Assembly (NCBI RefSeq): GCF_015500095.1
Contig: NZ_CP062983.1
Location: 2,356,001 to 2,420,000, forward strand
Direction: 5' to 3'
From: Phototrophicus methaneseepsis
GTDB lineage: Bacteria > Chloroflexota > Anaerolineae > Aggregatilineales > Phototrophicaceae
Length of the DNA stretch: 64,000 nucleotides
In this document: positions 1 through 64,000 of the stretch, in pieces
Layout of the letters: each line of letters starts with the position of its first letter
Numbering within the stretch: position 1 is the stretch's first letter
The notes under the pieces: generated by a model
What the model saw: only the letters and a program-made list of their open reading frames with translations
The model's database searches: none
What the model was told of the DNA's origin: nothing
Program-made: the position numbers and the translations under genes

Positions 1-1
1 T

Positions 2-205
2 ATTACACGCTATGTTTCTTTGGGTGTGCTGGCTGCTTTTGCGCTCTCGATCGTCTGGGTTTATGCTCTGGCAACACAGGATCAACTCCCCGTAGAATAT
101 GCCCCTTATGCGATTATCCTGGCTATGCTGCTTATCTTGCGCTTCCGCGAGAATATTCAGCGACTTGCTCGTGGGCAGGAACGTCGTCTGGGCGAGCGCG
201 TCTAA
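2..205 (+). CDS. plsY: Glycerol-3-phosphate acyltransferase PlsY, C-terminal part (5' end outside window)
   Basis: The reading frame is open from the first bases to the stop at 203-205, giving 67 residues. It reads ITRYVSLG near the start, then two hydrophobic stretches, then LRFRENIQRLARGQERRLGERV at the end. The closing H/F-R-x-N-I-x-R-L-x-x-G-x-E-x-x-x-G pattern is typical of the cytoplasmic tail of PlsY, the membrane enzyme that transfers acyl groups from acyl phosphate to glycerol-3-phosphate in phospholipid synthesis. The N-terminal two thirds lie outside the window. A rho-independent terminator follows at 240-267. The family call rests on the C-terminal motif and two membrane segments only. 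Confidence 0.8.
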   Translation: MTRYVSLGVLAAFALSIVWVYALATQDQLPVEYAPYAIILAMLLILRFRENIQRLARGQERRLGERV

Positions 206-239
206 AAAACGCGGCTATCTTCATAACAAATTGATTTTT

Positions 240-267
240 AAAGAGGCGAATAATCTCGCCTCTTTTT
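240..267 (+). terminator. Rho-independent terminator after plsY
   Basis: A 10-bp perfect stem (aaagaggcga at 240-249 with tcgcctcttt at 256-265) closes a 6-nt loop and runs into a T tract. It sits 35 bp after the plsY stop. Confidence 0.8.
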
Positions 268-346
268 GCGTCTCTGTTACGTTTTTAGAATCTGCTGGTG
301 CAGGCTGTATAAATTGCATGAATTCATTTCTCAAGCAATTGCCCGC

Positions 347-375
347 TTGACAACATCTGCCCCTTACGTGACAAT
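347..375 (+). promoter_or_regulatory. Sigma-70-type promoter of the LacI regulator gene
   Basis: A perfect -35 box TTGACA (347-352) is followed after 17 bp by GACAAT (370-375, 4 of 6 matches to TATAAT). The predicted transcription start falls inside the palindromic operator at 382-395, the usual layout for an autorepressed gene. Confidence 0.55.
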
Positions 376-381
376 ATGAGA

Positions 382-395
382 TGAGAGCGCTCTCA
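382..395. promoter_or_regulatory. LacI-family operator, perfect 14-bp palindrome tgagagcgctctca
   Basis: The 14-bp sequence is fully palindromic with a central CG, as LacI-family proteins require. It resembles the TGGGAGCGCTCCCA operator known for CebR-type cello-oligosaccharide regulators of actinobacteria. It begins 6 bp downstream of the -10 box and 81 bp before the regulator's start codon, so the neighbouring regulator is its most likely ligand. Confidence 0.7.
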
Positions 396-475
396 AAGAT
401 CACGATGATGACGCTCAATGAAATAGTATTCCCTTTATGAATTAAAAAATCGGTCAAATATAGCGACCAAATCTT

Positions 476-1522
476 ATGAAAAAACGTTTAACGCTAGAAG
501 AAATCGGTAAGTTAGCTGGTGTATCACGGGCGACAGTATCACGCGTGATCAATAACCATCCTAATATCCGCCAGGAAGTCCGTGAACGAGTTGAACACAT
601 CATCGCTGAGACGGGTTATCAACCCAATGCTGCGGCTCGTTCCCTGGCCTCTAACCGATCTGATATCATCGGGCTGTTTATCCCCTTTGTAGTGGATGCA
701 CTTTTTAATAGCCCCTACTTCGCCCTGTTGATACAGGGCATTGCCCAGGCCTGTAACAGTTACAATCTGACGCTCTCCTTGTTCTTGCTTGAGAATGATC
801 ACGATGAGCGGGCTTTGCAGCGCCTCGCTGGTAATACGCTGATTGACGCCATGATCGTCTATACTGATTCGACCCAACCGGATAATGTCTCGTATCGGCT
901 GATTGAATCTCTCAAGCGGCGGCATGTTCCTTTTGTACAGGTTTGCACGCCGCTAACCGATATGACAGGTATCCCCTATGTGGATATTGACCATGAAGCA
1001 GGTGCCTATCAGGCGACGCGCCATCTCATACAGGAAGGCTACCAGCGCATCGGGCAGATTCGTACCAGCGGCAATATCACCAGCGCATTACGAGATGTTG
1101 GTTATCGACGTGCTATGAAAGAGGCGGGCTTATCTATTGATGAATCGCTGACGGTCTACGGTAACTATTCTGAGAAGAGCGGTTACCTGGCGATGCAGCA
1201 GTTCATCGCCATGAATGGCAGCATGCCGGATGCTGTCTTTTCCCATGCGGATACGATGGCTTTTGGTGCCCTGCGTGCCTTACGAGAACGCTCGCTTTCT
1301 GTGCCACAGGATTTAGCCATGGTTGGCTTTGATGATTTGCCCGGTTCTGCTGCCAGCGACCCACCCTTGAGCACTGTCCGTCAGCCCATTAAACAGCTTG
1401 GGCAAGCCGCTGTGGATTTACTCCAGGAAGTGATTGCTGCTGAAGACCTCGTTGTTCGTAAGACGGTTGTCCCTGTTGAGCTGGTTGTCAGGGCATCTTC
1501 TAAAGGGCTTCCTACCGCATGA
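476..1522 (+). CDS. LacI/GalR-family transcriptional regulator, probably of beta-glucoside genes
   Basis: 348 residues, the usual family length. The N-terminus holds the helix-turn-helix (LTLEEIGKLAGVSRATVSRV, about residues 4-24) and the hinge helix (GYQPNAAARSLASNRS, about 46-62). The rest is a periplasmic-binding-protein-like sugar domain ending with the conserved stretch around GFDDLPGSAASDPPLSTVRQP. It lies directly upstream of two GH3 genes and behind a promoter and palindromic operator at 347-395, so it probably represses itself and the glycosidase genes, released by a cello-oligosaccharide or related sugar. The effector is inferred from context. No strong Shine-Dalgarno sequence is visible before the ATG. 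Confidence 0.88.
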   Translation: MKKRLTLEEIGKLAGVSRATVSRVINNHPNIRQEVRERVEHIIAETGYQPNAAARSLASNRSDIIGLFIPFVVDALFNSPYFALLIQGIAQACNSYNLTLSLFLLENDHDERALQRLAGNTLIDAMIVYTDSTQPDNVSYRLIESLKRRHVPFVQVCTPLTDMTGIPYVDIDHEAGAYQATRHLIQEGYQRIGQIRTSGNITSALRDVGYRRAMKEAGLSIDESLTVYGNYSEKSGYLAMQQFIAMNGSMPDAVFSHADTMAFGALRALRERSLSVPQDLAMVGFDDLPGSAASDPPLSTVRQPIKQLGQAAVDLLQEVIAAEDLVVRKTVVPVELVVRASSKGLPTA

Positions 1523-1590
1523 ACTGAGCCGGGTCATGATGTGATCTTAACGATATGCTTTTGATGGTACACGACGAATAGCACACGACT

Positions 1591-1606
1591 TGAGAAACGT
1601 TTATCA
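1591..1606. promoter_or_regulatory. Possible second LacI-type operator before the GH3 gene
   Basis: tgagaaacgtttatca is a 16-bp palindrome with one mismatched pair and a central CG. It lies 19 bp before the GH3 start codon. It shares the outer TGAGA half-site with the operator at 382-395 but is 2 bp longer, so binding by the same regulator is uncertain. Confidence 0.4.
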
Positions 1607-1625
1607 ATAAAGGACCAATAAACAC

Positions 1626-3428
1626 ATGGAACAAAGTACAGCTTATAAAGATGCGACTCGGACGATAGAGGAGCGCATTGATAGCCTGCTGGCGCAGATG
1701 ACGCTGGACGAGAAAATCGGCCAGATGACGCAACCAGAGAAAAATAGCATCACCCCGGAAGACGTCACAAAATACTTCATCGGGTCTGTCCTGAGCGGTG
1801 GCGGTGGTAACCCAACGCCAAATAATGGTGAAAGCTGGGCCCAGATGGTGAAGGGCTTTCAAAAAGCGGCCCTTGAAACGCGCTTAGGCATTCCGCTGCT
1901 TTATGGTGTGGATGCCGTTCATGGGCATAACAATGTCGTCGGCGCGACGATCTTCCCGCACAATATTGGTATGGGTGCAACACGTGACGCGGATCTTGTC
2001 GAGCGGTGTGCCCAGGTGACAGCACAGGAATTACTTGCTACAGGTGTGCACTGGGATTTCGCGCCAGCGGTGAGCATCCCGCATGATTTTAGATGGGGGC
2101 GTAGCTACGAAGGTTACGCGGATAACCCGGCGGTTGTATCTGAATTAGGGGCAGCGTTCGTCAGAGGCTTGCAAGCGCCTAATGGTGGCGAAGCCCATAT
2201 TCTGCCATCCGTAAAGCATTACGTGGCCGATGGCGGCACCACCTGGGGCAGCAAGAAGAGCTACGAGTGGATTGAATTTGTGTGGGAAAGCGAAACAGAC
2301 AAGTGGAGCATTGATCAGGGTGATGCCCAGATTGATGAAGAGACGCTGCGCACAATCTTCCTGCCGCCGTATAAAGCTGCTATCGAGCAGGGGGCGCTCA
2401 ATGTGATGGCATCGTATAGCATGTGGAATGGCGTCAAGCTGCACGGCCATAAATACCTGCTGACGGATGTGCTGAAGGATGAACTCGGCTTTGAAGGCTT
2501 TATCGTCACCGATTGGATGGCGATTGATCAACTTTCAGAGAACTACTACGATGCTGTTGTTCACAGCATTAACGCCGGGATCGACATGAATATGGTGCCT
2601 TTCGACTATAAGCGCTTCATCACCGTGATGAAGGAAGCCGTTGAAAAGGGCGACATCAGCATGGCACGCGTTGACGATGCTGTCCGCCGTATCTTGCGCG
2701 CTAAGTTTTGGCAGGGCCTCTTTGAAAAACCCATCACGGACGATCATTGGTTGGATGACTTCGGCGGTGAGGCACACCGAGAAGTCGCCCGCGAAGCCGT
2801 GCGTAAATCGCTCGTGCTGCTCAAGAATGAAAATCATGCGCTCCCGCTGACGGCTGAAGCTGGCCCTGTCCTGGTCGCTGGCGAAGGTGCCGATGATATT
2901 GGCCTGGCTTGTGGTGGCTGGACTATCGAATGGATGGGGAACAAGGGGGCGATCACCCCTGGTTCTACCTTGCTTGAAGGTTTAAAAGCCCAGCTTGGCG
3001 ATGAAAACGTCAAATACAGCGCAGAAGGCGCCTTCAGCACCACTGAAAAAGCCCCTGTGGCGGTCGTTGTGGTGGGCGAAGACCCTTATGCGGAAGGTGA
3101 AGGCGATACATCAAACCTGGCGTTGCGTGCGGAACATGTCGCCCTGGTAGAACGTGTACGCGCTGTTTGTGATAAGCTGGTGCTCGTCATTTATAGTGGT
3201 CGTCCTGTTATCCTGAGTGATGTGCTGGCGGAATGCGATGCCATCGTGGCAGCGTGGCTGCCCGGTACAGAAGCCAACGCTATCGCGGATGTGCTCGTTG
3301 GCGAAGCGCCATTTGAGGGCAAGCTCGGCCATAATTGGCCCCGCAGCATGGATCAGGTGCCGCTTTCTGCCCTGAAAGCCAGCGATCAAGGCCCGCTGTA
3401 TCCGTATGGGCATGGTCTGTCTTTGTAA
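1626..3428 (+). CDS. Glycoside hydrolase family 3 beta-glucosidase, cytosolic
   Basis: 600 residues with the two-domain GH3 layout: a TIM-barrel domain to about residue 360 and an alpha/beta sandwich to the end. The nucleophile motif FIVTDW places the catalytic Asp at 296. The sandwich domain ends with the family pattern around LGHNWPRSMDQVPLSAL and PLYPYGHGLSL. There is no signal peptide, so it should act inside the cell, hydrolysing beta-linked glucosides such as cellobiose brought in by transport. It closely resembles the GH3 half of the next gene (for example DERIDSLLAQMTLDEKIGQMT against DERVDDLLGRMTLEEKIGQMT), so the two probably arose by duplication. aaagga 11 bp upstream could serve as ribosome site. 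Exact substrate is not determined by the sequence. Confidence 0.92.
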   Translation: MEQSTAYKDATRTIEERIDSLLAQMTLDEKIGQMTQPEKNSITPEDVTKYFIGSVLSGGGGNPTPNNGESWAQMVKGFQKAALETRLGIPLLYGVDAVHGHNNVVGATIFPHNIGMGATRDADLVERCAQVTAQELLATGVHWDFAPAVSIPHDFRWGRSYEGYADNPAVVSELGAAFVRGLQAPNGGEAHILPSVKHYVADGGTTWGSKKSYEWIEFVWESETDKWSIDQGDAQIDEETLRTIFLPPYKAAIEQGALNVMASYSMWNGVKLHGHKYLLTDVLKDELGFEGFIVTDWMAIDQLSENYYDAVVHSINAGIDMNMVPFDYKRFITVMKEAVEKGDISMARVDDAVRRILRAKFWQGLFEKPITDDHWLDDFGGEAHREVAREAVRKSLVLLKNENHALPLTAEAGPVLVAGEGADDIGLACGGWTIEWMGNKGAITPGSTLLEGLKAQLGDENVKYSAEGAFSTTEKAPVAVVVVGEDPYAEGEGDTSNLALRAEHVALVERVRAVCDKLVLVIYSGRPVILSDVLAECDAIVAAWLPGTEANAIADVLVGEAPFEGKLGHNWPRSMDQVPLSALKASDQGPLYPYGHGLSL

Positions 3429-3440
3429 TTCGTTTATTGA

Positions 3441-3468
3441 AGAAGGGGTCTTTGTGCCCCTTCTTTTT
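3441..3468 (+). terminator. Rho-independent terminator between the two GH3 genes
   Basis: agaagggg (3441-3448) pairs with ccccttct (3457-3464) over an 8-nt loop, followed by a T tract. It separates the cytosolic GH3 from the secreted fusion, which therefore probably has its own promoter. Confidence 0.75.
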
Positions 3469-3546
3469 AGCTTGGCATTATTTCAATTTTTGTTTCACAC
3501 GCTATGAATTCGTCCTAAAAGTACGTTTATTGCAAGAGGTTCACAC

Positions 3547-6500
3547 ATGACATCTTTTTTCAAACGTCGATTTTTGCTCGGTTTATTGTTGAGCCTGCTG
3601 GTGATTGCTGGCACACAGGCACAATCCGATCTTGAGGATGCCCCCTATAAAGACCCTTCACTGCCAATTGATGAGCGCGTTGACGATTTGCTAGGCCGCA
3701 TGACGCTGGAAGAGAAAATCGGCCAGATGACCCTGGTCGAAGTCAACAGCCTCCAGCCAGAAATTGTCCGCGATCACTTTATCGGGGCGATTCTCAGCGG
3801 TGGCGGCGGTTATCCGACCCCCAACACAGTAGAAAATTGGGCCTTACGGACGGATACGCTGCAACAGGCGGCCATGGAGACGCGGCTGCAAATCCCCATG
3901 ATGTATGGCGTTGATGCTATCCATGGGCATAACAACGTCCGGGGCGCTGTGATCTATCCACATAACATTGGCCTGGGCGCGACAGGGGATGCGGAATTGG
4001 TGCGCCTGATCGGGCAGGCTACCGCCTGTGACATGCTGGCGACAGGCATTCAGTGGGATTATGCGCCCGTGCTGGCTGTTCCGCAGGACATCCGTTGGGG
4101 CCGGACTTATGAAGCCTTCGGCCAGGATACGGAACTCGTCACAGAACTTGGCGTGGCTTATATTGAAGGCCTGCAGGGCGATGACCTCGCCAGCCCGACG
4201 ACCGTCGCGGCGACGCCCAAGCACTTTGTCGCTGATGGCGCGACGATGATTGGTACCTCGCGTACAAATGGCTATTTGCTGGACCAGGGTAACGCCAGCC
4301 TGACAGAAGAAGTGCTCCGTGAGGTGCATCTTGCGCCTTATGAAGCGGCTATCGCCCAGGGCGCGCAGATTATTATGGCTTCCTACTCAAGCTGGAACAA
4401 TAAAAAGCTGCATGGTCAGGCGTATTTGCTGACGGACGTCCTGAAAGGCGAAATGGGCTTTGAAGGCTTTATCGTCAGCGATTGGGCGGGTGTTGATCAG
4501 GTCAGCAGCGATTATTATGACGCTGTTGTGACGAGCATCAACGCGGGTATTGATATGAATATGGTACCCAGCAACTTTGGGCGTTTTATCACGGTGATGG
4601 AACAGGCTGTGGAAGATGACGACATCATCATAGAGCGCATTGACGATGCAGTGCGCCGCATCCTGCGCGTCAAGTTTATGCTGGGCTTGTTCGAGAATCC
4701 CTATACCAACCCGGATTTAGCCGCGTCGTTTGGTTCCGATGCTGCGCGTGAATTGGCGCGGGAGGCTGTGGCGCGGTCGGCTGTCTTGCTCAAAAATGAT
4801 GCTGATGTGCTCCCGCTCTCCACGGATTTAGACAGGGTATTCATTGCTGGTGATCAGGCTAACAGTGTCGGCATTCAATCCGGTGGCTGGACGTTGGAGT
4901 GGCAGGGGACAAGTGCTGATTTACCCGGTACGACGATTGCAGAAGGGATCCAGGCGGCCCTGGGGGATCGTACACAGGTTTTTGTCGACCGGGACGGTGT
5001 TTTCGAAGATGCGACAGACGAAGCGGGTCACCCATTGCGGGCGAATGTCGGGGTCGTCGTCATTGGCGAGCGCCCCTATGCGGAAGGCGTCGGCGATGTG
5101 TTGGACCTGGCATTGTCTGAAGATGATATGCAGCTCATCGCAGACGTGCGCGAACGCAGCGATAAACTCATTATCGTACTCGTGAGTGGTCGTCCACTGC
5201 TGATTAATCAGGCACTGGATTATGCTGATGCCTTTATCGCGGCATGGCTCCCCGGCTCTGAAGGCGCAGGCATCGCCGATGTGATCTTCGGTGAACGGCC
5301 CTTTAGCGGTGTGCTGCCCATGGCATGGCCTCGCGACATGGCACAGGTACCTCTCAGCGCGCTTGAATCCAGCGAGGAGCCGCCGCTGTTCCCTTATGGT
5401 TATGGCCTGACCACAGCGGGTGAACCGGCTGCTTTACCACAAATCACTTGTGGTAGCGCATCATCTCAAATACAAACAGAAAGCACAGAAGTAGAGAGTA
5501 CTGACGTAGAAAACTCTGAAACAGAGCGTACTGAAACACCGAGTGAGGAGGTCGCTATGGAGACGGAAGTGCCAGCAACAGAAACACCTGGCCCAGATTT
5601 ATCAGGCCTTGCCGTGAGCGTTAACCAGATTGGTTACTATCCAGATGCGCCTAAATTCGGCATGGTCGCCAACAGCGGCCTGGAAACGGCGACCTGGGCT
5701 TTGCTGGATGTTGAAAGTGGTGCTGTCGTGTCTGAAGGCGTGGCAGGGCCAGCGACTCATGATGCTGCGAGCGGTGATGAATTGCTCGTCGTAGATTTTA
5801 GTCCGTTTTCGACACCCGGAACGTATCAACTAAATGTGCAGGGGGCGGTTAGCGCCCCCTTTCGCATTGGGGAAGATGTCTATCGTGATCTGAGCGTGGA
5901 TGCTCTGCGTTATTTTTACCTCAGCCGCAGTGGTATTGAACTGGACCCAACCTATGCTGGCGATTATGCGCGTCAGGCTGGGCACATGACCGATGATGAT
6001 GTCATTTGCTATCAGGGGACAGATGCAGCGGGTGCTTCCTGGCCGGGTTGCGATTACGTGCTGAATGCGCGCGGCGGTTGGTACGATGCTGGCGATTATG
6101 GTAAGTATGTCGTCAATGGTGGTATTAGTGCCTGGACGCTGCTCAATCTGTACGAACGTGTGCCTTCAGCGTACCCGGATGGCAGCCTGAATATCCCTGA
6201 GAGTGGTAATGGCGTCTCCGATTTGCTGGATGAAGCGCGTTGGGAAGTCGATTTCTTGCTCTCGATGCAGGTGCCGGAAGGCCAGCCACAGGCGGGCATG
6301 GTGCATCACAAATTGCATGATCTGAGATGGGGCGACATCCCCGAAAAGCCACCCACAGAATACAATAATGATAACGATCATCAATCTTCTTACAGTGGGC
6401 GCTACGTCTATCCGCCTTCAACAACGGCGACTTATAACATGGCGGCTGTCGCTGCACAGTGCGCGCGCATCTGGCAGGGCATCGACGACGATTATGCTGA

Positions 6501-7344
6501 ACGCTGCCTGAATGCGGCTGTTCGTGCCTTCGATGCTGCTGATGAGAACCCGATTGCGTTGGCGGGGAATACACCCGGCGAAGGCGGCGGTAATTACGAT
6601 GATGTCAGGCCGCAGGATGAAAAGTATTGGGCGGCTGCGGAGCTTTTTGTTACCACGGGAGATACACATTATCTGGAAGCCATGCAAAGCACACCCTATC
6701 TCGCCCAGTTTGGCGCTCTATACAATGACGGAGCTATGACATGGGGAGATACGGCGGCATTGGGGACCCTTTCCATATTGCTGCATGCTGCTTCGCTGGA
6801 TGCATTGGATGCCGAGACGCTCACGACCATGCAGGAACAGCTTATTTCTGTAGCGGATGACTATCTGGCGCGTATCGCGAGCGAAGGGTATCGTCTGCCA
6901 ATGCGCAATTACGTCTGGGGGTCTAACAGCGTCGCATTGAATAATGCCATCATCCTGGCTTATGCATATGATCAAACGGGCGATTTGCGCTATCTGGGCG
7001 GGGTAACAGAGACGATGGATTATATCCTGGGGCGCAATACCTTCGCCTTTAGCTTTGTGACGGGCTACGGTACAGAGCGTGCCCAGCACCCGCACCATCG
7101 CTTCTGGGCCAATGAGCCAGGGCGTGGCTTCCCGGCACCACCGCCGGGCGTGGTAGTTGGTGGCCCCAATGCAGACCCTAGCGACCCGACAGCGCTTGAA
7201 AGCGCGGATCTTGAGCATGGGCCTGCGCGTCGTTATGTGGATTTGCGCGGCAGTTGGTCTACCAATGAGGTGACAATTAACTGGAATGCGCCGCTTGCAT
7301 GGGTGGCCGGCTACTTAAACGCGCTCCATACAAGCGACGCCTGA
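3547..7344 (+). CDS. Secreted GH3-GH9 fusion: beta-glucosidase joined to cellulase
   Basis: 1265 residues. Residues 1-25 form a signal peptide (two Arg, a long Leu/Val core, cleavage near TQA-QS). A complete GH3 module follows (about 35-630) with nucleophile Asp312 in IVSDW and the closing PPLFPYGYGLTT. A Thr/Glu/Ser-rich linker spans about 640-685. Then comes the Ig-like CelD_N domain (from VSVNQIGYYPDAPK, about 690-775) and a GH9 catalytic domain with D847 and D850 in WYDAGDYGKY, H1183-H1184-R1185, and catalytic acid Glu1241 within a segment that fits the GH9 signature 2 pattern exactly. One chain could therefore cut cellulose and hydrolyse the released cello-oligosaccharides outside the cell. 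No anchoring or carbohydrate-binding module is evident at the C-terminus. Both modules keep their catalytic residues, so neither looks decayed. Confidence 0.93.
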   Translation: MTSFFKRRFLLGLLLSLLVIAGTQAQSDLEDAPYKDPSLPIDERVDDLLGRMTLEEKIGQMTLVEVNSLQPEIVRDHFIGAILSGGGGYPTPNTVENWALRTDTLQQAAMETRLQIPMMYGVDAIHGHNNVRGAVIYPHNIGLGATGDAELVRLIGQATACDMLATGIQWDYAPVLAVPQDIRWGRTYEAFGQDTELVTELGVAYIEGLQGDDLASPTTVAATPKHFVADGATMIGTSRTNGYLLDQGNASLTEEVLREVHLAPYEAAIAQGAQIIMASYSSWNNKKLHGQAYLLTDVLKGEMGFEGFIVSDWAGVDQVSSDYYDAVVTSINAGIDMNMVPSNFGRFITVMEQAVEDDDIIIERIDDAVRRILRVKFMLGLFENPYTNPDLAASFGSDAARELAREAVARSAVLLKNDADVLPLSTDLDRVFIAGDQANSVGIQSGGWTLEWQGTSADLPGTTIAEGIQAALGDRTQVFVDRDGVFEDATDEAGHPLRANVGVVVIGERPYAEGVGDVLDLALSEDDMQLIADVRERSDKLIIVLVSGRPLLINQALDYADAFIAAWLPGSEGAGIADVIFGERPFSGVLPMAWPRDMAQVPLSALESSEEPPLFPYGYGLTTAGEPAALPQITCGSASSQIQTESTEVESTDVENSETERTETPSEEVAMETEVPATETPGPDLSGLAVSVNQIGYYPDAPKFGMVANSGLETATWALLDVESGAVVSEGVAGPATHDAASGDELLVVDFSPFSTPGTYQLNVQGAVSAPFRIGEDVYRDLSVDALRYFYLSRSGIELDPTYAGDYARQAGHMTDDDVICYQGTDAAGASWPGCDYVLNARGGWYDAGDYGKYVVNGGISAWTLLNLYERVPSAYPDGSLNIPESGNGVSDLLDEARWEVDFLLSMQVPEGQPQAGMVHHKLHDLRWGDIPEKPPTEYNNDNDHQSSYSGRYVYPPSTTATYNMAAVAAQCARIWQGIDDDYAERCLNAAVRAFDAADENPIALAGNTPGEGGGNYDDVRPQDEKYWAAAELFVTTGDTHYLEAMQSTPYLAQFGALYNDGAMTWGDTAALGTLSILLHAASLDALDAETLTTMQEQLISVADDYLARIASEGYRLPMRNYVWGSNSVALNNAIILAYAYDQTGDLRYLGGVTETMDYILGRNTFAFSFVTGYGTERAQHPHHRFWANEPGRGFPAPPPGVVVGGPNADPSDPTALESADLEHGPARRYVDLRGSWSTNEVTINWNAPLAWVAGYLNALHTSDA

Positions 7345-7350
7345 TGCTGA

Positions 7351-8034
7351 TTATGATGTTTCTTCGCTGAGGCCCATCGCTGCGTTGAAGGTATTGATCG
7401 TCGCGCGCGACAGCGGCACAAGGGGGTTGCCCTGGGTGCTGCTGAACAACTCAATGTTCACCTCAATGAAGGCATTCGCAACTTGGAAGATAGCGATGGA
7501 GCCATATAAGCCGGACCCAAACAGGTTTGGCTGTGGGAAGTTATCTTCCGTGCGGCCTGTATCCAGGACGCTGCGAATGCCTTTGATGAATTCATAGTGC
7601 TCCTTAGCGGCTTCTGCATCGTCGAAGAAGGCGAAGGATAGGTTCATCTGGCCGCCTGTTTGCTCGTTGTAATAAACTTTGACGCCAGAGCCACCTGCCT
7701 GTACGTTGGTTAATGGGCTGATGCCATCTTCCCCGCGAGAATAATCTCGCCGCCATTCGATGGCACCTGCGGGCAAGCGATTTGGCAAAGCTGCGATCAG
7801 GGTATCTATAGCCGCTTCAATCTCTGTATTTCCCGTCTCTGCACTGGTTTCTGCTTCCGCATCTGCATCTGGGTTTGGTGTTGGCGTCAGCGAGGGGGTC
7901 GGAATCGGCGTGTTTGTAACGGTGGGCGTTATATCCAAGTCATCAGGCGCACAAGCAGCGATTAGCAGCATGACGATCAAGAGAAATAGGCCATAACGCC
8001 TTTTGAGGTGGGTGGCATGATGAATGTGCGACAT
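7351..8034 (-). CDS. Lipoprotein of unknown function, last gene of the sugar ABC operon
   Basis: 227 residues. A lipoprotein signal peptide ends in LLIAAC (lipobox Cys about residue 28), followed by a Thr/Pro and Asp/Ala/Glu-rich spacer to about residue 70. A globular domain of about 150 residues follows that I do not recognise; its Gly-rich strands and pattern AKEHYEFIKGI suggest a small alpha/beta fold. Its ATG overlaps the stop of the ATPase gene by one base (TAATG), so the two are probably translationally coupled and the lipoprotein may assist the transporter at the outer face of the membrane. That role is inferred from position only. It ends 6 bp from the convergent GH3-GH9 gene. Confidence 0.8.
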   Translation of the reverse strand: MSHIHHATHLKRRYGLFLLIVMLLIAACAPDDLDITPTVTNTPIPTPSLTPTPNPDADAEAETSAETGNTEIEAAIDTLIAALPNRLPAGAIEWRRDYSRGEDGISPLTNVQAGGSGVKVYYNEQTGGQMNLSFAFFDDAEAAKEHYEFIKGIRSVLDTGRTEDNFPQPNLFGSGLYGSIAIFQVANAFIEVNIELFSSTQGNPLVPLSRATINTFNAAMGLSEETS

Positions 8035-8864
8035 TATGGCATATCCTCTGTTGACATGTCCTCTACTTCCGGGTCGAACAGTCGCAGCCGTTCCGGGATC
8101 GTATCGGAGATAATCATCTGTGCGACCTCTGATTCACTGACCTCTTCTTTGCGGAAGTCGCCCAATTTGCGCCCCCGGCTGATGATCGTAAAGCGGTCTG
8201 CTACGGCGTGCACCTGGCTGATGTTGTGCGTGATGAAGATCACGCTCATGCCGCGTTCTTTAGCCGCCAGGGTATAATCCAGTACTTTACGCGTTTCGCC
8301 AACGGAAAGGGCGGATGTCGGCTCATCGAGGATGAGCAGCTTCTTGCCGAAGTAAACAGCCCGCCCGATGGCGATAGACTGCCGCTCCCCGCCAGACATT
8401 GTGCCGACTTCTTCGTTTGGGTCGCGGATGTGAATGCCGACATCGGCCAGGGCTTCAATGGTGATTTCGGCCATGTGGTTCTGATCGAGGAATTGAAAGG
8501 GGCCAATATGATAGGTTGGCTCCTGCCCCAGCCAGAAGTTGCGTGCAATACTCATCAAAGGGACCAGCGCCAAATCCTGATAAACTGTTTCAATCCCCAG
8601 GTCACGGGCATCATGGGGCGATTCAATGCTGACAGGCGCTCCCTCAAAATAAATCTGGCCTTTGGTGGGCGTATGAAAGCCCGTCAGTACCTTAATCAGC
8701 GTCGATTTCCCTGCGCCATTATCCCCTAATAAGCCGACGATCTCTTGCTTATCTACATGGAAGTTGATGCCACGCAGTGCCTGCACACTACCGAAGTATT
8801 TGTGAATATCGCGCATGTCGACAAGTGGCGTATCTGTTCGGTCTGTTTCGTTCGGGCTGCTCAT
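8034..8864 (-). CDS. Sugar ABC transporter ATPase, single-domain CUT2 type
   Basis: 276 residues with one nucleotide-binding domain: Walker A GDNGAGKST (47-55), Q-loop around residue 96, signature MSGGE (156-160), Walker B LLILDE (176-181) and the H-loop in IFITHN. CUT2 (ribose/xylose-type) ATPases usually carry two such domains in about 500 residues; this one has a single domain like the FrcA type. It would power the permease encoded just upstream (8897-10927). The stop overlaps the start of the lipoprotein gene by one base. Substrate is not readable from the ATPase; the locus suggests a pentose, hexose or oligosaccharide from plant matter. Confidence 0.92.
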   Translation of the reverse strand: MSSPNETDRTDTPLVDMRDIHKYFGSVQALRGINFHVDKQEIVGLLGDNGAGKSTLIKVLTGFHTPTKGQIYFEGAPVSIESPHDARDLGIETVYQDLALVPLMSIARNFWLGQEPTYHIGPFQFLDQNHMAEITIEALADVGIHIRDPNEEVGTMSGGERQSIAIGRAVYFGKKLLILDEPTSALSVGETRKVLDYTLAAKERGMSVIFITHNISQVHAVADRFTIISRGRKLGDFRKEEVSESEVAQMIISDTIPERLRLFDPEVEDMSTEDMP

Positions 8865-8896
8865 AGGTGGTCCTTTCTGTTCCCTCTCCGATTCTC

Positions 8897-10927
8897 TTAT
8901 TTTTGTCGACCACGCACGGTGGTATTGAGCACAACGGCCACAATGATGATGACACCAACTGTGCCCTGGAACAGGCGCGAATCAATGCCGACAAGCACCA
9001 GCCCCGTCTGCAACATGCCAAAGATGAGTGCACCCAGGAACGACCCGAAAACACTGCCATAACCGCCGCTGAGCAACGCGCCGCCAATGACCGTCATTGC
9101 GATGACTTCCAGCTCCCACCCCTGGCCTTTCAGTGGGTCCACGCCGGGGTTACGGGCTGTCTCATAGATGGCGGCAATACCGGTCAGCATGGCTGTCAGG
9201 ACGAAGTTCTGCACTTTAATGCGCGCGACGTTGATACCCTGGGCGCGGGCGGCGGCTTCGTTACCACCTACCGCAAAGACGGAATTGCCGTAGGGTGTGC
9301 GCATCAGGATGACATTGAACACGAAGACGAAGATCAGCCACCAGATAATTGCCATGCGGAAGTTCGCCGCGCTTTCCGTCACGATGTGCAGCCCTAAAAA
9401 GTGTACATTGAGGTCCCAGCGCCCATTGATGAGGTCAAACCAGCCCGCCTGGACGAATTGCCCCTCTGATAGGTAATAGATGATGATTTGCAGCAACCAG
9501 AAGGCGAATATCGCTGTTGCTGCTGTTGCCAGGAAGGCGAATATCGCACGATAAATTGCCGTTGTCGTGCCGAAGTACCCGTTATCCTGGCGCATTTGCC
9601 ATACTTGCGCGGCGCGGCGCCATAAATTAGGCAAAGATCGCCATGCCAGGAACAGCGTAACTGCCATCGCAATGAGTGCCAGCAAAATCAGCACCCAGGG
9701 GGAAATATCGACGGTTGGGAATTCACTGAAGTAATCGCGGTAGCGCAAAATACGCCCGCCTGCGATGACGACCAGTGTAATCGCGCGGTAAGCAAGCAGC
9801 GTCCCTAACGTCACGATGAAAGAGGGAATGCCTGTTGTGATGAGGATGAGGCCGTTAATGAGCCCCAGAACAAAGGCCACGAACATTGCCAGCGCCGCCG
9901 CCGGGATGACATCCAGCGGACCCGTATTCATGCCTGGGATGCCTTCCGTCATGAAGGTCATGAAGGTCATGGCGACCACACCCAGTATGGAGCCGACAGA
10001 GAGGTCAAATTCGCCGGAGATCATCAAAATGGTGATGCCAATGGCGATGATGCCCCGGCTAGAGACATTCGTCAGGATGGATGCGATAGACGATTGTGTG
10101 AAAAAAAGATCAGTCGTCATCGTGAAGCCGAAGAAGATGGCGATAAAGCCGATGATGGCCCCTGCACTGGGTGATTTGGCAAGTTGCAGGCTGATCGTCT
10201 TCGTCGGGGACATAGAGACAGCTCGTCGCAGGTCATCAGAGGCTTCGACATTGGGGCGGGTCAGTAGATAGATGATGAGCCCAACTGTAAAGAGGGCGAT
10301 ACCTGGCAGCAAGCGCCATAATTCTGGGTGGCGAATATTCGCGACATCTAGCGGGAATAGTTCCACCCATTGGATAATCTGCACCAGCATCCAACCTACG
10401 CCCAGGCCGAGCAGGACGAGCCCGCTCAGTTGCAGGGTGCGCTTGTAATGATCAAAACGGCGGTTGCGGGGCAGCAAGAGCAGCACACAGCCAACAATCG
10501 CTACTAAGACGCCCAGATTCATCTGCGCCGTGGTTTCTGGCGGTGGATCGCCCCCGTTGACTTCTGCGACGAGCAGGAAGAACTTCACCACAGCCGGGAT
10601 CAAGACACTGGCAATCAACATAAAGCCGATGATCGCTGTGAGAAGGCTCATCCAGCGCGTCCAGCTTATTGCTGCGGCTTGCTGCTGCCACAGCCCCCAG
10701 GCTGTACGCAGGCACGCGATGGCATAAATCACGCTGACGATGATTGCGGCCCATTCAATCAGGTTTTTATCACTGCGGAGGATGTTGGCGCGTTCCCCCA
10801 GGGGGAGCCACCCTGTAATGATTTGTTCTGCAACGAGGATGCCAACGGCTGCTAATGCCAGCATCACAAAGGCGAAGAGCTGCGCGGTGCGCGTGCTATC
10901 TCGTTTTCCATCTAAAAACGCTTGCAT
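8897..10927 (-). CDS. Sugar ABC transporter permease (CUT2 family), unusually long
   Basis: 676 residues, twice the usual 320-350 for this family. The permease core begins near residue 255 with TTDLFFTQSSIASIL and shows the family hallmarks ISGEFDLSVGS, GLINGLLI-like, TLGTLLAYR, YAVGGNEAAAR-like (here FAVGGNEAAARAQGI) and MTVIGGALLSGGYGS. The first 230 residues add about six hydrophobic segments absent from ordinary members. A second extra stretch of about 120 residues (roughly 395-515) with two or three hydrophobic segments interrupts the core. It works with the ATPase at 8034-8864 and the binding protein at 11111-12097 to import a sugar. A 32-bp gap separates it from the ATPase gene. Confidence 0.9.
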   Translation of the reverse strand: MQAFLDGKRDSTRTAQLFAFVMLALAAVGILVAEQIITGWLPLGERANILRSDKNLIEWAAIIVSVIYAIACLRTAWGLWQQQAAAISWTRWMSLLTAIIGFMLIASVLIPAVVKFFLLVAEVNGGDPPPETTAQMNLGVLVAIVGCVLLLLPRNRRFDHYKRTLQLSGLVLLGLGVGWMLVQIIQWVELFPLDVANIRHPELWRLLPGIALFTVGLIIYLLTRPNVEASDDLRRAVSMSPTKTISLQLAKSPSAGAIIGFIAIFFGFTMTTDLFFTQSSIASILTNVSSRGIIAIGITILMISGEFDLSVGSILGVVAMTFMTFMTEGIPGMNTGPLDVIPAAALAMFVAFVLGLINGLILITTGIPSFIVTLGTLLAYRAITLVVIAGGRILRYRDYFSEFPTVDISPWVLILLALIAMAVTLFLAWRSLPNLWRRAAQVWQMRQDNGYFGTTTAIYRAIFAFLATAATAIFAFWLLQIIIYYLSEGQFVQAGWFDLINGRWDLNVHFLGLHIVTESAANFRMAIIWWLIFVFVFNVILMRTPYGNSVFAVGGNEAAARAQGINVARIKVQNFVLTAMLTGIAAIYETARNPGVDPLKGQGWELEVIAMTVIGGALLSGGYGSVFGSFLGALIFGMLQTGLVLVGIDSRLFQGTVGVIIIVAVVLNTTVRGRQK

Positions 10928-11014
10928 AATAGTCTATTCCGATTCGTCGTGTCGTTCACCATGGTGGTATGCGATCTCGTTCCCTTAAAGCGTGATCGGT
11001 ACGAGAATAGAATT

Positions 11015-11044
11015 GAGAATCAGCCAGTAGAGAATCAGCCAGTA
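11015..11044. repeat. Perfect 15-bp tandem duplication
   Basis: gagaatcagccagta occurs twice back to back (11015-11029 and 11030-11044) in the gap between the binding-protein and permease genes. It looks like a recent slippage duplication. Confidence 0.85.
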
Positions 11045-11059
11045 GCAAAAGGTAGACAA

Positions 11060-11095
11060 AAGAAAGAGGATGCATGGTTGTTCGTCCATGCATCC
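11060..11095 (-). terminator. Hairpin between binding-protein and permease genes
   Basis: ggatgcatgg (11068-11077) pairs perfectly with ccatgcatcc (11086-11095). On the minus strand it is followed by a T-rich stretch. Such a hairpin inside an ABC operon commonly lets the binding protein be made in excess over the membrane parts, by partial termination or by protecting the upstream mRNA from decay. Confidence 0.65.
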
Positions 11096-11110
11096 CCTGA
11101 TAGTGTTTTT

Positions 11111-12097
11111 TTAGCGATAACCGGCTGCGGTGAGTTCGACAATGGCATCAACGTTAGATTGGTCGATGACACCAGGACCCGTCAGGATGTCGCCACCTGG
11201 GGCCAGAGCAAACTGGCTGTTCAGGTAGAGCCACATGATCGTTTCAAACCCTTGTAGATAGGGCTGCTGATCAATCGCCTGAACGAGGTAACCTTCCTGG
11301 ATCATCTCGTAGATTTCAGCACTGGTATCATGCGTGGTGGCGAAGACATCACCCGGCATACGGCCTGATTCCTGGAAGTAAAGGTTCAGTGCGCTGGCTG
11401 GGTTGGGGCCGAGCATGAAGGCTGCATTTGTATCCTGGTTGGCGGTGAAGTAATCGCTCAGCACGCCCGCGGATTCTGTGACATCGTTGCTGATGGTCAG
11501 GCCATCAAGGGGGATGCCTGCTTCTTCAAAGACACTGCGCACGCCAGCACAACGGGCTTCCAGGCCACTATGGCCGACTTCCTGGATGGGGCAAACACCA
11601 CGTGTAATTTCTGTACCTGCTTCTGCAGCAGCATCTAGCACAGCCTGGGCGTTGGAGCGCCCGCCGAGGAATTCATTCGCACCGACGTAGAAAAGGGTGG
11701 GGAGTGCATCGGGCGTGCCTGCGTTGGGGTCCGCCGTGTTAAAGACGACGACAGGAATGCCCGCATCTGCGGCACGGTTAACCGCATCACGGATCACTTC
11801 AGGGTTAGGAACTGTGGTGCCGATGCCGTCGTTATCACGGGCAAGGGCATCGTCCCAGTAACCTGCCATATCGTCAACGCTGTCGACCGGATCTGCCAGC
11901 CATTCACAATCGGCTTCTAACAGGGCGCAAGCATCATCCATACCTTTGATGACGACGATCCAGAATGGATTGCCGACACCGCCATGGCTGACCATGCTAA
12001 AAACGAGCTGATCTTGTGCGCCAACACCGCCGATACCAGCGATGATGACACCTGTAACGAGTAATAAAATCGGGATGACTCGGAATAACGTCTTCAT
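11111..12097 (-). CDS. Sugar ABC transporter substrate-binding protein (periplasmic-binding-protein-like)
   Basis: 328 residues. The ATG at 12097 is chosen because GGAGG lies 8 bp upstream and a signal peptide follows at once (MKTLFRVIPILLLVTG..., cleavage near GVGAQ); an earlier ATG at 12157 would bury it. The mature protein has the ribose-binding-protein fold: VSHGGVGNPFW near the start, RAADAGIPVVVFNTADP in the first lobe, then TTHDTSAEIYEMIQEGYLVQAIDQQPYLQGFETI in the second. It should capture a sugar outside the membrane and pass it to the permease. There is no lipobox, so it would be a soluble or loosely held protein. Two promoter candidates lie upstream at 12234-12295. Confidence 0.92.
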   Translation of the reverse strand: MKTLFRVIPILLLVTGVIIAGIGGVGAQDQLVFSMVSHGGVGNPFWIVVIKGMDDACALLEADCEWLADPVDSVDDMAGYWDDALARDNDGIGTTVPNPEVIRDAVNRAADAGIPVVVFNTADPNAGTPDALPTLFYVGANEFLGGRSNAQAVLDAAAEAGTEITRGVCPIQEVGHSGLEARCAGVRSVFEEAGIPLDGLTISNDVTESAGVLSDYFTANQDTNAAFMLGPNPASALNLYFQESGRMPGDVFATTHDTSAEIYEMIQEGYLVQAIDQQPYLQGFETIMWLYLNSQFALAPGGDILTGPGVIDQSNVDAIVELTAAGYR

Positions 12098-12404
12098 CTG
12101 GGAACCTCCAATAACCTTATAAAATGTCTCGAGCAAGGCGCTCGTTGAGACCAACAAAAGAAATATTCGGATGGTATGGTTGAGGGTTCTTCAAAGATGG
12201 CGTCGAAGCGTCACGCACGCGTTATATTTAAATTTAGTATGTCGCATGGATGACTGTGTCAAGCGGATATTACAACGCGTCTATAAACTTGTCAATAAAT
12301 CGACATTTGTCATATTGAGATATATAACGTGAATGGACCTAGAAAGGACCGCATTTTAGAGGCGCGGTCCTCTTTAACGAATTTCACTTTGGCGTATAGA
12401 TAGC
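12098..12404 (-). promoter_or_regulatory. Control region of the ABC operon with two candidate promoters
   Basis: On the minus strand there are two perfect -35 boxes. TTGACA at 12290-12295 is followed after 17 bp by TAATAT (12267-12272); TTGACA at 12257-12262 is followed after 17 bp by TACTAA (12234-12239). An ACGCGT palindrome lies in the spacer of the first (12275-12280) and another just past the second -10 box (12217-12222), 58 bp apart, fitting paired operators of a LacI-type repressor. A two-way hairpin (12345-12352 with 12364-12371) near the other end probably terminates the FAH gene at 12405. Confidence 0.5.
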
Positions 12405-13256
12405 TTAAACAACGGTAACAGTGTTCGTCAGGGTGCCGATTGGCTCAATCGTAATTGAAACGACGTCGCCTGCTTGCAGTGTAAAATCGCTGGGTGGCAC
12501 GACGCCGGTACCCGTCAACAGGAGCGCGCCATAATCCAGCGTGTGGCTGCGACCAAGGTAACTGGCGAGTTCCGGTAGAGTACGCTTAATTTGCCCGGTG
12601 TTCGTCTCTGCCTGGAATACTACCTCGTCGCTGCGGCTGATGGTGATGGCAATGGTGACGTCCGGCCACGCATTCGCAGGGTTTAACCAGATGCGTGGGC
12701 CTAACGCGCAGGATTTATCATAAACTTTGGCCTGCGGCAGATACAGCGGATTTTCTCCTTCGATGTCCCGGCTGCTCATATCATTGCCAATCGTAAAACC
12801 AATGACCTGCATGGCGGGATTCAGCACCAGGGCAAGTTCCGGCTCTGGCACATTCCATGTCGCATCCTGGCGGATGCCTACAGCATCGCCCTGGCCCACT
12901 GCTTTATATGCCAGCGACTTAAAAAATAATTCTGGGCGCTGGGCATGATAGACTCGGGCATAAACATCCCCGCCATCCTGTGCTTCTTCCTGGCGGGCGT
13001 CTCGGCTGCGCAGATAAGTCACGCCAGAAGCCCAGATCTCCTGTGCATCCACGGGTGCTAAGAGGGCCTCCGGCGTGGGGATGGCCTCTGCTGCGCTCTG
13101 GGTCAGCGTATCGATATGCACCTGCACATCCTCTGTGCTTCCTGCCAGCCATTGGCTGAACTGGAACGAGTCTGGCAGCAGGCGCGTCTCGTCCTGTGTC
13201 TGGAGTGCCCAACGAATCGCGCCGTCATGCTGGCAGCGTAGCAAAAAATAGTCCAT
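12405..13256 (-). CDS. FAH-family enzyme, possibly 2-keto-3-deoxy sugar-acid dehydratase
   Basis: 283 residues of the fumarylacetoacetate hydrolase superfamily. The metal-binding pattern is present as EPELALVL and the later GNDMSSRDIEG, and the C-terminus carries the usual GTG...FTLQAGDVVSITIEPIGTLTN. Members acting on sugar acids include 2-keto-3-deoxy-D-xylonate/arabinonate dehydratases, which make 2-ketoglutarate semialdehyde in Weimberg-type pathways. The YjhG-type dehydratase at 14931 would supply such a substrate, so that role is favoured by context. It could instead hydrolyse a diketo acid. It is transcribed in the same direction as the ABC operon but is followed by a hairpin at 12345-12371, so it is probably a separate unit. 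Confidence 0.82.
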   Translation of the reverse strand: MDYFLLRCQHDGAIRWALQTQDETRLLPDSFQFSQWLAGSTEDVQVHIDTLTQSAAEAIPTPEALLAPVDAQEIWASGVTYLRSRDARQEEAQDGGDVYARVYHAQRPELFFKSLAYKAVGQGDAVGIRQDATWNVPEPELALVLNPAMQVIGFTIGNDMSSRDIEGENPLYLPQAKVYDKSCALGPRIWLNPANAWPDVTIAITISRSDEVVFQAETNTGQIKRTLPELASYLGRSHTLDYGALLLTGTGVVPPSDFTLQAGDVVSITIEPIGTLTNTVTVV

Positions 13257-13471
13257 AAGAAAGAGAATCCTTTATGTGTCCTTTATTTAAATCGAGTGGC
13301 TGCTATGCAGATGTGCCGGAGTTGCCATCTGTTCGCCGTGTCGGCTACAATGTCTTTGACAGTTGTCTAATGCCAGAGTTCACTATTTTAGTGTCCATAT
13401 TTTAAAGAGCGGCCCTGGCAAACGCAAAACAATGGTTTCGTGTGCATCGTCCAGAGACAACGAGGTTTAAA

Positions 13472-13843
13472 ATGGCTTTTCTTAATCGTGACTTTTTGGA
13501 AAAAGTATTCTTTGCGCTGCTGCTCGCTGGCATTACTATGGCGCTGATTGGCGGTTGGCAGTTCCTCGAAAATAATAACCAGCTCAGCCAGAACCAGGCA
13601 GAGCAAATCCACGCGAATGGCGAGACCGTGAACCCAGCTTCCACAGCAGAAGCGCGGGGCCTCGTCGCCTCTGATCTGGAACGACGGCGACTCATCGAAG
13701 CTCGTTTTAACAGTATGGTGCTGGGTGGCATTGGCCTTGTTGCTCTGTCGGTTGGCTGGTTGGGCACGGATATTGTCCGCAGTGGGCGCCGTAAACAGGA
13801 AGAAACGGCCCAGCAGCCATCAGCGACTTCTCCAACGGCCTGA
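13472..13843 (+). CDS. Small two-pass membrane protein of unknown function
   Basis: 123 residues. The ATG at 13472 is preferred over a GTG at 13442 because gagg lies 7 bp before it. Two hydrophobic segments (about residues 12-29 VFFALLLAGITMALIGGW, and about 82-100 MVLGGIGLVALSVGWLG) flank a 50-residue polar loop, and the tail is short, basic, then Ser/Thr/Pro-rich. I recognise no family. It lies alone between two FAH genes, with about 215 bp on either side and no clear operon partner. Confidence 0.65.
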   Translation: MAFLNRDFLEKVFFALLLAGITMALIGGWQFLENNNQLSQNQAEQIHANGETVNPASTAEARGLVASDLERRRLIEARFNSMVLGGIGLVALSVGWLGTDIVRSGRRKQEETAQQPSATSPTA

Positions 13844-14059
13844 GCACCTGTTTCAACGAAGCATACAGCCATTGTATATAGCCGCTCTTTGGATTGATTA
13901 CACATTATATGTCATACTTGCAAGCATCAGTAAGCCACATCATGCGGGCCTGCCAAGTAGTCACTGTGTGGTTGGTGTGGGTCTCGCTCTTTATGATACA
14001 TGACGTTTAACAATGGCTTTTATGCATAGCTGTGATGCGAATACGAGGAGACTGTTTTT

Positions 14060-14866
14060 ATGAAATGGATACGCTTTCAAGATGATGATGGCGTGTTTTT
14101 TGGTAGGGTAGAAGGGGACACTGTCAAGAAGACCGGCCTGACCTGGGAAGAGGTCCTGGCTGGGCAGCAGGGGGATGATCTGGCGACCTATTTATTTTCT
14201 GATGTCAAGCTGCTGGTCCCTGTGGAGCGTCCTTCCAAGATTGTGGCGGTTGGTCAGAATTATATGGACCACTGCCGTGAACAAAATGTTGCTCCGCCGG
14301 AACGCCCCATTTTGTTTACGAAATTCACCACAAGTTTGATTGGCCCTGGCGATGCTATCGAATGGCAGGAAGGGCTGACAGAACAGGTCGATTTTGAAGT
14401 CGAACTGGCTGTGGTAATCGGCAAGGAAGCGCGTCGCGTTAGCGAAGAAGATGCGCTGGATTATGTCTTTGGCTATACCGTCGCTAATGATGTGAGCGCG
14501 CGTGACCTGCAATATGGTGATAAGCAGTGGGTTCGCGGTAAAAGCCTGGATACATTCTGCCCGATGGGGCCATGCGTCGTCACCGCGGATGAAATCCCGG
14601 ACCCGCAGGCGCTTAACCTGAAGACCACGCTCAACGAGGCAGTCATGCAGGACAGCCACACAGGTGAGATGATCTTCAACGTTCGTCACCTGATTGCATT
14701 CTGCTCCAACGCGTTTACGCTGCTGCCCGGTGACGTTCTGCTGACAGGGACGCCCAATGGCGTTGGGAAGTTCCGCGAACCGCCTGTATTCATGCAAAAT
14801 GGCGATACGATCACGGTTGAAATTGAGGGTATTGGCTCCATCATCAACCCTGTACGCGTGGTTTAA
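14060..14866 (+). CDS. FAH-family hydrolase (2-keto-4-pentenoate hydratase/diketo-acid hydrolase type)
   Basis: 268 residues, typical of the FAHD/YcgM branch. It opens with an N-terminal substrate-recognition part, then [19 protein letters not shown], the metal ligands in [11 protein letters not shown], the [10 protein letters not shown] motif, [14 protein letters not shown], and the canonical ending [16 protein letters not shown]...[15 protein letters not shown]. Related enzymes cleave or hydrate 2-keto and 2,4-diketo acids, including L-2,4-diketo-3-deoxyrhamnonate and -fuconate hydrolases. The fucose isomerase-like and sugar-acid dehydratase genes nearby make a sugar-acid substrate likely, but the sequence does not identify it. 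Shine-Dalgarno aggag precedes the ATG. A terminator at 14879-14913 separates it from the dehydratase. Confidence 0.85.
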
Positions 14867-14878
14867 AACATCAAATCT

Positions 14879-14913
14879 GTGCCTGGGTGGATTGTCTGCC
14901 CAGGCACTTTTTT
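14879..14913 (+). terminator. Rho-independent terminator between FAH and dehydratase genes
   Basis: gtgcctggg (14879-14887) pairs with cccaggcac (14899-14907), followed by six T. Since the next gene starts 18 bp later on the same strand, it may act as an intergenic attenuator. Confidence 0.75.
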
Positions 14914-14930
14914 ATTTAGGAGATACTTTA

Positions 14931-16928
14931 ATGGTTACTGATGAGCACTCTAAAGACATTTATGGCGATGGTACCCTCATTCAAAAGACCCGCACCCACG
15001 GTCACGGCACAGATGGTCGTATCCCGCTGACGGAAGATTTGCTGCTGAATGCCCCTAGTGGCAATCTCTTTGCGATGACGCAAAATGTGGCGATGGGCTG
15101 GAACCCTGAAGAAGTCAATCGAGAGCAGTATGTGATCGTCAGTACACAGGGCGGCCTGCGGGCAGAAGATGGTACCGCCGTAGCGCTTGGCTATCATACC
15201 GGGCATTGGGAAATCGGCCTGCTTGTCAGGGAGGCTGCTGAGGCTATTCGTTCCCAGGATGCGATTCCGTTCGCTGTCTATTGCAGTGATCCATGTGATG
15301 GGCGTAGCCAGGGCACGACCGGCATGATGGACAGCTTACCCTATCGCAATGATGCGGCTATCGTGATGCGCCGATTGATCCGCTCATTGCCCACACGCGA
15401 TGGCGTCATGGGCGTAGCCACGTGCGATAAAGGTTTGCCCGCGACGATGATTGCTTTGGCTGGTTGTACGGCTATGCCCGGCGTCATCGTTCCGGGGGGT
15501 GTCACGCTGCCAACGCCAGAAGCAGAAGATGCCGGGTCGGTGCAAACGATCGGGGCGCGTTTTGCCCACGATATCATCAGCCTGGATTACGCCGCTGAGA
15601 TGGGCTGTAAAGCCTGTGGTTCTTCAGGCGGGGGGTGTCAATTCTTGGGTACAGCCGCCACTGCGCAAGTCGTCGCGGAAGCGTTTGGGCTCTCTTTGCC
15701 GCACAGCGCGCTTGCGCCTTCTGGTGAGCCAATCTGGCTGGATATGGCGCGACGTAGTGCGCTGGCCCTGATGAACCTGAAAGCGAAAGGCATCACCCTG
15801 GGCGATATTCTCACCCAGAAGTCGCTGGAAAATGCGATGTTGCTGCACGCGGCTTTTGGTGGCTCGACCAATCTTTTGCTGCATATCCCGGCCATTGCTT
15901 ATGCCGCTGGCCTCAAACCGCCGACTGTTGAGGATTGGAGCCGCATCAACCGGATGACGCCTCGCCTTGTCGATGCGCTGCCCAATGGACCGCGTAACCA
16001 TCCCACAGTGCAGGTTTTTATGGCGGGTGGTGTGCCAGAAGTCATGTTGCATCTGCGTGATATGGGCCTGCTGCATCTGGATGTATTGACAGTTGGCGAC
16101 GACACACTCGGTGATGTGCTCGATTGGTGGGAAAATAGCGAGCGGCGGCAATTGGCGCGGGAGCGCCTGGCCGCAGAGGATCATGTTGACCCGGCGGATG
16201 TGATCATGGATGCAGATACCGCCCGCAAAAAGGGCCTTTCCAGCACGATGTTATTTCCTACGGGCAACATCGCCCCACAGGGTGCAGTGATTAAAGCTAC
16301 CGCGATTGATCCGTCTGTGGTGGGTGCAGATAATGTCTATCGTCATCGCGGACCTGCGCGTGTTTTCACCAGTGAACATGCTGCGATTCAGGCCATTAAA
16401 GGCCTGACGGAGAACCCTGTCAGACCCAATGATGTGCTGGTCCTGGCGGGTGTTGGCCCTAGCGGCACCGGCATGGAAGAAACCTATCAGGTGACGTCAG
16501 CGCTGAAGTTCATCCCCTGGGGCAAACAGGTGCCCATTCTGACGGATGCACGCTTTTCTGGGGTATCGACAGGTGCTTGTATCGGTCATATCGGCCCTGA
16601 AGCGTTGGTTGGTGGGCCGATTGGCCGCTTACGCGATGGGGATTTGATTGAGATCGTGATTGATCGCAATGCGCTGCATGGAACGATCAACTTCCTGGGG
16701 CCAGATGGCGAAGAACAAACGCCAGAAGCCGCCCAGCGTATTTTGCTCAATCGGCCACCACACCCTGGCTTGCAGGCAAACCCGAAGCTGCCCGATGATA
16801 CGCGCTTATGGGCAGCATTACAGGCCGCGAGTGGTGGGGTCTGGGCTGGCAGTGTGTATGACGTCGATAAGATCATCACCACACTGCAAGCCGGGATGAA
16901 AGTGCTCTCAGAAGAGCGCACGATTTAA
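14931..16928 (+). CDS. YjhG/YagF-type D-xylonate (sugar-acid) dehydratase, IlvD/Edd family
   Basis: 665 residues from the ATG at 14931, which follows aggaga; a longer frame upstream would run through the terminator and the FAH gene. The start region [25 protein letters not shown]...[28 protein letters not shown] is the hallmark of the YagF/YjhG branch, which is longer than ordinary IlvD. The Fe-S cysteines appear in [23 protein letters not shown] and [14 protein letters not shown]. The enzyme dehydrates D-xylonate (or a similar aldonate) to its 2-keto-3-deoxy acid. It would feed the FAH-family enzymes at 12405 and 14060. No xylose dehydrogenase or lactonase is in view, so the aldonate may come from elsewhere. 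The end converges with the MFS gene after 26 bp. Confidence 0.92.
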
Positions 16929-16954
16929 CGAAAGCAATCTAACTATGAGAGGGC

Positions 16955-18160
16955 TTATCGCCGCAAATATTGGGCTATGCTGTACATCAGCACATAGCCA
17001 ATCAGCAGGACGATAATCATCTGGAAAGCGGATTCAATCCCGATGACATCGGCCAGAGCGCCCAATATCTGCGGCGCGATGAGCATGGCACAGCCACTTG
17101 CCAGCGAAACATAGCCGCTGGTGATGTCGGAAAGTTCAGCACCAATTTCTGAGGCGATGGCTTGCCCCATAGGGAACAAATTCGCCACACCCAGGCCGCA
17201 AATCAGCAGGCCCAGGATGGGAAGGATGCCGCCAGAGGCTAAGATTAAGACGATAAAGCCAATCGACGTCAGCCCCGCCGCAATCCACAGCACATTTTCG
17301 CTGCGCATGTGACGGGTCAGGCGGCTGCCAATGAATCGCCCGGTGACCATAGCGGCTAAGAACACGCTGACCATGCCAGATGCCTGTTCCTGCGGGAGAT
17401 GGTGGGCATTGGCTAGATAATCCGCTGTCCAGGCGACGATGCTCCATTCGACAGCGACGCCAATACCGATGACAAGCCAGATCAGCCAGAAGATGCGCGG
17501 CAGTGTGGCTTCTTCATCATCGGTGGCCGTGCTAACGATGGTATCCGCGGTATATTGAGGCGCTTTTTTGCGCTTCCGTGGTTTAGACGGTGGGATAGGC
17601 GTGGTGATGTTGGTGATGAACAGAAGGAAGCATAGTACGATCCCAATGGCATACACGAGCCGCCAGGATAGGAACGTGCTCGCCCCTAATGCCAGGACAA
17701 GCGGCGATAGCGTCGCCAGGCCGCTGGCTGTAATCTGGGATTCTGTCAGAGCGATTGTCCGATACTGCTGGTGCCTGTCTGATAGTGTCGACTGCACCAT
17801 CACCAGCACATAAGAGCCGAGGTAACCCATCAAAAAGCTGCCGAGCAGCGTCAGAATGGCCGCCTGTGCGCTGATGAATAATAATGCGCCGAAGGACATG
17901 CCCAGGCTGCCGCCCCAGAATAGGCGATTTCGCCCGATACGCTGGGCCAGTTCAGCACTGGTCAGGCTTGCGAGGATGATACCTGCTGCAAATAATGTGA
18001 TATGCAGGCCGCCAATGGTGTAATTGAGGCCGAGTTCTTCTCGGAGGTAAGGGAGGGTTGGCCCGATAGCGGCCTGTAAAAATGCATAGAAGCCAAGCGA
18101 CCCATAAGCGAGCCATGTAAAACGATCACGATGAAAAGACAGGGTAAGTTGCGATGCCAT
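16955..18160 (-). CDS. Major facilitator superfamily transporter
   Basis: 401 residues from the ATG at 18160, preferred over 18265 because agga lies 8 bp upstream and the first helix starts soon after. Twelve hydrophobic segments are visible in two groups of six, with a long polar central loop (about 190-230, rich in Lys/Pro then Asp/Glu). The loop between helices 2 and 3 has the MFS pattern AELAQRIGRNRLFW. It probably moves a sugar, sugar acid or a related solute given the neighbours, but nothing in the sequence fixes the substrate. It is divergent from the class-V PLP enzyme, with about 108 bp between them for both promoters. Confidence 0.88.
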   Translation of the reverse strand: MASQLTLSFHRDRFTWLAYGSLGFYAFLQAAIGPTLPYLREELGLNYTIGGLHITLFAAGIILASLTSAELAQRIGRNRLFWGGSLGMSFGALLFISAQAAILTLLGSFLMGYLGSYVLVMVQSTLSDRHQQYRTIALTESQITASGLATLSPLVLALGASTFLSWRLVYAIGIVLCFLLFITNITTPIPPSKPRKRKKAPQYTADTIVSTATDDEEATLPRIFWLIWLVIGIGVAVEWSIVAWTADYLANAHHLPQEQASGMVSVFLAAMVTGRFIGSRLTRHMRSENVLWIAAGLTSIGFIVLILASGGILPILGLLICGLGVANLFPMGQAIASEIGAELSDITSGYVSLASGCAMLIAPQILGALADVIGIESAFQMIIVLLIGYVLMYSIAQYLRR

Positions 18161-18268
18161 GCTGCGATCCTGACTGGTATGATGTGTGCCGTGATGAATA
18201 CACTGCCTGTGTGATAAAGTCAATAATCGAATATCCGTGACATTCTGTTGTAACGCTAGGAGCAAGCC

Positions 18269-19480
18269 ATGCCAGACAATTTACTAAGCTGGCGGGAAGA
18301 ATTCCCAATATTAGAGAAATGTACCTATCTCATCAATAACAGCCTGGGGGCGATGCCGCGCGGTGTTTATGATAGCCTCGCCACGTATGCGGATACATGG
18401 TCAACATTAGGCGTTAGTTCCTGGGGCCATGCCCTGGGCGATAACCCGACCTGGTGGGAGTTAAATGGCGCGGTGGGGGATAAAATCGCGCCATTGATGG
18501 GCGCTCCTGCCGGAACAGTCCTCGTCCATCAGAATGCGAGTATCGCTAACAGCATCCTCTTTAGCGGGCTGGATTTTAGCGATACGAAGCGCAATAAGGT
18601 CGTCATTACGGATATGGATTTTCCGTCGGATGTGTATGTGCTGCGGCGCTGGCTGCCGGACCATATGCAAATCCATACCGTGAGGACGCATGATGGCATC
18701 TCCATTGATACCGATGAATTGCTCGATGCGATAGATGAAAATACGCGTCTTGTGAGTGTGTCGCATGTGCTCTTCAAGAGTGCGTATATCATGCCTGCCA
18801 AAGAGATTGTCGCTAAGGCGCATCGCGTGGGCGCGCAAGTGGTCTTTAATGGCTACCATAGCATCGGCATTATTCCCGTTGATGTCCAGGAGATGAATGT
18901 CGATTTTTATATTGGTGGCACCCTGAAGTGGATGTGCGGTGGTCCGGGTGGCGTCTTTATGTATGTGCGTCCAGATCTTCTGCCTTCCCTGGAGCCGAAA
19001 GTGACGGGCTGGTTTGCTCATAAGCACCCCTTTGCCTTCGATCTGGAGAACTTTGACCTGCGCGAAGATGCCTACCGCCTGATGAACGGTACGCCCGGTA
19101 TTGCTTCGCTTTATGCGATTCAGCCCGGCGTAGATATCATGAATCAGGTTGGTGTCGAGAATATTCGTCGTAAATCGGTCCGCCAGACGACCGCTTTAAT
19201 CGAAATGGCAGACGCAATGGGCTATGAAGTCGTGTCACCCAGGGAGAGCCAATTCCGTGCCGGGACGGTCACTGTAGCCCCGCCAGAAGCCTATGCTGTC
19301 TCGCGTGAGCTCATCGCACGCAATATCATTATCGACTACCGCGAGGGGGCTGGTATTCGTATTGCGCCGCACTTCTATAACAGCGATGAAGAAATCCGCA
19401 TGACATTACAGACGATCGCCACCATCCTAGAAGATGGGAGCTGGCGACAGCATGCCCAGAACCGCGATTTTGTCACCTAA
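18269..19480 (+). CDS. Class-V aminotransferase-fold PLP enzyme, atypical at the PLP-nitrogen position
   Basis: 403 residues of the kynureninase/isopenicillin-N-epimerase-like branch of class V. The Schiff-base lysine is Lys220 in GGTLKWMCGGPGGVF, and the preceding strand-turn is VVFNGYHSIG. In relatives the residue at Asn194 is an Asp that holds the protonated pyridine nitrogen of PLP; here it is Asn. The start lies 6 bp after aggag. Family members include aminotransferases, desulfurases, epimerases and kynureninases, so the reaction cannot be named. It is divergent from the MFS transporter and followed by a strong terminator, so it is a one-gene unit. The Asn is encoded by AAT and the frame is intact on both sides. 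Confidence 0.85.
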   Translation: MPDNLLSWREEFPILEKCTYLINNSLGAMPRGVYDSLATYADTWSTLGVSSWGHALGDNPTWWELNGAVGDKIAPLMGAPAGTVLVHQNASIANSILFSGLDFSDTKRNKVVITDMDFPSDVYVLRRWLPDHMQIHTVRTHDGISIDTDELLDAIDENTRLVSVSHVLFKSAYIMPAKEIVAKAHRVGAQVVFNGYHSIGIIPVDVQEMNVDFYIGGTLKWMCGGPGGVFMYVRPDLLPSLEPKVTGWFAHKHPFAFDLENFDLREDAYRLMNGTPGIASLYAIQPGVDIMNQVGVENIRRKSVRQTTALIEMADAMGYEVVSPRESQFRAGTVTVAPPEAYAVSRELIARNIIIDYREGAGIRIAPHFYNSDEEIRMTLQTIATILEDGSWRQHAQNRDFVT

Positions 19481-19514
19481 AAGTAGATCGTAGCTCATAT
19501 ACAGTATGTCATAT

Positions 19515-19543
19515 AAAGCCGGGGTAAGTGCCCCGGCTTTTTT
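19515..19543. terminator. Strong bidirectional terminator
   Basis: aaagccgggg (19515-19524) pairs perfectly with ccccggcttt (19531-19540) over a 6-nt loop, followed by T on the plus strand and preceded by A. It serves the PLP enzyme and the convergent DUF4380 gene. Confidence 0.85.
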
Positions 19544-19558
19544 ATACGCCCAGTGTGC

Positions 19559-20473
19559 CTATTTGATGGATTCAACCTTTGGCAGCACGTTGGCCTCGAC
19601 ATCTGCATCATTGCTGACGGCACCCACACCCTGGAATAGATTCCAGGTTTCTGTGTGTTCTGCGCTGCTTTCTGGCTCAATCGGCCCTAATACACCGACA
19701 GTTTCCAGCTCCAGCATGTAATCGTTGGTGAACACTTCGCCATGGCTGCCCATATCCGGGTAAGTGGCCTCCGGGAAGATGTCGAACTGTTTGACGAACA
19801 GCACGCCATCATTGAGATGGGCAACCCACCCATCAGGAATGCTGGCCCCTAATTTTTGCGGTTGGGCATTGTTGACGTCCTGGCTCAGCAGGATAAAGCG
19901 TTTGCCCCACGTCCAGCGCGGGTCGCTCATATCATCGTAGGACCACATGATCAGTGAATTGACGGGCAGCAGGTCTTCTGGATGACTGCCACGAGGCGGC
20001 AGCGGCAGGATGGCTTTGCCACCGGGACGCATCACGCTGAGCGCCCATGGCGCGCACGTGATAGCGAACGGACTATGATTCGTCAGCTTATGGGTCACTT
20101 TGACCTGGGCGCTATCCGGGTTCATGGTCAGGATGATTTGTTTTTGCAGGCCGGTGGTCGTTTCTGTCGGCTGGGTGATGGTGACGATGCCATTGTTCTC
20201 TTCCACAGTGACGGGAACGTTATCGGGGTAGTAAGTGCGCACTTCATCTTCTGGCGCGTGCCAGAAGCGATGCCCACCATACATAAGCCACTCATCGCCA
20301 CCTGTCTTGCCCAGGTCCTCATCGACGTTACAGAATTGGTTCGGGCCATCGTTAAAGCCCAGACGGATAATGCGTGGGCCAACTTCGCCCGTGATAATCA
20401 AATCAATGATGCCATTGCTGACCTGGTAGCATGTGGACCAGCCACCATAAGATACTTCTTTAAACTCAATCAC
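19559..20473 (-). CDS. DUF4380 family protein, galactose-mutarotase-like fold
   Basis: 304 residues beginning at a GTG that lies 6 bp after gagg. The chain is almost all beta strands, with VGPRIIRLGFNDGPNQFC early, GGHRFWHAPEDEVRTYYPDNVPV, then a long run of strands with AITCAPWALSVMRPGGKAILPLPPRG. These fit DUF4380 proteins, whose fold resembles aldose 1-epimerase (mutarotase). A role in handling the anomer of the sugar used by the fucose isomerase-like enzyme 60 bp upstream is plausible, since the two genes are in the same direction and probably one operon. I do not see proof of catalysis; the conserved His residues in HRFWHAP are the candidates. Confidence 0.8.
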   Translation of the reverse strand: MIEFKEVSYGGWSTCYQVSNGIIDLIITGEVGPRIIRLGFNDGPNQFCNVDEDLGKTGGDEWLMYGGHRFWHAPEDEVRTYYPDNVPVTVEENNGIVTITQPTETTTGLQKQIILTMNPDSAQVKVTHKLTNHSPFAITCAPWALSVMRPGGKAILPLPPRGSHPEDLLPVNSLIMWSYDDMSDPRWTWGKRFILLSQDVNNAQPQKLGASIPDGWVAHLNDGVLFVKQFDIFPEATYPDMGSHGEVFTNDYMLELETVGVLGPIEPESSAEHTETWNLFQGVGAVSNDADVEANVLPKVESIK

Positions 20474-20532
20474 GATTGCCTCACTAAAACATTGGTGTGT
20501 ATAAAAAGCATGTGTATAAAAGCAAAAGTTGC

Positions 20533-22206
20533 TTAGACCGACTCAGTAGCTTCTGCGCCATACACGGCACTGCCGCATTGATGCACCTGGATACCCATTG
20601 CCAGCAGCATCGCTGCTTTGGTTGCCAGGGCCTTATCGGCTTCTTCCGCAGTGGGTGCATAAGCCACATTGAGATGGTTTGCTTTATGGCGGCCCATCAT
20701 CTGGTCCCGCGTAATGCCATGCAGGACAGCGTGCATGATCGGCCATTGTGGGTTGGTGTCCTGCCAGCGGCGCTCTGTTTCTTCTTCTGGCAGTTCAACC
20801 ACAGTGCCGCGGCCTATATCACAGTGGAGTGCATCGTTCATCACATAAATGCGGCTCCAGACAATTTCTCCCGGCTTGCTCACACCTTTTAATGTACCAC
20901 CACCATTTGGGAAGTACATCGGCGGTTGGCGGACGCTAGTCGCGCCAGCATAACCATTGATGAAATGCGATGCAGGCGCAGCGCCTGAGATCAAGAAGAC
21001 CCACACAAAGGCGTCTACGCCGCCCCCGCTGAAGTGCTCCCCATAACGTAAGTCGTGTAGGGTTGTCGCTGGGTCGAACCCCATAGCGTTCCAGATGCGG
21101 TTTGTGACCAATGCATCCACAGCTGCCCCTTCATCAACCTCATTAAAGTGCGGTAGCGGCTGCCCTGCATACAGTTCTTCGCCAGTTTCTGGATCGTAGA
21201 CAGGTGGGCGCTCAGCATTATTGAGCAGACCTTCCACCAGGTCTGACGCCGGGGCCATATCTTTCAGCCCTTGTTGATATTGAATGCCAATCGCATCGCA
21301 ACCAAAATTATGAGCGATGCGCACAGCAGCAACATACATTTTGAGCTGTATGAGTATTTGGGCATCGGTGAGTTCCGTGTCATGGTCTGTCCCGGTGACG
21401 AAGGTCACGCCTCGCTCATCTAACCAAGCACGCGCTGCCTGGGCTTCATCATCACTGACGCGTGCCATCGCAGCCAGCAGGGCAGATTGACTGAGACGCT
21501 CTTTATAAATGCCCGTCGGGTTGAGCAATTCGTCATCGATGATGGCATTGTACATGCCCATACAGCCTTCATCGAAGATCCCTATAATCGCTTTTTCTGC
21601 CAGGAGTTGGTTGGCAAGGGCAGTCCCTAAGGCAACTTCGTCATCTGGCAGATGCCCGACGATGACGTCATGTACATGGCTGTGATCGTGCACGATGCGC
21701 CCGGTCTGGATCCAATTGCGAATCCCGGATAGGAAATAATCATCGTCGAAGTTCTCGCTCCAGAGCGTACTGTAACGAACGCCCATCTTCGTCAATGAGC
21801 CATTCAGGTTCAGCATACCGACCAGACCGGGCCACTGCCCACTCCAATTGGCGATGGTCAGAATGGGACCCCGATGTGCCCGCAGCCCTGCCAGAACGTG
21901 ATGACTGTACTGCCAGACGGATTCCGCAACGATGAGACGAGCCTCCGGATGAATGGTCTTGAAAACGTCCATGCCCATCTTCTGGCTGGAAATAAACCCA
22001 TGCTTTTCGACGGGGTCATAAGCGTGAGCACGCCTGACATGGATGCCTTCAGCAGCAAAGGCGTTGACAATACGGCGTTCCATTTCTTGTTGGGCCGGCC
22101 AGCAAACCTGGTTGGCGGATAGTCTTAAATCGCCACTGGCGATAAGGAGTGCTTCATCCTCACCAATCGGCGCGGGATGATGGATGGTAGGCAGCGCATA
22201 AGGCAT
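20533..22206 (-). CDS. L-fucose isomerase-like protein (FucI/AraA superfamily)
   Basis: 557 residues, close to the roughly 590 of L-fucose isomerase. The N-terminal part has VCWPAQQEMERRIVNAF and the substrate-side pattern WQYSHHVLAGLRAHRGPILTIANWSGQWPGLVGMLNL; the middle holds GIFDEGCMGMYNAI and DAIGIQYQQGLKDMAPASDL; the C-terminal domain starts near SGGGVDAFVWVF. The family interconverts aldoses and ketoses with Mn2+. The Glu and Asp in FNEVDEGAAVDAL are possible metal ligands, but I could not align them securely, so activity is not assured. Good ribosome site aggaga precedes the start. The promoter with an extended -10 box is at 22280-22288. Confidence 0.8.
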   Translation of the reverse strand: MPYALPTIHHPAPIGEDEALLIASGDLRLSANQVCWPAQQEMERRIVNAFAAEGIHVRRAHAYDPVEKHGFISSQKMGMDVFKTIHPEARLIVAESVWQYSHHVLAGLRAHRGPILTIANWSGQWPGLVGMLNLNGSLTKMGVRYSTLWSENFDDDYFLSGIRNWIQTGRIVHDHSHVHDVIVGHLPDDEVALGTALANQLLAEKAIIGIFDEGCMGMYNAIIDDELLNPTGIYKERLSQSALLAAMARVSDDEAQAARAWLDERGVTFVTGTDHDTELTDAQILIQLKMYVAAVRIAHNFGCDAIGIQYQQGLKDMAPASDLVEGLLNNAERPPVYDPETGEELYAGQPLPHFNEVDEGAAVDALVTNRIWNAMGFDPATTLHDLRYGEHFSGGGVDAFVWVFLISGAAPASHFINGYAGATSVRQPPMYFPNGGGTLKGVSKPGEIVWSRIYVMNDALHCDIGRGTVVELPEEETERRWQDTNPQWPIMHAVLHGITRDQMMGRHKANHLNVAYAPTAEEADKALATKAAMLLAMGIQVHQCGSAVYGAEATESV

Positions 22207-22235
22207 GAAAAGTTCTCCTAAAATTTTTTAAATAA

Positions 22236-22288
22236 TGATGAAACGTTTTCCGGGTGAACGATCACTCTTTAATAAGCGGATTATAACA
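22236..22288 (-). promoter_or_regulatory. Promoter and operator-like palindromes of the fucose isomerase-like operon
   Basis: On the minus strand TGTTATAAT (22280-22288) is an exact extended -10 box; no good -35 box is present. Two palindromes with central CG follow: gtgatcgttcac (22254-22265, one mismatched pair) and aaacgttt (22241-22248). Their positions after the start point suit repression by a LacI/GalR-family protein. Confidence 0.45.
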
Positions 22289-22486
22289 GGCGCCTTTTTG
22301 GAAAACGATGTCCGTCAGCATGCGTGTGGCCTGACAAGTCGCGCGTGTTTTTTATGCTCCTATAGCATCTGCACGTATCACACGGTATGCTTTGATAGAC
22401 TTTCTCGTCAACAAATACCTTTTGGCGAATATCTTTGTTTGTTGGTTTTCGATCTGTGGGAACACTTCCAGCGTAAGAGGGCGATC

Positions 22487-23194
22487 ATGGCGAAATTTGC
22501 GGTTTACTATATCCCGCCACCAGAGAGCGACCTATATCAGCGTGGCAGCGAAATCCTGGGTTATGACGTGCGTACGGGGCGTTTTTTGCCTGCTGATAAC
22601 CCCACACGTGCCGCTTTACCGGAGTTTGATGAAACGTGGGTTTTGCAGCCACAGACATATGGCTTCCACGTTACAACAGGCTATGCCCTGTACTATGATG
22701 TTGAACAACTGCCACAGATTGAACAGGCGATGGAAGATGTGTTCAACTGCTTTAGCGCAGGGGTCCCCTTCGCTTTCACACCGGCCACAGAGCGTATTGC
22801 CTTTTGGCGAGACAATATATGTGTGCTTCACATGGTGCCAAATCCGGCTATGCTGATGCTGCATACCATGCTGATTGCCCGCGTCAATCCTTACGGAACA
22901 GCCTCTAATATCAGCCGATCATATGCTGGGCGGACGGATTTAGACCCGGTGCGGGCCCATCGAGTGCGCCAGTATTATACGCCTTATATCCTGGATGGCT
23001 GGGCTCCTCACTTTACATTGATGATGCCCTACGAAGGGAAGCGGCCAAAGATAATGCAGCAGGCTTTGCTCGATTTATTCTCGCCGGAGCCTGTGGCCGT
23101 CAATAGCATTTGCCTCGTTGTCCGTGATGATGATGAGGGTCACTACCGATTACACCGCGAGTTTATGCTCTCGGATTACCCCCAACCTTTATAA
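22487..23194 (+). CDS. DUF1045-like 2H phosphoesterase-fold protein
   Basis: 235 residues from the ATG at 22487, preceded by gagg; the frame is open further up but without coding character. The start resembles DUF1045 (FAVYYIPPPESDLYQRGSEILGYDVRTG). It has the two motifs of the 2H superfamily, HVT in YGFHVTTG and HFT in APHFTLMM, which carry the catalytic histidines. DUF1045 proteins are known mostly from phosphonate-utilisation (phn) operons; no other phn gene is seen here, so the substrate is open. A cyclic phosphodiester or RNA-end reaction would fit the fold. It stands alone between the fucose isomerase-like operon and the receiver gene. Confidence 0.75.
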   Translation: MAKFAVYYIPPPESDLYQRGSEILGYDVRTGRFLPADNPTRAALPEFDETWVLQPQTYGFHVTTGYALYYDVEQLPQIEQAMEDVFNCFSAGVPFAFTPATERIAFWRDNICVLHMVPNPAMLMLHTMLIARVNPYGTASNISRSYAGRTDLDPVRAHRVRQYYTPYILDGWAPHFTLMMPYEGKRPKIMQQALLDLFSPEPVAVNSICLVVRDDDEGHYRLHREFMLSDYPQPL

Positions 23195-23356
23195 GCTCCT
23201 AATAAACAGACGCAATTGATGCGTTAAAATCCTGCTCGGCGTGTCAAATATCAGTGACAACCAGTACATTTGTAAACTTTTGAACAATTGAAGACCACTC
23301 TTGGAAATTTTGCGTTATAATTCTCATATAGTCGTTTTTGATGACGCAGGGAAACT

Positions 23357-23773
23357 ATGCCCGGCAAGGTTTTATATATCGAAGATAACCCGATGAACAC
23401 GCGTTTGATCGCTGTAATTTTGCGTCGAACGAATTATGTGTTTCTAAATGCGGAATCTGGCCCAGAGGGAATTAAAATGGCCCAGGATTATCTCCCGGAC
23501 CTAATCTTGCTGGATATTAATATGCCAGATATGGATGGCATTGAAGTCTGTCGTCGCTTGCGAGCATTGCCGCAGTTTTCCAAGACGTCAATTATCGCCG
23601 TCACGGCCTGGGTAACGGAGGATGAACGTGAGAGCTATATTCGCAAAGGCTTCGATGACTTCCTGCCAAAGCCTGTGAATCGCTTCGTCCTGTTACGGAT
23701 GATTGATGAGCGTATTGGTCATCTGAACGAATCGGTTAAGGACGATACGGGCGAATTTGCCTCACAATCCTAG
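23357..23773 (+). CDS. Stand-alone response regulator receiver protein (CheY/DivK-like)
   Basis: 138 residues, a single receiver domain: acidic residues in LYIEDNP, phospho-acceptor Asp53 in LLDINMPDMDG, Thr in IAVTAW and Lys in FLPKPV. There is no output domain, only a 15-residue tail, so it should act by binding a partner protein. No histidine kinase is adjacent; the nearest is the hybrid at 30466-31623. A perfect TATAAT at 23316-23321, 35 bp before the ATG, is the likely -10 box. Confidence 0.9.
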   Translation: MPGKVLYIEDNPMNTRLIAVILRRTNYVFLNAESGPEGIKMAQDYLPDLILLDINMPDMDGIEVCRRLRALPQFSKTSIIAVTAWVTEDERESYIRKGFDDFLPKPVNRFVLLRMIDERIGHLNESVKDDTGEFASQS

Positions 23774-23785
23774 CCTCACCAGCCC

Positions 23786-24880
23786 TTACGTCAGTTCCCT
23801 CGGATAAGACGTCAGCGATTCTGCGCCGTCTTCTGTGATGAGCATGTTGTCTTCGATTCGCACGCCCCCGATTTCCGGGATGTAAATCCCCGGCTCAATG
23901 GTGAAGACCATACCCGGTTCCAGCAGCATATCGTTGTTGCTGGCGATGTTCGGCCATTCATGGCCTTCTAAGCCCAGACCATGCCCTGTACGGTGGATGA
24001 AGTATTCGCCATAGCCTGCTGCTTCGATTACATCGCGTGCGGCTTTATCAACGGCGCTGCACGCAATACCGGGTTTAGCGGCCGCCTGGGCTGCTAGGTT
24101 CGCTTGTAGCACGGCACCATAAATTTTGCGCATTTCATCGCTGGGGGTCCCCAGGCAGAACGTGCGCGTAATATCCGCCGGATATTCATCCATGGTGCCG
24201 CCATAATCAATGAGCAAAAATTCATCTTCACCCAACACGCGGTCACCGGGCATGCCATGGGGCAGCGCACTCTTAGGTCCAGTCAGGACAATCGGCGAGA
24301 AGGCATGACCCTGGCTGCCGTGTGCGGCGAGGGCGTCGGTTAATTTGGCTGTGATCTGTTTTTCTGTCATGCCAGGTTTGGCATAATCGAGCGTATCCTG
24401 TAGGGCTGCTTCGCTCAGGGCGATAGCACGCCGCATTGCATCGACTTCTTCCGGGGTCTTCTTCGCCCTTTGCAGCAGCAGGGCCGCGCTCACATCTTTG
24501 CTAGTAGCCAGTTCCACGCCACATTGGGCCAGTGCCAGCCACTCAAAGACGCGCATCGTCATCCCATCAACACCAAGTACTTTGCTGGTTAGGCCCAGTG
24601 TCGTTACGGCTTCCTGGAAGCTGCCTTCATGGCCTGTATCATCTGTCCATGTAAACATGCGTGCGTCCAGGTCTGGGCGTTGCGTGATTTTAGCCTGCTC
24701 TAGCTCTGGCACGATGAGCGATAGGCCATCTTTGCTGAGGAAGGCAATAGTAGGCCGCTCACTGAGGTGGAAGTGCAGGCCTGTGAAGTAGACCATATTG
24801 GCACCTGGAACAAGTGCCACCACATCTGCATCAACGGATGCGATGAGCGCCTGCATCCGCGCCTGATAATCGAATGACAT
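23786..24880 (-). CDS. Xaa-Pro peptidase, M24 (aminopeptidase P) family
   Basis: 364 residues from the ATG at 24880, which follows ggagg; an upstream ATG at 24937 has no such site. An N-terminal creatinase-like domain (to about 130) precedes the pita-bread catalytic domain. All five metal ligands appear in order: Asp in LIDYGGTMDEYPADITRTF (two), His in HRTGHGLGLEGHE, and Glu in FTIEPGIYIPE and GGVRIEDNMLI. The enzyme removes N-terminal residues before proline or cleaves Xaa-Pro dipeptides in the cytosol. Twelve bases separate its stop from that of the convergent receiver gene. Confidence 0.92.
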   Translation of the reverse strand: MSFDYQARMQALIASVDADVVALVPGANMVYFTGLHFHLSERPTIAFLSKDGLSLIVPELEQAKITQRPDLDARMFTWTDDTGHEGSFQEAVTTLGLTSKVLGVDGMTMRVFEWLALAQCGVELATSKDVSAALLLQRAKKTPEEVDAMRRAIALSEAALQDTLDYAKPGMTEKQITAKLTDALAAHGSQGHAFSPIVLTGPKSALPHGMPGDRVLGEDEFLLIDYGGTMDEYPADITRTFCLGTPSDEMRKIYGAVLQANLAAQAAAKPGIACSAVDKAARDVIEAAGYGEYFIHRTGHGLGLEGHEWPNIASNNDMLLEPGMVFTIEPGIYIPEIGGVRIEDNMLITEDGAESLTSYPRELT

Positions 24881-25059
24881 AATGCCTCCATGGGGGTTCA
24901 GCGATGGATCGCATGAATAGTGGATCTGTTGGCGCATTATACCGGAATAGGACCGTTCAGCGTATGAATGGTCCTATTTTGCAACCACTCTATCGCTATG
25001 CAACGACGATACTGCCTGAGAGTACTTGCATGTTCATGATGTCAGGTCATCATGTGGCT

Positions 25060-25098
25060 GTACCATAGAAAATAATAGAGCCTCACTAGGAGGCCCTA
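25060..25098 (-). terminator. Weak terminator after the HEAT-repeat gene
   Basis: On the minus strand gcctc and gaggc form a short stem with a 5-nt loop, followed by a T-rich run (tctattattttc). Another imperfect hairpin (aataggacc, 24946-24954, with ggtcctatt, 24970-24978) lies just before the M24 gene. Confidence 0.4.
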
Positions 25099-25151
25099 CA
25101 ATAATGGCAGCTTAATCATGATCGACGACAATGATCGATGGATAGATGCTG

Positions 25152-25613
25152 TTATGGGATGATTTCCGGTTCCAGGTCATTATCGGTTTTCGAACTGGGT
25201 GTTTCGGATTCTGACTGCCACTCAAACCCCAATTTCTGGAGTGAGTCTACGGCGACATCATGAAGCCGATCTGTATGCGCATTTGCCATTGTGACCAGGG
25301 GGATGATCGCACGATCATCACCGATCATTCCAAGTGCCTGTGCGGCATAAAGGGGCGTCTGATATCCAGGAGCATTGAGAGCACGTATGAGGGCTGAAAC
25401 TGCGGATGTTTCTCCGAGTTTCCCGAGCATCATCGCTGCACGGCCCCGGACGATGAGGTCTTCATATTCATTTTCCAACGTCCGTATAAGAGCGCGTGAG
25501 GCTTCTTCTCCACCAATCATCCCGAGCTTCATGACAGCCGTACGGCGCTTCTCTTTGTTGATATCGCGCAGTTCGCTGATAATACTCTTTACGGAACGTG
25601 TGGAGTCCGCCAT
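25152..25613 (-). CDS. HEAT-repeat protein
   Basis: 153 residues made of about four helical repeats of 30 residues (for example RRTAVMKLGMIGGEEASRALIRTL, VRGRAAMMLGKLGETSAVSALIRAL, YAAQALGMIGDDRAIIPLVTM), followed by a charged tail. HEAT/PBS-lyase-type repeats bind other proteins. There is no signal peptide or membrane segment. aaagga precedes the ATG by 7 bp. It stands alone before an 820-bp gene-free region; its partner is not evident. Confidence 0.85.
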   Translation of the reverse strand: MADSTRSVKSIISELRDINKEKRRTAVMKLGMIGGEEASRALIRTLENEYEDLIVRGRAAMMLGKLGETSAVSALIRALNAPGYQTPLYAAQALGMIGDDRAIIPLVTMANAHTDRLHDVAVDSLQKLGFEWQSESETPSSKTDNDLEPEIIP

Positions 25614-26432
25614 TGGGCTTATCCTTTCTGAGTCAATACACTTCTTAAGTGCATTGTTGGCTTACCGGTTATTTTGCCACAATTTCGACAAAGATCACGT
25701 AAGAACAGTGTCAGGATTTTTTAAGGCATATAGGGACTAACTATCTCTTATGAAATCATTTATTTATTCTTAGGGTAACTGTGGCCGATGTCTTTGCCAA
25801 CATCTTCAGGCATCTTCCTGAAACAAATTATGGCACACCGACTCTTTAACCGCATTGTGATTCAGCCAGAAAACTTGTCTTAATTATTGGGCAGTTTTCA
25901 CGAGTAAGTCGAGTCATCCTGATGGGCTGCAAAGAGATTGGGAACCAACATCTCTATTTTGCCAGATTAGCCTAACTTTACAACTGACTGCCTTGCAAGC
26001 TCATAAAATGACTATACAGCGTTGGATTTGTAAGGTGCAAGTGAGCGGTGGCTGACCGTATATTTATTGGATGCCGCGTGTAAATGGTTTCTTATGCGGC
26101 TTTTTGCCTGCTATGCAAAGATTTACGATTATTTTACGCTACCCACCCGGTTGAATACAACATGCTTTGTTGCTACAACCCGGGTAATGAAGATCATATT
26201 TTCGGCTACTTTGATTAACACTTTGTAGGCCAGAGCTTTATAGAACTATAGATAGAACTATAGTAAGAATATATCAACAAAAAGTGACAGCGACCTTAAG
26301 ACTTCAAACATTACGGGTGGAATACCATGAACTACGTATAAACTAAGACTTCAGCAGGTAGGAATTCAGTTTGAATTTCTTGAGGATGTTGAAAGCTCGT
26401 TATAATAAAGTATGAATACGTAGGGTATCTGT
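25614..26432. other. 820-bp gene-free region with several hairpins and a 12-bp tandem repeat
   Basis: No convincing reading frame on either strand and lower GC than the flanks. It holds a stem agagat-tgg/cca-atctct (25933-25955), a terminator-like gccgc/gcggc plus five T (26073-26105), a two-tier hairpin (acccggttg 26145-26153 with caacccgggt 26176-26185, enclosing caaca/tgttg), and the 12-bp unit atagaactatag twice (26240-26263). TATAAT at 26401-26406 is a probable -10 box for the next gene. I recognise no known RNA family or tRNA. Confidence 0.45.
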
Positions 26433-26864
26433 ATGGCTGTTTCACAGACTCAAGTTGATACTGAAAAGCCGATTGACGTCTCCCAACTTGTGCGGTTGGG
26501 GCAAATTGCCGCCAATGAGGGCGATCGTGCGAGCGCGCATCGGTTGTTGCAGCAAGCGGCGATGCTTTCCCCTGCAAATGAACAAATCTGGCAGGCTTTG
26601 CTCCAAGTCGTGGATACAGACGATGATCGTTATATTTGCCTGCACAACATCGTTTCTATCAATCCTGAAAATACACAGGCCCAGCAGCAGTTAAAGCGCT
26701 TTCAGGAATTAAGTGCCAAGTCGGAAGCCGCAGATCAACCCGCTAAAAAACGCAAGTTGACGCTGGGTCGCCTTGTTGATGGGACGCTGTGGATTGTCGA
26801 AGGGCTGGTCATCTTAATGCTGATTGGACTGGCTATTGTGCTGGTGGTGTACGTGTTTGATTAG
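26433..26864 (+). CDS. TPR-like protein with C-terminal membrane anchor
   Basis: 143 residues. Residues 15-90 form TPR-type helices (LVRLGQIAANEGDRASAHRLLQQAAMLSPANEQIWQALLQV, then the repeat ending SINPENTQAQQQLKRF). A basic stretch (AKKRKLTLGRL) leads into one strong transmembrane segment (about 118-140). The soluble part should lie in the cytosol with the tail in the membrane. Such small anchored TPR proteins usually tether partners; none is adjacent. Followed by a terminator at 26895. Confidence 0.75.
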   Translation: MAVSQTQVDTEKPIDVSQLVRLGQIAANEGDRASAHRLLQQAAMLSPANEQIWQALLQVVDTDDDRYICLHNIVSINPENTQAQQQLKRFQELSAKSEAADQPAKKRKLTLGRLVDGTLWIVEGLVILMLIGLAIVLVVYVFD

Positions 26865-26894
26865 GTAGCTGTCGCAACACGAGTTATATATATG

Positions 26895-26918
26895 AACGCG
26901 CCGCTGGGCGCGTTTTTC
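26895..26918. terminator. Rho-independent terminator
   Basis: aacgcgcc (26895-26902) pairs perfectly with ggcgcgtt (26907-26914) over a 4-nt loop, followed by T. It separates the TPR-like gene from the convergent chemoreceptor gene. Confidence 0.8.
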
Positions 26919-26942
26919 ATGTGGGTTAGGACGGGCTTTATC

Positions 26943-28133
26943 CTATTCGGGCACAGCCATTGACGCATCCTCTGGATACAATTGCAAGCTGGCAATATCG
27001 CCTTCCGGGTTCTGGTTCAATGTGCACTGCAAGTCAGATGCCAGTCGCGTGAGATTGGCCGAGACCGTTTCGACGGTACGGGTGCTCGCCAGGTTTTGCG
27101 TGGTGATGCGGGCGATACGGTCCATATCAATGGCGATCTGCTCCATATCCGTGGATTGCTCATCGAAGACAGCGCCAACTTGTTTGACGGCCTCTCTGGC
27201 ACTGTGGACGCTCTCCACCAGTTGAATCATGACGCTGTTGGCTTCGCGGGTGCGTTCAATGCCACCATCAACATCCTGCACGCCCTGCTGCGTCGCAAGG
27301 ACGGCTTCTTTCATCGCTTGCTGAATTTCTGAGAGAATCACGCGCACCTGATCCGCCGATTCAGTTGATTGCTTAGAGAGCTCACGGACTTCATCAGCCA
27401 CAACAGCGAACCCGCGCCCATGGATGCCCGCGCGTGCGGCTTCGATAGAGGCATTTAAAGCCAGCAAGTTCGATTGTGTGGCGATTTCGCCAACGGATGT
27501 GTTGATGTTATCAATCCGCCGCACAAGATGGGCTAGCTTGGCGATGGTGCTGCCAATATTCTCTACCTGATTGCGGATGTCATCCATGGTTTGCAGCGTT
27601 TGCCCGATAGCCGATTGCCCGCTGCGAGAGTTGTCTGCGGCTTCGTTCGCTGTTTGCGTCACACTGCGGACCTGCTCATTGATGTGTTCCCCTAGCTGTA
27701 AAAAGTCATCCAGCATCCGGTTCGCCCGCTCAATGAGCTGTACCTGTTCATCTGCGTTGCTGGCCTGTTGGGTCGTCACGTCGTTGATGGCATATGTGGC
27801 TCGTACCAGTCCATCTACTGTGACGTTCATGCGCGTATGGAGATCTGCTGTCAGGCTCGTTTCTGTACCGGGATTTGTTTCATATTCATCATAAGGCGCA
27901 TCATGATGTGCGTCATGGCTTGTTGTGTTGCTTTGAGTGGGTTGAATGGCTGTTTTGGCTGGCTTCATCCAGAAAAGGCGATACAACGCGAGTGCACCAT
28001 AGGGCACAGCCAGCAAGAGCAGGATACCTTCTTGGAACGCCGCATATAGCACCACCATTAGGATGCCTGTTCCCAGGGCAAGCCACGCCGTTGGATCGAA
28101 GGGAATATTCGGTTGTCTGGCCCAGCTTACCAT
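26943..28133 (-). CDS. Methyl-accepting chemotaxis-type protein without extracellular sensor domain
   Basis: 396 residues. Two close hydrophobic segments (about 13-30 and 31-55) form a hairpin with almost no external loop, then about 70 polar residues, then the coiled signalling domain from about 120. The hairpin tip is intact ([37 protein letters not shown]), which contacts CheA and CheW in chemoreceptors. There is no ligand-binding domain, so any stimulus must come from the membrane, the cytosol or another protein. No che genes are nearby. The protein may serve in a non-motility signalling pathway. Confidence 0.88.
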
Positions 28134-28224
28134 GCGCAGTGTTCCTGTTATGTCATCTCTTTATTTATGATATGCGCACATCTGCCAGGGACCCTTAAGA
28201 GTTTAGGGGCTGCGGGCTGGAATT

Positions 28225-28254
28225 GAAAAAGGCCAACCGATCAGGCTGGCCTTT
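28225..28254 (-). terminator. Rho-independent terminator after the Thr/Pro-rich lipoprotein gene
   Basis: On the minus strand aaaggccagcc pairs with ggttggccttt (one G-T pair) and is followed by T. It lies about 20 bp after the stop at 28276. Confidence 0.75.
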
Positions 28255-28275
28255 GCTATCTTAGTAGGACTTGTT

Positions 28276-29337
28276 TTAGCGGATTTGCGTGGGTGTCCCA
28301 CTGGTCAAAGCTGCATCAAAGCGGAAGATGCCATTGGGCAGGTTGATATAGAGTTGTCCCTGCGCATCGGGTTGTAGCGTGATGGTGGGGTTTGTCATGC
28401 TGCTGGTGCCCCAACCAATAACGCTGTACCACGGCCCGCCAATAGCTAGCTGATTGTAATAGACTGATTGCAAATCTGCCCCCGGAGCCTGGAACCCACT
28501 TGGCGGTGTGGCTGGAGGGGTACCGGCGTACGGCTGATAATTGGAGCAGCTATACCGCTGGCGATCCTGCTGATAACCGCAAACTTTGTCGAGCGAGTTG
28601 TATTGCACGCGGAACATAAAGCCTGTTTGGAAGGGCTGATAAGCGCCAATGACATTTGTTGCGGTTGCGCTGGGGCAACCAAGGGCCGCAGATGCATTTG
28701 AGAAGAACCACGATGTACTGCACGAAACGGCAATAGCTACTGATAGGCTCGTCTCCTGGCCGGCGCGCACAGCGACCAGCCGATAGACAACGCGCGTTTC
28801 ACCAGCAGGCACAGTCAGCGTGGATGATGATACAGGCGGAACGGGAATCGTCTCCTGGATGACGCCTGCGCTGTTCAGGCGCTCAATGCGAGCGCTGTCT
28901 GCTTCTGCGCTCCACGTCAGGATAACCTGCGTGCCTGGTGCTGCACTGGCAATATTGCTCGTAAACGAATTGATCACAGGTACAGAGGCTGTTGCACTGG
29001 CAACGGGCGTATCGGTCGCGCTAGGAACAGGGGTGTTGCTAGGCAGCGGCGTCAGCGTATGGGTTGATGTCGCTGTGGGTGGCAGGGGCGTCCCTGTAAG
29101 CGTTGCCGTGGGCGTATTTGTCGGCGTCGCCGTTACTGTGGGTGTAGATGTTGCTGTGGGCGTATCCGTGCTCGTCGGGATCAACGTCTCTGTGGGCGTC
29201 CACGTTGCTGTGGGTGTAACTGGCGTCGGCGTATCAAGCATTGCCAACGTTGGCAATGGTTCCTCTGCCTGAGGTTGGCAGGCAGCAGAAATTACCACCA
29301 TTAGCAGGAGCATGATAAGATTGCGCCTGTTAAGCAT
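28276..29337 (-). CDS. Thr/Pro-rich lipoprotein, unknown function
   Basis: 353 residues. The lipobox ISAAC places the lipid-carrying Cys at about residue 20. Residues 30-120 are a low-complexity Thr/Pro/Ala spacer made of repeated TPTxT units. A beta-sandwich-like domain follows (about 120-205: FTSNIASAAPGTQVILTWSAEADSARIERLN, the pattern of Ig-like repeats), then a Cys-containing C-terminal part with SCSTSWFFSNASAALGCP that I do not recognise. The protein should be anchored to the membrane and reach out on the spacer. Its start is only 35 bp from the divergent M14 peptidase lipoprotein, so the two may share control. Confidence 0.82.
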   Translation of the reverse strand: MLNRRNLIMLLLMVVISAACQPQAEEPLPTLAMLDTPTPVTPTATWTPTETLIPTSTDTPTATSTPTVTATPTNTPTATLTGTPLPPTATSTHTLTPLPSNTPVPSATDTPVASATASVPVINSFTSNIASAAPGTQVILTWSAEADSARIERLNSAGVIQETIPVPPVSSSTLTVPAGETRVVYRLVAVRAGQETSLSVAIAVSCSTSWFFSNASAALGCPSATATNVIGAYQPFQTGFMFRVQYNSLDKVCGYQQDRQRYSCSNYQPYAGTPPATPPSGFQAPGADLQSVYYNQLAIGGPWYSVIGWGTSSMTNPTITLQPDAQGQLYINLPNGIFRFDAALTSGTPTQIR

Positions 29338-29372
29338 AGAGAACTCCCATCGCGGTAAATTGGAACCAAAAA

Positions 29373-30422
29373 ATGCGCTACATTACAATGATTATAGCGC
29401 TATTCGGCGTCTTGACCATCAGTGCTTGTACGAATATGCCGAATGAGCCTGCACCACTGCCGACACTTGCTCAACTGCCCGTTGCAACAACGCCGTCACC
29501 GAGCTTGACGCCAACGCAGACGGCGACGGCGACAAATACACCCACGGAACAGCCCACCTTTGCTGAGACGCTGCCGCCCAGCGCTACGGCTACCATAGGG
29601 GGGCTTTCTGCGGCTGTAAATCCGACGCACACACCCAGGCCCATTCTAATGGCGACGCATACAGCATTGCCGCCTTCAGCAACCAGGACCGCTGCCCCGC
29701 CCGCGACCCTGTTACCCACTGCGTTCAGCTTCGGTCAATCAGCGGAAGGACGCACCTTGGAAGCGTTTCGGTTTGGGACAGGCCCCACTGTGATCCTGCT
29801 GGTGGGTGGCATCCATGCAGGCTTCGAAGCCAATACTATTGAACTTGTCGAGGCTATGAAGGCCCATTTTGAAGAAACGCCTTCTGACATTCTCTCAGGG
29901 ATGACGCTGTTGCTCGTGCCTACTCTGAACGCCGATGGCGCAGCCCATGGCCGCCAATTGAGAGGGCGCTTTAACGGTAATGAGGTCGATCTCAACCGGA
30001 ATTGGGGCTGTGATTGGTCGCCAGAGGCGGAATTCGGGCAGGGGCCTGTTGACCCTGGTGATGCTGCTTTTTCAGAGCCGGAGACGAGCGCCCTGGGGGC
30101 ACTCATCCAACAGGTGCGACCTGCTGCGGTGTTGTTCTATCATGCCGCCGCAAATGGTGTTTTCACAGGGGAGTGTGGCAGCTTCAACAGTGACGAACTG
30201 GCCGAAATCTACGGGAATGCAACGAGCTACCCGTATGGGAGCGAATTCAGCGATTATGAAGTGACCGGTTCCGCGCCGAATTGGGTCGCTAGCCAGGGTA
30301 TCCCCGCGCTGGATGTTGAGCTTGCGACAGCCGAGGGTACCGAGTTCCAGCGAAATTTACGGGGTGTGATGGCTGTTCAGCGCTGGTTGCTCGCCAGGAA
30401 TGCGGCTGTTAATCCGCCTTAG
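29373..30422 (+). CDS. Lipoprotein zinc carboxypeptidase, M14 family
   Basis: 349 residues. The lipobox is TISAC (Cys about residue 19), followed by a Thr/Pro-rich spacer to about residue 110. The peptidase domain has zinc ligands in GGIHAGFEANT (His and Glu in the HxxxE form found in one branch of the family), substrate-binding DLNRNWGCDW, the third zinc His in LFYHAAANG, and a catalytic Glu candidate in ALDVELATAEG. It should trim peptides or cell-wall peptides at the cell surface. The first residues of the spacer (PLPTLAQLP) resemble those of the divergent lipoprotein (PLPTLAMLD), hinting at shared origin of the exported N-terminus. Confidence 0.87.
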   Translation: MRYITMIIALFGVLTISACTNMPNEPAPLPTLAQLPVATTPSPSLTPTQTATATNTPTEQPTFAETLPPSATATIGGLSAAVNPTHTPRPILMATHTALPPSATRTAAPPATLLPTAFSFGQSAEGRTLEAFRFGTGPTVILLVGGIHAGFEANTIELVEAMKAHFEETPSDILSGMTLLLVPTLNADGAAHGRQLRGRFNGNEVDLNRNWGCDWSPEAEFGQGPVDPGDAAFSEPETSALGALIQQVRPAAVLFYHAAANGVFTGECGSFNSDELAEIYGNATSYPYGSEFSDYEVTGSAPNWVASQGIPALDVELATAEGTEFQRNLRGVMAVQRWLLARNAAVNPP

Positions 30423-30465
30423 CAAATTGGATGCTTAGCAAGTGAATGTTTAACGATTCGACTGC

Positions 30466-31623
30466 TTAGCAGGCCGACTGTGCGATTTGCTGCGGCTCGG
30501 AAACAGGCACTGACACCCAGAAGATAGACCCACCCTCTGGTGGGAAATCTGCCCCCACAGCACCGCCGAAGTGATGAACGAGCTGCTTGATAATCCACAG
30601 CCCAAGCCCGGAACTATGTTCATTGCCAGTGGGTTGGTTGCTCGTCCGGCTGAACTCCTGGAACAGCTTACCGCGCTCTTCTTCCTTGACGCCAGGGCCC
30701 TGGTCTCTTACACAGAGACGGATAAATCCATTGACTTCTTCTGTCCAGATATCGATGCTGGAATTGAAGGGGCTGTATTTGATGGCGTTACTGACTAGAT
30801 TCCCTACGATTTGAACCATACGGTCGAAATCCGCCACGAAGATGCCGTGAATATCATGCACATTGAGCTTGATATTTTTGTTATAAGCCGCGATGCGGTT
30901 CTGGCTGGTCACCTGTTCGACGACCACATCCATCGCCAGTTCATCCATCTTAAAGTCAAGTTTGCCCGTCTGGATTGCCATGACATCCAGAAATGCAGAT
31001 AGAATGCTGTCCATTGTCTTGACGGATTCCTGAACATTATTCAGGACACTATCGACGCCATCAACTTCTGCCGCGATTGAATGTAGCACGTTGGTCGCCA
31101 GGCTGATGTTATGCAGGGGGTTTTTGAGGTCGTGGGCAGCGATGCGGAAGAGGCGTGTGCGTAATTCGCTGACCGTCTCTAATTCACGCATGACCTGTTT
31201 ATTTTCGTCCAATGCACGCTTCAGGGTAATCTGCGTGCGGACGCGCGCCAGCACAACTTCTGTATCAGCGGGTTTGATGATGTAATCGTTTGCGCCTAGC
31301 TTAAGCCCGCGCACGATATCATCGTTGCCGCCCATTGCTGTCACGATGATAACGGGTAAATCCGCGTACTCTGGTTGAGCACGTAAATAGCTGAGCAACT
31401 GCAAGCCATTCATACCCGGCATCATCACATCGAGCAGGAGCAGGTCATACTCCGTTTCCTGTAAAATTTCCATCGCTGCTTTTGCGTTGTTCACGCTGTC
31501 GACAAGATAGTAACGCTTTAGCAGGTGGTACATCAGGTTGCGCATCATCGTGTCGTCATCAACGACGAGGATGCGAGACGGACGCTGTGTGTGATTGTTG
31601 GGTTTTTTGAGCTGTTCAGCCAT
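30466..31623 (-). CDS. Receiver-histidine kinase hybrid signalling protein
   Basis: 385 residues from the ATG at 31623, preferred over a TTG at 31647. The receiver comes first: VVDDD, phospho-acceptor Asp65 in LLLLDVMMPGMNG, and Lys in YIIKPAD. A short coiled link leads to the kinase: His164 in AAHDLKNPL, N-box NLVSNAIKYSP, G1 VRDQGPGV and G2 SSGLGLWIIKQL. There is no membrane segment, so it is cytosolic. Receiver-first hybrids usually receive phosphate from an upstream kinase and pass the signal on through their own kinase part. No output regulator is adjacent. Confidence 0.92.
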   Translation of the reverse strand: MAEQLKKPNNHTQRPSRILVVDDDTMMRNLMYHLLKRYYLVDSVNNAKAAMEILQETEYDLLLLDVMMPGMNGLQLLSYLRAQPEYADLPVIIVTAMGGNDDIVRGLKLGANDYIIKPADTEVVLARVRTQITLKRALDENKQVMRELETVSELRTRLFRIAAHDLKNPLHNISLATNVLHSIAAEVDGVDSVLNNVQESVKTMDSILSAFLDVMAIQTGKLDFKMDELAMDVVVEQVTSQNRIAAYNKNIKLNVHDIHGIFVADFDRMVQIVGNLVSNAIKYSPFNSSIDIWTEEVNGFIRLCVRDQGPGVKEEERGKLFQEFSRTSNQPTGNEHSSGLGLWIIKQLVHHFGGAVGADFPPEGGSIFWVSVPVSEPQQIAQSAC

Positions 31624-31794
31624 CTTCCCAAATGCCTCATCTACCAAACCACAAATTTTAACGTGATTTACTGAATCAAGAATACATAGCGTTTAACTTA
31701 AAATCAATTATATTTTATACGTAATTCCCCGTAAGAAAGCTTAACGTTGGTTAGGAATAAAGCGTAAATGACGTTTTTTATACGTAACACTACT

Positions 31795-31819
31795 TAAAAA
31801 GGCCGTAAAAATCGGCCTT
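31795..31819 (-). terminator. Rho-independent terminator after the kinase-like gene
   Basis: aaggccg (31799-31805) pairs with cggcctt (31813-31819) over a 7-nt loop; the minus-strand product ends in five T. It lies about 40 bp after the stop at 31858. Confidence 0.8.
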
Positions 31820-31857
31820 CTTAAACGTGTTTTTTAGTTATAAGGACTGAGAATAAA

Positions 31858-34800
31858 TTAAACGAGGGTGATCTGCCACGTAGTAATACCGAGTATGACA
31901 CCCCCATCATGGACGAAAAGCATCGGTGTTACGGCGGCATCCGGTGCCAAAAAGTCGAAGGGTTGGCCCAGGGGTTCATCATTGATATAGATGGTGATCT
32001 GGCCTGTGGTTGGCTCGCGATCGACGCGCAAACGCACACCTGTCCTTGGGTCTATCGGACGGCGATTGACGAAGGTTGTTTCATTGTTGAGCACCTTCTG
32101 GACATCGATGACGGTATCGCTCACCACGCTGATGCGGATACCCGCGACATTGCCGTCTGTGGTGCTCGCCAGCAGCAGGCCAAAGTAAATATCCTCATCC
32201 CCTGCCACTGCCGGGTTAATCGTCCGTAGGGCCATAGTTGCCTCTGTCCGGCGGAGCCGAACAGCCGCGTTATTGCCATAGATGCGCTCAAGCTGCTCCG
32301 AGGTGGGGCTGATGTAGATATTTTCTCCACCCATATTCTGTGCCGCGCCAAAACGCCAGCTTTCATCATCCTGTGGGAAGAAGACAGTCGCGTCATAATC
32401 CCCGCTTGTGTTCTGTATGACGTCAAACACGCTTTGTACGCCCCGCAGTCCTTCCGGCGGCAGGGTTGGCAATGGCGTTGGCGAGAGCGTAGGCTGCCTG
32501 GTATCTGTGGCGGAGGGCGCTTCTGTTGGTGTAGTGCTAGGGGTGGCTGATGCTGTGACAGGCGTTGCTGTGAGCGTTGTCACGGTGTCCTGTGTAGTGG
32601 CGATGGTGGGCTCAACAGCCAGGGTATCTGTTGCCGCAACTTCTTCACTAGGGACAGCCGCTTCTGTCGTGCTGGTTAAATCCATCGCTGCCAGCGCAAT
32701 CGCCGTGAAATCCTCGGTAGGGGCTTGTGTCATCGCTTCTGTAGGATTGTTGGCTGTTTCTTCGTTCGTCGCGCTGATGGTCACATCAATCACTGTCGCA
32801 TCGCTGCCGTTGTTGTTCAATAGCATCAGGCCAATCACAGAGGCGATAATCGCGATGATGCCAATGCCGCCAGCCAGCATGAGCGGCCAACGACGGCGTG
32901 TTTCTACGCGGGGTTGGGCCGCTGGTGTCTCCAGGGTGGCGCTGCGATGGATGGGTTGTGGCTCGACATCCGTATCCATATGAGGCATTGGATCATCGGT
33001 CGGGGGTGCTGGGAACTCCGGCGAGGCTTCCAGAACAGCATACCAATGGCGATACAGCGGGTAGGCTGGGTGTCTATCAATGAATAACGCCCGGAACAGT
33101 TCATTCATGCGGTCCAGGCGCCGGCTGCGACGTTCTGTCCCCGTATACACATCCAGGAATTGCTCGTAAGTATCACGCCAGCTTGTGAGTGTTGCAGCAT
33201 AATCTGCGTTCAGAGACTGCTGAGTCGTATTCGCCAGCTCATGGTGGAGTTCACGCAAGCGGGGATTAGGATCATCCTGTTGCTGGCTGATGAGTGTGGT
33301 CATTTCGCGCCGTGCGACGGCCAGTTCAGCAACCGCAGACATGAGTTCCATTAACCATGCCCGGTAAGCTGTCAGCGTAAAGCCTGCCGCTTGTTCCACT
33401 TCGCTGATGCTCTTCACGGCGCTGTCAAGTTTATTCCCCGCTGACCGGAAGTCACCATCTGCCCAGAGGCGTATTGCTTCTTCCAGTTCGCGCAGGCTCT
33501 GCGCCCCAGAAGCCACCAACCGCGCCTGGGCGTTATTTTCAAGCTGTACTTTAATCGCGCCCAATTGGGGCAGCATATGAGGACCCATCACACTGTTGAG
33601 CAGTTCGTGCGCTTCCGATAGGTCCTTACGATGTGCCATGTAATCATCAAGCGTTCGCACGGCGATGTGCTTCTGGGCACTCTCGCCCAGGGTCTTGATC
33701 GCGGCTTCGCGCCAGAATTCGGCATCAATGAGCAGGCCTTCATGTAAATCCAGCGCGCCCAGCATGACATACTGCACGAAGAGCAGGCGCAGCGCGGCAG
33801 TACTCCGCTGCCGATAAATTTCGACGAGGCCTTTGGGCATGGCCTTGAGGTAAGTCTCGATGCTGGGCATCTGCGATGTAAAGCCATTCAGCGTTGCATG
33901 TTCATCTTCTGTGAACAGACGATCAACAGCGGTGTTGGTGCTCTGGGTATGGCTGACGCTGGATACGCCATTGCGTTCGACCCATTCACGCAACAACTGC
34001 GCGATCTGGCGCAGACGTGTCGCTGCGTAGCGCTCTGGCTCACTGCGGGCGATTTCAAGGGCTTGCTGGCCGAGTCGCTCCGCATCCTGTAACCGGCCAC
34101 TATCGAAGGCTTGCCAGCCATCCGCCAGGGCGCGGCCAATGCCACCGGGTACAGAATGGCGTTCAATGTAATGCGCGCCAGCAATGACGTTATTCAATTG
34201 GTTCAGCCAGTTTTGCAGGGCAGGGCTGAGCGTTTTGATTTGCTGAGCCGCATCATTGAGGCTGCTCTCCGCCCATTCACGGTTGCCCTGGACGACTGCC
34301 TCCCTATAATGCTGCCAATCTTCGGCGGCGCGCTCCAGGCCGCGCACCATGTTATTGAGCATGTCATCGAACAGTCGATTGACAAATGGCGAGAGCGTCG
34401 TATGGGTGGCGCGCAGCCAATCGGCTAAATCGGATCCATCAGCCGCGGGGACGTACGTCTGGCACATTTGCAGCCGCTCATAGAGGCGGTTCAATAGGTC
34501 TTCTACACTGTCCCAGATCGGATTGGGGGCATCAATGGCGCGGCTCGTAATCAGCGCATTGAGTGCATCGCGTGGGCGTGCAGCGGCTTGCTTGCCGATG
34601 ACGTGCATATTATCGGCAAGGGCCATGGCGGCATTGAGCGCGCGTTCCAGGGAACTGAGCGGTAGCTCATTGTTGCTAAGCTGGTGCGAGACGGAGAACG
34701 TCTGTAATAAGCGGTTCAGATGAATGAGATGATCGACGACTTCACGGTAGCCATCGCGTAAGCCGGAAACATCGCTGTTACCGGAATCAAGCCGATGTAA

Positions 34801-36198
34801 AACTTCGTCGATCTGGTCCAGCACAGCGCGAGATTCACCAATGGAGACGCCAGAGCGGTTAATCTGGCGCAGGGCATTGCGCAGCCGCATCAGATTAGGC
34901 CGCAGCAGTAAAATATCGGTCACATGGGATGAAATGCGCTCTGCAAGCCGCCATTGCGCTGCACGGACATCATCGTTGCTGGTATCAGCGTTCATCAGGG
35001 CTGCTGCTGCCGTTGCGGGCTGATCTTCGTACATGGCAAAGATCGCTTCTGTTACAGCGGGCGATACTGGCGATAGGCGTTCTTCTTGCAAAATTTGCGC
35101 GGCATCGCTCAGCCAACCGACAAGGCGAGCGTTGTTCGGGCTGGTCTTATTGCGCAGCTCAGCTAGCAGATTGACCGCGCCATCCCAGTTGCCATTTTGC
35201 AAATAGATTTTGACAGCATCCAGGTCAGACGCGACGGCTAATTCTTGCAGCCGACCATCAATATTTGCTAATAAGGCCTTGGCTTGTGGGTAGCCTGGGT
35301 CCTGCGCAATGACAGGCTCCAGCATGGCGCGTAATGTGCGCAGTTCATTTTTGCTGAGGCTGCGCTGCTTCAGACGATCCCCGACAGTGCTCAGTGTCGC
35401 GGCTCGGCTGCGTTCGAGCGGTTCCCGATAGCGCTGTAGATCCGTACGCAATGCTTGAATATTGGGATAGCGCAGACGGGTATTGGGGTGCAGGGCCTTG
35501 CTGATAATACTCCGCAGTTGCGGGTCAACGCGCTGTTGATCATCGCCAAAATCAACTTCGAAGGTGTTATCGGCATCACGGGGGACTTCCGCACGTTTGC
35601 CACCTGTGACGATGAAGTAAAGCAGTTCCCCCACCTGGAAGACATCTGTCTGACGACTGATGCCCTGCGGCGTCATCTCGTCGCCTTCCAAAAAGACGGC
35701 ATTCCCCCAGTCAATCGCTTTGAGGGAGTAGGTGTCTCTATTCCAGAACAGATGCTTGGCATCTACATCGTTATAGATGATGTCTTTAGCATGGGCAGCA
35801 TGCAGCATATCCAACAGGCGATCCATGATGAGCAGCATTTCCAGCTCTGGTAGGCGGTCGCCATTCGCTGCTAATGCCAGCACTTCATCTTCGATGATGC
35901 TACCTTGGGCGCGCTCTACGACGATGTATTGATGCGCCATGCCACCTACAGCGAACTGGCCTTCGCCCAATAATTCCGTCAGGACGGGGTGGCCGGCCAG
36001 GCGGCGCAGTGCCTGACGTTCATTTTTAATACTGACTTCCTGCCCGGCACGGATTGGCGGTGCATCGTTCGGCGCAGGTCGCTTAATCACAACGCTGCGC
36101 CCGCTTTCTGTATCGGTAGCGCGCAGTGTCTCCCCAGAACGACCTCGTGGGTAGATGTAATCATAACGATAGCGCTGATCGAAGATACTTTCCGCCAT
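31858..36198 (-). CDS. Very large kinase-like membrane protein with altered catalytic loop
   Basis: 1446 residues from the ATG at 36198, which follows aggacc; a TTG at 36219 is a weaker option. Residues 1-270 have a protein-kinase fold: Lys39 in SVVIKRP, Glu60, catalytic-loop Asp144 in IYNDVDAKHLFW and Asp163 in AIDWGN. The loop lysine (DxK) is replaced by Asp146 and the metal-binding Asn by His149, so catalysis is doubtful. A helical region of about 830 residues follows, then a transmembrane segment (about 1104-1127), a Thr/Pro-rich spacer (1128-1248) and a C-terminal beta-rich domain (1250-1446) that resembles concanavalin-like carbohydrate-binding folds. The kinase part would be cytosolic and the C-terminal domain outside, as in a wall or sugar sensor. 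The gene stands alone behind three TTGGGAT repeats. Confidence 0.8.
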   Translation of the reverse strand: MAESIFDQRYRYDYIYPRGRSGETLRATDTESGRSVVIKRPAPNDAPPIRAGQEVSIKNERQALRRLAGHPVLTELLGEGQFAVGGMAHQYIVVERAQGSIIEDEVLALAANGDRLPELEMLLIMDRLLDMLHAAHAKDIIYNDVDAKHLFWNRDTYSLKAIDWGNAVFLEGDEMTPQGISRQTDVFQVGELLYFIVTGGKRAEVPRDADNTFEVDFGDDQQRVDPQLRSIISKALHPNTRLRYPNIQALRTDLQRYREPLERSRAATLSTVGDRLKQRSLSKNELRTLRAMLEPVIAQDPGYPQAKALLANIDGRLQELAVASDLDAVKIYLQNGNWDGAVNLLAELRNKTSPNNARLVGWLSDAAQILQEERLSPVSPAVTEAIFAMYEDQPATAAAALMNADTSNDDVRAAQWRLAERISSHVTDILLLRPNLMRLRNALRQINRSGVSIGESRAVLDQIDEVLHRLDSGNSDVSGLRDGYREVVDHLIHLNRLLQTFSVSHQLSNNELPLSSLERALNAAMALADNMHVIGKQAAARPRDALNALITSRAIDAPNPIWDSVEDLLNRLYERLQMCQTYVPAADGSDLADWLRATHTTLSPFVNRLFDDMLNNMVRGLERAAEDWQHYREAVVQGNREWAESSLNDAAQQIKTLSPALQNWLNQLNNVIAGAHYIERHSVPGGIGRALADGWQAFDSGRLQDAERLGQQALEIARSEPERYAATRLRQIAQLLREWVERNGVSSVSHTQSTNTAVDRLFTEDEHATLNGFTSQMPSIETYLKAMPKGLVEIYRQRSTAALRLLFVQYVMLGALDLHEGLLIDAEFWREAAIKTLGESAQKHIAVRTLDDYMAHRKDLSEAHELLNSVMGPHMLPQLGAIKVQLENNAQARLVASGAQSLRELEEAIRLWADGDFRSAGNKLDSAVKSISEVEQAAGFTLTAYRAWLMELMSAVAELAVARREMTTLISQQQDDPNPRLRELHHELANTTQQSLNADYAATLTSWRDTYEQFLDVYTGTERRSRRLDRMNELFRALFIDRHPAYPLYRHWYAVLEASPEFPAPPTDDPMPHMDTDVEPQPIHRSATLETPAAQPRVETRRRWPLMLAGGIGIIAIIASVIGLMLLNNNGSDATVIDVTISATNEETANNPTEAMTQAPTEDFTAIALAAMDLTSTTEAAVPSEEVAATDTLAVEPTIATTQDTVTTLTATPVTASATPSTTPTEAPSATDTRQPTLSPTPLPTLPPEGLRGVQSVFDVIQNTSGDYDATVFFPQDDESWRFGAAQNMGGENIYISPTSEQLERIYGNNAAVRLRRTEATMALRTINPAVAGDEDIYFGLLLASTTDGNVAGIRISVVSDTVIDVQKVLNNETTFVNRRPIDPRTGVRLRVDREPTTGQITIYINDEPLGQPFDFLAPDAAVTPMLFVHDGGVILGITTWQITLV

Positions 36199-36617
36199 GT
36201 GCGTGGTCCTATTCTTCAAAAGAATGTGCTGCCAAGGATGACCGTCTGGGTGGCTGGTCTTCTGTTGGGCACGCCTGTAATTGTACGCACCTGTGCCTGT
36301 GCTGCAAGGGATGCACGACCCAAATTTTGGGATAAAAGTTCGGTCATTTTGGGATAAAAATAATCTAACTTGGGATTTAGATAGCTTTTCGCCCCCTATG
36401 TCGCCCCCAAATCAGGATATGTAGTTTAATACGAAGTGGCATGGCTTCGTAGGTCAAAAAGCACCAAATTAGATGAGATTGGATTGAATCGCGTTTTGTT
36501 TGGTCACTTTCTCGGATGCTGCTTGTAACAGGATTCCTATCTGCCCCTGTTACAATAGCGTCTTATCTCTTATAACCTCAAAGTTCATTCATCGAGAGAG
36601 CGTAAAGGTCGTTTTTG
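36199..36617. other. Intergenic control region between kinase-like gene and dtd
   Basis: A 419-bp stretch without a credible gene. Its main feature is the set of three TTGGGAT repeats at 36327-36376. The half nearer dtd is AT-rich but has no clear -35/-10 pair. Confidence 0.5.
36327..36376. repeat. Three phased TTGGGAT direct repeats
   Basis: TTGGGAT occurs at 36327-36333, 36349-36355 and 36370-36376. Spacings are 22 and 21 bp, two helical turns. The first two copies share 14 bp (attttgggataaaa). Regular spacing suggests binding of a protein on one face of the DNA, controlling the kinase-like gene, dtd or both. Confidence 0.6.
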
Positions 36618-37076
36618 ATGCGAGTCATTTTGCAGCGTGTAACCTACGGCAGCGTGGCTGTTGATGAGGCCATAATCGGCCAGGTTGACCAGGGTTTTGT
36701 GGCGTTGGTCGGCATTACCCACGAGGATACCCAGGCGGAGGCGGACTTGCTGGCGAAAAAAACGGCGCACTTACGCGTCTTTGAAGATGCAGACGGTAAA
36801 ATGAACCTCTCCGTACAGGATGTTGGCGGCGGGGTGCTGGTGGTTTCTCAGTTTACGCTGTATGCTGATGCGCGTAAGGGACGTCGCCCAAGCTTCATCA
36901 AAGCAGCAGGGCCAGATGTCGCCGCGCCGCTGGTTGATTATTATGCTGAGCGCCTGAAAGCAGAGGGTATTCAGCAGGTGGCGATGGGCCAATTCGGCGC
37001 GATGATGCAGGTGACGATCCATAATGATGGCCCGGTGACGATTTTGCTTGATAGCGATGAATTGACAAACAAATAA
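36618..37076 (+). CDS. dtd: D-aminoacyl-tRNA deacylase
   Basis: 152 residues, normal length, from the ATG at 36618 (MRVILQRV; a TTG one codon earlier is less likely). The family motifs are present: GGGVLVVSQFTLYAD with the catalytic SQFTLY, the KGRRPSF substrate loop, and the Gly-cisPro motif in NDGPVTILLD. It removes D-amino acids (and glycine from tRNA-Ala) from mischarged tRNA in the cytosol. The HEAT-repeat gene starts 21 bp later, so they may be co-transcribed. Confidence 0.95.
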   Translation: MRVILQRVTYGSVAVDEAIIGQVDQGFVALVGITHEDTQAEADLLAKKTAHLRVFEDADGKMNLSVQDVGGGVLVVSQFTLYADARKGRRPSFIKAAGPDVAAPLVDYYAERLKAEGIQQVAMGQFGAMMQVTIHNDGPVTILLDSDELTNK

Positions 37077-37097
37077 GGCAGGGGACAGAGAGGAAAC

Positions 37098-37775
37098 ATG
37101 TCTTACGAGCCGAGCCTGGAAGAATATATACACCAGCTAGCGCGTGACCCTAAACCATCTGTGCGCCAGAATGCGGCCTTTATCTTGGGGCGCTGGCGTG
37201 ATTTGCGCGTGGTGCCGCCCCTCATCACGGCTGTGCAGGATGAAGACCCCGGCGTGCGAATGCGCGCTGTAGAAGCGCTCGGCGTCTGGAAGCATATGCC
37301 GGAGACAGTGCAGGCTGTTATCCCGGCCCTTGGTGATGCTGATGAAGCGGTTCGCTCACAGGCGGCGCGCTCCTTGGGCTTGATGCAAGATGTGGATGCA
37401 GTCCCGGCACTTCTTGAGGCTTTGAATGACACGTCAGTTGCTGTACGTGCCAAAACGGCGGAAGCCTTAGGCATCCTCGCACAACCAGCCGCGATTATGG
37501 CTTTGCTGCGTGCTCTCATAGAAGATGATGATAGCGGTGTGCGCTACTTCGCCCAGGAGAGCCTTGTACAAATTGGCGGCGCTGCTGTACGTGAATCCGT
37601 TAGTGACGCGATCCAGCAGTACTATGACGAACCTGGCATCCTCATTGATTTAATCAGCGTGCTCGCCAAATTACGCGACAGTCGTAATATCGAGGTGCTG
37701 CGGCCTTTGTTGGCACACCCGGATGAGGATGTGAAAGCAATGGCACAGTGGGCCATCACAGAGCACTCGCACTAG
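37098..37775 (+). CDS. HEAT-repeat protein (PBS-lyase-like repeats)
   Basis: 225 residues made almost entirely of about seven repeats of 30-31 residues, each with a pattern like VRMRAVEALGVW, VRSQAARSLGLM or VRAKTAEALGIL. No signal peptide or membrane segment. Such repeats form a curved protein-binding surface. gagagg lies just upstream of the ATG. It follows dtd by 21 bp and precedes a small membrane protein; a link to translation is not implied by the sequence. The other HEAT protein in the window (25152) is shorter and not clearly its duplicate. Confidence 0.88.
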   Translation: MSYEPSLEEYIHQLARDPKPSVRQNAAFILGRWRDLRVVPPLITAVQDEDPGVRMRAVEALGVWKHMPETVQAVIPALGDADEAVRSQAARSLGLMQDVDAVPALLEALNDTSVAVRAKTAEALGILAQPAAIMALLRALIEDDDSGVRYFAQESLVQIGGAAVRESVSDAIQQYYDEPGILIDLISVLAKLRDSRNIEVLRPLLAHPDEDVKAMAQWAITEHSH

Positions 37776-37835
37776 GCGAGATGGGGTAGCAAGTAGAACA
37801 CATATGACAATTCACTATACTGAAAGTGATCGCAA

Positions 37836-38150
37836 ATGGCGGCCAACACGATGCTAATGGCAGGGATCAGCGGTCTGCTGGTTTATATTTGTGGGCGCGT
37901 GTTTTTGCACGCTGTGCCGACTGGCTGGCGTTATATTCGGCAAGGCTGGTCATGGATTAGTGGTGTGCGCGGCGTGGAGGACCCCCGCAAAGACGCGGAG
38001 GCTCGGCGTCAACTGACAATGGGCGGCTACTATATGATTAGCGGCGGGTTGTGGCTGCTCGGTGCGTTGATTAGCGGCCTGCTTGTGCTCCTCTTCGCAT
38101 ATTGGACGTTGTTTTATCTCGGATTGTGGCCTGCGTCTTTACCGCTATAA
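37836..38150 (+). CDS. Small membrane protein of unknown function
   Basis: 104 residues with a hydrophobic segment near the start (about 4-22) and a longer one (about 65-98, YMISGGLWLLGALISGLLVLLFAYWTLFYLG) that could cross twice. The loop between is basic with a short Asp-Pro-Arg-Lys stretch. I recognise no family. It lies between the HEAT-repeat gene and the sugar-dehydrogenase-like lipoprotein gene on the same strand, about 40-60 bp from each. Confidence 0.65.
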   Translation: MAANTMLMAGISGLLVYICGRVFLHAVPTGWRYIRQGWSWISGVRGVEDPRKDAEARRQLTMGGYYMISGGLWLLGALISGLLVLLFAYWTLFYLGLWPASLPL

Positions 38151-38187
38151 TCGGGTTCGGCTTACCCACAGTATTGAACAATGAGAT

Positions 38188-39753
38188 ATGCAGCGTTCTT
38201 CTTTAGCGATTTCTATCATGATGATCTTTTTGTTGGCTGCTTGCGGCGGTCCTCAGGCTGAGCGTGTTACCCTGGTCCCCACGCAGATTGGGGCCGGTGC
38301 GCCTGTTTATACAGCCACGGCGACTTTTACGCCTAGCGCGACGCCAACCGCGAGCGATACGCCAACTGTCACACCGACAGCGACGGCGACCCCTACGGCA
38401 ACCGCCACGCCGACAGCCACGGCGACACCCACACAGACCGCGACGGCGACCTCAACGCCGACGGCAACCCCTCCCTTGCGGACGCTCACGCCATTACCCA
38501 GTGTAAGTGGCCCTGCAGGCAATGTGGGTCCGGCTCGCGTTAGCGATGCAGATGGCTGGTCCTGCGGCGACTTCCCCTGTGAAGCGGATATTGAGGGTTG
38601 GCTGGCGCGTATTGGCGTGCCTGCTGGTTTTTCTGTAGGGCATGTTGGGCGTTTCCCTGGGCAGGTGATGCAGATCACCTACGGCCCGGATGACCGCTTA
38701 TACGCCACTGTGTTGGAAGATGGCACTTTCCAGGGGGCCGTTTATGTGATGAATGCAGATCGCACCACAGAGCGCTACAGTATGACCATGAATCATCCCA
38801 ATGGCCTTGCTTTCCAGCCAGGGACGGATGTGCTTTATGTCGCGGCACGTCATCACAATGATGAAAGCGGCCTTCTATGGCGCGTCGAGAGCGATGGCAT
38901 TATGGATGCTGTTATTGACGATTTGCCATGCTGCTATGAGGATTACAACCAGCCTAATGGCCTCATCTTTGGGCCGGATGGCTATTTATACATGGCGATT
39001 GGTGCGAAGACGGATCATGGCGAGAGCAGCGCGCCCGGCAGCCGTCCCTATGATGAGATTGGCCCCTTCGAAGCGGGAGTGCTGCGCATCAACCCGCATA
39101 CTGGCAATGTGGAACGTTACGCAGAAGGCATGCGCAACCCCTTTGACCTGGCATTTACTAGCGACGGGCAATTTTATGCCACTGACCAGGGTCTTGTGAC
39201 GGGCCCCGGTGACCGCATTTTGCGCGTTGATGAAGGCGCTGATTATGGCTGGCCCTATTATCGGCTGCGCGGCTGTGCAGATTGCCCGCCGAGCCGTGGC
39301 GTGGCAGGTATCGCGCCGGATTTGCTGACACTGCCTGATTTCACGCTGCCGAGCGGGCTGGTTGCTTATCAGGGTAGTGCTTTGCCATCTGTGATGCAGG
39401 ATACGCTGCTCGTCGCGTTCTGGAATGGCACAAATGGCGCACAGCGCATCGCCTGGATTGATCCCAATGATCCGGCCCTGAACAGCGAAGATTATGTCAT
39501 CAAGTCGTTTGTTACCGGGTTGGTGCGTCCGGTTGATGTGGCCCTGGCCCCGGATGGTGCTGTTGTGGTGGCTGATTATGTTTATGGGCATGTCTGGCGC
39601 ATTCAATATGGCGATGGACCCACAACGACAGGTTCCGCAACTGAGCCTATAATAGCAACGCAGGAAACGCCTCAATTCAGTTTTGAGACGCCGACCCAGG
39701 CGGCCACGACGGGCACCCGTAATCTCTTCGTCACCAGTACGCCTGCGAATTAG
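38188..39753 (+). CDS. Lipoprotein, glucose/sorbosone dehydrogenase-like beta-propeller
   Basis: 521 residues. Lipobox FLLAAC (Cys about residue 19), then a spacer of Thr/Pro/Ala repeats (about 45-100) encoded by repeated ACGCC/ACGGC-type codons at 38320-38475. The main domain has the six-bladed propeller pattern of PQQ-dependent sugar dehydrogenases: NHPNGLAFQPG, DYNQPNGLIFGPDGYLYMAIG, GVLRINPHTGNVERYAEGMRNPFDLAFTSDGQFYATDQG, GADYGWPYYRL and the closing RPVDVALAPDGAVVVADYVYGHVWRI. Related enzymes oxidise aldoses at the cell surface with PQQ. No PQQ synthesis gene is in view, so a non-catalytic or borrowed cofactor role is possible. A short Thr-rich tail closes the chain. Confidence 0.85.
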   Translation: MQRSSLAISIMMIFLLAACGGPQAERVTLVPTQIGAGAPVYTATATFTPSATPTASDTPTVTPTATATPTATATPTATATPTQTATATSTPTATPPLRTLTPLPSVSGPAGNVGPARVSDADGWSCGDFPCEADIEGWLARIGVPAGFSVGHVGRFPGQVMQITYGPDDRLYATVLEDGTFQGAVYVMNADRTTERYSMTMNHPNGLAFQPGTDVLYVAARHHNDESGLLWRVESDGIMDAVIDDLPCCYEDYNQPNGLIFGPDGYLYMAIGAKTDHGESSAPGSRPYDEIGPFEAGVLRINPHTGNVERYAEGMRNPFDLAFTSDGQFYATDQGLVTGPGDRILRVDEGADYGWPYYRLRGCADCPPSRGVAGIAPDLLTLPDFTLPSGLVAYQGSALPSVMQDTLLVAFWNGTNGAQRIAWIDPNDPALNSEDYVIKSFVTGLVRPVDVALAPDGAVVVADYVYGHVWRIQYGDGPTTTGSATEPIIATQETPQFSFETPTQAATTGTRNLFVTSTPAN

Positions 39754-39775
39754 TCGCCCGTAGCGACATCCTATC

Positions 39776-39810
39776 AAAAAGAGCGTTACCTGCTGGTAAA
39801 CGCTCTTTTT
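39776..39810. terminator. Strong bidirectional terminator
   Basis: aaaaagagcgtt pairs with aacgctcttttt, with an inner acc/ggt pair. It lies after the lipoprotein gene and faces the convergent protease gene at 39876. Confidence 0.8.
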
Positions 39811-39820
39811 GTCTCGCTGC

Positions 39821-39856
39821 TTACTTTGACTGCTTACTTTGACTGCTTATTTTGAT
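39821..39856. repeat. 13-bp tandem repeat
   Basis: ttactttgactgc occurs at 39821-39833 and 39834-39846, followed by a partial third copy (ttattttgat, 39847-39856), in the gap between a terminator and the protease gene. Confidence 0.7.
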
Positions 39857-39875
39857 AGCGCTTGAACGAATGCGG

Positions 39876-40568
39876 CTATAGGTAGGCCTCAAGCGCGTCA
39901 TGAGTTTCTTCTTGATACAAGGCCGCGCCTGGGATTGCATTGATCACAGAGCCGAGCCGCTCTTGTAAAAAGCGCTTGACGACATCAACAGGCACAGCAT
40001 AGCTGACTTCCGGCCCATGTATTTTGGTGTTAATGCCCACAATCGACCCATTCATATTGAAAAGGGGGCCGCCGCTGTGCCCTGGGCGCATCCGCATGGC
40101 AATCGCTACCCAATCAGAACCTTCTGCCTGCTCAGGTAAGTTCATGCCTGTACCGATGACGATCCCCCCTGTGACAGCATTCCAGATATTCCATGGATGA
40201 CCCATCGCCAGCAGATACTCACCTGGGCGGAGTTTGCTGGAGTGCCCGACCTGGATGGCCGATAGGTCCTTCGCCTGAATTGTGAGTGCTGCAATATCTG
40301 CGTCAGGGTCAAAGGCCAGGATATGGGCTGGGTAGGCATCGCCATTGGCGAGTTCAACGGTGAGCGCTTTACGTACATAATCGCCATCAGCCACAACGTG
40401 CGCGCTGGTGATGATTAGGCCGTCGCTGTGCCAGATCGTGCCAGCGCCCATAGCGCCTTCTTGACTATGAATCTGCACGACGCTATCGCGTACACGCTCC
40501 ACAGCTTCTGAAGCGGTATTGTTAAATTGCTGCCAGATATTGGGCGAGATTTTGGACATCGCTTGCAT
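39876..40568 (-). CDS. Trypsin-like serine protease (HtrA-type, no PDZ domain)
   Basis: 230 residues. The catalytic triad is His57 in ITSAHVV, Asp91 in DPDADIAALTI and Ser165 in GHSGGPLF, all in the usual HtrA spacing. No PDZ domain follows, unlike the protease at 40684. There is no signal peptide or membrane anchor, so it seems cytosolic, which is uncommon for this family. Both protease genes lie on the same strand, with this one downstream; a hairpin at 40605-40636 lies between them. Confidence 0.9.
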   Translation of the reverse strand: MQAMSKISPNIWQQFNNTASEAVERVRDSVVQIHSQEGAMGAGTIWHSDGLIITSAHVVADGDYVRKALTVELANGDAYPAHILAFDPDADIAALTIQAKDLSAIQVGHSSKLRPGEYLLAMGHPWNIWNAVTGGIVIGTGMNLPEQAEGSDWVAIAMRMRPGHSGGPLFNMNGSIVGINTKIHGPEVSYAVPVDVVKRFLQERLGSVINAIPGAALYQEETHDALEAYL

Positions 40569-40604
40569 CCTAGCTCATGAGTTGTCTATTTGATGTTGTC
40601 AGTG

Positions 40605-40636
40605 TGATAAAGAACAGGCGCACCATGCTGTGCGCC
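40605..40636 (-). terminator. Terminator-like hairpin between the two protease genes
   Basis: ggcgcac (40617-40623) pairs with gtgcgcc (40630-40636); on the minus strand the stem is followed by tgttcttta. Confidence 0.55.
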
Positions 40637-40683
40637 CGTCTGTTGCAGTGGGTATTCTCAGGGTATTGTCTCTGCTTGCCGCG

Positions 40684-41703
40684 TTAGACGCGTTCAGCGA
40701 TGGTGACGGTCATGGATTGCAGTACGCCACCTCGTACAATGTCGACTGAAACTTCTTGTCCGGCACGGTCACCTGTCAGCAGGGCGAGCAGTTCATCGAC
40801 CTCTGTGACGGATTCGTCATCCAGCGCGACGATGATATCGCCTACGATGAGGCCCGCGTTAGCTGCCGGGCTGTCTTTTTCGACGGAGACGACCAGCAGG
40901 CCTGTTTCCTGGTCTTCGACAAGGCCTTCTGGCAAGCGTGCTGGCTGCACGCCGACGCCCAGGTAGCCCTGGCGCATACGACCATGTGTTAGCAGGGTGT
41001 CAATCGTGCTGGCAATCGTACTCACCGGCACGCTGATGCTGATGCCACGACCAAAACCACTGGTATTGACGCCATGAATCAGGCCATCGCCGCTGACGAG
41101 TGGGCCGCCGCTGAAACCAGGGTACATAACCACGTCGGTTGCGATGTGCCCATCAGCTAGTGCCATCCCCATGAACGGACGACGACCACGAGGACCATGG
41201 TCATGACGGCCACGACGTCCACGTCCACGACCACCAGGGCCCCGGCGCATCCCCCCGCCATGTTCTTCGTGCCGCTTTTGGAGTGCTTCGCGCATTTCCT
41301 TCCAGCGGCTACCGCTGACGAGTGAGCTGACAACGCCTAAGGTCGCCTGGACCTGTTCACCTGGTTTGCCCAGTGCCAGCACGAGATTGCCGACCTTGAG
41401 CGCATCTGCTTCTGCCCAGGAGACAGGGGCCAGATCGCTGGCGTTGATGCGCAGGACAGCCAGATCATTATAGGGGTCCCGTCCGACGAGGGTTGCATCA
41501 AGGCGGGTGCCATCGCTGGTGACAATGCCGACGTTTTCATCACTTTCAATGACGTGATGGGATGTCACGATAATGCCATCTGCGCTATGGATGACGCCTG
41601 TCGCGGGCATCCGGCGGCGGGCATCAACGGTCACAATGGAAGGCGTCAGTTCTTCGACGGTGGACGCCATTGCGTTGGATAAATCCTGTAAAATTTGTGC
41701 CAT
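40684..41703 (-). CDS. HtrA-type serine protease with PDZ domain and Arg/Gly-rich insert
   Basis: 339 residues. The triad is His50 in VTSHHVIES, Asp80 in DPYNDLAVLRI and Ser198 in YPGFSGGPLV. An insert rich in Gly, Arg and His (about 148-178) lies between Asp and Ser, where HtrA proteins have regulatory loops; its many Arg residues could bind nucleic acid or acidic partners. A C-terminal PDZ domain (about 245-335: LGVGVQPARLPEG...VSVEKDSPAANAGLIVGDIIVALDDESV) would recognise exposed protein ends. There is no signal peptide. It probably degrades or senses damaged cytosolic proteins. Confidence 0.92.
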   Translation of the reverse strand: MAQILQDLSNAMASTVEELTPSIVTVDARRRMPATGVIHSADGIIVTSHHVIESDENVGIVTSDGTRLDATLVGRDPYNDLAVLRINASDLAPVSWAEADALKVGNLVLALGKPGEQVQATLGVVSSLVSGSRWKEMREALQKRHEEHGGGMRRGPGGRGRGRRGRHDHGPRGRRPFMGMALADGHIATDVVMYPGFSGGPLVSGDGLIHGVNTSGFGRGISISVPVSTIASTIDTLLTHGRMRQGYLGVGVQPARLPEGLVEDQETGLLVVSVEKDSPAANAGLIVGDIIVALDDESVTEVDELLALLTGDRAGQEVSVDIVRGGVLQSMTVTIAERV

Positions 41704-41855
41704 AGGTTGCTATGTCCTCATGTTTGTTTACGTTGTTGCTACTATGATGCCATGGAGGACGACATCCACACACGACCCGTCCGCCTAGGACCTGCCTAGA
41801 CAAATGGGTAGCTCGCTACACGCTAAACAGTCAGTTGGATGAGGTTACGAGGGTG

Positions 41856-42488
41856 TTAAAGCACGATCAAGCCAGCGCGGGTCGCCTGGACGACGGCTTC
41901 TGTGCGGCTTTGCGCACCTAGTTTGCTCATAATGGCGTTGACGTGGAACTTCACAGTGTGGTCCGTGATGCCAAGGTCCAGGGCGATCGCTTTATTGGTC
42001 ATACCTTTGGCGAGGAGTTGGAGCACTTCATCTTCGCGCGATGTCAGCGGCTCCGGCAGGGATGCCAAGGGGGCGCTGCTGATTGAAATGGCATCCAACG
42101 CAAAGGCGGGGTCCAATACGATGAGTCCATTGGAAATGGCAAATAAAGCGCTGACTAGCGTTTCTGGGTCTCGTTCTCGCAGCAGCAGCCCATAACTTTC
42201 AAATTGTATCAGCGTGCCGAGCACGGCGTTGGCGTCATCTTCATTGGGGAGTAACGCCGCAATAGGGAGTGCGCTGTCAACAAGGGGGGCGATATAGGGT
42301 AGTGCTTTTGAAGGTGACCAGCCAAGATCATAGAGGATAATATCCGGCGCATAAATAGGTAGGTCCTCCGCCAGATTAGGGCCACCGCTGATCTGGCCGA
42401 CGATATCGCAGTCTGTTTCTGTTTCTAATAATGTGGTGAGGCCGGTACGGGCCAGTAAGTCATCCGCGATGACGAGTATTCGCAGCAT
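41856..42488 (-). CDS. NarL/FixJ-type response regulator with LuxR-family HTH
   Basis: 210 residues. Receiver domain to about 125 with acidic ADD and phospho-acceptor Asp54 in ILYDLGWS. The usual conserved Lys in YLLK is Arg here (LLLRERDPE), so phosphorylation may differ from normal. The LuxR DNA-binding domain (about 145-205: LTSREDEVLQLLAKGMTNKAIALDLGITDHTVKFHVNAIMSKLGAQSRTEAV) is canonical. No partner kinase is adjacent. It lies 106 bp downstream of the Sua5 gene on the same strand. Confidence 0.9.
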   Translation of the reverse strand: MLRILVIADDLLARTGLTTLLETETDCDIVGQISGGPNLAEDLPIYAPDIILYDLGWSPSKALPYIAPLVDSALPIAALLPNEDDANAVLGTLIQFESYGLLLRERDPETLVSALFAISNGLIVLDPAFALDAISISSAPLASLPEPLTSREDEVLQLLAKGMTNKAIALDLGITDHTVKFHVNAIMSKLGAQSRTEAVVQATRAGLIVL

Positions 42489-42594
42489 AGCGCAGCCTGA
42501 AGCATAAATGGGTCTGCTGCTATCCTACCGCGCCAATTATCGGAATCACGTTAATTGCTTTTTGATTGCATCAATTGATTGGGCCTGCTTGCTT

Positions 42595-43656
42595 TTATGA
42601 CTGCACTTTGACGACGCGGCCCTCTGCGGCGCGCGTCATGCGGTCTCTGATTGCAAGGCCAAGGCCGCCTTCTTCTGGTGCACGGGCCAGGATGATATCG
42701 ACATTGAGGTTATCTAGCTCCCGTAGGGCAGCATAGAGCCGTGCCGCGGTGGTGCTTTCATCGTCGCCCAGCGTTGCAATGCTGACGGGCAAATCTTCGA
42801 AGCGGCTAACATCCCCATTGGGTAGCAAGAGGCCCACACGATCATTATTCTCTAGATGGCCTTCTGCGATGCGGTGAATATGGGGTAGTACAATCTCGCG
42901 CGGCCCATCATAGACGGTCAGTTGGGCTTGTGGGGCGTAATGCTTCGATAGCGTCCCCGGTGATGGGGCAATACCATCTTCTTCGATATAAAGTGGCGTG
43001 TACTGCACATCCGGGATGATGTCGCGCAGTGCTTCCAGCGGAATACCGCCAGGGCGTAACAGGGTTGGTATTGCGGATGTTAAATCAAGGATCGTGGATT
43101 CTACGCCAATATCCGTGTTGCCGCCATCCAGCACCACATCGACATGCCCGCCCAGATCGGCCAGGACGTGTTCAGCGCGGGTCGGGCTTGGCCTGCTGAA
43201 TCGGTTGGCGCTGGGTGCACCAATGGGCACGCCAGAAGCGCGCAGCAAGCTGAGCGCAATCGGGTGGTTCGGTATACGGACCGCGACCGTATCGCGTTGA
43301 GCAGTCACATTCCCAGGGACATCTCGGTGTTTTTTCATGATGAGCGTCAGCGGGCCGGGCCAGAATGCTTCTGCGAGCTGGCCGACCAGATCAGGCACGT
43401 CACTTGCCACTATGCCAATATCGTCTGGCTCAGCCAGATGCACGATGATCGGGTCATTGGCTGGGCGCTGTTTGGCTTCAAAAATATGGCTGATTGCATC
43501 CGCATCAAGCGCGTTCGCCCCTAATCCGTAGACCGTTTCTGTGGGGAATGCCACCAGGCCACCGGCACGCAGGATGTCGCTCGCCAGGGCGATTGTCTCT
43601 GGTGACGGATCGTCTCTTTCAACGTGGGCGATGAGTGTTTCTGCCGTATAAGGCAT
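42595..43656 (-). CDS. Threonylcarbamoyl-AMP synthase, Sua5 type
   Basis: 353 residues from the second of two in-frame ATG codons (43656), which has agga 5 bp upstream; 43662 is the alternative. The YrdC domain (about 12-200) has VAFPTETVYGLGANAL, KQRPANDPIIVH, FWPGPLTLIMK and GAPSANRFSRPSPT. A C-terminal Sua5 domain (about 235-350) makes it the long form, not TsaC. It makes threonylcarbamoyl-AMP for the t6A37 modification of tRNAs that read ANN codons. Its start lies about 50 bp after the membrane-protein gene at 43707, so they may be one operon. Confidence 0.93.
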   Translation of the reverse strand: MPYTAETLIAHVERDDPSPETIALASDILRAGGLVAFPTETVYGLGANALDADAISHIFEAKQRPANDPIIVHLAEPDDIGIVASDVPDLVGQLAEAFWPGPLTLIMKKHRDVPGNVTAQRDTVAVRIPNHPIALSLLRASGVPIGAPSANRFSRPSPTRAEHVLADLGGHVDVVLDGGNTDIGVESTILDLTSAIPTLLRPGGIPLEALRDIIPDVQYTPLYIEEDGIAPSPGTLSKHYAPQAQLTVYDGPREIVLPHIHRIAEGHLENNDRVGLLLPNGDVSRFEDLPVSIATLGDDESTTAARLYAALRELDNLNVDIILARAPEEGGLGLAIRDRMTRAAEGRVVKVQS

Positions 43657-43706
43657 ATGCATATCCTAGTTGTGTATGTGCTGCATTGTGCTGGCACCAA
43701 GCCATT

Positions 43707-44240
43707 TTAACGCAAGGCATCTTCGACCATCATAACAAGATTTGGTGGGATGTCATCTGCAGGGGCGAACCGATTCATAAATTGCAGCCAGATGAGCATG
43801 CCAATGAAGAGAGCCGCGGCGATGAGCATCATCATGATGGTGCTCAGACCGAACAATATCAGCACGATATACGGAATCACCATCAAGAAGAGCACTAGAA
43901 AAGCCACTACCAGTGCCAGCCAGACGAGCGTGCCATCATGCTCGTGCATGGTACAGTCAACGCGCGTTAGCGTACCTTCCCATCGGCGTAAGGTGCCCTT
44001 GCCCGTCACACGGATTTGCCCGTGCTCATAAAAGCGCAGCAAAAAATTTACCTGATCGCTGCTGTGATGCACAATATCGACACGCAAGTTATGATGATGC
44101 AGCTGCTTCAGCCGCAGGAGGCACTGTTCAATAGGGCGCTGCGTGAGGAATGCCGCATGATCGGGGCGATTTTTCCGTTTGGGTGTCATGGCGGTTGATG
44201 TGCCTGTGAATCGGACAGTTTCAGTATCATCATACTGCAT
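43707..44240 (-). CDS. Membrane protein of unknown function
   Basis: 177 residues if the ATG at 44240 is used; a TTG at 44321 would add 27 residues and an ATG at 44189 would shorten it, and none has a clear ribosome site. A soluble domain of mixed helix and strands (FLTQRPIEQCLLRLKQLHHHNLRVDIVHHSSDQVNFLLRFYEHGQIRVTGKGTLRRWEGTLTRVDC in part) precedes two adjacent membrane segments and a short tail. The protein at 45639-46313 has the same order of parts, so they may be related. Function unknown. Confidence 0.6.
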   Translation of the reverse strand: MQYDDTETVRFTGTSTAMTPKRKNRPDHAAFLTQRPIEQCLLRLKQLHHHNLRVDIVHHSSDQVNFLLRFYEHGQIRVTGKGTLRRWEGTLTRVDCTMHEHDGTLVWLALVVAFLVLFLMVIPYIVLILFGLSTIMMMLIAAALFIGMLIWLQFMNRFAPADDIPPNLVMMVEDALR

Positions 44241-44398
44241 TTTGGGCTTATGGGGTGGGGTTTCGTTGTCGAGGGTGTTGTTCCCTGGGCTAAATCGCCA
44301 CTGGCTTGTGCAATCTGCCAAGTTTTAATCATCAATAGATAAGGCATACTGTACAATAAAGGATAGGATATAAACAGATTATTGAAAAAGAGGTTTTT

Positions 44399-45535
44399 AT
44401 GATCGTTGGCATTCCCCAGGAAGTTAAAACAGATGAATACCGCGTATCCCTGCCGCCAGATGGTGTCAGTGAGTTAGTGCGTCATGGGCATAAGGTCCTT
44501 GTCCAGAGTGGTGCAGGGGTTGGCAGTGGCTTCCTTGATGAAGAATATGCCGCTGCCGGGGCCACGCTCTATATGGATGTGGATAGCCTATGGCAGGAAT
44601 CCCAGATGATCGTCAAGGTTAAGGAGCCACAGGCCAGCGAATATGGCTACCTGCGGCCAGACCTTATCCTCTTTACCTATTTGCATCTGGCCGCCGATGA
44701 AAAGCTGACGCAGGCCATGGTCGATAGTGGGGTGTCTGGCGTCGCCTACGAGACGGTGGAAGATCAGGAAGGCCGTTTGCCACTATTGGAGCCGATGAGC
44801 GAAGTTGCAGGCCGTATGGCCGCCCAGGTCGTCGCCGCCTATCTGACGCGACCCCAACAGGGCCGGGGCGTGTTGATGGGGGGCGTCCCAGGCGTGCAGC
44901 CCGCGCATGTCGTCGTGCTGGGTGGCGGCACCGTTGGCACGAATGCCGCTCGTATTGCACTCGGTATGGGGGCCGAAGTGACGCTTCTCGATATTAACCT
45001 GGAACGCCTGCGTTACCTGGATGAAATTATGCCGGGTAAATTCAGTACGCTTTATTCGAATACGGCCAACATCATCCACAGTATCCAGACGGCGGATGCG
45101 ATCATTGGTAGTGTGCTTATCGCGGGGGCACGTGCGCCTAAGCTCATTACGCGCGACATGCTCAGCCTCATGCCGGATCACAGCGTGATTGTGGATGTTG
45201 CTGTAGACCAGGGTGGTTGTGTAGAAACCACGCACCCGACCACACATAGTGATCCGATCTTCTTTGTGGATGGTGTGCTGCACTATGGCGTTGCCAATAT
45301 GCCGGGGGCTGTTCCGCGCACATCCAGCCAAGCGCTTTCCAACGCGACGCTCCGTTATATTCTGCGGATTGCCGATAAAGGGTTGGAAGAGGCACTGGCA
45401 TCCGATGGTGGCCTGATGAAGGGCCTGAATGTGCATCATGGCAGCGTGACATACGCCGCCGTTGCGGATGCCTTCAGCATGCGTTACCAGGCCCCAGATG
45501 TGGCCCTGCACGAGGACATTGCTCTTACCATCTAG
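44399..45535 (+). CDS. ald: Alanine dehydrogenase
   Basis: 378 residues, full length. Opening MIVGIPQEVKTDEYRVSLPPDGV, catalytic Lys in IVKVKEPQ, His in LFTYLHLAAD, and the NAD-binding segment HVVVLGGGTVGTNAARIALGMGAEVTLLDIN are those of alanine dehydrogenase, which converts L-alanine to pyruvate and ammonia with NAD. The closing region (AVPRTSSQALSNATLRYILRIADKG) also matches. It stands alone between divergent and convergent neighbours and ends at a terminator. Confidence 0.96.
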   Translation: MIVGIPQEVKTDEYRVSLPPDGVSELVRHGHKVLVQSGAGVGSGFLDEEYAAAGATLYMDVDSLWQESQMIVKVKEPQASEYGYLRPDLILFTYLHLAADEKLTQAMVDSGVSGVAYETVEDQEGRLPLLEPMSEVAGRMAAQVVAAYLTRPQQGRGVLMGGVPGVQPAHVVVLGGGTVGTNAARIALGMGAEVTLLDINLERLRYLDEIMPGKFSTLYSNTANIIHSIQTADAIIGSVLIAGARAPKLITRDMLSLMPDHSVIVDVAVDQGGCVETTHPTTHSDPIFFVDGVLHYGVANMPGAVPRTSSQALSNATLRYILRIADKGLEEALASDGGLMKGLNVHHGSVTYAAVADAFSMRYQAPDVALHEDIALTI

Positions 45536-45568
45536 ATTTTCCGTTGATAACTTTTGCTTAATGAAATC

Positions 45569-45603
45569 AATAGAGGCACGGCCTGGCTGTGCCTCTATTT
45601 CTT
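45569..45603. terminator. Bidirectional terminator after ald
   Basis: aatagaggcac (45569-45579) pairs perfectly with gtgcctctatt (45589-45599) over a 9-nt loop. It lies between ald and the convergent membrane-protein gene. Confidence 0.8.
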
Positions 45604-45638
45604 GATATTCCCGCTGCTACAACCCATGTTGATGCAAT

Positions 45639-46313
45639 CTAGAGCGGTTGTTGAATTTTCTCTTCGTAGAATTCATCCCATGCTTGCTGGAACTGTCGCT
45701 GGCTTTTATATACGATGTCGCCGCCTTCGTTGCTGATCTGTAGGGCCGGGGCTTTGACGTGGTCTGCCAGTGCCTTGCGGATGAAGACGAGCATCGCATG
45801 CGCTTCTAGCGCGGCATGATAGCGATGCCCGAACCACGATGAAACAAAGAGCATGGTGCTCATTGCGATGATGATGGCTGGCGGCCATGGCATATAGATA
45901 ATCAGAGAACTGAAGAAGATGGGTAGGACGATCGCCTCAAGGGCATATTGACCGCGGATGTGTGCCCGTAAATGCAAGTTGGTGTTATCGTCGTCTGCAT
46001 CAAAGTGCCCATGCAGCACGGCATACGTGCCCATACGCCGCCGATAATAGCCCGTCTTGATGCGCGTCGTGGTCATCTTAAAGGATTGCGCTTTCCCTGG
46101 CTGGAAGAAATAACGCCGCCCCTGGGCGAATAGATCGCGGAATTCTAAGCGCTTGACGTTAGGACGGGCCGTCTGTTGGAGGATGTACAGGCAGTTGCCA
46201 GGAGATGGCTCCAATTGTAACTCTTGCTCCGGCAGCAAGGACCATAGCTGTGCAATGGTCGCTTTAAAGAGCGCCCTGGCCCAGGGTTGGTTGCTAAGCG
46301 GCAAGCTCACCAT
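45639..46313 (-). CDS. Membrane protein of unknown function, next to sortase
   Basis: 224 residues. A soluble N-terminal half (to about 125; contains RRMGTYAVLHGHFDADDDNTNLHLRAHIRGQY-type strands) is followed by two membrane segments (about 128-165, IVLPIFFSSLIIYMPWPPAIIIAMSTMLFVSSWF) and a polar tail. It resembles the protein at 43707-44240 in layout. The ATG lies 5 bp past the sortase stop, so the two are probably one operon and the protein might be a partner or substrate-handling factor of the sortase. No LPxTG-like sorting signal is evident in it. Confidence 0.65.
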   Translation of the reverse strand: MVSLPLSNQPWARALFKATIAQLWSLLPEQELQLEPSPGNCLYILQQTARPNVKRLEFRDLFAQGRRYFFQPGKAQSFKMTTTRIKTGYYRRRMGTYAVLHGHFDADDDNTNLHLRAHIRGQYALEAIVLPIFFSSLIIYMPWPPAIIIAMSTMLFVSSWFGHRYHAALEAHAMLVFIRKALADHVKAPALQISNEGGDIVYKSQRQFQQAWDEFYEEKIQQPL

Positions 46314-46318
46314 CGTCT

Positions 46319-47065
46319 TTATATCGGCTCTGCGACAACAATCAGGCGTTCGAGGTAGGTATCCTGGAAGAAATCATAACTTCCACATGTGATGAGCGTC
46401 AGACGATCACTCGTTGTGGGCTTAATGGGTTGCAGGTTATCGGGCGTTGTGCTGCTGATATTCGTGATGACATAACGACGTTCTCGCTCCGGCGAGATGA
46501 CGACGATAATATCATTCACCTTCAGTTCATTCAGGTTTGCGAATACTCCCCGGCGGCCATCTCCCAATTCGACATGCCCACTCAAGACCACATTCCCAGG
46601 GTCATTAATCCATGCTGTGCCCTGCAAATGGCCGACATTTTCCCCTAATTGGCTAACGTCCCAGCTCGTACCGGATAGATAGGCCTGTACAACGGGCGCA
46701 TACACACCAGCGCTTGGGATGAACAGGGATGTACCTTCTGGTATTTCCGGCAGGTAATCCTGTATATTCACCTGTCCAGGCTCCGTGGCCGTATCAGAAG
46801 GGGTATCCGGTAGGGTTTCTGTGGGCATAGGCGGTATGGTGGGCATATCTGTTGCTGTGCTGGCTGAAAGTGCGGAATCGACCTGTGTGAGAGGCTCGGT
46901 TTCTACAGTGGGTTGCACTGCTACTTCCGTAGCAGGTGAAGCCTCTGCAGCAGGTAGAGCATCCGGCTCATTATCCATAATAGAGAACACAACGCCAATA
47001 ATAACGGCAATAACAATCACGACCAATAAAGTCGACCCAGAAGAGCGGCGACGACGCCCGTACAT
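46319..47065 (-). CDS. Sortase-like transpeptidase
   Basis: 248 residues. Basic start and one membrane segment (about 10-30), a Thr/Pro/Glu spacer (about 35-105), then the sortase domain. His164 in VVLSGHVELG, Cys227 in LITCGSYD and Arg240 in YLERLIVV form the catalytic triad. The enzyme would be an anchored extracellular transpeptidase joining exported proteins to a wall or to each other. The RRGVFANLNELKVNDII stretch between is typical of class D/E sortases. No substrate with a sorting signal is seen in the window. Confidence 0.9.
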   Translation of the reverse strand: MYGRRRRSSGSTLLVVIVIAVIIGVVFSIMDNEPDALPAAEASPATEVAVQPTVETEPLTQVDSALSASTATDMPTIPPMPTETLPDTPSDTATEPGQVNIQDYLPEIPEGTSLFIPSAGVYAPVVQAYLSGTSWDVSQLGENVGHLQGTAWINDPGNVVLSGHVELGDGRRGVFANLNELKVNDIIVVISPERERRYVITNISSTTPDNLQPIKPTTSDRLTLITCGSYDFFQDTYLERLIVVAEPI

Positions 47066-47347
47066 AACGATCCCCGAAAAGCATATGTTGAAATGACATG
47101 GTGCTGTTGATGTATTGCTGCGATGCTGTAGCGATCACAGGTAGTTGTGATGCATCAGCACCCCACACAGCAAGCCTATTATAGTCGCAAGCGTTGCGTA
47201 TGAACCATCAATTTATCTAGATTGATGTTAACTAAGCGATCTGTGATGGTTTTCACATATGAGGCCGATACTTGACACTACAACAGGCGGCGTTTTGGCA
47301 GTACTGTGACAATAAAATCATGAGCTGCCATACAAGGGAGCAAGAAA
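47066..47347. other. Intergenic region with a two-tier hairpin
   Basis: Between the divergent sortase and CoA-transferase genes, ggtgctg (47100-47106) pairs with cagcacc (47156-47162), enclosing atcaca/tgtgat. A second short palindrome (atcaat...attgat) lies near 47207-47226. TTGACA at 47272-47277 may be a -35 box but lacks a good partner. No gene is seen. Confidence 0.4.
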
Positions 47348-48652
47348 ATGATTTGGAAAAAGAATGTTATTACCGCTGAGGCCGCTGCACATAAAATTCG
47401 TTCCGGGCAGCGTGTCTTTCTTACAGGCAACTGTTCAACCCCGCAAGCCTTCTTAAACGCCCTCCTTGCACGCCACGAAGAATTACAAGAAGTCGAACTC
47501 GTCCAGTTGCTTGGTTTTGGTCCGGGGGATTACATCACGCCAGAGATTGCCCAGCATATCCGCGTGAACAATCTCTTCATCCCACCCAATATGCGTGGCC
47601 CAATCGCGGAAGGCCTTGCTGATTTTACACCGGTCTTCCTCTCGGAAATTCCGCGTTTATTCCGTACGGGCCGCCTGGTGCTGGATGTTGCTGTTTTGCA
47701 CGTCAGCCCGCCGGATGAACACGGTTATTGTTCTTACGGCGTTGAGGTGGGGGTTAGTAAGAGTGCGGCAGAGACGGCTGGCCTCGTCATCGCAGAAGTC
47801 AACCCAAATATGCCGCGTACCCTGGGCGATAGTTTTATCCACGTCAGCCAGATTGATTATTTCATCAAAGTTGATTATGAACTGCCTGAAATAGTTGCGC
47901 CCCCGGCGAATGAGACCCAACAAGCCATCGCCACCTTCATCGCGGAACATGTGCCGGATGCAGCCACATTGCAGATGGGGATCGGTGGCATCCCTGACGC
48001 TGTGCTGCGCCAACTGACCGGACACAAAAACCTGGGCATTCATACAGAGCTATTCAGTGATGGCGTGATGGATATGATAGAAACAGGCGTCATTACCAAT
48101 GCTCGCAAGTCGATCCACCCTGGTAAAGTGGTGGCTGGCTTCGTCTTAGGCTCCAGAGCATTGTTTACATATATTCATAACAACCCCATCTTTGAAATGC
48201 ACCCCACAGAATATGTGAATGATCCTTTCGTTATCGCGCAAAATGAACGCATGGTCAGTATCAACAGCGCCCTTGAAGTTGATCTGACGGGCCAGGTCTG
48301 TGCGGATAGCATTGGCACGCGTTTTTACAGCGGGGTAGGCGGTCAGATTGATTTCGTCCGTGGAGCGTCGCGTAGCAATGGCGGCAAGACGTTTATCGCT
48401 TTGCCCAGTACGGCGCGGGATGGCAAAGTATCGCGGATTGTGCCGTACCTTGCCCAGGGCGCCGGTGTGACGACCTCGCGTAATGATGTGCATATGATCG
48501 TCACAGAGTATGGTGTGGCGGATTTATACGGCCGTACGATTCGTGAACGGGTGCATTCTCTCGTCAACATCGCGCACCCAGATTTTAGGGAAGAATTGCT
48601 TGCGTATGCCCGCCAGCAGAACTACATTCCGCAAATCTATAGTATGGCCTGA
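47348..48652 (+). CDS. Acetyl-CoA hydrolase/CoA-transferase family protein (4-hydroxybutyrate CoA-transferase-like)
   Basis: 434 residues. The N-terminal half has VELVQLLGFGPGDY and HVSPPDEHGYCSYGVEVG; the catalytic Glu is Glu234 in IHTELFSDG; the C-terminal half has SRSNGGKTFIALPSTARDGKVSRIVP and TEYGVADLYGRTIRER. These are features of family I-type CoA-transferases acting on acetate, 4-hydroxybutyrate or butyrate. The enzyme would move CoA between short acids in the cytosol; the exact pair is unknown. agggag precedes the ATG. It ends with a strong terminator at 48702. Confidence 0.92.
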   Translation: MIWKKNVITAEAAAHKIRSGQRVFLTGNCSTPQAFLNALLARHEELQEVELVQLLGFGPGDYITPEIAQHIRVNNLFIPPNMRGPIAEGLADFTPVFLSEIPRLFRTGRLVLDVAVLHVSPPDEHGYCSYGVEVGVSKSAAETAGLVIAEVNPNMPRTLGDSFIHVSQIDYFIKVDYELPEIVAPPANETQQAIATFIAEHVPDAATLQMGIGGIPDAVLRQLTGHKNLGIHTELFSDGVMDMIETGVITNARKSIHPGKVVAGFVLGSRALFTYIHNNPIFEMHPTEYVNDPFVIAQNERMVSINSALEVDLTGQVCADSIGTRFYSGVGGQIDFVRGASRSNGGKTFIALPSTARDGKVSRIVPYLAQGAGVTTSRNDVHMIVTEYGVADLYGRTIRERVHSLVNIAHPDFREELLAYARQQNYIPQIYSMA

Positions 48653-48701
48653 AGCGTCATATATTGACCCTTTGTAACCCTTAGAAATTAGAATTATTGT
48701 G

Positions 48702-48735
48702 AAAATACCCCCTGGGAATAGGGGGTATTTTTAAT
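48702..48735 (+). terminator. Rho-independent terminator after the CoA-transferase gene
   Basis: aaaataccccc (48702-48712) pairs with gggggtatttt (48721-48731) over an 8-nt loop, with T after it. Confidence 0.85.
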
Positions 48736-48801
48736 GGATTTTATATAGAACAAATGTTATAATTTGGGTGTTGCAGAATCACGTTTAGAAAGGCGTGTGG
48801 G

Positions 48802-49161
48802 ATGAAACCAATCCACATCAAATCACTACAGAGGAAGAGCCGCCAACTTATGGCACGCCCTATCAATCACAATACGTTGGTTGTAGAAAGCGTGACGAAT
48901 CCACTGGCGAATCACGTCGTCACGGTGCAGTTCGATGATGATCATCATGTTCATGCACGTTGTACGTGCCCATGGGCTGTCCACAATGGGGTAGCCTGCA
49001 CACATGTCATCGCTGCTTTGCAGTACCTTGCGCAGATCAAAGGGCGTCGCCTTAGCTTCTGGCTAACAGAAGAAGAAGCCGAGCGCCAGAAGCACCGCCG
49101 CTTCTACCTTTCCGGCCAGGCTGAGCATGACGGCGTATGGATCACTAGCCGCCCGGGTTAG
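48802..49161 (+). CDS. SWIM zinc-finger domain protein
   Basis: 119 residues. The SWIM motif CxC...CxH is seen in HARCTCPWAVHNGVACTHVIAAL (about residues 52-74). The N-terminal part is basic (KSLQRKSRQLMARPIN). SWIM domains bind DNA or protein and often occur with SNF2 helicases or transposases; neither is adjacent. aaaggcg lies upstream of the ATG. It stands alone before the sigma factor gene. Confidence 0.85.
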   Translation: MKPIHIKSLQRKSRQLMARPINHNTLVVESVTNPLANHVVTVQFDDDHHVHARCTCPWAVHNGVACTHVIAALQYLAQIKGRRLSFWLTEEEAERQKHRRFYLSGQAEHDGVWITSRPG

Positions 49162-49317
49162 CTGGTATCGTGACGGTGAATATGCTATTAGGCACCGTTT
49201 CTCCTGAGAAAAGTATAAATAATTACGAACAACCAGGCCCGGTGCGTAACCCACTCATCGAGCCTGTGTTGTTATAGGCGTGCATCAATCAAAGGGACTG
49301 TATTCCCAGGAACTGTT

Positions 49318-49953
49318 ATGGGCCTATTCAGCCGCAAGAGCAAACCACTGTCTAAGTACAGTGATAATGAATTGATCGAACTTGCTAAGGATGATCGAGA
49401 AGCATTTGGCGAGCTGTATGAGCGCTACATGCCCAAGATCTACAACTACATCTATTATCGCACAGGGAATCAGCAAGATGCTGAAGACCTGACAGCGCGT
49501 GTGTTCTATCGGGCGATGGGGCATATCGAGAATTATGTCGATAAAGGTGTGCCGTTCCAGGCGTGGTTGTATCGTATTGCTCACAATCTTGTCGCGAACT
49601 TCCATCGTGATCAAGGTCGCCGCAAGATTATCCCGCTGGATGATTATGTGGCCCATACGCTGCGCTCAGATGCGCCCGATAAACAGGCCGAAGCCAGTGA
49701 AGAACAAGCCGCCCTCATGGCTGCCATTGGCCGCCTGCCCGCAGAGCGCCAGCAGCTCCTGATTTTGAAATTCATTCAGCAGAAATCGAATGCTGAAATT
49801 GGCGAGATCATGAACAGGACAGAAGGGGCGATTAAATCGCTTTATCACCGGACCCTGTTAGCACTTCGTGATGAGATGCAAATGCAAGAGATGAACAGTC
49901 AACTGAACGACCCCGCCGTGGGAAAGACCGCAGATAAGCGGGGCAAAGGATAA
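49318..49953 (+). CDS. ECF-type RNA polymerase sigma factor
   Basis: 211 residues. Region 2 is LYERYMPKIYNYIYYRTGNQQDAEDLTARVFYRAM...FQAWLYRIAHNLVANFHRDQ (about 36-103); region 4 is AIGRLPAERQQLLILKFIQQKSNAEIGEIMNRTEGAIKSLYHRTLLAL (about 140-190). There is no region 1.1 or 3, as usual in ECF factors. A Shine-Dalgarno agga precedes the ATG. The next gene, 9 bp away, is a small anchored protein that is its likely anti-sigma factor. The signal is unknown. Confidence 0.95.
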   Translation: MGLFSRKSKPLSKYSDNELIELAKDDREAFGELYERYMPKIYNYIYYRTGNQQDAEDLTARVFYRAMGHIENYVDKGVPFQAWLYRIAHNLVANFHRDQGRRKIIPLDDYVAHTLRSDAPDKQAEASEEQAALMAAIGRLPAERQQLLILKFIQQKSNAEIGEIMNRTEGAIKSLYHRTLLALRDEMQMQEMNSQLNDPAVGKTADKRGKG

Positions 49954-49962
49954 GTAGGGATT

Positions 49963-50349
49963 ATGTCCACAGAAGTACAAATGCAAGAGTTCGTCTCAGC
50001 TTTAACGGATGCCGTTGTGCAGGGTCGTGGTTCTGTTGATCAGATTGTTGGGCGCTACGACATGCATGATGAAGATGTCATGATGTGGCTACCGTTGATT
50101 GAGGAACTCAATCAGACCCTTGTCGAAGTGCAGCCTTCTGAGCGTTATCGGCGGCAACTGCGTAAAGAGTTGTTGACGGGCCAACCTGTGAACGTGGGGC
50201 TGCGTTTGCGTCGTTTGCCCGCACGCGTCCAACTAGCGGCTGTCCTGACGTTAATCGGGGGCTTTTTGCTCATCGCTCGCAATCGCTTCGTAGGGGATGT
50301 GGATAAAGTCACACTCAACAGTAAAGACGAAGCTGCGCTCCTTCACTAA
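49963..50349 (+). CDS. Small membrane-anchored protein, probable anti-sigma factor
   Basis: 128 residues. A helical cytosolic part of about 75 residues (MQEFVSALTDAVVQGRGSVDQIVGRY...LIEELNQTLVEVQPSERYRRQLRKELL) is followed by one membrane segment (about 86-105) and a short outside tail. No His-x3-Cys-x2-Cys zinc motif is seen. Its place 9 bp after an ECF sigma gene and its layout suggest an anti-sigma factor; this is inference, as I do not recognise a family. Confidence 0.72.
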   Translation: MSTEVQMQEFVSALTDAVVQGRGSVDQIVGRYDMHDEDVMMWLPLIEELNQTLVEVQPSERYRRQLRKELLTGQPVNVGLRLRRLPARVQLAAVLTLIGGFLLIARNRFVGDVDKVTLNSKDEAALLH

Positions 50350-50361
50350 TCTTTGTAACAT

Positions 50362-50395
50362 AAAGTGCGAAGGCATTTGCTTTCGCACTTTCTTC
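50362..50395 (+). terminator. Terminator after the sigma/anti-sigma pair
   Basis: aaagtgcgaa (50362-50371) pairs with ttcgcacttt (50382-50391) over a 10-nt loop, then a T-rich run. Confidence 0.8.
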
Positions 50396-50600
50396 CTTTT
50401 CTCATCTTCTACCCAGAAACCATGTCTCATTTAACGCTTCAGAAGAATTGAGGCGTCTTAATTATTCCGCCTAAAGGATTAAGGTTTGCCAGAAGGCTTA
50501 AGATTTTAGGCGCTAAAAGGCGGCAATAATTGCCAAAGCAGGGTGTTTATGATATAGTTTGCCCAACTTTGCACGCATGCGAAGCGGCTTCGCATGTCTC

Positions 50601-50629
50601 TTGACATTTCCCCTTTTTAAAGCTATACT
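50601..50629 (+). promoter_or_regulatory. Near-consensus sigma-70 promoter of rpoB
   Basis: TTGACA (50601-50606), exactly 17 bp, then TATACT (50624-50629): 11 of 12 consensus bases. A 9-bp-arm palindrome (50576-50596) ends 4 bp before the -35 box. Confidence 0.85.
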
Positions 50630-50797
50630 CACCCATCACAGAATTCTCCGATAATTCGTCCTGGTCGTCCATGTCTAAGACGCTATCTATACATCGGTAT
50701 ATCTTCCCGCAACCAGCACTTGCCATTGGTTGAATACCAGTGGTTGCCTGGTTTTTCTCGTTTGCCCGGCGAACACGTTATGTAGAGGAGCGGTGCT

Positions 50798-53700
50798 TTG
50801 AACAAATACTATAATGTGAAAAACTACGCCCGTGTGCCTGATACAGAACAGCTTCCATCTCTGATTGAGATTCAGTCGAGCGCCTTCGAGTGGTTTATCC
50901 GCGAAGGTCTATTGGAGTTGTTCGACGAGATCAATCCAATTGAAAGCTTCAACGGGAATTTGAAGCTGTATTTTCCTGGTAAGATCCCTGAAGCTGAACA
51001 GTTCGGCCTGAAGTATTGGTTCGAAGAGCCAAAATACAGTCAGGAACTGTGCATTGAGCGTGATATGTCCTATGCTGCGCCGCTTTACGTCCGAGTCGCC
51101 CTCGTGAACCGTGAGGCTGGCGATGAAGTCGTTACGCAGGATATCTTCCTCGGCGATTTCCCCCTGATGACGGACAAAGGTACTTTCATTATTAATGGTA
51201 GTGAGCGCGTTGTCGTCAGCCAGTTGATTCGTTCTCCTGGTGTTTACTTCGACGCAGATGAAGATCGTGCCACAGGCCGTCTGCTGTCCAATGCGAAGTT
51301 GATCCCTGATCGCGGCGCATGGATGGAATTTGAAACCAAGAAGAACGATTACCTCACCATCAAGTTCAATCGCAAGCGCACGCTGCCCGTAACGGTGCTG
51401 CTGCGCGCTCTGGCTGCTGTCGATGATGGCCTGCCGGAAGCGATGAGCCCCATCAAGACGGGCGAGACGGATGAAATCCTCGCGCTCTTCAAGGATGTGG
51501 ATGATGATGAGAACCACCCCCATATTGAAAGCTCCATCAAGAATGAGCCAATGTGGGACCTGAAGAAGAACCAGACGGTTGCGGAAGCGGCACTCATTGA
51601 GTTCTACCGCAAGATGCGCCCTGGTGATCCGCCAACCCTGGATAATGCGCGCGAATATCTGATTAGCCAGTTGTTCGATCAGCGTCGTTACGACCTGGAG
51701 CGCGTGGGCCGTTATAAGCTCAATCAGCGCCTGGGCCTTGATTCGACCATTCCGCGCAGTGTGCGTACCGTCAGTAAGGCTGATATTGTCGCTGTCGTCC
51801 GCCGCATGATTGAAATCAACACCGGCAAAGCATCCCGCGACGACATTGATCACCTCGGTAATCGCCGTGTGAAGACAGTCGGCGAACTCATCATGAATAA
51901 ACTACGCGTTGGCTTGCGCCGTATGGAACGTGTGGTGAAGGAACGTATGTCGATCCGTGAGATTGACAACATGACCCCGGTATCGCTCGTGAACATCCGC
52001 CCGATTGTGGCTTCTGTTCGTGAGTTCTTCGGTTCGTCACAGTTGTCTCAGTTCATGGAACAGACCAACCCGCTGGCAGAACTGACGCACAAGCGTACAC
52101 TCTCCGCTTTGGGGCCAGGTGGTCTGCGTCGTGAGCGTGCTGGCTTCGATGTCCGTGACGTTCACCATAGCCACTATGGACGTATCTGCCCGATTGAGAC
52201 GCCTGAAGGCCCGAATATCGGTCTGATTGGTCGTCTGGCATCCTACGCGCGAGTGAATGAATATGGCTTCATTGAGACGCCATACCGCAAAGTCGTGAAG
52301 TTCCTTGCCGTAGATGATGCAGAACTCCTGGGTCGTCGTGTACGCGATGATGTGGAAGACAGCAACGACAAGGTGATCGTCGCAGAAGATACGGTCATCA
52401 CTGAAAAGGAAGTTCAGGCCCTCAAGAAGGCAAATATCGAGCGCGTGCCGGTTGTGCCTTTCGTTGTACATGACATTGAATACCTGAACGCGGATGATGA
52501 AGATCATTACATCATCGCTCAGGCGAACAGTCTCCTGAACGAAGATGGCGAGTTCATCTCCAACCGTGTTTCCTGCCGCTATCGCCAGGGTTTCCGTGTG
52601 GTCCCTGTACAGCAGGTCGACTATATCGACATTGCGCCGCGTCAGATCGTGGGTATCAGTGCCGCGTTGATCCCATTCCTTGAGCATGACGATGCGAACC
52701 GTGCGCTGATGGGCTCCAACATGCAGCGTCAGGCTGTGCCGCTGCTGCAACCGGATGTTCCGATTGTGAGCACAGGCATGGAAGACAAGGCCGCTATCGA
52801 CAGTGGGCAGGTGTTGCTCGCTGAAGAATCCGGCGAGGTCATCAGCGTTCAGGGCGATCGCATCATCATCCGTCAGGATAATGGTGAAGAACGTCGCTAC
52901 CAACTGCGTAAATATAACCGTAGTAACCAATCAACCTGCATCGATCAGCGCCCCATCGTTATGAAGGGTACCCGCGTCGAAAAAGGTGATGTGCTTGCGG
53001 ATAGCTCCAGCACCTATATGGGCAACCTGGCCCTTGGTCACGATGTGCTGGCCGCTTTCATCTGCTGGGACGGTGGTAACTACGAAGATGCGCTGCTCAT
53101 CAGCGAAGACATGCTGCGCAAGGATAAGTTCACCAGCATCCACATCGAAAAGCACGAAGTGGAAGCCCGTGATACCAAGCTCGGCCCTGAAGAAATCACC
53201 TATGATATCCCGAATGTCGGCGAAGACGCACTGAAGGACCTGGACGAATTCGGTATCGTCCGCGTGGGTGCAGAAGTTGGCCCGCACGATATTCTGGTCG
53301 GTAAGATTACGCCGAAGGGTGAAAAAGAACTCAGCCCGGAAGAAAAACTGCTGCGCGCCATCTTCGGTGAACAGGCCCGCGAAGTGAAAGATAGCTCGCT
53401 GCGCCTGCCGCATGGTGACAGTGGTAAAGTGGTTGACGTGAAGACCTTCACCCGCGAAGAACACCCTGATCTTTCAGCAGGTGTGGAGAAGATGGTCCGC
53501 GTCAGTATCGCTCAGCGTCGTAAGTTGACGGTCGGCGATAAAATGGCAGGTCGTCACGGTAATAAGGGTGTGATCTCCCGCGTTGTGAAGATCGAAGACA
53601 TGCCGTACCTGGAAGATGGTACTGCTGTCGAAATCATCCTGAACCCGACAGGTGTGCCAGGTCGTATGAATATCGGTCAGGTGCTGGAACTGCACCTGGG

Positions 53701-54784
53701 TTGGGCTGCGGATCGCCTCGGCTTCCGCGCTGTGACGCCGGTGTTCGATGGTGCGGATGAGCCGGAAATTCAGGCTGATCTGGGCCGTGCCTGGATGATC
53801 GACGAAGCCTGGCGCGTGATTACCGAACGTGCCTGGGAGTGGATCAACGAATACTATGATAGCGAAGAGCTGCAAGACGACGACGAAGTGCGCCGTTACT
53901 ACATCCACGCATGGCTGGGCGAGAACGAACTCTACGACCCGGATGCGCTGATGCAGTCACAGGTTTATGCACGTCGCGCTGTTGTGACGGAATGGCTGCG
54001 TGAAAAGGGTTACGATCCTGAGAACGTGCTCATCTTCGATAACAGCACCCGTGTGCTGGTTGATCGTGAAGTCGTTGATCAGAACGCGATTGACGTTTCC
54101 CTGCGTTTGTGGATTGAGGCTTATGCGCCTGAACCCATCGACGTACCAGCAGATGCCGACCAGCGTCAGTTGTTCGATTTTGCGAACAAGGTCATGTTCG
54201 AAACAGGCCAACCTGTCCCGCAATACGGCAAGCACAAGCTGTACGATGGCCGCAGCGGCGAATTGTTCGATAACCATGTGGCTGTTGGCTATGTGCACAT
54301 GCTCAAGCTGGCCCACCTTGTCGAAGACAAAGCGCATGCGCGTTCAACAGGCCCTTACAGCCTCGTTACGCAGCAGCCGTTGGGTGGTAAGGCACAGTTC
54401 GGTGGTCAGCGCTTTGGTGAAATGGAAGTGTGGGCCCTGGAAGCTTACGGCGCAGCTTATACGCTGCAGGAGATGCTCACCGTTAAATCCGATGATGTTC
54501 AGGGTCGCGTCAAGACCTATGAAAGCATCGTGAAGGGTGAACCCATCGAAGAACCGGGCATCCCGACAAGCTTCCGCGTGTTGGTGAAGGAACTGCAGAG
54601 CCTTGGCCTTGCGGTAGAAGCCATCACGACGAGTGGTGATGTCATCCGCTTCGGTAAAGATGAAGAACAGGCCAATAAGCGCTCTGGCGAAAATGGCTTG
54701 ATGGGGCTGGCCCGTGGCGCTTCACAAAGCCCGGAACAGCGCGCCGCTGAAGCTCAGAATGCAGAGTTGGAAACAGGCGACTAG
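50798..54784 (+). CDS. rpoB: DNA-directed RNA polymerase subunit beta
   Basis: 1328 residues starting at TTG with aggag 7 bp before it. All landmarks are present: the rifampicin region ([34 protein letters not shown]), [58 protein letters not shown] and [22 protein letters not shown]. The residue matching E. coli Asp516 is Glu here, and 518 is Thr, while His526 and Ser531 positions are conserved. The subunit forms the catalytic core with beta-prime. Most bacteria have rplJ-rplL before and rpoC after; here neither is adjacent, and the gene is its own unit between a near-consensus promoter and a terminator. Confidence 0.98.
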
Positions 54785-54817
54785 CCACACTCTCGCAATC
54801 TATCTCTAAAGCATTTA

Positions 54818-54847
54818 AAAGGGCATGCCAACTCGGCATGCCTTTTT
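54818..54847 (+). terminator. Rho-independent terminator after rpoB
   Basis: aaagggcatgcc (54818-54829) pairs with ggcatgcctttt (54835-54846, one bulge) over a 5-nt loop, then T. It confirms that transcription stops after rpoB and does not continue to an rpoC. Confidence 0.85.
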
Positions 54848-54972
54848 GCTTTCGTAATCCGCCTCACAGGTCATCCACGGCTGTTAACGCTTTGACTATC
54901 TAAGAACTGTTTGCTTGCATATCGACATTTTCGTATACTGAAAGCAGAGTTAGATGAATAAGGCTGGCAGCT

Positions 54973-55506
54973 ATGCCGGATAAGAAACGTCGCAATTTAT
55001 TTGAAGAACATATTGAAAGTGAAGATTTTGATGTCGGCGATCTAGGTACGATTGGCTCGCTGAATTTATCACCGCAATTAACTGAACTGCTGACTTCCCT
55101 CCCTCAGCCGCTGGATTATCGCATCTGGGATGAGTACCTCGATGAACGCCAGAAACTCTTGTGCGCACAGCTCACAATCGAGATTATCGACCGTGTTCTA
55201 CGTGATCAGTTCCCCCAGGAAGTGATGCATCTTAGTGATGATGAACTGATTTATATGCTGACTGTTCCCGTTGCGCTCTCTGTGTTGGTCGAGAGCCAGT
55301 TTAGCAAAAAGCCAAAGCCAACCGAAGCGCCTGTCGTTTCGTCGGTGTCGGCACGGGGTAATGTCTCAGTATTGGATGAACAGAGCAGGCCTCTGCCAGA
55401 AAAACCCTTGCAGCGCCCGGTCCAGAACCCGGAATGGGCAAATGCACTGGGCCAATTTGTGCGCGATACGGGTCGTTTTTTTAAGAAGCTTTTCCGGCGC
55501 ACATAG
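54973..55506 (+). CDS. Unknown cytosolic protein
   Basis: 177 residues with no signal peptide or membrane segment. A basic start (MPDKKRRNLFEEH) leads to a helical domain (about 30-110, with PQPLDYRIWDEYLDERQKLLCAQLTIEIIDRVLRD in part) and a Pro/Ser-rich, then basic tail ending FFKKLFRRT. I recognise no family. It follows rpoB on the same strand but after a terminator, and ends 8 bp from the convergent glycosyltransferase gene. Confidence 0.6.
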   Translation: MPDKKRRNLFEEHIESEDFDVGDLGTIGSLNLSPQLTELLTSLPQPLDYRIWDEYLDERQKLLCAQLTIEIIDRVLRDQFPQEVMHLSDDELIYMLTVPVALSVLVESQFSKKPKPTEAPVVSSVSARGNVSVLDEQSRPLPEKPLQRPVQNPEWANALGQFVRDTGRFFKKLFRRT

Positions 55507-55514
55507 GCCGATCT

Positions 55515-56768
55515 TTATTTCAGTTGAGCGATAGCCCGCTCGTAAGCGGTGAGCATCCCCTGGACTTGCTGCTCCAGGGTGAACATCTCTAACAGGCGTT
55601 CATAGCCTGCTTGCCCCATACGCTGGTTCAATGCTGCATCTTGTAGTAGGCGGCGCAGGCGATCCGCGAAGGTATCTGTATCATACGGATTGATTAGATA
55701 ACCTGTTTCCCCATCAACGACGATTTCAGTCGGCCCACTGTAGCAGCTTGCGATGACGGGCTTATGGGCCGCCATGGCTTCAGTCAGGACCATGCCGAAC
55801 GATTCGAAGATGATGCTTGGCATCACAATCACATCAGCCATCTGATAGGCCGCCGCCAGTTCTTCCCCTGCCATCCATCCGCCGCTGACGATGTGTTTCT
55901 CTCTCAAATTGGCATATTCAGGTTGTTGGATTTGCTGCTCAATCGGCAGTGACGACAGCACCAGCACGACGGCTTCCGGTACATCCTCAATGATATGCTG
56001 CATCGCATCCATCAATTGAATGGTGCCTTTGGGCCTGCTTAGGCGGCCAGCGAACAGGATGATTTTCTTGCCTTGTAAGCCGAGCTTTTCTCTCAGGGCC
56101 TGGGCAGCTTCTGGCGAGGCCTGGAATGTGTCGGGGTTCAGCCCATTGTAGACGACATCGAAATTTGGGAGGTTATTGGCCGCGTGGGCATCTGCCAGCG
56201 ATTGACTGGGCGCTGTGCGTACCTGTGTGTCTTGCGACAGAATGCGCTGAATGATCTGGTTGCGAAAGGGATTATAGCGCAGGCGTTGTGTGCGCAGATT
56301 GTGCCGTTCTGGCAACCGATAAGCCCCTGGGTCTGGGATGCCGCATTCGTGCGGGTCAATGAAGTAATCAATCTTTGTATAGGCGAAGGGCATCACATCA
56401 TGGGACGTAAAGACGGCTGGAATGCCCATCTGGTGCGCCAATGACAGGCTCGCATAAGAAAGGTGCGAGTGAATATTGTGCGCGTTGATGACATCAGGCC
56501 GGATCTGTTTATAAAGCCGCTTGAGTCCTGGTATGACCTGAGGGTTCCTGAGCGAAAAATACGCCCGGAAGCGCTCAGGATAGCGGCTCCGCAGGTGATA
56601 AGTCGGGATGCCCTCGCGCAGTGCAGTAAAACGAAAGTGATCTGTCGCGGCAACAACGTGGACCTCGTGCTTGGCATCGGTTAAACCCTGGGCCAGCCTC
56701 CAGGCCATTAAACCCGCTCCGCCCCGATTTTCTGGCGGGATTCGATCACTCAGCAGTAGTATGCGCAT
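55515..56768 (-). CDS. GT4-family glycosyltransferase
   Basis: 417 residues with the GT-B fold. The N-terminal half starts MRILLLSDRIPPENRGGAGLMAWRLAQGL; the C-terminal half has ILFAGRLSRPKGTIQLMDAM and the Ex7E motif in FESFGMVLTEAMA followed by ASCYSGPTEIVVDGETGYLI. It would add a sugar from a nucleotide donor to a lipid or polysaccharide acceptor at the cytosolic membrane face. aagga precedes the start. It is the last of three genes (phosphoribosyltransferase, GT4, GT4) on this strand. Confidence 0.92.
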   Translation of the reverse strand: MRILLLSDRIPPENRGGAGLMAWRLAQGLTDAKHEVHVVAATDHFRFTALREGIPTYHLRSRYPERFRAYFSLRNPQVIPGLKRLYKQIRPDVINAHNIHSHLSYASLSLAHQMGIPAVFTSHDVMPFAYTKIDYFIDPHECGIPDPGAYRLPERHNLRTQRLRYNPFRNQIIQRILSQDTQVRTAPSQSLADAHAANNLPNFDVVYNGLNPDTFQASPEAAQALREKLGLQGKKIILFAGRLSRPKGTIQLMDAMQHIIEDVPEAVVLVLSSLPIEQQIQQPEYANLREKHIVSGGWMAGEELAAAYQMADVIVMPSIIFESFGMVLTEAMAAHKPVIASCYSGPTEIVVDGETGYLINPYDTDTFADRLRRLLQDAALNQRMGQAGYERLLEMFTLEQQVQGMLTAYERAIAQLK

Positions 56769-56835
56769 TTTAAAGTGGGTCCTTTCGCGCTGTATCCCGA
56801 CAATGATCTATCGGGTTGGGCGGCTCTATAACGGT

Positions 56836-58068
56836 TTAATCTGCCTGAACAGCCCTGTCGTTTTGTTGTGCCAGACGTTGGCATTGTTCGATGTGTTGTT
56901 TGATCACTCGCGCCCGCGCTGCCCAAGTGTAATCCGCCATGACGAGGCTGTATGCATTTCTCGCCAAACGTTGCCGCAAGGGCGTGTCGTGGTTTAAACG
57001 TTGTAAAGCGTCTCTCAGAGCGTGCGCATTATCATAGGGGAAGAGTAACGCGGTTTCCCCATCTGTGACCACTTCTTGCGTCGCTGGCAATGCGGAAGCA
57101 ACGACAGCACAGCCTGCGGCCATATATTCAAACAGCTTCAGCGACGATGTATAAAAGGCGAAGTGAGGCGTCCAGGGCAAAGGCAGGACACCCACGTCAA
57201 AGGCGCGCAAATAGAGGGGAACATCTTCTGGCGAGACTTGCCCTGCATAGAGAAAGCGCGATTCTGGCAAGCCATGGGCCAGCCAGCGCTGTCGTAATGC
57301 CTGGGCGGCGGGGTCTGGCCCGCCTACGATGGCGATATATGCATCTGGCACTTCAGCCAATGCATCAACGACCATGCCGACGCCTTTATCCATGTTCATC
57401 GTCTTGAGCTGGCCCATATACCCCACGATATAGGCATCCTGCGGCCAGCCAATCTGTGTTCTTGCGGCTTGTTGCGTCGGTAGATTCGCAAATCGCTCAG
57501 CGCGGACGCCATCATGTACGACGCGCATTTTATCAGCAGAGGCACCCCCTGCAACCAGATCATCGCGCAACTTGCCCGTCAGCGGGAGTATGGCCCCACA
57601 GCGCGCCGCCACAGCTTGTTGAATGTGCCGTCCCATCTTAGAGGGCCGGACCGTATGTGGCTCATAGGCTAGTTTGACGCGCGGCTTGGTGTAGCTCAGC
57701 GGCAGGAGGATGTTTTCATCGCGTGAATAATACACATCCGCCTGAGTAAAGAGCATGCGCAGCAGCATCACCACAATATAGGAGATGACCTGTACATAGA
57801 AAAAGCCACGCTCAATTTTGAGGTTACCACGTGCCAGCGGCATCAAATCTAAAATAGGCAGGCGTTTGATCGCAAACGACTTGGTTACACCATAATGCGC
57901 GAATGGATCGCTAATCCGGCGCATCTGGGCCGTATTAAAGCGCCGTGCTGTCCACAGCTCAACATCGTACCCAGCCTGAGCCAGTGCCTCACAGTTTTGC
58001 ATAATCTGCAAGCCGTGTGCTTTTTCAGTCGGGATACGAATCACACCCAGGTAAATCAACTTTGGCAT
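56836..58068 (-). CDS. GT4-family glycosyltransferase
   Basis: 410 residues. Opening PKLIYLGVIRIPTEKAHGLQIMQNCEALAQAGYDVELWT is a GT-B N-terminal domain; the donor domain has MNMDKGVGMVVDALAEV and LKLFEYMAAGCAVVASALPATQEVVTDGETALLF, with the conserved Glu in FEYMAAG. A hydrophobic stretch (about 93-110, VQVISYIVVMLLRMLF) may rest against the membrane. It starts 8 bp after the phosphoribosyltransferase stop and is followed by another GT4 gene, so the three are probably co-transcribed and act on one glycan or glycolipid. Confidence 0.92.
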   Translation of the reverse strand: MPKLIYLGVIRIPTEKAHGLQIMQNCEALAQAGYDVELWTARRFNTAQMRRISDPFAHYGVTKSFAIKRLPILDLMPLARGNLKIERGFFYVQVISYIVVMLLRMLFTQADVYYSRDENILLPLSYTKPRVKLAYEPHTVRPSKMGRHIQQAVAARCGAILPLTGKLRDDLVAGGASADKMRVVHDGVRAERFANLPTQQAARTQIGWPQDAYIVGYMGQLKTMNMDKGVGMVVDALAEVPDAYIAIVGGPDPAAQALRQRWLAHGLPESRFLYAGQVSPEDVPLYLRAFDVGVLPLPWTPHFAFYTSSLKLFEYMAAGCAVVASALPATQEVVTDGETALLFPYDNAHALRDALQRLNHDTPLRQRLARNAYSLVMADYTWAARARVIKQHIEQCQRLAQQNDRAVQAD

Positions 58069-58076
58069 CGCTGCGG

Positions 58077-58820
58077 CTAACCCCGTTCGTAGGTTGCACG
58101 CAAATAGATGTCGATGAGATAACGCGGGTAGCCAATTTTGATGAGATTATCTTCACAGTCAGAGAGTGTCGCGCCGTTATCGCGCCAGAAGGGCACACGC
58201 TTCACCAATGTTTCGACTTTCTCCCGTGGGGTGATAATCCATGTGTCTTTTGGTACATAGCCATAGAAAATCACGGGGTCCATCTCTTTGACGATACCCG
58301 TATTCTTGAGGTAAGGCGCAATCAGGACGATCTTACGCGCGCCACGTTCCGTCAGGTGCTGGCCTACAAAACGAGCCGTGCCGCCCAGGTCTACCAAGTC
58401 TTCCACCACGCCCACAACCTGATCTTTCACATCAATAGATAGGGGGTGCTTGATGAATGGCTCATCCAGTGGGTCGCCTGGCCCTGCATAATATTTCACG
58501 CCCATCGTGCCGAAGTTAATGGGTGGTACATTTTTGTTGAGCGTCCAGGCCAGGTGGTCATGCAGCAATACACCAGGTAACAGGCCACCCATCGTGATCA
58601 TTACGGCGTGGGTAATTTGTTCTCGCGTGCTGATGTTGTTGATCTGGTAACGGTAAACCTGGCGAGCTAATTGCGCGGCAATATACGTGCTGACGTGATC
58701 CGGGACGTATAAAAACTTGAGTTCATCATAATCAATTTGTGCGCCGAAAGGATTCTTCCAGAAGTCAGCATCAATTCGATCTTCCGGCGCTTGGATGTAA
58801 TCAATATAAGTTTGGGACAT
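58077..58820 (-). CDS. Phosphoribosyltransferase-family protein
   Basis: 247 residues from the ATG at 58820, chosen for the agagga 6 bp upstream. The PRPP-binding loop is recognisable as VVEDLVDLGGTARFVGQHL, with the hydrophobic strand and acidic pair before it. Length and layout are like purine or xanthine phosphoribosyltransferases, but the PPi loop and base-binding parts do not match a named enzyme, so it may be a regulatory or glycan-related member. It heads the GT4 pair; a link to nucleotide-sugar supply is only a guess from position. Confidence 0.75.
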   Translation of the reverse strand: MSQTYIDYIQAPEDRIDADFWKNPFGAQIDYDELKFLYVPDHVSTYIAAQLARQVYRYQINNISTREQITHAVMITMGGLLPGVLLHDHLAWTLNKNVPPINFGTMGVKYYAGPGDPLDEPFIKHPLSIDVKDQVVGVVEDLVDLGGTARFVGQHLTERGARKIVLIAPYLKNTGIVKEMDPVIFYGYVPKDTWIITPREKVETLVKRVPFWRDNGATLSDCEDNLIKIGYPRYLIDIYLRATYERG

Positions 58821-58928
58821 GGAAGTTCCTCTGATTTGGTGCGGTGGTGATGTGAGAACAGGTGTCACAGCGGTATTTTACCGTCCTCACGCGGGTGTGT
58901 CACTGTGGATTGTGCGTAGATTTCCTGC

Positions 58929-59705
58929 TTATCGGTTCTTCTCGCGTAGGAGATGCAGCAAAATTTCGTAGAATGCACGGAGATCGCCAGTGCTGCCATC
59001 TTTGCTGACGAGGATGGGTAAATCGTCCGTTTCTTCTAGTCGGAGGTTTGCACGTGGGTCGAACATGGCATCCAGCGCGATTTCCCGCGTGCGATCTGTC
59101 AGGCCGTGATGCTCGCCTGTAATCGTATACAGATCGAGTAAAAAACCATCTAGCTCCCGATGGAAAACCACAGAATGCCGATGCGCTTCAACATCGTTAT
59201 GGATATTCAGGCCCCGGATTGTGCGGGCGCGCATCTCCTGGGCGATGAAAAGCAGCTCTTTCATCAGCAAGCCCAGGTTAAGCTGCTGGGTGCGCCCACT
59301 GCGATAGTGGCGTGCATCGCCTGCGTTATAGTAAAGCTCCGTTGGCACGCCAAATTCTCGGTAGCCCTGCACGATGAACTGGCGATAGTTCTTTTGTTTG
59401 GCGGGGATTTCGTCTTCCCATAGCTGCACGTAAAGGGGCATTTGGTAAGTCAGGCTATAGCGCACATCTTCTTGATAATGCTCATCTGCCAACCGCCGGA
59501 AGACCCCTAACGCATCGTCACGTGCGCCACGCTTCCCCAGATTAAGATCACTGGTATGCTGCTGTTCATTGGTCACTTCTAACTTAATTGGGAGGGCGTG
59601 GTCAAAGGCAGTGGATTGGCTCACTGTATCGACAATATCCAAAAAACGCTCTGATGCGTTCTCGCTGCCGTCTAGTTCGATGATGAAAATGTAGTTCCAG
59701 CTCAT
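58929..59705 (-). CDS. Unknown cytosolic protein
   Basis: 258 residues with no signal peptide or membrane segment. The start MSWNYIFIIELDGSENASERFLDIVDTV suggests an alpha/beta fold; further on are many His and Arg residues (GDARHYRSGRTQQLNLG, NIHNDVEAHRHSVVFHRELDG). I recognise no family. It is on the same strand as the phosphoribosyltransferase/GT4 genes, 108 bp before them, so operon membership is open. Confidence 0.65.
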   Translation of the reverse strand: MSWNYIFIIELDGSENASERFLDIVDTVSQSTAFDHALPIKLEVTNEQQHTSDLNLGKRGARDDALGVFRRLADEHYQEDVRYSLTYQMPLYVQLWEDEIPAKQKNYRQFIVQGYREFGVPTELYYNAGDARHYRSGRTQQLNLGLLMKELLFIAQEMRARTIRGLNIHNDVEAHRHSVVFHRELDGFLLDLYTITGEHHGLTDRTREIALDAMFDPRANLRLEETDDLPILVSKDGSTGDLRAFYEILLHLLREKNR

Positions 59706-59900
59706 TGTCGCCTCGCAAACGTGCGCGGTTATTATAACGAGAATCTGCCCATCATGTTACTGAGCATCCTCATAGCGCGCTATACAGCGTACTCTGTAGG
59801 AATATCCCCGGCTGAAGGGCATTTTACGGATCCGTGGGCTATCTAAGCTGAATTCAAATAACCATGTCTCGGTAAATGAAGCAGTGACAGGACTACGCCC

Positions 59901-59929
59901 TCGTCAATGTGGGTTCCCTTTTTTATAAT
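59901..59929 (+). promoter_or_regulatory. Candidate promoter of glyQS
   Basis: TCGTCA (59901-59906, 4 of 6), 17 bp, perfect TATAAT (59924-59929), 45 bp before the start codon. An 8-bp palindrome gagcgctc overlaps the following bases (59930-59937). I see no convincing T-box. Confidence 0.5.
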
Positions 59930-59974
59930 GAGCGCTCTGATTGAACGTTTTTCATCCGTCAGGACAAGATTTTC

Positions 59975-62900
59975 ATGGCGCAACCCCTGAATTTTCAGCA
60001 GGTGATCTTAAAATTACACGACTATTGGAGCGCGCAGGGCTGCGTAATCTGGGAGCCGTACAATGTACAGGTTGGCGCAGGTACCGGTAACCCGGCGACG
60101 CTGCTGCGTGTATTGGGCCCGGAACCCTGGCGCGTGGCGTATGTGGAGCCGAGCGTGCGCCCTGATGATGGTCGCTACGGCGAAAATCCCAACCGCATGC
60201 AGAAGTATTACCAGTATCAGGTCATCCTCAAGCCGGACCCCGGCAATCCGCAGGAGCTCTACCTGAAATCGTTGGAAGCCCTGGGTATCGACCCACGCGA
60301 GCATGACATCCGCTTTGTAGAAGATAACTGGGAATCCCCGGCGTTAGGTGCCTGGGGCCTGGGGTGGGAAGTTTGGCTCGATGGGCAGGAAATTACCCAG
60401 TTCACGTACTTCCAGCAAGCGGGTGGGCAGGAACTCAACCCCGTCTCTGTCGAAATTACCTACGGCGTCGAGCGTATTGTGCTGGCGCTGCAAAATAAGA
60501 ACAGCGCCTGGGAAATCGACTGGCGCGATGGCATCACCTATCACGACATCATGTTCGCTGAAGAAGTCGAGCATAATCGCTATTATTTTGATGTAGCGGA
60601 CGTGGATGCCCTTAAGGTCGTCTATGACACTTACGAGCGTGAATTTGGTCGTGCGCTGGAGGGCGATGCGCTCATCAGTGCCTATGACTATGTGCTCAAG
60701 TGCAGCCATCTCTTTAATGTGCTGGATACGCGCGGTGCAATTGGTGTGACGGAACGTGCCAGCTACTTCCGCCGGATGCGCGATATGACGCGTTCGATTG
60801 CGGCCCAATATGCTGAAAATCGCGAAGCACTTGGTCATCCGCTGATGAAGATGATGGATAAGTGGGGCGTTTCGCTGCCGGAATACACGCCGACAAAGCC
60901 CGCTGCACCGACCAAAGCGGCTGATTTCTTGCTGGAAATTGGCGTGGAAGAACTCCCGGCTGGCGATGTTGATGACGTCCTGGCGCAACTTCGGGCCAGC
61001 ATTCCATCATGGCTGGATGATTTGCGCCTGGGATATGAATCTGTTTCAGTTGATGCGACCCCGCGCCGTATCGTCATCCGCGCGACGAAAGTCGCTGAGC
61101 GCCAGACCGACGAAGAATTCGTGGCAAAGGGGCCGCCAGCCGCACGCGCCTATGATGCCGATGGTAACCCGACCAAGGCCGCGATTGGCTTCGCCAAAGG
61201 GCGCGGCGTCGATGTCGCGGACCTGAAGGTGCAGGAAATCGATGGTGGTGAATACGTCACGGCGCTGGTGCAAAATGCAGGCTTGCCCGCGACAGAAGTG
61301 CTGCAAGACGCGCTGCCGGGCCTTGTCGCCAGCATCAAATTCGGTAAGACTATGCGTTGGAACGAAACAGGCATTTCATTCTCTCGTCCGCTGCGCTGGT
61401 TATTGGCGCTATTCGGCGATATTGTCATTCCCTTCACCTATGCAGGGGTTATCAGCGGCAGCACCACACGCGGTTTGCGTCCTTATGGCTCGCCTGAACT
61501 GGATGTGACATCCCCGGCGGATTACGCTAAAAAGCTTGGTGAACAGGGGATCGTGCTCAGCCGGGAAGAACGCCGCGCAACGATCAGCCAGCAGATCCAG
61601 GCCCTGGCTGATGAAGTCGATGGGATTATCCCGAATGACCCTGGCTTACTTGATGAAGTCACCAACCTAGTTGAATCGCCCGTTGCACTGCGCGGTTCCT
61701 TCGAAGAGAAATATCTGGCACTCCCGCGTGAAGTGCTTGTGACGGTCATGCGTAAGCATCAGCGTTATTTCCCTGTGGAATACAGCGCAGGCAAACTCAT
61801 GCCATATTTCATCGCTGTGCGTAATGGTGATGAAGAACATCTCGATAAAGTCACACACGGCAACGAGCATGTCTTACGCGCTCGCTTCTCCGATGCGGAT
61901 TATTTCTATAGTCAGGACATCAAAAAGCCTCTGACGACGCATTTGCAGCGTCTGGGTACCCTCATTTTTGAGGAGCACCTGGGTAGTATGCAGGAGAAGA
62001 ACGAACGTCTCGTGAGTCTCGTCGAGCCGATTGGTCATTTGCTCAATGTCGATGCGACTGCCGTAGGGATTGCTCAGCGTGCGGCCCACATCGCCAAGGC
62101 AGACCTGGGCACGCAGATGGTCGTCGAAATGACGTCGTTACAAGGCACGATGGGGCGGGAATACGCGAAGCTGGAAGATTATCCTGAAGAGGTCGCTAAT
62201 GCGGTCTTCGAACATTGGCAGCCGCGTTATGCTGGGGATGTCGTTCCGGCTAGCCTTGCTGGGACGATCCTGGCGATTGCGGATAAGCTGGATAGCCTTG
62301 TTGGCTTGTTTGCGGCTGGCCTCGCGCCTCGCTCTACATCAGATCCTTATGGGCTGCGTCGCGCGGCTCTTGGTGTGGTGCAAATCCTCATCGCTGGTAA
62401 GCTAGACGTCAACCTGGCGGATGCCATTGAACTCGTCGCTCCGGCACAGCCGATTGAAGTCACGCCTAAAGTGCGCGAACAACTGCTGGATTTCATCCAG
62501 GGCCGCCTCGATAGCTGGCTTGAAGAAGAAATCGGCGCGCCGCGCGACATCATCAATGCTGTGTTGGCAGAACAGGGCACTAACCCGTATCGTGCTTATC
62601 AAGGCGTATTGGAGCTGCAAAAGTGGGTTGCTGATGAAGGCTGGGAGACCTTGCTGGATAACTTCGCCCGCTGCGTACGTATCACCCGCAATGAGCCGCA
62701 GCAGTACCGCGTTGATGCTTCTAAATTCGTCGAAGTAGAAGAAAAGGCGCTTTACGAAGCGTATCAGCAGGCTGTCTCGTCTTTGCCTGAAGATGCGAAC
62801 ATAGATGCTTTCCTGACGGCCTTCACGCCTCTGGTGCCGCAGATTCAAGCCTTCTTCGATGCTGTTCTGGTTAATGCTGAGGATGCGAGCTTGCGGCAAG

Positions 62901-62977
62901 CACGCCTGGGCTTGCTCCAGGACATCAGCAATATGGCGAAAGGCCATGCAGATCTGAGCCTGTTGAGCGGCTTCTAA
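59975..62977 (+). CDS. glyQS: Glycyl-tRNA synthetase, fused alpha and beta subunits
   Basis: 1000 residues. Residues 1-295 are a complete alpha subunit ([62 protein letters not shown]). After a Pro/Thr/Lys linker (about 295-307) a complete beta subunit follows ([22 protein letters not shown] to the end), with the usual [28 protein letters not shown] and [35 protein letters not shown]. It charges tRNA-Gly. Most bacteria of this type have separate glyQ and glyS; one-chain forms are known, for example in chlamydiae. The frame is continuous with no stop or frameshift at the junction. Confidence 0.96.
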
Positions 62978-63018
62978 TCATCGCCTCCCTGGTTCGGTGC
63001 TTGCTTCATGAAAACCGT

Positions 63019-63048
63019 AAAGAGCGTGCCCTATGGTGCGCTCTTTTT
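63019..63048 (+). terminator. Rho-independent terminator after glyQS
   Basis: aaagagcg (63019-63026) pairs with cgctcttt (63039-63046), followed by T. Two mismatches occur inside the loop side of the stem. Confidence 0.75.
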
Positions 63049-63111
63049 GTCTAGATTCCGTTATAACCGTGACTGTAGGCATGAAAATTGCATTAACGGC
63101 CTCATTTTCAA

Positions 63112-63140
63112 TTGCAGGTCTGTTACGACATCTCTATAAT
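63112..63140 (+). promoter_or_regulatory. Candidate promoter of dnaG
   Basis: TTGCAG (63112-63117), 17 bp, perfect TATAAT (63135-63140), 29 bp before the ATG. Confidence 0.45.
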
Positions 63141-63169
63141 GACAACACAGTAGTGGGGCCTCGTTGTGC

Positions 63170-64000
63170 ATGTCTGTTACTGAGCAAATCAAAGCGAGGC
63201 TGGATATTGTTCAATATGTCCAGCAGTACGTACCCCAGCTAAAGAAGGCTGGCCGGTATTATAAAGCTTGCTGCCCATTCCACAGTGAAAAAACACCCTC
63301 GTTTGTTGTAAATCCGGATACGCAGTCGTGGCGGTGCTTCGGTGCATGTGCTGAAGGCGGCGATATTTTTAGCTTTGCGATGAAGCAGAATGGCTGGTCC
63401 TTTAGCGAAGCCCTGAATGAGCTAGGGCGTCAGGCGGGCGTCCAGGTGGCTCAACAGACGCCGGAACAAGAGGAAGAAGCGGCTCATCAGGATCGCTTGC
63501 GTGGGATGCTCCAGACAGCGGCAGATTTCTATCACCAGCACTTGGTCAGCATAGAAGATGATGCGACCCGCGCCGCCTACGAGTATGCACGTCAAAAACG
63601 TGGTTTTTCTGATGAGACCATCGCGCGCTACCAGATTGGTTATGCGCCTGCTGGTTGGCAGCATATGCTCACAGCTCTGACAGACCTGGGCTATAGTGAG
63701 CAGGAAATTCTCGACGCAGGCCTCGCCAGCCAGAATGACCGCGGGCGTGTATATGACCGCTTTCGCAATCGCCTCATGATCCCGATTAAAGATGATCGCG
63801 GGCGCATGGTGGGCTTTGGTGCCCGTGCCCTGGACCCGGACGATACGCCCAAGTACCTGAATTCCCCCCAAACGGCTGTCTTCGATAAGAGTCACACGCT
63901 CTTTGGCCTGGATTTAGCGAAGGGTGCCATCCGTGAGAGCGAAACGGCTGTTATCGTCGAAGGCTATATGGATGTGATACAAGCCCATCAGGCTGGCTAT
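63170..64000 (+). CDS. dnaG: DNA primase DnaG, N-terminal part (3' end outside window)
   Basis: 277 residues are visible from the ATG at 63170; the frame is open to the last base. The zinc-binding domain has Cys35 and His38 in CCPFHSEKTPSF and Cys56 and Cys60 in RCFGACAEGGDIF, so the last pair is spaced CxxxC rather than the usual CxxC. The RNA-polymerase domain follows (IARYQIGYAP, YDRFRNRLMIPIKDDRGRMVGFGARAL, PKYLNSPQTAVFDKSHTLFGLDLAK), and the TOPRIM motif begins as AVIVEGYMDVI at the window edge. DnaG makes RNA primers for replication with the DnaB helicase. Confidence 0.96.
   Translation, partial: MSVTEQIKARLDIVQYVQQYVPQLKKAGRYYKACCPFHSEKTPSFVVNPDTQSWRCFGACAEGGDIFSFAMKQNGWSFSEALNELGRQAGVQVAQQTPEQEEEAAHQDRLRGMLQTAADFYHQHLVSIEDDATRAAYEYARQKRGFSDETIARYQIGYAPAGWQHMLTALTDLGYSEQEILDAGLASQNDRGRVYDRFRNRLMIPIKDDRGRMVGFGARALDPDDTPKYLNSPQTAVFDKSHTLFGLDLAKGAIRESETAVIVEGYMDVIQAHQAGY

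What the first reader, a model, noticed from the sequence alone, without database searches (positions are those of the whole stretch)
3547..7344. One secreted chain holds a full GH3 glucosidase and a full GH9 cellulase
Both modules keep their catalytic residues (Asp312; D847/D850 and Glu1241) and are joined by a flexible Thr/Glu-rich linker. GH9 with carbohydrate-binding modules is common, but an N-terminal GH3 joined to a C-terminal GH9 is not an arrangement I know as standard. It would combine cellulose cutting with cellobiose removal, easing product inhibition.
Basis: partly seen in the sequence, partly recalled or inferred. Interest (0 to 1): 0.7.

Follow-up and report, generated by a model that had tools for sequence, protein, structure and literature searches.

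The report
Two-headed secreted sugar-cutting enzyme GH3–GH9
A deep-sea Chloroflexota bacterium makes one secreted protein that joins a glucose-releasing enzyme to a cellulose-cutting one, a rare pairing found otherwise in only four near relatives, and in its closest relatives the chain-cutting half is swapped for a different one or is missing.

Summary
Confirmed. Window 3547–7344 is one 1265-aa frame: signal peptide, complete GH3, disordered Glu/Thr linker, Ig-like CelD_N domain, complete GH9. All catalytic residues are intact: Asp312 and Glu513 (barley ExoI D285/E491); Asp847, Asp850 and Glu1241 (CbhA E795). The genome matches Phototrophicus methaneseepsis ZRK33 in size.

The architecture is rare but not unique. 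Of 154 genomes searched in the order, four others in the same family carry GH3–CBM9–CelD_N–GH9. It was not seen in the other samples, and no paper found describes it.

The fusion belongs to a β-glucan locus with its own LacI regulator. That gene's perfect operator TGAGAGCGCTCTCA occurs once in the 5.63-Mb genome, is repeated in relatives' loci, and differs from the CebR/CelR cellobiose box at two positions. In relatives the second secreted enzyme is GH3–CBM9–GH9, GH3–CBM9–GH16, GH3–CBM9, or a separate CBM9–GH16: a conserved glucosidase with an exchangeable endo-glucanase.

The GH9 resembles cellobiohydrolase CbhA but lacks its blocking loop, so it is probably an endoglucanase. Relief of product inhibition is plausible, untested. 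Verdict: a real, lineage-specific new variant of multi-catalytic glycoside hydrolases, of moderate interest.

The parts
347..375 (+). best sigma-70-like promoter match upstream of the LacI gene (TTGACA-17-GACAAT)
   Evidence: highest score in the region, but the number of hits in the region is no more than the shuffle mean, so weak on its own
382..395 (.). perfect 14-bp palindrome TGAGAGCGCTCTCA, putative LacI-family operator just after the -10 element
   Evidence: only copy in the 5.63-Mb genome; same exact box twice in G001's locus L027 and twice in G031's locus L039
476..1522 (+). LacI-family regulator
   Evidence: ORF; Pfam LacI and Peripla_BP_3
1626..3428 (+). short GH3 exo-beta-glucosidase, no signal peptide evident (probably cytoplasmic)
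   Evidence: same gene directly upstream of the secreted GH3 in G001, G008, G719 and G722
3442..3469 (+). terminator-like hairpin GAAGGGG-loop-CCCCTTC followed by TTTTT between the two GH3 genes
   Evidence: read directly from the sequence; not listed by the scan; G001 has one at the same place (L027:8257-8278)
3547..7344 (+). GH3-linker-CelD_N-GH9 fusion protein, 1265 aa
3547..3624 (+). signal peptide, residues 1-26
   Evidence: read from sequence; relatives' N-termini are alike
3643..5421 (+). GH3 catalytic module (both GH3 domains), residues 33-625; nucleophile D312, acid/base E513
5422..5610 (+). Glu/Thr/Ser-rich disordered linker, residues 626-688; the CBM9-like module of relatives is missing here
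5611..5847 (+). CelD_N Ig-like domain, residues 689-767
5881..7305 (+). GH9 catalytic module, residues 779-1253; D847, D850, E1241

Best explanation
The gene encodes a secreted two-catalyst beta-glucanase of a small LacI-controlled beta-glucan utilisation locus. The C-terminal CelD_N-GH9 module cuts beta-1,4-glucan chains, most likely as an endoglucanase. The N-terminal GH3 module, of the barley ExoI type, then removes glucose from the freed ends and from cello-oligosaccharides, so glucose (which this strain uses) is made on one molecule outside the cell. A second GH3 gene just upstream, without a signal peptide, finishes imported oligosaccharides inside. The fusion is the second secreted enzyme of a locus conserved in the family, in which the GH3 head is kept and the endo-acting tail is exchanged: GH9 here and in four relatives, GH16 in the same-genus relative, none in another. 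Shown: modules, catalytic residues, locus, operator, distribution. Inferred: secretion, endo mode, substrate, induction by cello-oligosaccharides, any catalytic gain from the physical link.
For: Domains and residues intact. GH3 best PDB matches are 5m6g beta-glucosidase (584 bits) and barley ExoI (519 bits). GH9 best matches are CbhA 1ut9/1rq5 by sequence and fold (Z 46.7, rmsd 1.9 over 557 residues, 44% identity), but it lacks the GEDNGLW loop that blocks the CbhA site after -2 (alignment; loop from PMC6032398). GH3-CBM9-GH9 fusions in four same-family genomes, with the same short GH3 directly upstream in the two whose contigs reach that far. GH3-CBM9-GH16 in the same-genus genome G001 and GH3-GH16 in G030. 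Unique perfect operator repeated in relatives' loci, 12 of 14 bases identical to the CebR/CelR box TGGGAGCGCTCCCA (PMC5332605). The strain grows on glucose (PMC8941918); glycoside hydrolase genes as a group were upregulated in situ (PMC11005417).
Against: No biochemical data for this protein or a close relative. The strain's published growth tests do not mention cellulose or cellobiose. The chain has no recognised carbohydrate-binding module, unusual for an enzyme acting on crystalline cellulose, so soluble or mixed-linkage glucans are possible. A terminator-like hairpin lies before the fusion gene, so co-transcription with the operator-bearing promoter is uncertain, and no operator copy lies directly upstream of it.
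Confidence: 0.75

Rival explanations
1. Same anatomy, but the real substrate is a non-cellulosic beta-glucan (mixed-linkage beta-1,3-1,4-glucan, xyloglucan or an exopolysaccharide): GH9 cuts beta-1,4 stretches and the broad ExoI-type GH3 clears the rest.
For: ExoI-type GH3s are broad in linkage (literature knowledge; D285/E491 and the flanking Trp conserved); sister loci carry GH16, a beta-1,3/1,3-1,4-glucanase family; no CBM in the window protein; marine cold-seep origin.
Against: GH9 is much closer to CbhA (439 bits) than to xyloglucanase BoGH9A (279 bits); the operator resembles the cellobiose-responsive CebR box.
Confidence: 0.35
2. The link has a specific catalytic benefit: the GH3 removes cellobiose at the site of production, relieving GH9 product inhibition.
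For: Two complementary catalysts on one chain; an engineered exoglucanase-beta-glucosidase fusion in Clostridium thermocellum improved cellobiose conversion over added free enzyme (PMC5429504).
Against: Not tested here; a 60-residue disordered linker gives high local concentration but no channel; endo-GH9s are not all strongly inhibited by cellobiose (general knowledge); co-secretion could do the same.
Confidence: 0.35
3. The window fusion arose separately from the four GH3-CBM9-GH9 fusions, or its GH3 head was replaced by recombination.
For: GH9 modules form one 100/100 clade, but the window GH3 falls outside the GH3-CBM9-X clade (100/99); AU tests reject window GH3 with the fused set alone (p 0.0005) and with G001 added (p 0.0013); the CBM9 is absent; the clade's Cys before PLFPYGYGL is absent, although a tail Cys remains.
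Against: The window GH3 as sister to all six GH3-CBM9-X proteins is not rejected (p 0.071), which fits one old fusion with later loss of CBM9 here, swap to GH16 in G001 and loss of GH9 in G008; no mosaic pattern along the GH3.
Confidence: 0.45
4. The two halves are made as separate polypeptides through an internal start at Met671 in the linker.
For: AGGAGGT, a 7-base Shine-Dalgarno match, precedes in-frame ATG at 5557; the best of 361 internal ATGs in the window genes.
Against: The encoded PSEEVA gives a match of 7 or more in about 9% of random codon choices; the product would lack a signal peptide; no such site in the fused relatives' linkers.
Confidence: 0.04

Closest known systems
Clostridium thermocellum CbhA / CelK (Ig-GH9 cellobiohydrolases)
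   Same: CelD_N Ig domain plus GH9, 44% identity, same fold (Z 46.7, rmsd 1.9, 557 aligned), same catalytic residues
   Different: lacks the GEDNGLW exo-loop and the six-residue insert after GHI; far below the CelK equivalog cut-off (524.5 of 1700 bits); no CBMs, no dockerin; carries a GH3 head
Barley beta-glucan exohydrolase ExoI and bacterial GH3 5m6g
   Same: two-domain GH3, D312 = D285, E513 = E491, active-site tryptophans conserved
   Different: fused to GH9; ExoI is a stand-alone plant enzyme
GH3-CBM9-GH16 and GH3-GH16 proteins of the same order (G001, G030, G038)
   Same: secreted GH3 head plus C-terminal endo-glucanase; in G001 the same locus with the same operator and short GH3
   Different: endo module is GH16 instead of GH9; G001 has a CBM9-like module
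Natural multi-activity glycoside hydrolases (Caldicellulosiruptor GH9-CBM3-GH5 and similar; PMC4928363)
   Same: two glycoside hydrolases on one chain
   Different: those combine polymer-cutting families and are often CBM-rich; here an oligosaccharide-trimming GH3 is N-terminal. That survey mentions GH3 only in passing among associated domains, and its supplement was not readable here
Engineered CelS-BglA fusion in C. thermocellum (PMC5429504)
   Same: a cellulase and a beta-glucosidase covalently linked so cellobiose is removed at source
   Different: engineered, GH48 exoglucanase, cellulosomal
CebR/CelR regulon of actinomycetes (box TGGGAGCGCTCCCA)
   Same: LacI-family regulator, 14-bp palindrome, cellulase genes
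   Different: box differs at two symmetric positions; only one site in this genome; effector unknown

Membership tests
GH3 (ExoI-type, two-domain) | both GH3 domains complete | tested here: met
   PF00933 1-316/316 and PF01915 2-199/200
GH3 (ExoI-type, two-domain) | nucleophile Asp and acid/base Glu at the ExoI positions | tested here: met
   D312 = D285, E513 = E491
GH3 (ExoI-type, two-domain) | exo-glucosidase activity | not testable with these tools
   needs enzyme assay
GH9 with CelD_N Ig domain | GH9 domain complete, with two Asp and one Glu | tested here: met
   PF00759 1-443/444; D847, D850, E1241, Glu aligned to CbhA E795
GH9 with CelD_N Ig domain | N-terminal Ig-like domain | tested here: met
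   PF02927 68.8 bits; fold match covers model residues 56-632
CbhA/CelK cellobiohydrolase (exo-acting GH9) | GEDNGLW loop closing the cleft after the -2 subsite | tested here: not met
   gaps in the window sequence at this loop in the 1ut9 alignment; loop role from PMC6032398
CbhA/CelK cellobiohydrolase (exo-acting GH9) | NCBIfam equivalog score NF049990 | tested here: not met
   524.5 bits against cut-off 1700
Multi-activity (multi-catalytic) glycoside hydrolase | two or more complete GH catalytic domains in one ORF | tested here: met
CebR/CelR-type regulation | LacI-family regulator gene with a CebR-like palindrome at the locus | tested here: met
   12 of 14 bases as in the CebR box
CebR/CelR-type regulation | cellobiose is the effector | not testable with these tools
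   needs binding assay

The most novel reading that the evidence does not exclude
A family of Anaerolineae carries a natural plug-in enzyme: a conserved secreted GH3 exo-glucosidase head at one LacI-controlled locus whose endo-glucanase tail (GH9, GH16 or none, with or without CBM9) is exchanged between close relatives, retargeting the whole beta-glucan pathway by one domain swap, with GH3-GH9 joined more than once.
Probability: 0.4. Interest if true: 0.6.

Novelty: new variant of a known kind. Interest (0 to 1): 0.42.

Why it matters
Enzyme engineers fuse β-glucosidases to cellulases to remove cellobiose; here nature has done a version of this and kept it in five genomes of one family. Comparing the same slot with GH9, GH16 or no endo module gives a ready natural series for asking whether covalent coupling helps and how a bacterium changes its polysaccharide target by swapping one domain. 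The window genome matches that of a cultured isolate, P. methaneseepsis ZRK33, so the claim can be tested.

Tried and rejected
Internal start at Met671: striking at first (best of 361 internal ATGs), but about 9% by codon choice alone and absent in the fused relatives; rejected. Mosaic GH3: no block along the GH3 is consistently closer to one clade. Other long GH9 frames (G772, G186, G383, G220, G412, G767): checked, no GH3 found in them. Plasmid records: none covers 80% of the query. Literature: 'GH3-GH9' and 'GH9-GH3' give no paper, nor do six longer phrases; the single 'GH3-GH16' paper concerns loci, not one chain.

Full report
Observation. The window contains one uninterrupted reading frame at 3547–7344 (+), 1265 aa. 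Pfam places a complete GH3 pair of domains (53–375, 413–622), a CelD_N Ig-like domain (689–767) and a complete GH9 domain (779–1253), all far above the cut-offs. Alignment to barley ExoI shows D312 = D285 and adds the acid/base E513 = E491; alignment to CbhA shows E1241 = E795. The linker of about 60 residues is rich in Glu, Thr and Ser and has pLDDT under 50, while the Ig–GH9 part folds with high confidence (overall mean 83.7) onto CbhA (Z 46.7, rmsd 1.9 over 557 residues, 44% identity). The N-terminus reads as a Sec signal peptide (by eye).

Organism. This is the genome's only GH9. A later study reports glycoside hydrolase genes upregulated in situ, without naming this one in the passages found.

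How widespread. In 154 genomes of the order, 29 have a GH9 match. Five have GH3 and GH9 in one frame: the window and four others of the same family (G704, G719, G722, and G731, cut by a contig end). Those four are GH3–CBM9–CelD_N–GH9 of about 1485 aa where complete. G704 is taken to be the genome behind the public contig JAEUQX010000019.1, whose locus has the same length and gene coordinates. Among the 79 best GH9 loci of the 84,980-species collection that contig was the only fusion. None was seen in samples of 396 class genomes or 301 phylum genomes apart from the window, and no plasmid record covers 80% of the query. These are samples: absence elsewhere is not shown.

The locus. Upstream lie a LacI-family gene and a short GH3 without an evident signal peptide. 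The same short GH3 sits directly upstream of the secreted GH3 gene in G001 (same genus), G008, G719 and G722. The second enzyme varies: GH3–CBM9–GH16 in G001, GH3–CBM9 in G008, GH3–CBM9–GH9 in G719 and G722, and in G031 a separate CBM9–GH16 protein (the GH16 part is read from its sequence, the CBM9's kind of search). A perfect palindrome TGAGAGCGCTCTCA stands just after the best promoter match and before the LacI gene. It occurs once in the whole genome and twice in each of the G001 and G031 loci. It differs at two symmetric bases from the CebR/CelR box TGGGAGCGCTCCCA, which controls cellulases and cello-oligosaccharide uptake in actinomycetes with cellobiose as best effector (PMC5332605). A terminator-like hairpin lies between the two GH3 genes here (read by eye) and in G001, so the fusion gene may be transcribed partly on its own.

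Mode of action. GH9 is nearest to CbhA, described as exo-acting because a GEDNGLW loop blocks the cleft after subsite -2 (PMC6032398). The window protein lacks that stretch, so an endo mode is more likely. The GH3 is of the ExoI type. The best-supported picture is therefore an endo-glucanase and an exo-glucosidase on one secreted chain that turns a β-1,4-containing glucan into glucose outside the cell. Relief of product inhibition is a reasonable expectation, supported only by an engineered parallel (PMC5429504).

History. The GH9 modules of the five fusions plus an unfused CBM9–GH9 (G020) form one clade (100/100), with the window basal to the rest at 90/90. The window GH3 lies outside the GH3–CBM9–X clade (100/99). 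Tests reject grouping it with the fused GH3s alone (p 0.0005) or with G001 added (p 0.0013), but not as sister to all six (p 0.071). So either one old fusion lost CBM9 here, changed to GH16 in G001 and lost GH9 in G008, or the GH3 was joined or replaced separately. A Cys just before the PLFPYGYGL motif in that clade is missing here while a tail Cys remains, which hints at replacement. No mosaic pattern was found. This is unresolved.

Novelty. Multi-catalytic glycoside hydrolases are well known (PMC4928363), and GH3–GH16 chains occur in relatives. No paper in the library holds 'GH3-GH9' or 'GH9-GH3', nor any of six longer phrases. CAZy and UniProt could not be searched. I rate it a new variant of a known kind, lineage-specific, of moderate interest; the exchangeable-tail locus is the more interesting part.

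Noticed in passing
window 382-395; L027:1345-1358 and 2551-2564; L039:622-635 and 1858-1871: Perfect palindrome TGAGAGCGCTCTCA, single copy in the genome, conserved at the homologous beta-glucan loci; likely the operator of the local LacI regulator, close to the actinomycete CebR/CelR box.
   Followed up: yes
L039:7433-9553 (G031) and L027:8297-11716 (G001): The same locus carries a separate CBM9-GH16 protein in G031 and a GH3-CBM9-GH16 fusion in G001: endo-glucanase module exchange at a fixed locus.
   Followed up: partly
window 5541-5559: AGGAGGT followed by in-frame ATG (Met671) in the linker: possible internal start, but explained by codon choice with about 9% chance.
   Followed up: yes
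window 3442-3469: Terminator-like hairpin with T-run between the short GH3 gene and the fusion gene; a similar one at the same place in G001.
   Followed up: partly
L029:6933-9506 (G020): CBM9-CelD_N-GH9 without GH3, nested in the clade of GH3-fused GH9s; its N-terminal linker (PVVALPS...) matches the linker after GH3 in the fused relatives, suggesting loss of the GH3 head.
   Followed up: partly
L206, L207, L208, L214, L215 (G772): One order-level relative has several large GH9 proteins (1230-1550 aa frames) with long unassigned flanks.
   Followed up: no
window 8034-12157 (-): ABC transporter genes (ATPase, 676-aa permease of the BPD_transp_2 family, substrate-binding protein of the Peripla_BP_4 family) convergent with the fusion gene, unlike the MalEFG-type transporter inside the G001 and G031 loci.
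   Followed up: no

Follow-up and report, generated by a model that had tools for sequence, protein, structure and literature searches.

On the minus strand of the window (the whole 64,000-nucleotide stretch of the Phototrophicus methaneseepsis genome that was analysed), positions 31858-36198 hold an open reading frame, here called T, that encodes a membrane pseudokinase of 1446 amino acids. The gene is confirmed as real: the genome has one full-length copy and, although an alternative TTG lies at 36219, conservation begins at the ATG at 36198, which we take as the start. Pseudogene decay is ruled out by an invariant catalytic loop and by a cytoplasmic part held at 1044-1071 amino acids in 48 sequences; nor can the loop be put down to decay or a sequencing slip, because six of its residues are identical in all 76 aligned sequences. 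From its N-terminus, T runs from a kinase fold through some 790 residues of helix and a single membrane-spanning helix to a Thr/Pro-rich stalk and, last, a ConA-like domain on the outside. Models, hydropathy and composition agree with the layout of a preliminary description (long helical region, membrane helix, stalk, external beta domain), and structure prediction returned the kinase fold, the all-helical middle and the outer beta domain; the all-helical nature of the middle stands, but its length, given there as about 830 residues, is about 790 in the model.

The kinase-like head (residues 1-262; 35413-36198, minus strand) matches Pfam Pkinase (PF00069) over residues 18-174 at 34.4 bits (cut-off 31.7), and its model has the two-lobed kinase fold, aligning to PknB with Z 23.7 over 237 residues (rmsd 2.6). 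PknB is closest both by solved fold and by sequence (profile E 9e-14); when the cytoplasmic model was used for a fold search, the matches covered the kinase part only. The catalytic loop, YNDVDAKHLFW (Y142 to W152; 35743-35775, minus strand), is altered: where canonical Ser/Thr kinases have HRDxKxxN, T reads YNDVDAKH, with Asp146 at the place of Lys168 and His149 at that of Asn171 (PKA numbering), both changes in 76/76 sequences. Tyr142, Asn143, Asp144, Asp146, His149 and Trp152 are identical throughout this alignment, and a search for a homologue with a normal loop found none. These replacements had been noticed beforehand, as had the retention of the ATP lysine, the loop Asp and the DWG Asp: all 76 sequences keep Asp144 and Asp163, and 75 keep Lys39, the one without it being apparently out of frame. 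Glu60 is conserved in the same alignment and DWGN (163-166, with Asp163) is invariant in all 76, while the Gly loop lacks its first Gly and has Pro17 there. The pattern DxDxKHxxW, searched as one codon pattern only in a sample of 400 genomes of the phylum that included few of the order, occurred in two, each a member of family f1 in the order to which the window belongs.

T also lacks the activation, P+1 and APE segment between DWGN (163-166) and the alpha-F Asp185 (35644-35712, minus strand): 21-22 residues are left from the DFG Asp to the alpha-F Asp in 76/76 sequences, and the APE motif of canonical Ser/Thr kinases is missing. The same genome has 18 further Pkinase matches above the cut-off, and in 15 of them this stretch is 35-54 residues long. 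The altered loop and the missing segment rule out an ordinary active kinase; this deletion and the invariant loop, both found in all 76, support the earlier label of a transmembrane pseudokinase-like receptor. The often-used triad rule defines pseudokinases by loss of the beta3 Lys, HRD Asp or DFG Asp, and by this rule T would count as an atypical kinase, because all three are retained. It could be an active atypical phosphotransferase, whose D-x-D-x-x-H loop and DWG would bind metal and ATP in their own way, and which would modify a small molecule, glycan or lipid, or move another group such as AMP or glutamate, as do other kinase-fold proteins that lack an ordinary active site. Small-molecule kinases work without an activation segment. 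The retention of Lys39, Glu60, Asp144 and Asp163 and a loop and DWGN invariant in 76/76 favour this activity, for which SelO and SidJ, "dead" kinase folds that gained new chemistry, offer a precedent (excerpts of PMC12599244). Set against it are the substitutions of Asp for the gamma-phosphate Lys and of His for the metal Asn, and we consider it possible but unlikely.

Behind the head lies a helical region (residues 275-1062; 33013-35376, minus strand), modelled as wholly helical between 283 and 1058 and perhaps a TPR-like solenoid: TPR_19 scores 21.9 bits (cut-off 25), and two of 14 family members match at E 0.01. A profile search of solved-structure sequences found no relative of this region. 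A single hydrophobic window after RRR (residues 1106-1124; 32827-32883, minus strand; hydropathy 2.5) marks the membrane helix, and it is followed by a stalk (residues 1131-1250; 32449-32808, minus strand) that is rich in Thr, Pro and Ala by composition (31 Thr, 20 Ala and 14 Pro per 120 residues). The outer domain (residues 1251-1446; 31861-32448, minus strand) is modelled with a mean pLDDT of 93.2 as a ConA-like lectin/glucanase jelly roll, a fold of which many members align to it at Z 12-14 across 154-185 residues; 3d6e (Z 13.8) and the CBM66 structure 4azz (Z 13.4) stand among many ties. The jelly-roll fold is common to many non-lectins. A Pfam scan of this domain found no family in the window's copy and weak stray matches in single members (n=36).

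Two proteins travel with T: P2, a second, short pseudokinase, and M, a TPR/membrane/SH3 protein. The idea that T and M inherited their helical regions from one ancestor was rejected (hhalign probability 2.6). In the window's genome both partners sit elsewhere in the genome and, like the deletion of the activation segment, had escaped the preliminary description. T, P2 and M stand side by side in 12/12 genomes of families f3, f4 and f8, T and P2 in 4/4 of family f7; all three are jointly absent from three other families, and the row of three is found again in one genome outside the order (G264). Presence agrees between T and P2 in 59 of 61 genomes and between T and M in 57 of 61, and among 298 genomes of the class T occurs in 21, P2 in 20 and both in 20; since the genomes within these sets are related, the counts are not independent. 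A scan of the neighbours of M (21 loci) found no constant company, the most being an LCP-like protein (by reading) in five and a short uncharacterised protein in six.

P2 has lost more than T. Its DFG site reads DxN and its activation segment counts 19-23 residues in 30/30 sequences. This loss weighs further against an atypical phosphotransferase, as do the large membrane scaffold design of T and its constant partners, which suit a switch better. In a tree with 14 other kinases of the genome, T joins P2 with 100/99 support; since the program warned of long branches meeting and the same segment is missing from both, a common origin of the two is unproven and no more than hinted at. The genome's third low-scoring Pkinase match (2590284) adjoins aminoglycoside- and RIO-kinase-like genes (by reading) and was left out of the analysis.

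Downstream of T, a gene with receiver, HisKA and HATPase domains by Pfam (30466-31647, minus strand) raises the question of a two-component sensor, in which T would sense for this neighbour and its other partners would be secondary. Such a gene follows T by 72-214 bp on the same strand in 7 loci besides the window, among the 59 with at least 700 bp of flank downstream of T; it was not found there in the other 52, nor in the T-P2-M row of other families, making this role for T very unlikely. The gene is possibly a helper in part of the T family.

The neighbours of T itself gave no pointer to the wall, and the link to it is drawn from those of P2: of 21 chosen loci, 15 have a PP2C phosphatase, a class A penicillin-binding protein (PBP) or both close to P2. 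Such gene company is typical of PASTA kinases, and here it is seen for P2. In the window's genome and its sister G001 neither gene is beside P2; the window genome's PBP orthologue, at 1217234, is alone, with neither PP2C nor P2 next to it. We infer that the module is probably tied to peptidoglycan or envelope-glycan synthesis. Like PASTA kinases (PknB, Stk1), T has a kinase inside, a membrane helix and an outer domain, but it has neither PASTA repeats nor an activation segment, its loop is altered, its outer domain is ConA-like and some 790 of its residues are helical. NCBIfam NF033483 scores 38.1 bits (cut-off 450) and the Pfam scan of T found no PASTA, WD or other named domain beyond Pkinase, which rules out a PASTA kinase and agrees with the earlier view that T is neither a PASTA nor a WD kinase.

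Membrane pseudokinases are already known in bacteria. One of them, MviN, also includes a MurJ part that T does not have, and by analogy the two likely share a way of working. MviN, an ActPs3 pseudokinase of Mycobacterium tuberculosis, is a membrane protein with the pseudokinase inside and a carbohydrate-binding domain, and it regulates peptidoglycan synthesis by recruiting a partner; its beta3 Lys (VALT there) and its DFG (Y--) are gone and it binds no ATP, whereas T retains the beta3 Lys and a DFG-type Asp and does not show the complete degradation of canonical motifs that marks ActPs3 (excerpts of PMC12599244). EssB/YukC, a pseudokinase that crosses the membrane once, serves as scaffold for a machine of the envelope; it differs from T in the degradation of all three motifs and in its type VII secretion role, and the same excerpts describe neither a helical region nor a ConA-like domain for it (PMC12599244). 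Two further groups differ from T in the features given there: DYD pseudokinases have Arg for the beta3 Lys and no alpha-C Glu, while T conserves Lys39 and Glu60, and DLHK pseudokinases have no transmembrane region, while T has its membrane window at 1106-1124 (PMC12599244). MviN and EssB/YukC act without catalysis, and MviN without ATP binding, an argument for T as a pure structural scaffold whose head would no longer bind ATP and whose loop would hold the fold or bind P2; the loss of the activation segment and of the first Gly of the Gly loop (Pro17) points the same way. Lys39, Glu60 and Asp163 would not, however, be expected to stay invariant in such a scaffold, MviN and EssB having lost theirs (excerpts of PMC12599244), and we judge it quite unlikely.

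Our best explanation, in which our confidence is evenly balanced, is that T is a nucleotide-binding envelope receptor, dead or nearly dead in phosphotransfer, and the scaffold of a T-P2-M module that probably steers peptidoglycan or envelope-glycan synthesis; the binding of nucleotide, the lack of activity and the part played in the wall are all inferred. P2 and M probably assist T in monitoring the cell envelope. As a membrane-anchored receptor and scaffold of these three proteins, T would bind an envelope glycan through its outer domain, and the membrane helix would relay the signal inward, to the helical region and the head. The head would still bind nucleotide: STRAD-alpha offers the model for His149 in the role of the Asn, and ROP5B for Arg18/Arg20 of the Gly loop in the possible role of Lys168; unable to phosphorylate proteins in the usual way, it would be a nucleotide-set switch holding P2 and other partners. 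The eukaryotic STRAD-alpha has His200 at the Asn171 place, binds ATP and serves as an allosteric partner, but it is soluble, with GLR for DFG and an ordered activation loop, whereas T lacks an activation loop altogether and retains Asp163; in ROP5B a Gly-loop Arg does the work of Lys168 (excerpts of PMC4718504). Output would run through P2 together with the PP2C and the class A PBP next to it, as control of peptidoglycan or envelope-glycan synthesis. Two further observations run counter to this receptor-scaffold: the triad residues are all kept, and the invariant loop exceeds the needs of a mere scaffold. A bolder proposal, which we think unlikely, is that T and P2 are matched kinase heads rewired so that a conserved His, joined in T by Asp146, takes over from the ordinary metal and gamma-phosphate residues. 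The two genes would then make a machine that either carries out a new phosphotransfer to something other than protein or switches wall synthesis under the control of nucleotide, and its two arms across the envelope would be the ConA-like one of T and the SH3 one of M.

The earlier interpretation of T is partly supported. As a new kind of surface sensor standing alone it goes too far, given that membrane-anchored bacterial pseudokinases exist; on the evidence, T is one subunit in a module made of three proteins. Neither the T family nor the module appeared in the literature searched (pseudokinases in Chloroflexota or in connection with PP2C and PBP, pseudokinase families, kinases of the order). 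Bacterial pseudokinases are little studied, and this one is nearly universal in five families of one order of environmental bacteria, with an active site that was rebuilt, not lost; its genetic partners, a second pseudokinase, an SH3 protein, a PP2C and a PBP, open its role to testing. Should our reading be true, wall synthesis in these bacteria would be steered by a dead or rewired kinase pair, a task performed elsewhere by live PASTA kinases.

The giant kinase-like membrane protein (T) is encoded by an open reading frame of 1446 aa at 31858-36198 on the minus strand. Pfam finds a single kinase domain in it (34.4 bits), and in a fold search the modelled head matches the kinase fold of PknB, its closest solved relative (Z 23.7, 237 residues, rmsd 2.6). 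Helices (residues 283-1058), a single membrane window (1106-1124, preceded by RRR) and a Thr/Pro stalk lie between this head and an outer domain. AlphaFold models both the cytoplasmic part (1-1062; pLDDT 90.3) and the outer part (1240-1446; pLDDT 93.2), but the pTM of the former is low (0.53), so that the placement of the head relative to the helical part is unsure; in a fold search with this cytoplasmic model, the matches were taken up by the kinase part. The modelled outer domain resembles a ConA-like jelly roll, with many ties among the best matches (3d6e, Z 13.8; the CBM66 structure 4azz, Z 13.4).

The active site was read in an alignment of 76 sequences (the window's T, 53 from contigs of related genomes and 22 from a further genome search), seven rows with an identical stretch having been left out. 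The preliminary description had pointed to the replacement of the loop Lys and Asn, and both changes are borne out: Asp146 and His149 are present in 76/76, and are thus an old, fixed signature. Equally invariant are Tyr142, Asn143, Asp144, Leu150, Phe151, Trp152, Glu60 and Asp163-Trp-Gly-Asn166. Lys39 is kept in 75 of the 76, the sole exception being a sequence (L053) whose first ~50 residues are unaligned and look out of frame; all but L053 and the incomplete L084 keep Arg18 and Arg20 of the Gly loop (74 of 76). L084 covers a fragment of the kinase head and comes from a record under the title Synechococcaceae cyanobacterium, which may be a misassigned contig. T has no activation loop, P+1 loop or APE motif: only 21-22 residues separate the DFG Asp from the alpha-F Asp in 76/76, against 35-54 in 15 other kinases of the same genome. 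That genome holds 21 Pkinase matches, 19 of them, including T, above the family cut-off; for 15 of the 18 others above it the interval could be measured, in 13 with a sequence pattern and in two by eye. The missing activation segment is a stronger sign than the loop changes that T has lost protein phosphorylation.

Parallels exist among studied pseudokinases, in many of which, according to PMC4718504, activation loops are practically missing. The same paper describes STRAD-alpha, where His200 stands at the place of Asn171 (PKA numbering) and aids ATP binding without a cation, and ROP5B, in which an Arg of the Gly loop takes over from Lys168. T shares the His with the former and a Gly-loop Arg (Arg18/Arg20) with the latter, and by analogy may bind ATP without ordinary catalysis. 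By the triad rule set out in PMC12599244, T would not count as a pseudokinase, and the name is therefore a judgement.

Other families of the order have two genes after T, the first for a second pseudokinase (P2, ~380 aa) and the next for a protein of ~800 aa (M). In the best 30 P2 matches, the loop reads Y-[LM]-D-H-K-[LM]-[ED]-H-[IV]-Y-W, D-x-N replaces DFG, and 19-23 residues occupy the place of the activation segment (23 loci by pattern, seven by eye). P2 and T share the His at the Asn171 place, whereas P2 keeps Lys168. M carries TPRs and, near the C-terminus of one member (L070), an SH3_3 match just below the cut-off of 27 (24.7 bits, E 2.7e-5); by our reading, the two are separated by a hydrophobic segment and a Thr/Pro stalk.

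The three proteins tend to occur together. At E < 1e-20, each is present in 51 of 61 genomes (the window's own and 60 relatives), T agreeing in presence with P2 in 59/61 and with M in 57/61, and families f2, f5 and f6 (eight genomes) lack all three. The exceptions are one genome with T and M without P2 (G011), one with P2 and M without T (G018, 74% complete), one with M alone (G034, 63% complete) and two without M (G027 and G028, 88% and 75% complete). T, P2 and M are adjacent in the same direction in 12/12 genomes of f3, f4 and f8, as are T and P2 in 4/4 of f7. No f1 genome has T next to P2, although contig ends of drafts can mask adjacency; in the window's genome, a single contig of 5.63 Mb, M lies at 0.52 Mb, P2 at 0.59 Mb and T at 2.39 Mb. 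Among 298 sampled genomes of the class, 21 have T, 20 have P2 and 20 have both (Fisher p 3e-30, too small a value because genomes share descent). Outside the order, one genome of this sample has T (G264; contamination 7%): one contig carries T with the loop N-D-V-D-V-K-H-L-Y-W, and a second carries, in order, the last part of a T-like protein, P2 (YWDPKPEHVYW, IDWN) and M. These contigs may have been binned wrongly; however, their identity of 33% speaks against a stray from any sampled species.

T lacks defining features of the PASTA, ActPs3, DYD and DLHK families and of EssB, the families to which our comparison was limited (all but PASTA as described in PMC12599244). Its layout is nearest to that of MviN, and the nearest parallels to how it would work are EssB/YukC and STRAD-alpha. 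A module that pairs a membrane pseudokinase with another pseudokinase was not described in the literature searched. In our judgement, T is probably part of just such a module; bacterial membrane pseudokinases as such are a known kind.

The neighbours of T tell less about a role in the cell wall than those of P2. T is followed on the same strand by a two-component hybrid gene (receiver/HisKA/HATPase; 30466-31647, minus strand), with homologues downstream in 7/59 loci. A D-Tyr-tRNA deacylase-like gene (by reading) lies upstream on the other strand in 16/75, and in 30 of 53 loci from contigs of related genomes the opposite strand encodes, at position -1 or -2 from T, a large multi-pass membrane protein of ~1360 aa (for example, L036). 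By reading, the products of the neighbouring genes 28276-29337, 29373-30422 and 38188-39753 begin like lipoproteins and carry a long Thr/Pro stalk, a common surface-protein build in this genome. The surroundings of P2 (10-16 kb) were read in 20 f1 genomes picked by hand and in the window's own. A PP2C phosphatase gene is near P2 in 13/21 loci, directly divergent from it in 11 of the 19 where ORF picking retained P2; a class A PBP-like gene is near it in 8 of 21, and one or both in 15/21. Pfam identified two PP2C and three PBP-type proteins among five neighbours checked, one of the latter (L178) matching the transglycosylase only. Neither the window's genome nor its sister has PP2C or PBP company within the stretch read; in the former, two O-antigen-ligase-like (Wzy_C) genes with TPRs follow P2 (L087, 7926-12294). 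Two of the PBPs (L174 10170-14381; L173 1176-5471) carry a tail of ~490-550 residues ahead of the transglycosylase domain, mostly Pro/Glu-rich by reading, which could serve docking or phosphorylation. PP2C and PBP genes are habitual company of PASTA kinases, and on this analogy we infer, with moderate trust and from the neighbours of P2 only, that the module may have a role in wall synthesis.
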